This document shows positions 1-28,813 of a stretch of 28,813 nt of DNA, one piece after another (position 1 is the stretch's first letter; each line of letters starts with the position of its first letter). Location: contig JAEORG010000388.1 in NCBI GenBank assembly GCA_016841005.1, forward strand, positions 1 to 28,813. Reading direction: 5' to 3'. Below the pieces are notes generated by a model. It was given only the letters and a program-made list of their open reading frames with translations, was not told the DNA's origin and did no database searches. Origin of the DNA: Candidatus Thorarchaeota archaeon (lineage in GTDB: Archaea > Asgardarchaeota > Thorarchaeia > Thorarchaeales > Thorarchaeaceae). The position numbers were made by a program, and so were the translations under genes.

Positions 1-29
1 AGTATATTTGGTGAAGCAGATTACTGAAG

Positions 30-233
30 ATGACAATATCAGATTTAGATCACTTTGCTATTGAAGGATTAGATTCTAAGACTTCAAAGAGTATACCATG
101 GTTTCATAACAAGAATCTACTATGGTTGTTAGCGGATGCATACTATTACATTACAGGGAATCCTCTATCCGTATCTGTAGCTCATCCATCCAAGAGTAAA
201 CCTCAGAGTGCCAAGGAGAATTTCCTCTATTGA
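30..233 (+). CDS. small hypothetical protein (67 aa)
   Basis: Unrecognised. The ATG at 30 is followed by 67 codons ending in TGA at 231-233, one base before the stop codon of the convergent aldo/keto reductase. An in-frame TGA at 12-14 means this frame does not simply continue a gene from upstream. The middle is rich in aromatic residues and reads WLLADAYYYITGN, and codon choice resembles neighbouring genes, so it may be truly translated. No strong ribosome binding site is visible. Bases 2-64 in another frame read VYLVKQITEDDNIRFRSLCY then stop, which could be the tail of an upstream gene and would overlap this ORF. It could also be a remnant of a longer frameshifted gene. Confidence is low. 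Confidence 0.35.
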   Translation: MTISDLDHFAIEGLDSKTSKSIPWFHNKNLLWLLADAYYYITGNPLSVSVAHPSKSKPQSAKENFLY

Positions 234-234
234 T

Positions 235-1230
235 TCATCGCATATTCTCATCGAATATGTTTGGTGCATAGGTTCTTGGCCACTCCGGAGTGTTGTCTAG
301 AATGTCCTCAATCTCATCGAGAGTTGGTTTTGTGAGAACTACATCTGATGCCTTTACATTTTCAATTACATGATCAGGTTTAGTAGCTCCAATCAAAACA
401 GCTGAAATCTCAGGTCTTCTAAGAATCCAGGCTAATGCTAATTGTGTCATTGAGATATCCATAGTTTCTGCAATACCAGTGAGTTTGACAATCTTCTCTC
501 TGACTTCATCAGTGAGGTATTTCAAGAATCCTTCAGACCGGCTTCCACGACTTCCTTCTGGAATCCCATCATTGTACTTTCCAGTGAGGATTCCTTGGTA
601 TAATGGACTCCAGATGGTGAACCCCATTCCGTGAGTCTTTGCAACTCCCATTATCTCAACTTCTATGTGTCTGAAGAGCATGTTATACATTGGCTGTTCG
701 ACAATAGGTCTTTGAAGTCCATGCTCCTTAGCAATCGCATTGACTCGTTCCAACTGTGCCGCTGTCCAAGTTGATGTTCCCCAGTATAGGATCTTACCAG
801 AATGAACTAAGTCATCCATTGTGTCAACTGTTTCTCTTAGTGGTGTCAAATGATCGTACCTGTGTAAGAAGTAGATGTCTAGATGATCTGTTCCTAATCT
901 CTCGAGGGTCCCATCGATTGCATTCATGACATTCTTACGACCATTTCCCCAATCTGTTACTGCTTCACTAGTTGGCCAGAATACCTTGCTTGAAATAACA
1001 AGGTTCTTTCTATTGATGCTCTCTTCACGAAGCCATTCACCAATGACAGATTCTGATTTACCCATCGCATAGATTTCAGCAGTATCGATGAAATTGATGC
1101 CTTGTTCAAGTGCAGTATTCATACATTGCTTCGCGATGTTGTTCTCCACTGAACCACCGTATGTCAGCCATGAGCCAAGGGATAGTTCAGAAACTTTCAA
1201 TCCACTTTTTCCGACTCGTCGATATTTCAC
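235..1230 (-). CDS. aldo/keto reductase, Kv-beta-like (AKR6-type) family
   Basis: NADP(H)-dependent carbonyl reductase of the (beta/alpha)8 barrel superfamily, predicted cytosolic. At 331 residues it has the usual family length. The N-terminus carries the typical YRRVGKSGLKVSELSLGSW signature. The catalytic tetrad is intact: Asp49 and Tyr54 in FIDTAEIY, Lys82 in ISSKVFW and His123 in FLHRYD. WSPLYQGILTGKY and the late VLIGATKPDHVIENV segment match the cofactor-binding region; the pattern is closest to the Kv-beta/YghZ-like group. The start is GTG at 1230, chosen because GGGAG lies six bases upstream (1237-1241, minus strand) and a TATA-like AT run follows at 1263-1271. Substrate cannot be deduced. 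It stands alone, divergent from the surface-protein genes. Confidence 0.92.
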   Translation of the reverse strand: MKYRRVGKSGLKVSELSLGSWLTYGGSVENNIAKQCMNTALEQGINFIDTAEIYAMGKSESVIGEWLREESINRKNLVISSKVFWPTSEAVTDWGNGRKNVMNAIDGTLERLGTDHLDIYFLHRYDHLTPLRETVDTMDDLVHSGKILYWGTSTWTAAQLERVNAIAKEHGLQRPIVEQPMYNMLFRHIEVEIMGVAKTHGMGFTIWSPLYQGILTGKYNDGIPEGSRGSRSEGFLKYLTDEVREKIVKLTGIAETMDISMTQLALAWILRRPEISAVLIGATKPDHVIENVKASDVVLTKPTLDEIEDILDNTPEWPRTYAPNIFDENMR

Positions 1231-1262
1231 GATTATCTCCCAGAAGCTAGCTCTAACTTAAC

Positions 1263-1271
1263 AATATATAA
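1263..1271 (-). promoter_or_regulatory. TATA-like promoter element for the aldo/keto reductase
   Basis: On the minus strand this reads TTATATATT, about 33-41 bases upstream of the GTG start. An archaeal TATA box here would place transcription start near 1240, giving a short leader that just holds the GGGAG ribosome binding site. Confidence 0.4.
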
Positions 1272-1315
1272 TTTTACTAATGGTATCTTTATGTTCCATA
1301 CGAGTGTCAGAATAC

Positions 1316-1354
1316 TTTCCGGTCTTAACTCCGGAAAAGAATCTTGCTTATAGT
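1316..1354 (+). promoter_or_regulatory. inverted-repeat operator plus TATA-like box upstream of FG-GAP gene
   Basis: A perfect inverted repeat TTTCCGG (1316-1322) / CCGGAAA (1331-1337) with an 8-base spacer lies nine bases upstream of CTTATAGT (1347-1354). The same arrangement, TTTCCG-N10-CGGAAA-N9-CTTATAGT, recurs before the NosD-like gene at 5604-5642. CTTATAGT is read as the TATA box and the repeat as the site of a dimeric regulator. Being upstream of the TATA box, the position suits an activator or a repressor that hinders TFB/TBP. Functional role is inference. Confidence 0.6.
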
Positions 1355-1450
1355 AAACCTTGGTTTAGATTGTATCACACTTCCATGTGAACATTAGGAT
1401 TACTAGAAGTGAAATTCAACAAGTTGATTGTGAAGAGGGATGAAGTAAGA

Positions 1451-3508
1451 ATGAAGCGGGAAGTTGCTCTTTCAGTTGTGGTCATGGGAATTTTACTGGC
1501 ATCTGTGTTTTGGCAATCAGGAATGGCAGCTAAACCACCAAAAGCTAGTCTTAGTGTCAATACTTCTGAACCAGTGGATGGTGTAGTAGTAGAGACTGGT
1601 GGTTCGTTTGATGTAGTAGGAATTGTTAACGCTATTAAAGGAGATGCAGGTGCGGTTCGAGTTTATGTGCAGTTCTCATATGGAGAAGACACGTCCAATT
1701 TCGAAAATGTTGATGGTAATACCCTTAGTATTGTAAACGGTCAGCAACCTTACTCTACTGCTTTACTCAACGGAGAGAGTGTTTCTGTATCATGGACCCT
1801 CACTGGACAACCTGGAACCTATGAGATAAGGGTTTACGCTGTTGCGGACCTTGCCAAATCTGGTAGCTCAAATTCTGTAACAGTAATAATTGAAGCTCCA
1901 CCTCCTCCACCAGGAGTATTCCTTATCTCTGGTGAAAATCAAGACTCATCTATTGGATATGGAAGTTCATCAGGAACTTATTCTAACACATTTTATGATG
2001 ATGGAGTATATGAGATTCTATCAGAAGAGAAGAACGCACATGGTACCAAGAAACCTGTGGATGATTCTACTGAACTAGGTTGGATTTTTGAGTTTAATCT
2101 ACCAACTCCTCGGTCAACAACTACTTTCTACTTCTATGGGTATGCTGAATTCCCTGAAGGTGACAGTGATACCACCTTCTTAGTTCAGGAGGAATTGGGG
2201 GGTTCATGGAGTACAATTCTGGAAATATCTCATATAAGCCAAAATAAGATTCTATATTCCGAATTATCTGACCTAACCAGTCCATCAGTTAGTCTTCGTA
2301 TTGTAGATGATGATCAGTCTATCGGGAACAAGATACTATCATCATTATACATTGATCAAGCTTTTATCGGGGGAGATGATTATGAAGCTCCAATTAGTGG
2401 AATAGAGATTCTTACAGCCCCGTATACTTGCCATAGATTCCAAGCTTGGGAGAATTACGGGAACAATTGGTATCATGATACTGATATACCGATAACTTCT
2501 GCAGCTGCTACGGACATCGGAATTGTCGACTTGGACTTTGACGGACATAATGAATTAGTTGTTGCTAAAACGATGAGCGAAATACATGGAACAGGCATCG
2601 TTGAGATATTTGACATGGATTTGGGTACTTCTCCTGTCGATACACTCGTTCTTCCAGAACCAATTGTTGCAGCGGTTATGTCAATTGCAGTGGGTAATTT
2701 TGATGATGACCCTGACCTAGAGATTGCAGGCGCTGCAGCTTATGGTGGCGCTGTAATCTGGGATAAAGTGGACGGAAAATACCAAGTCGCCTTAATGTTG
2801 CTTGAGGACTCAGTCGTTGATTTAGTCAATGCGGGTAATCTGGATGCAGATGATGAACTCGAAATTGTATTCGCTAATGGATTTGACCCAGTTCTCTGCG
2901 AGGTGATGTTATATGACTTTGATTCGACATTGGGTACTTGGATAAATACTGCAAATTGCTCTAACTTTTCATCGCCAGACGATGAGTATAGATTCTTCTA
3001 CAATCTGGAGATTTGTGATATTGATAGTGATGGTATAGGGGAACTATATGTCAACTATATGGGAGGTTTATTCCGAATCCTCTGTTACACTAATGGTGAA
3101 CTGGTAGATTTCTGGCCAACACCAAATCTTGTTACATACGGAGATGTTGGTTGCAGTTTTGTACTGGGTGATATTACAAATGATGGAAAACTAGATCTTG
3201 TATTCTATACGCCATTCTTAGCGACTGGAACTGGTTTTCGAATTTTCGAGTTCGATTCAGTACACGGATTCGTGAATACCTACAACATCAGCAATCCCGG
3301 AATGTCGAACCTCTTCGGAGATCAGATGGCTATCGGAGATATTGATGGAGATATGTTGAATGAACTTGTAGTTTCAGGTGGTCCTGGTGGCATCTATTCA
3401 GAAGGAAAGTTATACATCTTCAGATTCGATACACTAATCTTCAGCGCAGATTTGAATGCCAATGAATCTAACTCCGTGGCAATTGGTGACTATGATAATG
3501 ATGCATAA
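1451..3508 (+). CDS. secreted FG-GAP/VCBS beta-propeller protein, C-terminus ends mid-repeat
   Basis: Predicted exported protein of 685 residues. The start chosen is ATG 1451, giving a classic signal peptide (MKRE, then hydrophobic to about residue 25) with GAGGGA ten bases upstream. A longer GTG start at 1409 merely adds 14 charged residues. After the signal come an Ig-like segment (about 25-145), a proline run, a beta-sandwich-like region (about 155-305) and FG-GAP/VCBS repeats to the end, recognisable by Ca2+ loops such as DLDFDGHNELVVA, DIDSDGIGELYV, DITNDGKLDLVFY and DIDGDMLNELVVSGG. The last repeat stops after GDYDNDA, so the propeller blade is incomplete. There is no C-terminal membrane anchor, unlike the other surface proteins in this window. 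A role in ligand binding or adhesion is inferred from the fold only. Confidence 0.75.
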   Translation: MKREVALSVVVMGILLASVFWQSGMAAKPPKASLSVNTSEPVDGVVVETGGSFDVVGIVNAIKGDAGAVRVYVQFSYGEDTSNFENVDGNTLSIVNGQQPYSTALLNGESVSVSWTLTGQPGTYEIRVYAVADLAKSGSSNSVTVIIEAPPPPPGVFLISGENQDSSIGYGSSSGTYSNTFYDDGVYEILSEEKNAHGTKKPVDDSTELGWIFEFNLPTPRSTTTFYFYGYAEFPEGDSDTTFLVQEELGGSWSTILEISHISQNKILYSELSDLTSPSVSLRIVDDDQSIGNKILSSLYIDQAFIGGDDYEAPISGIEILTAPYTCHRFQAWENYGNNWYHDTDIPITSAAATDIGIVDLDFDGHNELVVAKTMSEIHGTGIVEIFDMDLGTSPVDTLVLPEPIVAAVMSIAVGNFDDDPDLEIAGAAAYGGAVIWDKVDGKYQVALMLLEDSVVDLVNAGNLDADDELEIVFANGFDPVLCEVMLYDFDSTLGTWINTANCSNFSSPDDEYRFFYNLEICDIDSDGIGELYVNYMGGLFRILCYTNGELVDFWPTPNLVTYGDVGCSFVLGDITNDGKLDLVFYTPFLATGTGFRIFEFDSVHGFVNTYNISNPGMSNLFGDQMAIGDIDGDMLNELVVSGGPGGIYSEGKLYIFRFDTLIFSADLNANESNSVAIGDYDNDA

Positions 3509-3534
3509 ATCAATCTAAATTCAAGGCGAAGTGA

Positions 3535-3557
3535 CGAATTAGAGAAGTCCTTATAGT
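3535..3557 (+). promoter_or_regulatory. TATA-like box CTTATAGT with degenerate upstream element
   Basis: CTTATAGT at 3550-3557 is identical to the boxes before the genes at 1451 and 5694. Nine bases upstream is CGAATT (3535-3540), a degenerate match to the CGGAAA found at that position in the other two. A weak inverted repeat AATTC (3518-3522) / GAATT (3536-3540) is present instead of TTTCCG-N10-CGGAAA. Confidence 0.45.
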
Positions 3558-3610
3558 CAGGTGTGGAGATAGAAGGGGTTACTGGAGGTAATTCATCAGA
3601 AGGTGGGTTA

Positions 3611-5617
3611 ATGAATGAAAAAACGCGAGCAAAGGGCAACTGCTTCAGAAGAAATTCCAAAGCATACAACTCTCTCGCTTTGTTCGTGCTAATTTATTTT
3701 GTATTCACCATTCCTCCAGAATTGATTGCTCGTAATCCAAGCACATATGCTTTTGCCGCTGAAATCTCCTTTACACCATCTTCAAATCCATTCCAAACTA
3801 ATGATCAGAATATTCTTCTGTTTTCAGATACCTTCGAAACCACTCCCTATGGCTTCGATCAAAGAATCTGGACAGAGCTGCCAAATAGTAATGGCACGAG
3901 TTGGGAAGATAATGAATATCTTGTTCTACAAGGTGATCCTTTCTCATTTACGGGTATTCAGTCCAAGTTAGAACTCAATCCTGATGTCTATGTGATAGGA
4001 CCTGGTAGCCCAACAGTGAGTAATGCAAACGGTTTGATTGCTGACTTTGAGTTTACTTTTACCTGTGGAAACACTTACTTCGGAATTGGATGGGTAGACA
4101 CTAGTTCATTCTCAATTGATAATTGGACGGGAAACTTCAGATGTGCAACTAATGGAATATACCTGGACTATTGGGATGGCGGAATTCACATGGTTGCGTG
4201 CTCTCAGGGTAAGAGAACTGTACTTGTTATACCTGAGCTCTCACTCTATGAAACGCATAATTTCAGGCTTATTTGGAGAGATTCTATTGTCATTCTCTTG
4301 ATTGATGGCGAGATTGAGTGCTGTATTTCTGATAACATACCAATGGAATGTATGCCTTTTGTGATATCATCAGCAGAATTTGACGATAGAGTAGGGATAG
4401 ATGAATTTAAGCTCTGTGAGGTAACTATGCTAACCTTTGGCTATTTAGACTATCCTGAATCTGCTTTACCCATCTTGTTATGGCCTCAGAATGGTTCTCA
4501 TATTCTAGAGAACAGTTGGTTATCCTTTGAAATCTATGGAGGTTCTGAAAAGCTACAATATAGCTGGGATTATAGAGGTTGGTATGAAAGATCAGAACCT
4601 TGGGATATCAGAGTTCCAGACGAACAGGGTGAACATATTCTTCAGATCGAGGTGGAAAATTACAATGGGGATGTCACAAAACAATGCTATTGTTTCTACA
4701 CCGAACATCAGGTTTCACATTATGATGTGTATGAATTAACTGAATCACCTGAGATTAATGGGATTATAGAATCGTGGGAAAGGGATGCAGCGTCAGAAAA
4801 TAACATGTTGTTTCTCAGAGAGGATGGAGCTGCAGATCCAGCAATGATGAGTATCGGTTTTCTCAATAATTCGATATATTTAGGATTGGAAACTCAAATT
4901 CCTGACGGACTATATACATCAATTTCGATGTTTATTGATGCAGATGGAAGTGGAATTTGGGGAGACACTACTCAAGGAAGCATACTAGATTATCAAATAA
5001 ATGTGGGAGCTCCCTCTGCTTTGGATAATAATGAGGGGGTCGTATTCTGCGATGGCACAAACTCTTCCTTTCAGGACAATAATATCAATACTTCAGTTGG
5101 CACTAGGAATGGAATGATTTCACTAGAAACTTTGATTGCTACAGACACCCTATTGGAAGAAACAGCCCAATTTTGTTTCAGTATTACAATAAAACAAGGT
5201 GGTGTTTCGAGCTTCTATCCAGTGAATATTCTTTCAGAAACCCCCCAAGTGCTTGCAAGTGTAAAGAATCTTGGCGTAAAGCCTTTGAATTCATCATTCA
5301 TTCCTGCTTTGATGATTGGACTTGGAATACTGACAACTGGTATCATTTCAAAAGTTTATAGAAAATCCAAAAAAGGATTACACCTCATGAGCGCTACCTT
5401 ACAGGAGGAAGCACTTGAGAGAGTACGTACACTGGTTCTTTCGTATCCAAGAGCGAAACTAGAGAAACTACGTAGGATGTCTGGTCTTCAAGAAACTGAG
5501 TTTGAATCTGCATTACTTCAACTTATTCAAGACCACCTTGTCGATGTTGAGATTACACCTGATGGTGAGATGATTCGTGGGTTCAATAAACAGAGTCGTA
5601 GAGTTTCCGGTATATAA
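3611..5617 (+). CDS. membrane protein with lectin-like ectodomain and cytoplasmic winged-helix-like domain
   Basis: Not a named family. The start chosen is ATG 3611 (668 residues), with AGGTGG four bases upstream; a GTG at 3563 would add 16 residues ahead of the signal segment and lies too close to the CTTATAGT box. Visible architecture: basic N-terminus and hydrophobic segment (about 20-40); concanavalin/LamG-like beta region (about 70-270); Ig-like segment (about 290-365); a CBM9/DOMON-like sandwich beginning SPEINGIIESWE (about 378-555); membrane helix ALMIGLGILTTGIIS (about 563-581); then an 87-residue cytoplasmic tail. Residues about 598-657 look like a winged helix: helix ERVRTLVLSYP, helix AKLEKLRRMSG, helix ETEFESALLQLIQ, then a strand-turn-strand wing around VEITPDGEMIRG. 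This suggests a one-component membrane sensor that could act on DNA directly. Function is inferred, not demonstrated. Confidence 0.7.
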   Translation: MNEKTRAKGNCFRRNSKAYNSLALFVLIYFVFTIPPELIARNPSTYAFAAEISFTPSSNPFQTNDQNILLFSDTFETTPYGFDQRIWTELPNSNGTSWEDNEYLVLQGDPFSFTGIQSKLELNPDVYVIGPGSPTVSNANGLIADFEFTFTCGNTYFGIGWVDTSSFSIDNWTGNFRCATNGIYLDYWDGGIHMVACSQGKRTVLVIPELSLYETHNFRLIWRDSIVILLIDGEIECCISDNIPMECMPFVISSAEFDDRVGIDEFKLCEVTMLTFGYLDYPESALPILLWPQNGSHILENSWLSFEIYGGSEKLQYSWDYRGWYERSEPWDIRVPDEQGEHILQIEVENYNGDVTKQCYCFYTEHQVSHYDVYELTESPEINGIIESWERDAASENNMLFLREDGAADPAMMSIGFLNNSIYLGLETQIPDGLYTSISMFIDADGSGIWGDTTQGSILDYQINVGAPSALDNNEGVVFCDGTNSSFQDNNINTSVGTRNGMISLETLIATDTLLEETAQFCFSITIKQGGVSSFYPVNILSETPQVLASVKNLGVKPLNSSFIPALMIGLGILTTGIISKVYRKSKKGLHLMSATLQEEALERVRTLVLSYPRAKLEKLRRMSGLQETEFESALLQLIQDHLVDVEITPDGEMIRGFNKQSRRVSGI

Positions 5618-5642
5618 AACGGAAAGAGGTAGCTCTTATAGT
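5604..5642 (+). promoter_or_regulatory. inverted-repeat operator plus TATA-like box upstream of NosD-like gene
   Basis: TTTCCG (5604-5609), ten bases, CGGAAA (5620-5625), nine bases, then CTTATAGT (5635-5642). Arm sequence, arm spacing and distance to the TATA-like box are identical to 1316-1354. The left arm overlaps the last codons of the upstream gene, whose TAA is at 5615-5617. That a site inside coding sequence has kept this exact spacing makes chance less likely. Confidence 0.6.
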
Positions 5643-5693
5643 TCGGAAATAATATGTTTAGAATAGACATTTTGCGTGATGAGGGAGGTATCT

Positions 5694-8633
5694 GTGAAGA
5701 AAATACTAGTAATGGTTTCAATTGTTTGGATTTTCCTGCTGCTCTTAGCGATGGTGCCTAATTCTACTCCAGTACTGGATGACAATGAATCGAATGCCCG
5801 TATCATACCAAATGATGATAATCTTGCAGGACCACCATCTGTGGGCGATTGGATTATCTCAAATGAAACAACTCTATCTGGCCAGACATTTAATGTAAAG
5901 GGACGAGTATACGTAACAGCAGGAGGCCATTTAACATTGGTAAGCTGTGATGTAACAATGCATTCTCAAACGGACTGGTGGACTGATCCTGAGGTGTGTT
6001 GCATTATTGTGGCAGAGGGGGGGTACCTCACCTTGACTAATACACATATTCATTCTGGAACTCAGTATAGATGGTATATATCAGCAGATGGAGGGTCTGG
6101 TGTCAATATTCAAGGTTGTACTTTTGAAGGCAATTACCCAATTCCTGATGAGAACTACGGAACAAATGCATTGTTGAGTCTTGGAGGATGGCCAACATAT
6201 TTGCCATTAGAATATGCAATCATCAAAAACAATGTGCTCAACGGGATTGAAGGTGCCGGTATTTATGTTTCTTCGGACAATGCTGAGGTTACTGGTAATT
6301 CTATAACAAATGTCTATAGCTATGGAATTGAAGTTGTAAGCTGTCCATATGCAAATATCACTTACAATACAATTACAAATGTCGGAACAGATCTCAGCCT
6401 GAACACTGGTGCAATATGGGGGGGAACTGGAATGGTGTTGGGAAATTGTGATAATGTAATGGTTTCCAATAACACCATAATAAATCCCGCAACAAGAGGA
6501 TTCGCATGGACAATGGGTACTTTTTCATATGTCCCATTTTGTTCCGGTTTGCGAGAGTTTGAAGGGAATACAGTAAATGGAGAAGAAATAGCCTTCTTTC
6601 AGGATAGCTCGGATATTGTAGTTGGATCAGGTATCAATGAAGCAATTGTGCACAATTGTGAAAATGTGACGTTTGATGGCTTTAGTGGCACATCAATTGC
6701 AGTCACATACAGCGTTGGAATCACGATAAAGAACTCAGAATTCACAATATGCCCATTGGATGTTTCATATTCAGGAAATGTACTGATTGAGAATAATCTC
6801 ATTCAGAATGTTCGTTTTGGAGACTCAGTTTCAGTGCAAAGATGTTCTAATGTCCATATTAGAGATAACCTTCTTAATCAATCACCAAGTCGAGTAGGTG
6901 GCATTTACAGTAGATGGTCTTCACATACTGTTGTAGAGAATAATTCTGTTTGGAATTCTATCCGATGGGGAATAACAGTAATGGATGATGAGGATGTGTT
7001 AGTTACAGGGAATAAGGTATATGAAAGTGGAATAGCAGGCATTGTTTCATGGAGAAGTAGTTCAGCTGATATTAGCAACAATGAAGTGTATGATTCTAGA
7101 GCAACATCATACTCATATGCTCTGAACTTATACACTGGTTATTGTGGAATTGATGTTCAGGGATGTGACGGTATAAGCATCAATGACAATCTTGTCAGTA
7201 ACTCATTCTGCGATGCCATTTGGCTTGATTCATCTAACGATGCGACTGTTAGTGGTAATTATGTTGAAGATGCAAATGGAAGAGGGATATGTGTAGTTGA
7301 TTCTTTGCGTCCTGTAATAGAGGATAATTACATCACGAATATCACATGGATTGGACTAGAAGTCTTCTCTTGCTCAGAAGCAAGCATCAGTAATATTGTC
7401 CTTATGGATATACGTGGTGTATCAGTCCTCTGGCATAATAAGTTTGTTAACCAAAGAATCAATAGTTTTGATAATGTTACTCTGGACGGAAAGCAGATCG
7501 TAGTGTACCAAGACCATGAATCACTAAAGGTAGATCAAGAGAACATATCAGGAGCCATACTAATAAACTGCTCTCACTCAAGAATCGAAGGTCTTGAGGG
7601 TAATTTCGTTTCGGTTTTACATTCAGATGATGTCATAGTTAGGTCCTGTGATTTCAGTGGAGCAGGACCTGGATTTTCATATTGTTCTAATGTGACTGTT
7701 GCCTCGTGTACAGTAGAAGATACACCTTTCAGAAATATGACAGTATACAGAGGATACTTGTTTTTCGGAATTATAGGCATCACAATGTATTCGTGTGAAA
7801 ATGCACTTGTTGTCAACAACCAGCTCAACAATACTGGAAGAGGAGGAATTGATGTCTTCCATTCAATACCTGCCCGTATCATCGGAAATGAGATTACGAA
7901 TTCAGGGATGGATGGAATTTCTCTATGGCAGACAAGAGAAGCCACAGTCGTAGGCAACTATGTAAACGATACGTGGGGGCATTCAATCACCTTAGATAGT
8001 GCGTCGAAGTCGAAGGTTTACCTTAACTACTTCGGATATTCAGGAAATACATCCATTGGTATCCAAGGGTCTAGTAGTCAGTTAACATGGGATAATGGTA
8101 CACATGGGAATTCTTACTTTGATTACGAAGGTATTGACCAAGATAATGACGGTATAGGGGACACACCTTATCTTATCGATGAGGGAAATACAGACTACTA
8201 TCCGTTAGTAGATTCCACATCCATTGACCTACATGTTAATAGTCTATTATCAAATGGACCACTGATAGGTAATGTCACTGTGGGTCCTTCTTCTATAGTA
8301 GCCTCAGGTAATGCAACATTCAATGCAACTGTTGTTGCAGAATACTCTGTTGCGTCAGTGTTACTCTCATACTCGTATGATGGCGGTATAACATGGACAA
8401 ATGTAACTATGACTTATCTTGATGGCATCTGGACAGTCACGCTCACGGAGATTCCAGGAGGTAATCTACTCTATCGAGTTTATGCAATGGATAGTCTTGG
8501 AAATTGGGCGGTCGGCGATCAGGAGGAGATTTCTATTCCTATAATGGATATTTTGACTATCGGCCTAGTCACTGGAATAGGGGTGATTCTAGTTGTTGTT
8601 TTAGTGATACTATTGAAAAAACGAAGAACGTGA
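5694..8633 (+). CDS. NosD-like right-handed parallel beta-helix surface protein, C-terminally membrane-anchored
   Basis: Predicted cell-surface protein of 979 residues. GTG 5694 is preferred over GTG 5676 or ATG 5679 because GGGAGGT sits four bases upstream and the product begins MKKILVMVSIVWIFLLLLAM, a clean signal peptide; the longer starts translate the ribosome binding site itself. Most of the protein (about 60-800) is parallel beta-helix repeats with the N-N/G-x-I ladder (NNVLNGIEGAGIYV, ENNLIQNV, GNYVEDANGRGICVV). DQDNDGIGDTPYLID is the usual NosD-type end of the helix. A short Ig-like module follows (SYSYDGGITWTNVTM), then a membrane helix (about 954-974) and the basic tail KKRRT. Such proteins bind or cleave polysaccharides, but no catalytic triad can be assigned here. 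Confidence 0.85.
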   Translation: MKKILVMVSIVWIFLLLLAMVPNSTPVLDDNESNARIIPNDDNLAGPPSVGDWIISNETTLSGQTFNVKGRVYVTAGGHLTLVSCDVTMHSQTDWWTDPEVCCIIVAEGGYLTLTNTHIHSGTQYRWYISADGGSGVNIQGCTFEGNYPIPDENYGTNALLSLGGWPTYLPLEYAIIKNNVLNGIEGAGIYVSSDNAEVTGNSITNVYSYGIEVVSCPYANITYNTITNVGTDLSLNTGAIWGGTGMVLGNCDNVMVSNNTIINPATRGFAWTMGTFSYVPFCSGLREFEGNTVNGEEIAFFQDSSDIVVGSGINEAIVHNCENVTFDGFSGTSIAVTYSVGITIKNSEFTICPLDVSYSGNVLIENNLIQNVRFGDSVSVQRCSNVHIRDNLLNQSPSRVGGIYSRWSSHTVVENNSVWNSIRWGITVMDDEDVLVTGNKVYESGIAGIVSWRSSSADISNNEVYDSRATSYSYALNLYTGYCGIDVQGCDGISINDNLVSNSFCDAIWLDSSNDATVSGNYVEDANGRGICVVDSLRPVIEDNYITNITWIGLEVFSCSEASISNIVLMDIRGVSVLWHNKFVNQRINSFDNVTLDGKQIVVYQDHESLKVDQENISGAILINCSHSRIEGLEGNFVSVLHSDDVIVRSCDFSGAGPGFSYCSNVTVASCTVEDTPFRNMTVYRGYLFFGIIGITMYSCENALVVNNQLNNTGRGGIDVFHSIPARIIGNEITNSGMDGISLWQTREATVVGNYVNDTWGHSITLDSASKSKVYLNYFGYSGNTSIGIQGSSSQLTWDNGTHGNSYFDYEGIDQDNDGIGDTPYLIDEGNTDYYPLVDSTSIDLHVNSLLSNGPLIGNVTVGPSSIVASGNATFNATVVAEYSVASVLLSYSYDGGITWTNVTMTYLDGIWTVTLTEIPGGNLLYRVYAMDSLGNWAVGDQEEISIPIMDILTIGLVTGIGVILVVVLVILLKKRRT

Positions 8634-8647
8634 TACATACAAATCGC

Positions 8648-9904
8648 TTAATCAATGAAGCGGCAGTTTCTACAAATATATACATGGGGAGAATTCATGA
8701 ATCTCTGAAAGAGATTTAAAAGTGGAACTTTAGGCATAAGCTGCGTTGGAGGACGACCTCTGACAATGCTCTTCCTTGACCTTGTTACTCTTAAGGGAGT
8801 TGGCATAAAGTCTTCAGCTAAGTTGGCAACCTCTGATATATGGCTTCGCCAGGTTCTTCTGCCACCCAGATTGATAACAGAGTCAGGTGTGTTTTCACCA
8901 ATAAGCATGTCCAGATATCCACTCAACCCTCGAATTGGGTTAAAACAAGTCACTATCCCTGTTAGGATTGCTGCTCTTTGACAATAATCATCTATTCTGC
9001 TCTTCTCACAGTTTTGAGGTGTCTTTTCTAAACAGTAATTAAAAAACAGCTTAGCGACAATGTCTTTCAGATTGTGAAAGGAGAGGCCAAGAGAATCAGC
9101 CAATTCATGAAAACTCTCAAAGCGTTTTTTCGTAGTTAGTCTTCTTTGGATTTGTGTTTCTAAGACATCGCGCCAAGTTAAAGAATGTCTGAATGCGGTC
9201 TGAATTGGCTTCCATGAAGTATCAGTAATATTGATTGTGAAAAAATCTTCATTCAACCTAACCACTGGCTCTCTTATTGACCAATCGAGTTCAATAGAAA
9301 TTGATGCAACACCACCGTTTAGTGGGACGGATAACATAACTTTCTCCGATACAAAATCAGAGCAATTAACTGAAACATAGAGATTCTCTCTCGGAGCATC
9401 CTCAGGAAGTTCAGATGTTAATGATACAATGAGTTGATGCAAACTCTCCGTCTTTAGATCTATCTCCCAATCAATCTGAATGTCTTCAAATGAACGAGAC
9501 ACCTTCGCAAAAGCAGATATACCAAGTTTACCTTGGATTGCTTCTACAAATTGGTCAGAATTGGACCAAGCATCAATTGTAACCAAACTTGATTTTTGTC
9601 CCCTAAGAGAGTCAATCACAACAAGGATAGGCTTCTCATCAATAATTCCAGATAACCAACAAGTTCTAGACCAAGATGTTTGACTATCCAAAACAACTGC
9701 CATAGGAAAATGTTTCAAAAATTCTGCTAATGCTTCATGATATTCAAGGACATAAGATGATTCAAAAATAACAGGATGATGCTTAAGAGATACCTGAAGT
9801 TCTTGAAAGGAAGTTGGATGAAGAGGCAAAGGTTTCATATCATCTAGTTTGGTGATGTCTAGTTCTAACATAGGCAGATTTGTAAAATCCCCAGAACCGT
9901 CCAA
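8648..9904 (-). CDS. hypothetical protein, unrecognised (418 aa)
   Basis: No family recognised. The frame has only a TTG start at 9904, supported by GAGG five bases upstream. No ATG or GTG occurs between this and the preceding in-frame TAA; the next ATG, about 11 codons in, has no good ribosome binding site. The product has no signal peptide or membrane helix and appears soluble. Residues 30-130 alternate hydrophobic strands and helices (MAVVLDSQTSW, KPILVVIDSLRG) as in an alpha/beta domain. A later segment, about 265-295 (RRLTTKKRFESFHELADSLG), could be a helix-turn-helix. The C-terminus is basic and ends in CRNC, half of a possible metal knuckle. It is divergent from the winged-helix gene at 10014 across 109 bases and ends 14 bases from the stop of the NosD-like gene. 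Confidence 0.7.
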   Translation of the reverse strand: MDGSGDFTNLPMLELDITKLDDMKPLPLHPTSFQELQVSLKHHPVIFESSYVLEYHEALAEFLKHFPMAVVLDSQTSWSRTCWLSGIIDEKPILVVIDSLRGQKSSLVTIDAWSNSDQFVEAIQGKLGISAFAKVSRSFEDIQIDWEIDLKTESLHQLIVSLTSELPEDAPRENLYVSVNCSDFVSEKVMLSVPLNGGVASISIELDWSIREPVVRLNEDFFTINITDTSWKPIQTAFRHSLTWRDVLETQIQRRLTTKKRFESFHELADSLGLSFHNLKDIVAKLFFNYCLEKTPQNCEKSRIDDYCQRAAILTGIVTCFNPIRGLSGYLDMLIGENTPDSVINLGGRRTWRSHISEVANLAEDFMPTPLRVTRSRKSIVRGRPPTQLMPKVPLLNLFQRFMNSPHVYICRNCRFID

Positions 9905-10013
9905 AGAATCCTCTTCCTCACATCGACACGATATTCGAATTTGTTTGTGCCATTAAAATGCACTTCGTTTGTAAAAAATGCTTATCATTCCTTTGTTATA
10001 TTAATTACTCAAA

Positions 10014-10481
10014 ATGACAGTAGAGAATGAATCTCCTCTCGCATTTCAGCTTGAAAATGCACTAGTTGGCACAAGAAACCCGCTCCTTTCATTTTTATAT
10101 GATGCCATTTCAAGTACAGATTTAATCATCCTCTCAGTAATAATGTCAATGTCACAAAAGCGAGATACTAATCCAACGGTAAAAGATATTCAGAAAATAC
10201 TTACCAAAACAAAGTTTCAACTAAAGAGAACCCAGCTATATGATAGATTGAATAAGTTAAGGGAATCTGGGTTTATACATGTGCATGTTCTTCAATATCC
10301 CAGAAGGTATCAGGTTGATGAAAGAACCCTAATACAAGGCACTAGATACTGTATAGAAAAGAGAAGGCACGAAACAGCTACAAATCTATCGAATCTTCAA
10401 AAAGAATTAGATGCTATGGATTGTATCAATCCAAGAAGTATTGCCAGCCTGTTGATACAAAATATGATGGATTTAGCATAA
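10014..10481 (+). CDS. winged helix-turn-helix transcriptional regulator (155 aa)
   Basis: Small soluble DNA-binding protein. The recognisable part is the winged helix at about residues 50-105: TVKDIQKILTK, a recognition region around LKRTQLYDRLNKLRESG, then the wing FIHVHVLQYPRRYQVDE. A C-terminal helical segment follows (about 110-155), probably for dimerisation, as in PadR-like and related archaeal regulators; the precise family is not certain. No ribosome binding site precedes ATG 10014. A TATA-like TGCTTATC about 28-35 bases upstream would fit a leaderless transcript. Divergence from the unrecognised 418-residue gene suggests it may regulate that gene, itself, or both. Confidence 0.8.
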   Translation: MTVENESPLAFQLENALVGTRNPLLSFLYDAISSTDLIILSVIMSMSQKRDTNPTVKDIQKILTKTKFQLKRTQLYDRLNKLRESGFIHVHVLQYPRRYQVDERTLIQGTRYCIEKRRHETATNLSNLQKELDAMDCINPRSIASLLIQNMMDLA

Positions 10482-10525
10482 GACGGAAAGGTCTAGTTCA
10501 AATTATACATTCTCTACAACCTAAT

Positions 10526-12796
10526 CTAATCTTCCTCGTGACTAACTGGGAGATTCATAGACATGAGAATGCAGATACTATCCTCATCAATCGTCCTCAG
10601 GACTTCCACATAGCCATCCATCTGTTCAATAATGAGTTTTGATACTTGATATTCAAGAGTCTGCTCAATTCTCTGATGAAGAGATTCATCTATGGGATCG
10701 GAACCTACTCTTGCATATGATACATCTGGAATGTCAAGCTGAATACTCCACCACTTCTCATCAAAATTCGATGTGGGATTCACTGTCAGAAGTATCTCAC
10801 GATCTTTTGATGGAAGAGATAATGCTGTGTATAGAAAGTTGATGAGTGCATAATCAAGAAATTCATTTCCTAATGCATATGCATGTACCGTTTCAGAACT
10901 TAATCTGATGATTCTCTCAGGATATCTTTGAGATTTTGTCACGAGATCTACCGTTCGTACGACAGATTTTACGAGATCAATGGTGAAGAGGGTTTTTCCC
11001 ATCCACCCCTCGGTTTCATTTAATAGACGAACATTCGAGATCAATTGATTCGCCATTTCAACAGCTCTTTGTGCATCAGAGATTACTCGATCTGTTTCCT
11101 TTTTCGTCAGCTGTCCCGAAGCTAATAGTTCCATGGTTGTTAATGCCATCTGGTTATAGTTTGTAATATCATGCATTAACAAATCTGCATAGAGCTTAGC
11201 ACGGGAATGTGAATCATTCATATCTCGCATCGCCTGAATATACAAGAAAGAAAGAATCGCTGGACCAACCAACACTCCTATGAAGAATAGGATTTCAGAA
11301 AGCCACCACCCTGTGGACCAGATAGGATAGAAATTCTTCAATGTACTAGGTAAAATCCAGAAGATTATGAAGCTGATAACATACATTTCAAATGATATTG
11401 AATTCGATGCTTCTTCTGCTAGTAAGAGAATGACATATGCTAGTGAAAGCATCAATGAATAGTTTGATAGCAAAAGTAAGACCTGTCCAAGTCCAATGAG
11501 ATTGTATTGATTAATCAAACCAAAGACAAGTTGATCAATAATATCACTAATAATTACAAAAGAGAAACAAAGCAGCGAAGTCAGAACTATTTGCTGGGTC
11601 GTTCCCTTACTAGACTTGTCATTAGAATTCACTTGAGTTAAGGATTGCATTGTAAGTAATAGATAGATTGTAAGAAGACCTCCGACTAAATATGGGATTA
11701 TTGTTTCTCCAACTCGAATAATAAAAGCAAAATTATATGCTAAAAATGATGCAATTGCCACACTTGACCAGACGACAAAAACAGGGATCAATGAGTTTTG
11801 AATTTTTGTCAATCTGATCCTTGAATATGCGTAAATCAGAAATGCCATCATAAGGGACAAAGAACCTACACCAGTGTGAATGATCCCATATGCAAGAATG
11901 TTAGGTTCTCCAATAGACTGAGTCAGGTTTAGCGATTCTAAAACTGTCGTCACCAGGAGAGGTAGGTATGAAACAATCCCAAAAACGATATAGATTGTGT
12001 AGCTCGTGATTCTTTGAAATCCCCGTCTTCTAAGAAATGGAACACAAAATGAGAGTCCAAACACAAAGAAGGATGCAATCTGGATATTTTCTCCAATAAC
12101 CCACAAATCAAAGTGACTGGTTATAGCTAACATCATCACACCTGCCGCTATAATCAGAAGAAGAGAGCCTGTAAGTAAATACCCTGAATCGATTGATATC
12201 TCTTTGATGCTACTTCTTTGCCACAATATCGGAGTAAGTATGAGAACGAGAAGAGTAAGTGAAAATAACACCAGACTCGTAGAAATAATTGTAGACGGAG
12301 TGAGCATCGGGATGAACATGAAATAGAAGAGTACGCTGATAATGGGAGGTAGACTCAGTAGAAGGATTCCTATACCTAATTTCCATGACAAAGAAAATTG
12401 AATTTCTACTCGTCGCGATGTAACTGTTGCTACAAATAGCAATATTGAGAATATCGTGATCTCAAAACTCCGTGCTAGAATATTGCCTTGGGTGATAACA
12501 GCGTCACTTCCAAGTGAAAGAAGGCTAATAATTGCACTAAATACACGTGCAAGTATAAAGAAAAGAAATGCAGATGTAAAGATCAATTTTGAAATTGTAT
12601 ATTTATTTCTCAGAGTCACGAGTATGACTGCTAGGGGAACACATGCCCAGTATACAAATAGGGAATGAACACTCAACCTTGTTGTTTCAGTTAATGATAC
12701 AATATTAGCTGTAGTAATCGCCAGATAAGTTGACACTAAAGCAAGGGGTACTAGTATTACTACCTTGAGAATATCATTTATCCGCCAACTTATCAT
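10526..12796 (-). CDS. polytopic membrane protein with degenerate histidine-kinase-like C-terminus
   Basis: 756 residues with about 16 predicted membrane helices (residues about 12-530), followed by a cytoplasmic region. LLMHDITNYNQ, with His542, is a good H-box (H-D-I-x-N pattern) of a dimerisation/phosphotransfer domain. The ATPase region is poor: in ALINFLYTAL the first N-box Asn (653) remains but the second, metal-binding Asn is Thr657, and neither the D-x-G-x-G box nor the glycine-rich G2 loop is visible before the final SICILMSMNLP strand. It may be a pseudokinase that senses through its membrane domain, or a phosphotransfer protein relying on another kinase. No response regulator lies in the window. 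It is divergent from the TrmB-MEDS gene. ATG 12796 has no clear ribosome binding site, so translation may be leaderless. Confidence 0.75.
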   Translation of the reverse strand: MISWRINDILKVVILVPLALVSTYLAITTANIVSLTETTRLSVHSLFVYWACVPLAVILVTLRNKYTISKLIFTSAFLFFILARVFSAIISLLSLGSDAVITQGNILARSFEITIFSILLFVATVTSRRVEIQFSLSWKLGIGILLLSLPPIISVLFYFMFIPMLTPSTIISTSLVLFSLTLLVLILTPILWQRSSIKEISIDSGYLLTGSLLLIIAAGVMMLAITSHFDLWVIGENIQIASFFVFGLSFCVPFLRRRGFQRITSYTIYIVFGIVSYLPLLVTTVLESLNLTQSIGEPNILAYGIIHTGVGSLSLMMAFLIYAYSRIRLTKIQNSLIPVFVVWSSVAIASFLAYNFAFIIRVGETIIPYLVGGLLTIYLLLTMQSLTQVNSNDKSSKGTTQQIVLTSLLCFSFVIISDIIDQLVFGLINQYNLIGLGQVLLLLSNYSLMLSLAYVILLLAEEASNSISFEMYVISFIIFWILPSTLKNFYPIWSTGWWLSEILFFIGVLVGPAILSFLYIQAMRDMNDSHSRAKLYADLLMHDITNYNQMALTTMELLASGQLTKKETDRVISDAQRAVEMANQLISNVRLLNETEGWMGKTLFTIDLVKSVVRTVDLVTKSQRYPERIIRLSSETVHAYALGNEFLDYALINFLYTALSLPSKDREILLTVNPTSNFDEKWWSIQLDIPDVSYARVGSDPIDESLHQRIEQTLEYQVSKLIIEQMDGYVEVLRTIDEDSICILMSMNLPVSHEED

Positions 12797-12958
12797 CGAC
12801 TGTCAACTATGATTCATTTCTTTTCCTATTCAAAAGAGTTTCTTGGACATTTTACCCAAGGGATAAATCAATCTCTGCACTTCAAAATATTGTCCAATAA
12901 TCTCAAATAGAAGGGTACCAATAGATAAGCTGTACGTATCACGTGAGGGGTCATGAAG
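12797..12958. promoter_or_regulatory. divergent promoter region between kinase-like gene and TrmB-MEDS gene
   Basis: Holds a 7-base inverted pair TTGGACA (12843-12849) and TGTCCAA (12891-12897), 41 bases apart, each followed outwardly on its own strand by a T-rich run, plus a smaller CTTGG/CCAAG pair at 12842-12860. These could be half-sites for a shared regulator, perhaps the TrmB-MEDS protein. GAGGGG at 12945-12950 is the ribosome binding site of the plus-strand gene. No strong TATA box stands out for either gene. Confidence 0.35.
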
Positions 12959-14371
12959 ATGCGAAGTGAGAGAGATAGCACCGAATTACTAACAGACTTC
13001 GGACTCACTCCATATCAGGCAAAGGTCTATCTCGCTGCCATTAAATTGGGTCCATCAACTGCAGGGAAAATTGCTAAAGTTGCAAGAGTTCGTAGAGAAG
13101 AAGTTTATCGAACTCTACCAAAGTTGGAAAAGGCAGGTCTTATTGAACGTATACTTGGACGCCCCATAAAAGTTCGTGCGCTCCCTCTAGAAGATGCTCT
13201 CTCTATACTGGTGAAACGAAAAGAGGATGCAGCTAGACAAGAATTAGCTGATTTAGAAGCGAAGAAAGAAGACTTGATTGAGAGTTTCAACACTGAGCGA
13301 CCATCAATAGAATTAGAAGATGATATTTCGCAGTTTGTGTTAGTGACTGAGAGGGATACTATTGCAAGGAGAATGGAAGTTTTAATCGAAGAATCTACTC
13401 ATGTGATTGACCTTGTTGAAACTGTGAATAATGTAGTAAGATTTCTGTTATCTTTCGAAGATTCTGTTTTAAAATCAGTAAGAAATAATGTGCAAATCAG
13501 AATTCTCACCGAATGTCCTCAAGATGAAGATATGCTCCCACGAACGTTATCCAAAATGATACCGGCGAAGAATGTATCATTGAGATATGTTGATGATATT
13601 CCTGGAAGATATGTACTCTTTGATCAAAATAAAGTGATGTTAGCGACCTCTGCAAAAGGGGGACTCACTGACACAAAATTCCTTCTCAGTGAAGACACCA
13701 ATCTAGTTTCATTGATTAAGAGAGACTTTGAAGAGCAATTCCGACGTTCTGTAGATTGGAAAGCCTACCAATCTACGTCAGCAGGAAATCTCGGACGAAC
13801 ACTCAAAAATCTGAGGCCTCGTGATCATGTTGTTCTATTCTATGATTCTTGCGAACTCAAACATGAAGTCCTTTTCAATTACATCAAAGCAGGACTTGAG
13901 CAGGGTGAAGCCACAAAGTACGTATGCTCCGAACAGACTCCCGAGGAGATCCGAAAATCTATGAATCAATTTGGAATTGATGTGACACTACATGAACGCA
14001 CAGGAGCTCTGCAAGTATTAGATTATACAGACGTGTACATTGTTGATGGGAATTTCAGTATAGACGACGTTATGGAAACTTGGGAGAGATTTCACACAGA
14101 ATCTCGAGCATTAGGTTTCAACGGAATGCGTGTCACTGGAGAGATGGCTTGCTTTTTCAAACATGGATTGGTCAAGGAGCTTATGGAATATGAAAGGGCG
14201 TTACACACAGTCCTAGATATACCAATTACAGCAATCTGTGCATACAGTACTAAAGTCCTAGAGGAAGTTGAGCATCCTATTAACATCTATTCTGAACTTG
14301 TAAAAGCTCATGGAAAGGTGCTTTTCGCAGCTAAAGATAATCCAATAGGACGCATTGAGGTACGTGTATGA
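12959..14371 (+). CDS. TrmB-family transcriptional regulator fused to a MEDS (DcmR-type) sensory domain
   Basis: 470 residues from ATG 12959, which has GAGGGG eight bases upstream; the ATG at 12953 is only two bases from it. Residues about 8-80 form a TrmB winged helix (LTDFGLTPYQAKVYLAAIKL, then RREEVYRTLPKLEKAGLIER). Residues 85-112 form a charged helix, probably a coiled coil, and 125-265 the TrmB C-terminal effector-type region. Residues about 286-435 match a MEDS sensory domain: DHVVLFYDSCELKHEVLFNYI, AGLEQGEATKYVCSE, and GMRVTGEMACFF. TrmB proteins are archaeal regulators of sugar and other metabolic genes. MEDS domains occur in sensors such as DcmR of methylotrophs and in methanogen signalling proteins. 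Fusion suggests one regulator reading two inputs. The target and ligand are unknown; its divergent partner is the kinase-like membrane protein. Confidence 0.88.
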   Translation: MRSERDSTELLTDFGLTPYQAKVYLAAIKLGPSTAGKIAKVARVRREEVYRTLPKLEKAGLIERILGRPIKVRALPLEDALSILVKRKEDAARQELADLEAKKEDLIESFNTERPSIELEDDISQFVLVTERDTIARRMEVLIEESTHVIDLVETVNNVVRFLLSFEDSVLKSVRNNVQIRILTECPQDEDMLPRTLSKMIPAKNVSLRYVDDIPGRYVLFDQNKVMLATSAKGGLTDTKFLLSEDTNLVSLIKRDFEEQFRRSVDWKAYQSTSAGNLGRTLKNLRPRDHVVLFYDSCELKHEVLFNYIKAGLEQGEATKYVCSEQTPEEIRKSMNQFGIDVTLHERTGALQVLDYTDVYIVDGNFSIDDVMETWERFHTESRALGFNGMRVTGEMACFFKHGLVKELMEYERALHTVLDIPITAICAYSTKVLEEVEHPINIYSELVKAHGKVLFAAKDNPIGRIEVRV

Positions 14372-14375
14372 TCCC

Positions 14376-14621
14376 TTACATTGGGATGTAAACCCATTGC
14401 CGCATATCAAGTAGGCATGGAATTCTCCGGATTAGCTTCTTCTTCAGTAACTTTCTCAATGCATATCTAACAGTTCTTGGCGCAAAATTGACCTCGCTAA
14501 GTAGTTGCTTAGGTGTAACTCCATTCATACCTTGTTGTCTTAATATCTCCAAAACCTTTCTTTGACTCTTTGTTAATTTGTGATTTTGGAGTTCTATATC
14601 TAACTCTTTCTTATTCATCAT
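14376..14621 (-). CDS. small winged-helix DNA-binding protein (81 aa)
   Basis: A minimal winged helix with almost nothing else: LTKSQRKVLEILRQQGMNG, TPKQLLSEVNFAPRTVRYALRKLLKKKLIRRI, then a wing ending WVYIPM. RTVRYALRKLLKKKL is the recognition helix. The start at ATG 14621 (MMNKKELD) is preferred because GGGGGA lies eight bases upstream; an ATG at 14642 would add seven residues. Its stop is four bases from that of the TrmB-MEDS gene. A perfect 10-base-arm palindrome lies 51-78 bases upstream and is the best candidate for its binding site. It is divergent from the MFS-methyltransferase operon, the common arrangement for a local regulator and its exporter. Confidence 0.8.
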   Translation of the reverse strand: MMNKKELDIELQNHKLTKSQRKVLEILRQQGMNGVTPKQLLSEVNFAPRTVRYALRKLLKKKLIRRIPCLLDMRQWVYIPM

Positions 14622-14671
14622 GAGGTTGGTCCCCCAACACATATTTTTTTCTTGACAGTTGTACTTAAGCG

Positions 14672-14699
14672 ATTGTTACTGCTATATCACAGTAACAAT
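14672..14699. promoter_or_regulatory. 28-base palindrome, candidate operator
   Basis: ATTGTTACTG (14672-14681) and CAGTAACAAT (14690-14699) are perfect inverted 10-base arms around the 8-base spacer CTATATCA. The spacer is TATA-like on the minus strand (TGATATAG), about 60 bases upstream of the small winged-helix gene, so binding would cover that promoter. Autoregulation is the simplest reading. Confidence 0.6.
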
Positions 14700-14727
14700 A
14701 GTGAACATGCAATACATCGGTATGTTG

Positions 14728-14834
14728 ATATGTAGCCAAACTTGAATTTTAGATTCTTTTCCAAAACCTGAAGGATTTTCATCTTAGTACCAGCATTTGC
14801 TTAGTGGCTTTATACCTCTAAGTTATATGTAGCC
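14728..14834 (+). repeat. short direct repeat ATATGTAGCC, two copies
   Basis: ATATGTAGCC occurs at 14728-14737 and 14825-14834, each preceded by GTT and followed by an AAA-containing run. Both copies lie in the 237 bases between the winged-helix gene and the MFS gene, and the second follows a TATA-like TTTATACC at 14809-14816. It may be a half-site repeat for a regulator, or chance. Confidence 0.3.
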
Positions 14835-14864
14835 CCAAAATTTCAGTGCTGTAGAAAATTTTGG
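14809..14864 (+). promoter_or_regulatory. promoter and inverted repeat upstream of MFS-methyltransferase operon
   Basis: TTTATACC (14809-14816) is a good TATA-like box for the operon, 64 bases before its ATG. An inverted repeat, CCAAAATTT (14835-14843) / AAATTTTGG (14856-14864) with a 12-base spacer, lies just downstream, over the expected start of transcription. There it could be an operator that blocks initiation or a hairpin in the leader. Confidence 0.45.
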
Positions 14865-14879
14865 CTGAGAGATTCAGAG

Positions 14880-16307
14880 ATGACAGAAGATGAACAGATG
14901 GATCATGCTCATACTGACGGAATCGATCCTACGCAGATGAGCTGGTTTGAATCTGTGAAGCATGTCACACAAAATCGTAACTGGACTCTATACTTGATTA
15001 CCGTTTGGATCTACGGTGCTATGAACGTGCTCTATCAATATTTCAATCTCTATTTTCGAGATATTGGCATTTCCTATATTTCCGTAGGGATCCTAACATC
15101 TGGACTTATCGTTGTCAGATTAGTAGGTAATATCGTTTCAGGATACCTTGCGGACAATTACGATCGCAGAAAACTCTCTGTCTTCACAATGACCTTTAGC
15201 GGGATTGGTTATCTAATGCTGGTCTTTGTCCAAGACTTCCTTCTTGTGGCAATTGCTATGATAACAATGGGACTATCTGCATTTACTGGAACCGCAGGTA
15301 TTGCATACCAGATGCAACAAGTTGATCGAAGATTCGGAGGGGTTGCACAGAGCCTTTTCAACCTAGGTACTTCTCTTGGTCTACTTCCGCTCTATTTCAT
15401 TAGTGTGCTATTAGATGCGGGTTATGGATTCATTTCTGTTATGCAGATTCTATTATTCGTGTCATCAATCCTTTACTTTGTCTGCGCTGGAATACGAGCC
15501 TTCGGCCTTGAATCAATTCCGATGCCTACTAGACAATCAACATCAGACAACGTTCTTCGTGATTTCATTGGAGAGAATGTCAGAGGTCTCAAATTGCTAG
15601 TCCGAGTGTTCCCAGTTTTTGTAGCAGTTATTTGTATCGATGCGTTGAGTGATGGTTTCTATTCTTTCGCAAATACGTATTATCTCAATGAAACCTTAGA
15701 CTATGGATTAGGAGAAATCAACTTCATGTTCCTTATCACATTGCTAATTTCGGTTCCTTTGACATTGTACCTTGGCCGTTTCTTTGACAAACATGGTGGC
15801 CGAAATTTGACAATCGCAGTATATTCAATCATGCCAGTGTCAATCAGTCTGCTAATCATCGCTCGTTTTGTACCAAACTATGCTCCTGATTCCTGGCTCA
15901 TTGCGATAGATCAATTATATCCAGGCCTAGGTGTGATCTTTACACTTGCATTTCTAGCAACTGCGATGAAATCGATTAACGATACGTTGTGGTGGTCAGT
16001 ACTAGGAACCTACATTCAGAAATCCCTCCCACGACAAGACCTTGGAAAACTGTTTAGTCTAACTACGGTACTTATTCTTGCAGTTGTTTCACTTGGACCG
16101 ATTCCTGCTGGATGGATTTACACTAACTGGCAGGGTCTTCCTCTACTATTCATCACTCTGATTCTCAACATATTCATACTAGTTGTACTGTTATCGATGA
16201 GATTCGAGCCACGTATCAGTGTTGAGGAGTTGGAGAGCGAATTAGGTGAAGAGCCTTCTGTAGAAATAACCTATGCAGAGGATGAATGTGATGAGGATAT
16301 AATTTGA
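14880..16307 (+). CDS. major facilitator superfamily transporter
   Basis: 475 residues with about 12 predicted membrane helices in two halves separated by a cytoplasmic loop (about 205-240), and hydrophilic N- and C-terminal tails (the last about 35 residues are very acidic). The loop between helices 2 and 3 carries the MFS motif A at residues 88-98, GYLADNYDRRK, a good match to G-x-L-a-D-r-x-G-r-r, and a diverged copy RFFDKHGGRNL occurs in the second half. Helices hold a few charged or polar residues but give no substrate. A proton-driven exporter is likeliest because of co-transcription with a methyltransferase and a divergent small regulator. ATG 14880 has only a weak GAGAG upstream. The stop is 19 bases before the methyltransferase gene. 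Confidence 0.88.
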   Translation: MTEDEQMDHAHTDGIDPTQMSWFESVKHVTQNRNWTLYLITVWIYGAMNVLYQYFNLYFRDIGISYISVGILTSGLIVVRLVGNIVSGYLADNYDRRKLSVFTMTFSGIGYLMLVFVQDFLLVAIAMITMGLSAFTGTAGIAYQMQQVDRRFGGVAQSLFNLGTSLGLLPLYFISVLLDAGYGFISVMQILLFVSSILYFVCAGIRAFGLESIPMPTRQSTSDNVLRDFIGENVRGLKLLVRVFPVFVAVICIDALSDGFYSFANTYYLNETLDYGLGEINFMFLITLLISVPLTLYLGRFFDKHGGRNLTIAVYSIMPVSISLLIIARFVPNYAPDSWLIAIDQLYPGLGVIFTLAFLATAMKSINDTLWWSVLGTYIQKSLPRQDLGKLFSLTTVLILAVVSLGPIPAGWIYTNWQGLPLLFITLILNIFILVVLLSMRFEPRISVEELESELGEEPSVEITYAEDECDEDII

Positions 16308-16326
16308 CAAGGAGAGTTATAATATC

Positions 16327-17124
16327 ATGAATGAAGGTCCACAGAAATTCAAGACCTGGGGAATTCTATGGGATGTTTTGGCTCAACGGTTAGTGAACTT
16401 AATCGGTATTACAGAAGGAGCAACTGTTCTTGATGTGGGTACTGGTGGAGGTTCAACACTGTTGGCGGCTTTAGAAAGAGTCGGCCCTTCCGGCAAAGTG
16501 ATAGGAGTAGACAAGGAACCTGAATGGGTAGAACATGCAAACTCAGAGATCGAGAGATGTAATTGTACAGGCTCCAAGGTACATCTAATGGATGCCACTG
16601 AAATGTCATTCCCCGACAATCACTTTGATTTTGTGATTTCAGGTTTCATGGGTTGGAGACGTTATTTCGATTTTACGAAGAATGAATTTACTGGCCCAAA
16701 TAGAGTGATGCAGGAGATTCTTCGTGTTCTAAAACCCTCAGGTAAAGTCGGAATCAGTACATGGTTGTTCCAAGAAGATACCGAATGGATGGAGGTATTT
16801 GTCAATTCATATTCTCATCCAGCCAAACGCACATACTCAAAAGAGAACATAGAAGGTTGGGAGAAAATAATTGATAGTTCTGGATTAATCAAAACTTCTG
16901 TCCTACACGAGAGCGTTGAGATCCCCTATTCTTCAGCGGATGCATGGTGGGACGAGATGATGTCTTATGATTGGAAATCTCAGATTCAGGAGCTTTCAGA
17001 TGCGAAAGGCATTCCTATGGAAGTCATTAAACAATCTGCTTTTGAGCAGGTCGAACCTCACCGTTCTGGGGATGAAGTGTGTTTTGTGCGTAGAGTCCTT
17101 TACGCTCTAGGTTGTAAAGAATAA
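16327..17124 (+). CDS. class I SAM-dependent methyltransferase
   Basis: 265 residues with a complete Rossmann-type methyltransferase core: motif I VLDVGTGGGST (34-44), the acidic ribose-binding residue Asp62 in VIGVDKEPEWVE, DATEMSFPDNHFDFVISG (89-106) and VLKPSGKVGISTW (about 137-149). It resembles the UbiE/Methyltransf_11 group acting on small molecules. The C-terminal 100 residues, with ADAWWDEMMSYDW, probably form the substrate lid. ATG 16327 follows AAGGAGAG (16309-16316). Translation close behind the MFS gene implies one operon, so a product that is methylated and then transported, or detoxification of an imported compound, is a reasonable inference. The substrate is not identifiable. 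Confidence 0.87.
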   Translation: MNEGPQKFKTWGILWDVLAQRLVNLIGITEGATVLDVGTGGGSTLLAALERVGPSGKVIGVDKEPEWVEHANSEIERCNCTGSKVHLMDATEMSFPDNHFDFVISGFMGWRRYFDFTKNEFTGPNRVMQEILRVLKPSGKVGISTWLFQEDTEWMEVFVNSYSHPAKRTYSKENIEGWEKIIDSSGLIKTSVLHESVEIPYSSADAWWDEMMSYDWKSQIQELSDAKGIPMEVIKQSAFEQVEPHRSGDEVCFVRRVLYALGCKE

Positions 17125-17134
17125 ATAAAGATGG

Positions 17135-17159
17135 ATGCCCCTCAGTTCAAGAGGGGCAT
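17135..17159. terminator. hairpin between convergent genes, probable bidirectional terminator
   Basis: ATGCCCCTC (17135-17143) and GAGGGGCAT (17151-17159) form a perfect 9-base-pair stem with a 7-base loop in the 42 bases between the methyltransferase stop and the stop of the convergent propeller gene. On the minus strand it is followed by a T-rich stretch (CTTTATTTATTC); on the plus strand only by ATTCTATTC. It may stop or protect transcripts from both sides. Confidence 0.6.
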
Positions 17160-17166
17160 TGAGATT

Positions 17167-20100
17167 CTATTCGAGTCTTCTTCTACGTCGCCAGGCAATG
17201 GCGATGGGCACCATCAGGAGCATAAAGATTGGTACTCCAGTAACGGTTGCCATTACAATCATATCTGCGAATGTCATTGCTGCTAGTAGCGGTACCTCTG
17301 GTATTGGTGGTGCAACAGGAATTGGTAGACTTCCGGATATTACATATACAGAACCTTCCCAATAGGAAACAACATCCATAGGATAGCTTGGCCCTACAAA
17401 ACGACCAGCTAGGGGTTTGAGAACACGATGGTCTGTTGAGTAGTGCCAGAGAAGCTCAGCGTTGACAATACTAACGACATCTAGATATCCATAATTTGTG
17501 AAGATCAGGTCGTCCGTACCATCACCATCCATATCTGTAAAGGAACATGTTGAGTCTTGGGCACCAACTAATAGTGGAGCAAGCCAACGCCACTCTTCTC
17601 CTCCGGAACGATTGAATCCATAGATGCCATAACGTTCAGAACTCACAACCAATTCGTCAAGCCCATCTCCATTAAGATCAGCAGTATAAGTTCCCCTAGG
17701 TGGTGCTAGGAAATTAATGTAGCCACCCGCGAATTGTGTGTGAGTCTGTCCATTTATGATATGAGGGTCATAGCCATTGTCTAACCATATGTAGTCCATG
17801 AATGCATCGCCATTCATATTACCGGTGTACAGTCCATAGACACTTGGCCCACCTGTCCAAATCGCTGATTGAAGAACTCCATCTGTGCCTCGGAAGGTAT
17901 GTATTATCTCATCGGATCCTCCCATAAGCACATCAGGTCTACCATCACCTGTGGTATCTCCAATAGCCATATGGAACGATGAACCAGAGCTATTCACATT
18001 AGATCTGTAATGCTCATTTCCGTTTACGTCGTACCATCCTACAAAGACATCAGTTCCATCATTCCACAAAACAGCAATTTCGTCAGCAGTATAAGCTCCT
18101 GAAAAATCGCCTATGTAGAAGTCTTCTGGATTGAATCCGGGAGCGTTATACACCGCGCCTACCTCATTACCGTCGTTTCCTCTCAAGATGTAGATATCTC
18201 GTTCCTTATCAGAAACAACAACGTCTAACCATCCTGTTCCATCCATGTCACCAACTCGGACTCTACCAGGAGTTCCATTGACTTCGTAAGTCCAGATGAT
18301 TGCGCCGTTTGTTCCATTGATTAGAGAAACCGATTTGTTATACCATGCGATTATTTCATCGAACCCATCAGAGTTCACATCTGAAACAACCGTTCCTCTG
18401 ATAGTCGCATTAGTATATTCATTATTCCAATAGACTCCATGAACTGGATATGCTTCCATTTCATCTGGGATAACACGTTCATAGCTGTCAACAGCCATAA
18501 TATTGTGACTCCAAAAGTCCCACATCATACCAGAATCAATTCCCGTACCATGGATATCACCAGATGATACAGTATATGGGAATCCACCCGTCCGATTGAA
18601 CCATAGAGGCACTCCGCTCTGTCCATCTATAGCTACTAGTACACCATCACTCGCAGTTGATGCATTCACGTACCCGACTAAGATGTCATAGCTTCCAGAC
18701 CCTCCAAAGTATCCCAGACTGACATCCCAAGTCCAGTAGTTCGGATGTGGTTTATAATACCACTGTACTGCACCTGCGTCGACGTCTTCGAGGAATACAC
18801 CTCCGAATGGGGAATAGCCTGCGACTTCATATGAGCCGTCATCATCAAAGTCCTCCACCCATATATTCCAGAGCCCCTTGAAGCCTGTGGTGTTGGAATA
18901 AATGAATGTGGAGTTGTAGAAGAGTACTGATGAGTTTACATCCAAAATTTGGAACCGATCACGAGCAAAGAGAAGATCATCCATCCCATCATCATTGAAG
19001 TCATGCGCGACTGGCTTTACTGCATAAGTAGCAGTACTGGAAGAGGAGTAGAATACGGTACCATTCATGACATTCATCACATTGATACTCGCCCCGGCTA
19101 TAAATGCAAGAGTCAGGTTCTCACTTCCAGTGTAGTTTCCAAACGTCATCTGAGTGACATCACCAAGTCCAGGATTCCATTGATGTAACGTGATGCCATT
19201 ATGGTCTAAGAGAAAGACGTCATCACCTAATGTTCCAAATGCTATTTCTGGCCAACCATCCAAATCTGCATCTGCAACATCTATAGCAAATATGTCCGTG
19301 GTTGCATCATCATTCTTCCAAACAACACTACCATCCTGAATATCCAATACCCAGAGTGAGTCATCATCACATCCGAGTATGACTTCAGGTATTGTATCAT
19401 TCGTTATGTCTGCAAGAAGCATATTATTGAAACCAGCACCTGCGTCAGTATTATTCCACAGAATAACACCATTCTCATCAAATGCTATGACTTCTCCCTT
19501 CGTGGATTGAGCTGCTATCATTTCTTCCTTGCCATCATTATCAAGATCAAAGGACTCCAGTGTATTCCAATTCGCCCAGTTTCCAATACCTGAAGTAGCA
19601 ACTGTCAGATTTTGCTTTGAACCATAGAACCCTGCAAATCCTTCAGAGATATCGATGTATTCAAAGAAGAACACATCTCCACGCTCACATGACAAGGCAA
19701 TATCATCCCAACCATTACCATTGCTGTCTGAAACCTCAATACCTGTCACAGGGTATTCGTATTCTGGTGAGAGATAGTCCTCTGTATAGTACATCACTCC
19801 ACCACCAATATTTGATGAGTTCAGTTCATTGACACTGTATTGATGGTCGAATGCAACCACTACTTCTCGTCTACTATCACCATCCGTGTCTCCTACATCT
19901 AGGTCAACAACATCATGCAGATGATTAAGTGCCCAATCAGACTGGGGATTAATACCATAGACCAGATCTAAAGAAGGTAACTTAAACCAGCCAGATAGCG
20001 AACCTAATGTCTGATAGTACATATAGTAGTTTACAAATGATGCCGCATAGATGAATCCTCCTTCATCTCTCGCAAAGAAGGCAGGACTGTAGATTTCAGG

Positions 20101-20697
20101 TTGGAGAAGTGGAATTCCTCCTCTCAAATACTGGACATATCCACCAGGATACTCTACACGGTCTACATCGGTTGGGATGGTATTGAGATATCCTTCAACA
20201 TTCCAAGTCCGACCATCATCCTGGCTTGCAATCATACCAAATCTATCTTCAAGTACCGCTCCAATCCGCTCATAGAGAACAACGAGACTTTTGTCAGTGG
20301 TGTTGAGCTCGTCAATATCTACGTACATTTCTTCATAGAAACTTGTAGTTGCCTGACTTGCATATATTCCTGTGAAGTTGAGTTTATTCGTACCTACTGC
20401 GACCCAGATATCATGGTCTGCCTTGTAGAGACTCGGATTCGTTGCAGACATGGCCATTGCAAATCTTCCATCATCAAGCCTGATGACTTCTGCATCGTGG
20501 ACTATTAGATCTCCAACATTCTCTAGTTGGGTATATGCAGACTTCCAAGTGCCAGTTAGATCGTTATCAAAGAGCTTGATTTGGACAGTCCAAGATTTAA
20601 ATCCAATCCACTGCCAATCAAGGACATAAGCAACACCAATGTGTGTATCATTGTATTGAAATACACTCGGACTATGCCTGTATCCAAATTCTAGCAC
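17167..20697 (-). CDS. C-terminal half of giant FG-GAP/sialidase-like surface protein, after in-frame TAG
   Basis: 1176 residues if read from GTG 20697, but the frame is open back to the TAG at 20749-20751 and translates sensibly there (YDYSIPAWGPGIAVPRD). That GTG has no ribosome binding site or signal peptide, so this is best seen as the continuation of the gene that starts at 25140. Residues 1-250 look like sialidase/BNR propeller, with an Asp-box SQDDGRTW at 158-165. The rest is FG-GAP/VCBS or PQQ-like repeats (DLDNDGKEEMIAAQ, DADLDGWPEIAFG, DMDGTGWLDVVVS, DLNGDGLDELVVS, DMDGDGTDDLIF). The C-terminus has a proline-rich spacer, a membrane helix (about 1140-1168) and the tail WRRRRRLE, so the propellers would be displayed outside the cell. 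Its stop is TAG. Confidence 0.75.
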   Translation of the reverse strand: MLEFGYRHSPSVFQYNDTHIGVAYVLDWQWIGFKSWTVQIKLFDNDLTGTWKSAYTQLENVGDLIVHDAEVIRLDDGRFAMAMSATNPSLYKADHDIWVAVGTNKLNFTGIYASQATTSFYEEMYVDIDELNTTDKSLVVLYERIGAVLEDRFGMIASQDDGRTWNVEGYLNTIPTDVDRVEYPGGYVQYLRGGIPLLQPEIYSPAFFARDEGGFIYAASFVNYYMYYQTLGSLSGWFKLPSLDLVYGINPQSDWALNHLHDVVDLDVGDTDGDSRREVVVAFDHQYSVNELNSSNIGGGVMYYTEDYLSPEYEYPVTGIEVSDSNGNGWDDIALSCERGDVFFFEYIDISEGFAGFYGSKQNLTVATSGIGNWANWNTLESFDLDNDGKEEMIAAQSTKGEVIAFDENGVILWNNTDAGAGFNNMLLADITNDTIPEVILGCDDDSLWVLDIQDGSVVWKNDDATTDIFAIDVADADLDGWPEIAFGTLGDDVFLLDHNGITLHQWNPGLGDVTQMTFGNYTGSENLTLAFIAGASINVMNVMNGTVFYSSSSTATYAVKPVAHDFNDDGMDDLLFARDRFQILDVNSSVLFYNSTFIYSNTTGFKGLWNIWVEDFDDDGSYEVAGYSPFGGVFLEDVDAGAVQWYYKPHPNYWTWDVSLGYFGGSGSYDILVGYVNASTASDGVLVAIDGQSGVPLWFNRTGGFPYTVSSGDIHGTGIDSGMMWDFWSHNIMAVDSYERVIPDEMEAYPVHGVYWNNEYTNATIRGTVVSDVNSDGFDEIIAWYNKSVSLINGTNGAIIWTYEVNGTPGRVRVGDMDGTGWLDVVVSDKERDIYILRGNDGNEVGAVYNAPGFNPEDFYIGDFSGAYTADEIAVLWNDGTDVFVGWYDVNGNEHYRSNVNSSGSSFHMAIGDTTGDGRPDVLMGGSDEIIHTFRGTDGVLQSAIWTGGPSVYGLYTGNMNGDAFMDYIWLDNGYDPHIINGQTHTQFAGGYINFLAPPRGTYTADLNGDGLDELVVSSERYGIYGFNRSGGEEWRWLAPLLVGAQDSTCSFTDMDGDGTDDLIFTNYGYLDVVSIVNAELLWHYSTDHRVLKPLAGRFVGPSYPMDVVSYWEGSVYVISGSLPIPVAPPIPEVPLLAAMTFADMIVMATVTGVPIFMLLMVPIAIAWRRRRRLE

Positions 20698-20748
20698 ATC
20701 TCGAGGAACAGCTATTCCTGGTCCCCATGCAGGTATTGAGTAGTCATA

Positions 20749-20751
20749 CTA
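20749..20751 (-). other. in-frame TAG codon interrupting the propeller gene
   Basis: Minus-strand context is GTC ACC TAG TAT GAC. The reading frame before it (from 25140) and after it (to 17167) is the same; no insertion or deletion is needed to join them. The joined product would have 2657 positions counting the TAG. See findings for alternatives. Confidence 0.9.
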
Positions 20752-23700
20752 GGTGACGAAGAGATAGCTACTTCCATTGGATGCTCTTCCATTCCAAGTT
20801 ATGTACATCCTATTACCCCACGATGATGCGTGAGGTTCAGTTTCATAGTCAATAGTTGTACTCTGAGGATATGGGAGTGTGAGATCACCCATTGGCTCCC
20901 ACAATTCAGTGGTAACATTGTATCGTTTTCTCCATATTTTGGAGTAACCCGCTTCATCGTGTTCGAAGAGCATTACTTGAATGTCATCAGCGCTGGGGTG
21001 TCTAATCTGAGTGATACATTTTCTGCTTCTATTGGCAAAACCAAAGGCATCACCGCTAACCCATGTGCTCTGTAATGGCACGTTGGGATAGTTAGGAGAT
21101 GCAGTGACATATTCCACCTTGACATATGAGTTATCAGCTCCAACTTCATGTTCCCACATATCAAACCCGTTAGCGTGACCGATAATAATCTCAACCTCAC
21201 TATCATAGTCTTGATCATCGAGTTCGATTACACTAATTGGATTCCAATAGGTCACTTCAGTAGGTGCATACCACGACCAATAGAAGGTTCCTCCCCGACA
21301 TTCGTAAATGTGTACAAAGCCATTTTGCCGTATTAAACGATTGTCCATGATTCCGCCTAGAAGAATCTCACGGTATCCATCTTTATCCGTATCTCCAACA
21401 TTTATAGCATGAATCTCAGCATATCTACCATTAGCTATACGTGGATTGCCAATGAGGAAGTAACGACCTTCCATGACCGCAGTTGTTACAAAGTAGTCAT
21501 TATCCTCCATAGCAACAAATGAACCATGATTGACATTGTATATGAAGAGGTATGGACCAGCAGCAACAACAAGGTCTCCTCGACCGTCACTATCCACATC
21601 ATTTCCCGCAGCAAGTGCTGTTATCTCAGTCACATAGTCTATGAATTGAATATCATCACTCCACTCTGTATCTCTGAGATCGAACGAATAGACAAACTGC
21701 ACAGCGTCTCCACCAAAGAGACCCACCTCCTCAAAGATGTATATCTGGAGATTAGCTGCTACGATGATTTCCTTTAATCCATCATGATCTAAATCGACAT
21801 CTGCAACCAAGTGTTTTGCATGGTCCCAGATGCGTCTGTTGAAATCACCTGATATTCCTTCTAATTCTTCATATGCATATGGACTCACATCACTTGTTTC
21901 TGAATGATTTAAGTCGAATGACCTGAACATTCGTTTGTAGGTATTATTGACGAGATGTTCAAATGCATAGACATTGTTGTCATAGTCACCTATGATAATC
22001 TCATTCTTTCCATCATGGTCTGTGTCTGCAGAAGTTATTGATAACGTCCAACCATCTAAGTCAGCATCATTATTCCAATCTTCCATCACATGATATCCGA
22101 GATTGTAGAATTTACCAAATGACCCTGCCATAAGATTGAGATTGAGTCTAGCCACCCGTGGATAGCTAGCCACCACAAACGAATCAGCACTTCCCCACAC
22201 TGGCTCAGCAAACCAGAGATAGTTGGTGTATGTGTTGTATCCATATAGATAGTAGTCAGGTCTGTCGAATCCACCAAGTTCCATGAGTCGCTCCAAGTAG
22301 AGCCCATCATAATATGAGCCCCAATCCTGTACAATTCTGACATCAGTGATATTCAGAAGTTTGAGATTTGTGAACTCTCCAGGGTTAGACATTATCTTCT
22401 TATGTTCAACCCAAATCGGGTCTTCAGCAGTACCATCGTTGATGAACACTGTAGAACCATTCTTGCTATCATAGCTTAACACAAGATCGAAGTCACCATC
22501 TCCATCTAAATCAGCGAAATCAGGTTGACCCCAAACTACACTGGTTTCTAGGTTGTTTATATCATCGAAATACCCAGGTACGAGAGTGAAGTTGAGATGG
22601 CCAGTAGCACCTTCATCGCCTAATTTCAGGTTCTCAGCCATGTAAACATAGCCATTCGATACAACAAAGTCTTGGTCACCATCTCCATCATAGTCTGCAA
22701 ATGAAACCTTTGGAGTTGTCTTGGCAAGATTGATCTGTGACGTTAATTGACCATCAACATCCATTTGCCAGAGAGGAACATAGTCACCAAACGAGTCTGT
22801 GTAGAACTGTCTATAATAGAAGAACAACTGAGCACGAAATAGAATGCTAGCCGAGTCTATTGGGATGTCCTCATTGATGCCACCAACAACAAGCATAGGT
22901 AGTGGATTATTGGGATAAGGTGGATTATTGTAATACTCATCCCAAATATAGGCGGGTTCTACTGAAACCCTTTCAAATCCCCAGGCAAGACTTTGGAAAT
23001 CGAGGTTGATTGGATTGAGAACGTTGTTCGTTGTAAGTGTGTCCACTGCACCATAGATATCATGGGCAACAATCTTTGGTAGTCCTCCTCCTTCAGGATA
23101 TTGAGCAAGGAACATATTGAAAATCTGTTCCGTATACGGATCAATGACTCCTGAACTCCACTGATTCGGTATATATCCCACATCCGAATCAAAGCTGATT
23201 CCAGACCACAGGTTCCATGCAGGGATATCACTATCAGTGTTTACTTGAACCATATCCCAGATACCAGCACCAAAGGTGTAGTAATCGTCATCGCCAGATT
23301 CCCAGAACAAGTCGTAGACCTCTGTAGATGAATTGTATTTGATACCAAGCATCTCTCCAACAACTGTACCTACAATTATCTTGTTTTGTTCTACACCTCC
23401 ATCGTACCATAGATCACCATCCTCTTTGAGTTGACCTATCGTAACTGAGAGAGCATCAGTAATCAAGTTGTAGACTTGTTGGAGTTCAAGTGAGTTGATA
23501 GTATATGTAGCTCCGTTGAAGACCGAAATCTTCGCATACCGGAACCAATCCCATTTTCTTCTTCCTAATGCATCATCAACGTCAACCTTAAGGTAGAATC
23601 CTGAATAGACGAAGCGATCGGGTGATACTTGTTCGAAGTCCTTACCATCTTGAGATATGCTAAAGTTGAAGTATGGACTGATATCAGCGCCAGATATGAA

Positions 23701-25140
23701 GAGCCCACTGAACTTAATCCATACATCAGGATCAGCGTTCGCACTACCAGTTCCTTCCTCGTCTAAACCAAAATCAACCACTGCAGTTGCGTTATCAACT
23801 GATGGGTCACTTGCATCGAACACAGAGAAATTGCCATCTGGAATATAGGCCATTCCTGAGTTGAAAGGATACACACTGGCATTTGGTACAAAGTATGCTC
23901 CACCCCAGACGTAGTTAATTGGTTCAGGTTCTACAATCGATCCATTATACGGATCAAAGTAAGTAACATTCCAGGCTTCTGTGACTCGGTCCACATAGGT
24001 ATCAAGTCCCCAGTATCCGAATGTTTCCCAAGGTTTGAACTCCTTGTAGACCTTATTGTAGTCAAACGTCTTCTTGTCTTGGTTCCAATCAAGGGTGAAG
24101 ACTCCTTGTCCTTGGGAAACTAATGCAATCTCATCACCAGTATCTCCATCAAGCTCACCAGCCTCCATGGAGAGTATAGGCGACCAAGTATAGTTCTGAC
24201 TTGTCCAATTCAGGTAGTAATGATTGTCATAGATTAGCGGGAATGGTTGACCATTAATCCAAAGGGTGACACCATCATTCTCGTAGACATATACAGTACC
24301 ATCTCGTGTACCTACCACAATATCCGGAAGACCATTTGCATTGACATCACCAGTAGCTAGTGAATACACCTTGTCACCAACATCGAGAACAGCTACTTGA
24401 TCATATGTTATCCAGTGGTCCTCAACGAAGGGATACCCAGAATGGTTGTCATATTCAAATAGATGGACCTTACCGTCCCAGCCTCCAGCAATAATATCTG
24501 GTCTGTAGTCTCGGTCAACATCATCAACAACGACTGAAAACACGCGGTCCATATCAGGACTCTTCCAGACGAAGTCGAATTGGTTCTCTGTGTTTGCATA
24601 GGGATCATAGATGTGCCGCTGCTCAAAGACATAGACATGACCATCAGCACACGCAGCTACAATCTCAAGGAAATTGTTGAGGTCTGTATCACCGAAAGCT
24701 AGACTCATCACGTCACTCTGGAAAACACTGTCTCCTGTATCCCAGACCTTGTCAAACTGGTTGGTCTCTACATTATGCCTGAATAGGTGAACTTCATTGT
24801 CATAGAGATATCCACCACCCAGTGCAAGGAACCCAGTCGCCTCGTCATATGCCATAGCATGAATGGCAGCCTTAGACTTCCAAGGTTCATAGAACATCTT
24901 GTAGTCGTTATCTCTGTCACCCAGTACTGCACCGATGTCATAGTCAGCGGGGAGATACGGATTGTCCTCAGCAAGTGCCTGTTCGATTGAGGGTATCATC
25001 TCCTCTGGGATAGAATCTAACGGCGAACCATTAGTCGTCTCAAATGTATTCCCAACCTTTGCGGGCACAGTCGGGACAACACCAAATGTTCCAATGACTA
25101 GAACAGCCATGAACATGACAGTCAGAAGTTTGAACTTCAC
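20749..25140 (-). CDS. N-terminal half of giant FG-GAP surface protein, ended by TAG
   Basis: 1463 residues. GTG 25140 is chosen because GGGAGG lies eight bases upstream, inside the end of the preceding gene, and the product begins MKFKLLTVMFMAVLVIGTFG, a clear signal peptide; ATG 25158 only adds residues encoded by that binding site. Residues about 45-410 are FG-GAP/VCBS repeats (DTDLNNFLEIVAAC, DVDRDYRPDIIAGG, DVNANGLPDIVVG). About 450-560 is a discoidin-like beta-sandwich, and a second propeller follows (DYDGDGDQDFVVS, DLDGDGDFDLVLS, DTDHDGKNEIIIG, DSDGRGDLVVAAG). The last 110 residues begin a sialidase-like propeller that continues beyond the TAG. It has no membrane anchor of its own. One base separates it from the stop of the upstream gene, so translation is probably coupled. 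Confidence 0.8.
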   Translation of the reverse strand: MKFKLLTVMFMAVLVIGTFGVVPTVPAKVGNTFETTNGSPLDSIPEEMIPSIEQALAEDNPYLPADYDIGAVLGDRDNDYKMFYEPWKSKAAIHAMAYDEATGFLALGGGYLYDNEVHLFRHNVETNQFDKVWDTGDSVFQSDVMSLAFGDTDLNNFLEIVAACADGHVYVFEQRHIYDPYANTENQFDFVWKSPDMDRVFSVVVDDVDRDYRPDIIAGGWDGKVHLFEYDNHSGYPFVEDHWITYDQVAVLDVGDKVYSLATGDVNANGLPDIVVGTRDGTVYVYENDGVTLWINGQPFPLIYDNHYYLNWTSQNYTWSPILSMEAGELDGDTGDEIALVSQGQGVFTLDWNQDKKTFDYNKVYKEFKPWETFGYWGLDTYVDRVTEAWNVTYFDPYNGSIVEPEPINYVWGGAYFVPNASVYPFNSGMAYIPDGNFSVFDASDPSVDNATAVVDFGLDEEGTGSANADPDVWIKFSGLFISGADISPYFNFSISQDGKDFEQVSPDRFVYSGFYLKVDVDDALGRRKWDWFRYAKISVFNGATYTINSLELQQVYNLITDALSVTIGQLKEDGDLWYDGGVEQNKIIVGTVVGEMLGIKYNSSTEVYDLFWESGDDDYYTFGAGIWDMVQVNTDSDIPAWNLWSGISFDSDVGYIPNQWSSGVIDPYTEQIFNMFLAQYPEGGGLPKIVAHDIYGAVDTLTTNNVLNPINLDFQSLAWGFERVSVEPAYIWDEYYNNPPYPNNPLPMLVVGGINEDIPIDSASILFRAQLFFYYRQFYTDSFGDYVPLWQMDVDGQLTSQINLAKTTPKVSFADYDGDGDQDFVVSNGYVYMAENLKLGDEGATGHLNFTLVPGYFDDINNLETSVVWGQPDFADLDGDGDFDLVLSYDSKNGSTVFINDGTAEDPIWVEHKKIMSNPGEFTNLKLLNITDVRIVQDWGSYYDGLYLERLMELGGFDRPDYYLYGYNTYTNYLWFAEPVWGSADSFVVASYPRVARLNLNLMAGSFGKFYNLGYHVMEDWNNDADLDGWTLSITSADTDHDGKNEIIIGDYDNNVYAFEHLVNNTYKRMFRSFDLNHSETSDVSPYAYEELEGISGDFNRRIWDHAKHLVADVDLDHDGLKEIIVAANLQIYIFEEVGLFGGDAVQFVYSFDLRDTEWSDDIQFIDYVTEITALAAGNDVDSDGRGDLVVAAGPYLFIYNVNHGSFVAMEDNDYFVTTAVMEGRYFLIGNPRIANGRYAEIHAINVGDTDKDGYREILLGGIMDNRLIRQNGFVHIYECRGGTFYWSWYAPTEVTYWNPISVIELDDQDYDSEVEIIIGHANGFDMWEHEVGADNSYVKVEYVTASPNYPNVPLQSTWVSGDAFGFANRSRKCITQIRHPSADDIQVMLFEHDEAGYSKIWRKRYNVTTELWEPMGDLTLPYPQSTTIDYETEPHASSWGNRMYITWNGRASNGSSYLFVT

Positions 25141-25141
25141 T

Positions 25142-28100
25142 CTATGCACCTCCCTCATCGCCCTTCTCGGGGCTCTCTTTCGTTTCTTTCTTCGTAGTCT
25201 TCTTCTCTGAAGGCTTTGATTCCTTTTTCTTCGTGGACTTCTTTTTATCAGGCGGCCCTCGCCGCAAGACCTTCCGTTTGAGCCATCCTCCTCCAGCCCG
25301 TAGTTTTCTCCGCACCCCTCCCTTCGTTCGCCAGTCTATCAGTATTAGAAGGAAGATGAACACAGCAACTGCAATTGCCGCTATGAGGACATACATCCAG
25401 AACGGGTCGTCACCCGCACGTACGGTAAACCAGACTTCCTGTGCGTGTATCACACCAAGACGGTCACGGGCAAATACCTGTACATGCTGTTCACCGACAT
25501 CCCATCGGACTGTCGTGTTCTGCCAGAGACCTGATGCGGGAACATAGACCAGGCTGACGTTGTCACTCCACCCAGTTCCATTCTCGTACCTGAACCAGGC
25601 ATCTTGGAAGAAGGTGTGATTCAATAGACTCACTGGTGTGTTTTGGTATCCAGTGGAACCATTTGTGGGAGTAAGAATCTGCATGGTCGACTGTCCTCTC
25701 GCCAGCGCAAGGAACATCTCGAACTCTTCCTTTGTATTTGGAGTCAGTGGATCCATGCCCAAGGCAACCTCAAGACCGTCGCCGTAACCATCCCCATCTG
25801 TATCCATTTTTGCAGGATGAGTACCGTATATCCAGTATTCGTCCCCATCGAGGAGACCGTCCAGATCACTATCCGGATAGAAGATTCCTCCATGCGGTAA
25901 CGCCTGAAGACCGTTCTCATACTCCATTGCGTCGGGCATACCATCGTAATCTGTATCGAACTCATATGAGTCAGGAAGCCCGTCTCGATCCGAGTCTGTG
26001 TTTGCGGGATCTGTGTGGTAGAAGTGTACTTCAGCTCCATCTGGAAGCCAGTCCCCGTCACTGTCATCATCGAGGGCACTGGTACCATAGAGACCCTCTA
26101 CCACTGGTGTCTGTGCCAGGGAATAGGAATCTGGATAGGAATATCCAGGTGGCAGACTAGCTGGATATATCGGGGCAGGTGGAGCCTCGCCTACTGGCGG
26201 GTCGTTCTCCGTACCCCATCCTATAGACCAATTGACAGGCGGCCATGGTCCATATGGATAGACCTCATACAGGTCTTCTTCCCAGTCATAGAGCTCATCT
26301 CCATCGGTATCATTATTGATTGGACTAGTACCGTAGACCCAGGTCTCTTCCCAGTCACCTAGCGTGTCATTATCGCTGTCAGGATTCGCAGGATTGCAGT
26401 TGAACACAAGCACTTCCTGATAGTCTGTCAATGTGTCATTATCCGAATCCATCACTACCGGACTCGTGTTGTACCTGAATACTACTGTGACACTCACGTA
26501 CGGATAGACAATGTCGCTCACGTTCTGAAGGAGCAACTCCATACCATCTGGTAACCAATCTCCGTCGGTATCTTCGTTTGTTGCATTAAGGGGCATTGGA
26601 TCAAGCCATGGAATGATAGGACGTGGAGCAGTTCCATAGTAGTTCATCCATCCACCGAGGTATAACTCGATGCCATCATCCAGCCCATCCATGTCTGAGT
26701 CTGCTTTTGTGGCGTTCGTACCATAGAGGATGACCTCATCGTAGTCATTCATTGGCCAGGTGAAGTCACCGAACTCGTTAGGCTCGTATATCGTATCGTG
26801 ATCTGTATCCCAGTTCAACGGATCTGTATTGTAGAGGACTATTTCTTCACCGTCACTCAAACCATCATCGTCCGAATCATAGTCGAACGCGTCGGTGAAG
26901 TAGATCTTGATTTCTTCAAAGTCCGTGAGTCCATCGTTATCGCCATCTTCGTCCATGGGGTCTGAGTAATACACCAGTACTTCTTGACCATCCAACAACG
27001 TGTCTCCATCGCTGTCATCAATTAGTGGATTTGTGTGCCAGATGTAAACTTCCTCGCCATCTTGAAGCCCATCAAAATCAGTATCTGCGACGTTAGGATT
27101 GGTGAAGAACTTGTAGAACTCATCACCATCTGGAATCAAGTCATGGTCAGTATCAGCGTCGCGAGGATCAGCACCGAGGAGTATCTCCTGCATATCTCCG
27201 AGACCGTCGTCATCAGTATCCGCATCTGTTGGCGAAGTGTGATTACTATACTGATTCAGGACACCCTCGATTCCGTCAATTAACCCATCGTCATCCGTGT
27301 CGCCATCTGTAGGATCTGTCGGTGGTGTCTGTGCGAGCTCGTAACCATCGCTGTTCAGCCATGCACCGGGTTGAGGAGTACGGTCAGTAACGCCAGTGTC
27401 CCCATCAGTATCAGGATTACATGGATTTGGAAAGACATGCTTTCGTTCCGGCTCACCCTCTTGGTCATACACGATAATCCAGAACCCAGCGACCTCTGCA
27501 CCGTCATTCATGTCCTTGAGGAAGAGAGGTGCCTGCGAGTCAATCATTCCATTATACAGCTGGAGGTACGAATCATCGTCTGTATCGGCATCTAATGGAT
27601 GAGTGTATCCTTGGTTGAATATGATGGGGTCTGGGTCAAAGCCTGAACCTTCTGTATCGTTGTAGAGGCTATCTAGGCCATAGAAGCAGCCTGTAGGACC
27701 TTCATCCCCATCGACCAAACCGTCTCCGTCCGTATCTGGATTAAGAGGATCAGTCCTGTCGTTGTAGGTCTCTCCGCCGATGATAACTTCAGTGACAGTT
27801 GGAGTGACTCCTGTGATGTTGAGTTTGGTCCGAACTTCATACGCATCACTGAGACCATCGCCATCAGTATCTTGTGTGAGAGGATCTGTTCCGTAGATTC
27901 GTTCCTCCTCGAAATCTGTGAGCCCATCCCAATCAGTATCCTCAAAGTGGGGGCTCGTTCCGAGGTTCCACTCTTCCCAGTCAGTGAGCCCGTCATCGTC
28001 GTTATCGGGATCTGTTGCGTCTGTAGCCATCTCTTGGACTTCTAGCTTGTCATTTGCGCCGTCTCCGTCAGTGTCAGGATTATGGGGATCAAGTCCGGGA

Positions 28101-28813
28101 ATGGTCGACTCATATTCATCGCTTAATCCATCGCCATCATCATCAAACCCGACACCTGAGCTCTCATACTCAGGTTCACCTTTACTGGGTGACAGGTCCC
28201 ATGGCCCTCCAGGCTCCCACGTCCACTCCCCATCCCAGTCCCAGAAGAGGAACGTCAGGGTGAGCTTTATCGTAAACACCAGCCGCAACAATATCTGCAT
28301 AGGCGCGTTCGAAGACAGGTCCTGGAAGAACGTCAGTATGATCTCCAACGATCCTCTGAACTTCACAGCGACAATGAGTAAGTCTAATCCTATATTCAAG
28401 GCAGCACCTATAGTAAATGCGAGACTCAGGGTCGAGACCTCCGCTTCCAGAGCTGTTGCCGCCTTCTTTACTATGTCCAGTTCAATCTGGAACCATATGT
28501 CAATACTAATCGAATCTAGACCGAGGAACTCACCAAGTTTGTTGAGGACGCCTCCACCGCATCCACCAGTAATGACATCCAACAGTGTGATAGTCCGCTC
28601 GATACCAATCTGAATGCTAAGACCCCACTCTACGACCTTGAAGAACTCGTCCCACTCGAAGACTCCGCCCCTGAAGGTAAAGAGGTTCAGGAGGAAGTGA
28701 GCAGAACCAGAGAATGACAGTTCCACACCCAAATATGCAAGGAGCATGGTGAGGAATGGATTCTTGGAAGAGTCGAATCCATCAACACCTAATTCAGCGT
28801 AGAACTGAGGTTG
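25142..28813 (-). CDS. thrombospondin type-3-repeat surface protein, 5' end beyond window
   Basis: Open from the window edge to TAG 25142 (1223 codons visible); the start lies outside, so numbering here is from the first Met, at 28747. Residues 1-200 are unrecognised, with long amphipathic or hydrophobic stretches (MQILLRLVFTIKLTLTFLFW) and no sign of a signal peptide in view. Residues 202-1004 hold about 26 calcium-binding repeats of the form D-x-D-x-D-G-x-x-D-x-x-E, as in thrombospondin type-3 repeats, mostly 22-25 residues apart with several longer insertions. About 1020-1110 is an Ig-like module, 1116-1137 a membrane helix, and 1138-1201 a cytoplasmic tail extremely rich in Lys, Ser, Thr and Glu (KKKSTKKKESKPSEKKTTKK). 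It would form a calcium-stiffened stalk on the cell surface, co-expressed with the propeller protein. Confidence 0.85.
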   Translation of the reverse strand, partial: QPQFYAELGVDGFDSSKNPFLTMLLAYLGVELSFSGSAHFLLNLFTFRGGVFEWDEFFKVVEWGLSIQIGIERTITLLDVITGGCGGGVLNKLGEFLGLDSISIDIWFQIELDIVKKAATALEAEVSTLSLAFTIGAALNIGLDLLIVAVKFRGSLEIILTFFQDLSSNAPMQILLRLVFTIKLTLTFLFWDWDGEWTWEPGGPWDLSPSKGEPEYESSGVGFDDDGDGLSDEYESTIPGLDPHNPDTDGDGANDKLEVQEMATDATDPDNDDDGLTDWEEWNLGTSPHFEDTDWDGLTDFEEERIYGTDPLTQDTDGDGLSDAYEVRTKLNITGVTPTVTEVIIGGETYNDRTDPLNPDTDGDGLVDGDEGPTGCFYGLDSLYNDTEGSGFDPDPIIFNQGYTHPLDADTDDDSYLQLYNGMIDSQAPLFLKDMNDGAEVAGFWIIVYDQEGEPERKHVFPNPCNPDTDGDTGVTDRTPQPGAWLNSDGYELAQTPPTDPTDGDTDDDGLIDGIEGVLNQYSNHTSPTDADTDDDGLGDMQEILLGADPRDADTDHDLIPDGDEFYKFFTNPNVADTDFDGLQDGEEVYIWHTNPLIDDSDGDTLLDGQEVLVYYSDPMDEDGDNDGLTDFEEIKIYFTDAFDYDSDDDGLSDGEEIVLYNTDPLNWDTDHDTIYEPNEFGDFTWPMNDYDEVILYGTNATKADSDMDGLDDGIELYLGGWMNYYGTAPRPIIPWLDPMPLNATNEDTDGDWLPDGMELLLQNVSDIVYPYVSVTVVFRYNTSPVVMDSDNDTLTDYQEVLVFNCNPANPDSDNDTLGDWEETWVYGTSPINNDTDGDELYDWEEDLYEVYPYGPWPPVNWSIGWGTENDPPVGEAPPAPIYPASLPPGYSYPDSYSLAQTPVVEGLYGTSALDDDSDGDWLPDGAEVHFYHTDPANTDSDRDGLPDSYEFDTDYDGMPDAMEYENGLQALPHGGIFYPDSDLDGLLDGDEYWIYGTHPAKMDTDGDGYGDGLEVALGMDPLTPNTKEEFEMFLALARGQSTMQILTPTNGSTGYQNTPVSLLNHTFFQDAWFRYENGTGWSDNVSLVYVPASGLWQNTTVRWDVGEQHVQVFARDRLGVIHAQEVWFTVRAGDDPFWMYVLIAAIAVAVFIFLLILIDWRTKGGVRRKLRAGGGWLKRKVLRRGPPDKKKSTKKKESKPSEKKTTKKETKESPEKGDEGGA
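25736..28144 (-). repeat. coding tandem array of about 26 thrombospondin type-3-like units
   Basis: Degenerate tandem coding repeats, basic period about 66-75 bases, each encoding an acidic loop such as DTDGDGLSDAYE or DSDDDGLSDGEE followed by a G/T-DP-type linker. Longer inserts interrupt the array near the sixth to eighth, sixteenth to eighteenth and twenty-first units. The DNA copies have diverged, so this is an old expansion rather than recent slippage. Confidence 0.85.

Follow-up and report, generated by a model that had tools for sequence, protein, structure and literature searches.

A single in-frame TAG in a surface-protein gene of a Thorarchaeota contig is very probably a simple nonsense change or an error in the consensus

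Organization of the locus

The minus strand of the window (the whole stretch of 28,813 nucleotides that was analysed) carries a frame of 2663 codons, from 25158 to 17170, in which the TAG at positions 20749-20751 is the sole stop. This TAG is codon 1470 when the ATG at 25158 is counted as codon 1. An earlier note, made from the sequence alone, had described two halves that share one frame and are joined only by this codon, and our re-derivation of the frame, the stop and the coordinates gave the same result. The note had also placed the start of the gene at the GTG at 25140, which gives a joined frame of 2657 codons. We favor this GTG over the ATG at 25158 because the sequence GGAGGTG, its likely ribosome binding site (25147-25153, minus strand), lies 6 bases ahead of it and because the resulting protein start is like the consensus of the relatives' starts.

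The first half of the gene (20752-25140, minus strand) is an open frame that encodes a hydrophobic N-terminus, FG-GAP propeller repeats (Pfam FG-GAP, 1.5e-19) and the start of a predicted sialidase-like propeller. The second half (17167-20748, minus strand) encodes the remainder of that propeller, FG-GAP/PQQ-like repeats and a C-terminal hydrophobic helix, and is terminated by the TAG at 17167-17169; the matches of the relatives reach this end. The product of the joined gene therefore has the order FG-GAP, sialidase-like, FG-GAP, and is hydrophobic at both ends. Using a 19-residue window, the mean hydropathy exceeds 1.6 only at residues 4-35 and 2622-2657 of the joined protein. The latter region corresponds to a hydrophobic stretch (17188-17295, minus strand) ahead of an RRRRR tail, and several relatives likewise have a hydrophobic stretch and a basic tail. 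Judged by hydropathy, the two ends are probably a signal peptide and a membrane anchor, which agrees with the earlier assignment of the signal to the first half and the anchor to the second. Upstream of the surface-protein gene lies a TSP3-repeat protein gene (25142-28813, minus strand; Pfam TSP3_bac, 1.4e-16), a conserved partner that is cut by the end of the contig.

The residue at the TAG position in relatives

The closest known proteins are FG-GAP/PQQ-like repeat proteins of Thorarchaeota and Lokiarchaeota, which resemble the window protein in their Pfam domains and in their hydrophobic, anchored end. Examples are P0001 (72% identity), P0009, named "FG-GAP-like repeat-containing protein", and P0030 of Ca. 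Lokiarchaeum ossiferum; the full-length ones have about 2640 residues and align on both sides of the stop. We consider that the joined frame is not a product of chance because relatives align over the whole length of the joined protein. What sets them apart from the window protein is a sense codon at the position of the TAG.

The protein search returned 42 proteins, of which one (P0018) is the first half from the window itself and the other 41 could be aligned. The named relatives are mostly from Candidatus Thorarchaeota, the others being from Lokiarchaeota and further Asgard archaea, and the nearest shows 72% identity across the region searched. In all 41 proteins an amino acid occupies the TAG position; eight further proteins, obtained by searching with the second half, lie outside this count. 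The residues are W in 12, Y in 10, K in 5, E in 3, A in 3, F, L and R in 2 each, and G and M in 1 each; the counts for distant rows may be some columns off, because distant relatives align poorly around the stop. The three nearest proteins have Y, Y and F, the two with tyrosine being those at 72% identity. The earlier note had offered CAG or TGG as the ancestral codon; neither is favored by these nearest relatives, and both codons were seen in more distant ones.

The same position was analyzed at the nucleotide level. A first contig scan found nothing; a second, run with an alignment as its input, yielded 28 loci. The codon is covered in 20 of these (the remaining 8 do not reach it), and a stop was found at this codon in none of the 20; both the nearest locus, L001, and locus L027 have tyrosine codons there. 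We also searched 47 genomes of the class to which the genome of L001 belongs, taken to be Thorarchaeia, scoring at most six candidates per genome. Residue 1470 lies within 25 of the matched places, and none of these 25, which overlap with the 28 loci, contains a stop. Relatives with a plain sense codon (41/41 proteins and 20/20 covering loci) are thus as numerous as in the outcome that the earlier note had named as counting against an unusual reading of the TAG. The only stop found within the matches of the relatives is a TGA at residue 1307 of L006 (the same as G010), accompanied by a frameshift, on a contig with a coverage of 1.95; this is a different lesion from the TAG of the window.

Sequence change is rapid around the stop. 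The 120 residues before the TAG are 68% identical to L001 and 28% identical to L027, and the 17 codons between the TAG and the next start codon, a GTG at 20695-20697 (minus strand), are 71% identical to L001 and 18% identical to L027.

A predicted sialidase-like propeller spans the stop

We modeled with AlphaFold2 the 391 residues around the stop (19939-21111, minus strand), reading the TAG as Y and using an input of 30 sequences. The model is a beta-propeller with a mean pLDDT of 89.7 and a pTM of 0.89, in which the TAG corresponds to residue 121, within a beta-strand formed by residues 115-123. When the model was compared with solved structures using Foldseek, nine of the ten top rows were sialidases or neuraminidases, with a best E-value of 3.2e-8. 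The identities in the top ten are 8-12%, the TM-scores by query length are moderate (0.47-0.60) and the rmsd values are large (6.7-17.5), and neither half by itself reaches a sialidase model in Pfam. GH33-type sialidase propellers are the best fold matches of the predicted domain cut by the stop. The motif SQDDGRTW is presumably Asp-box-like. The suggestion that a sialidase-like propeller runs across the stop is supported by the model as a resemblance.

Neither half has the appearance of a natural unit, because the TAG interrupts a beta-strand of a propeller predicted with good confidence, and from the model neither half would be able to form the propeller. This bears on the possibility that the halves are two genes for separate, cooperating proteins, the second translated from the GTG at 20697. 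The ends of the halves are complementary, repeats are abundant in both, and the second half has shorter relatives, all of which would suit such an arrangement. Against it, the break lies within the modeled strand, the second half lacks a hydrophobic N-terminus, and the GTG at 20697, the first start codon past the TAG, is preceded by just GAG at 2 bases and therefore has no usable ribosome binding site, as had been noted before. The shorter relatives were compared directly. The search with the second half returned 10 proteins, one of which is the window's own; six of the other nine, leaving out P0049 to P0051, were mapped onto the joined protein. The starts of their matches fall at residues 942, 971, 1252, 1308, 1436 and 1696, and none falls at 1471-1490, near the TAG. 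The one starting at 1308 is paired with L006, the frameshifted copy on the contig of low coverage already described. The start of P0044 at 1252 suggests a contig edge, because in G016 a match that opens at contig base 1 has its start at residue 1245. Relatives with two separate genes divided at this point, which the earlier note had asked about, were not found among the six. With no start signal of its own at the GTG and no mapped relative split there, we reject the two-gene arrangement, which we regard as extremely unlikely.

Selection and rates on the two sides of the stop

We compared the rates of change before and after the TAG. The dN values before and after it are 0.17 and 0.31 against L001, and 0.27 and 0.48 against L027; dS is saturated in both comparisons, and dN is far below dS on both sides. 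Because the later half is the faster one in both pairs, to a similar degree, its rate suggests a property of the family. Relative-rate counts with four outgroup choices gave eight comparisons for the window, of which one had an excess of change after the TAG (p 0.02), two pointed in the opposite direction (p printed as 0.00) and five were not significant. Neither dN/dS nor these eight comparisons give a consistent sign of decay after the TAG. The stop is either of recent origin, an artifact or harmless. An old pseudogene is rejected on the same lack of a consistent relaxed change after the TAG.

Pyrrolysine, amber suppression and the use of TAG

The earlier note had raised pyrrolysine or another recoding of the TAG, and our searches gave this no support. 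PylS (TIGR02367) was above the cut-off in none of the 47 class genomes, the completeness of which is not stated; 21 of them gave weak matches, none scoring more than 22.4 bits, where the cut-off is 178. Among 14 control genomes, 13 gave a match and 1 was above the cut-off. TAG is also a common terminator. In a mechanical list of open reading frames of at least 200 codons it terminates 32 of 85 frames from 16 of the 28 related loci and 14 of 46 frames from loci that belong to the nearest genome. For the window the figure is 4 of 12, with the TAG in question counted. TAG does end the three other frames that the earlier note had listed in the window (10526, 17167 and 25142). The matches of the relatives end at 17167 too; the stop at 25142 is shared by three close loci, L001, L012 and L027, and in L028 the stop comes seven residues before it. 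Genome-wide reassignment of TAG is not supported by this usage in the window and the related loci, where TAG is not rare, and pyrrolysine decoding at this site is not supported by the proteins, loci or class genomes compared, among which the UAG is not conserved.

The tRNA genes were examined for a CUA anticodon, which covers part of the check for an amber-decoding tRNA that had been proposed. The window contains no tRNA genes. The nearest genome has 31 matches to RF00005; examination of 30 loci, allowing introns, gave 25 tRNA calls and left five without a call. There is no CUA anticodon among the tRNAs called in these 25 of 30 loci, although the names given to some calls with introns may be wrong. 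A query with an approximate tRNA-Pyl sequence, run without a positive control, gave only weak, short matches in 23 of the 47 genomes, with a best E-value of 0.043.

Sun et al. 2021 (PMC9723677) describe pyrrolysine recoding as confined to Sifarchaeia among Asgard archaea, and report remnants of tRNA-Pyl without the pyl cluster, of unknown role, in Thorarchaeia and Lokiarchaeia. The pyrrolysine-encoding gene of Sifarchaeia in that paper is like the window gene in having an in-frame UAG in an Asgard archaeon. There, however, the organisms have PylSBCD and the UAG belongs to a dimethylamine methyltransferase, whereas the window gene belongs to a class without a PylS above the cut-off and has its TAG at an unconserved site. 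Weak amber suppression is conceivable because of the remnants that this paper reports in Thorarchaeia: a tRNA with a CUA anticodon, for example a remnant tRNA-Pyl, could read the TAG part of the time, so that a long form held by the anchor would be made alongside a short form that is released. The intact second half would also be consistent with it. The results for PylS, TAG usage and anticodons in the genomes and loci given above argue against it, as does the stop being common to no relative examined, and the residue at the site is unconserved, so that no special amino acid is demanded there. We give amber suppression very little credence, and scarcely any to its more specific form, in which the TAG would be read at a low rate by an orphan CUA tRNA, a leftover of a lost pyrrolysine system, and the surface protein would be both released and anchored. 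If amber suppression were true, it would give a role to the remnant tRNA-Pyl of Thorarchaeia.

Proposed explanation

The reading that we consider very probable is a plain nonsense substitution, or an error in the consensus, in an otherwise intact gene for a continuous, anchored, multi-propeller surface protein. As in relatives, the gene would encode one continuous membrane-anchored protein, and one substitution would have turned a codon in the sialidase-like propeller into TAG; the tyrosine codon of the nearest relatives is one substitution away from it. Translation would then end at the TAG, leaving a first part of 1463 residues that could be exported but would have no anchor and an incomplete propeller, and a remainder with neither a proper start nor a signal. 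The analysis shows the stop itself, its uninterrupted counterparts in relatives and a propeller model that crosses it; the loss of function and the recency of the change, as well as the export and the fate of the halves, are inferred. Between the two forms of this explanation, we lean toward a genuine nonsense mutation that arose recently in the population sampled, and hold an error in the assembly consensus to be possible without favoring it. Thus, among the three causes first proposed, a nonsense change and a base-call error fit the evidence, and amber recoding is not supported. Taken as a nonsense change, the TAG carries little weight beyond a caution against taking a lone in-frame TAG on a metagenome contig for recoding.

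Other genes of the contig

The gene at 1409-3508 was considered as a second lesion, as it ends abruptly after an FG-GAP repeat, and this was rejected. Its 17 nearest relatives have 679-696 residues and 55-65% identity, and they align over 97-99% of its 699 residues. The gene is probably complete, because the lengths of the relatives and the alignment coverage match.

Our comparison also points to two giant surface proteins of Asgard archaea that form a conserved pair. A literature search on Asgard FG-GAP surface proteins gave no paper on the family or the pair among the matches listed. The TSP3-repeat gene is found upstream of the FG-GAP gene in 26 of the 28 related loci, and in 5 of the 28 the two genes are fused in one frame.

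Conservation of the TSP3-repeat and FG-GAP gene pair

The upstream neighbour of the interrupted FG-GAP gene (17167-25140) is a gene encoding a TSP3-repeat protein (25142-28813). Among the 28 Asgard and related loci containing relatives of the FG-GAP gene (L001-L028), the FG-GAP gene was preceded upstream by a TSP3-repeat protein gene in 26, while no such upstream gene was found in the remaining two (L009 and L021). The distance between the two genes, as measured by match ends, was at most ~650 bases in 25 of the 26 loci with the pair. They overlap by 9-13 bases in five loci (L001, which is the nearest, L012, L015, L027 and L028). In another five (L002, L003, L014, L019 and L025), a single open frame carries both.

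L027 has the FG-GAP gene in two tandem copies on one contig, with 56% and 38% identity to that of the window. The relative in L006 is disrupted by a frameshift with a TGA (near 13836-13915), close to residue 1307; the coverage of this contig is 1.95.

A further FG-GAP protein gene of the window (1409-3508) encodes 699 residues and ends abruptly right after a repeat. Its product is probably complete, because the 17 closest relatives have lengths of 679-696 residues and their alignments cover 97-99% of the 699.

Intron-containing tRNAs

Twelve tRNA calls in the genome of the nearest relative (L047 and L056-L066) contain introns, and most of these are overlooked by a default ARAGORN scan. Such a scan undercounts or misnames the tRNAs in these genomes.
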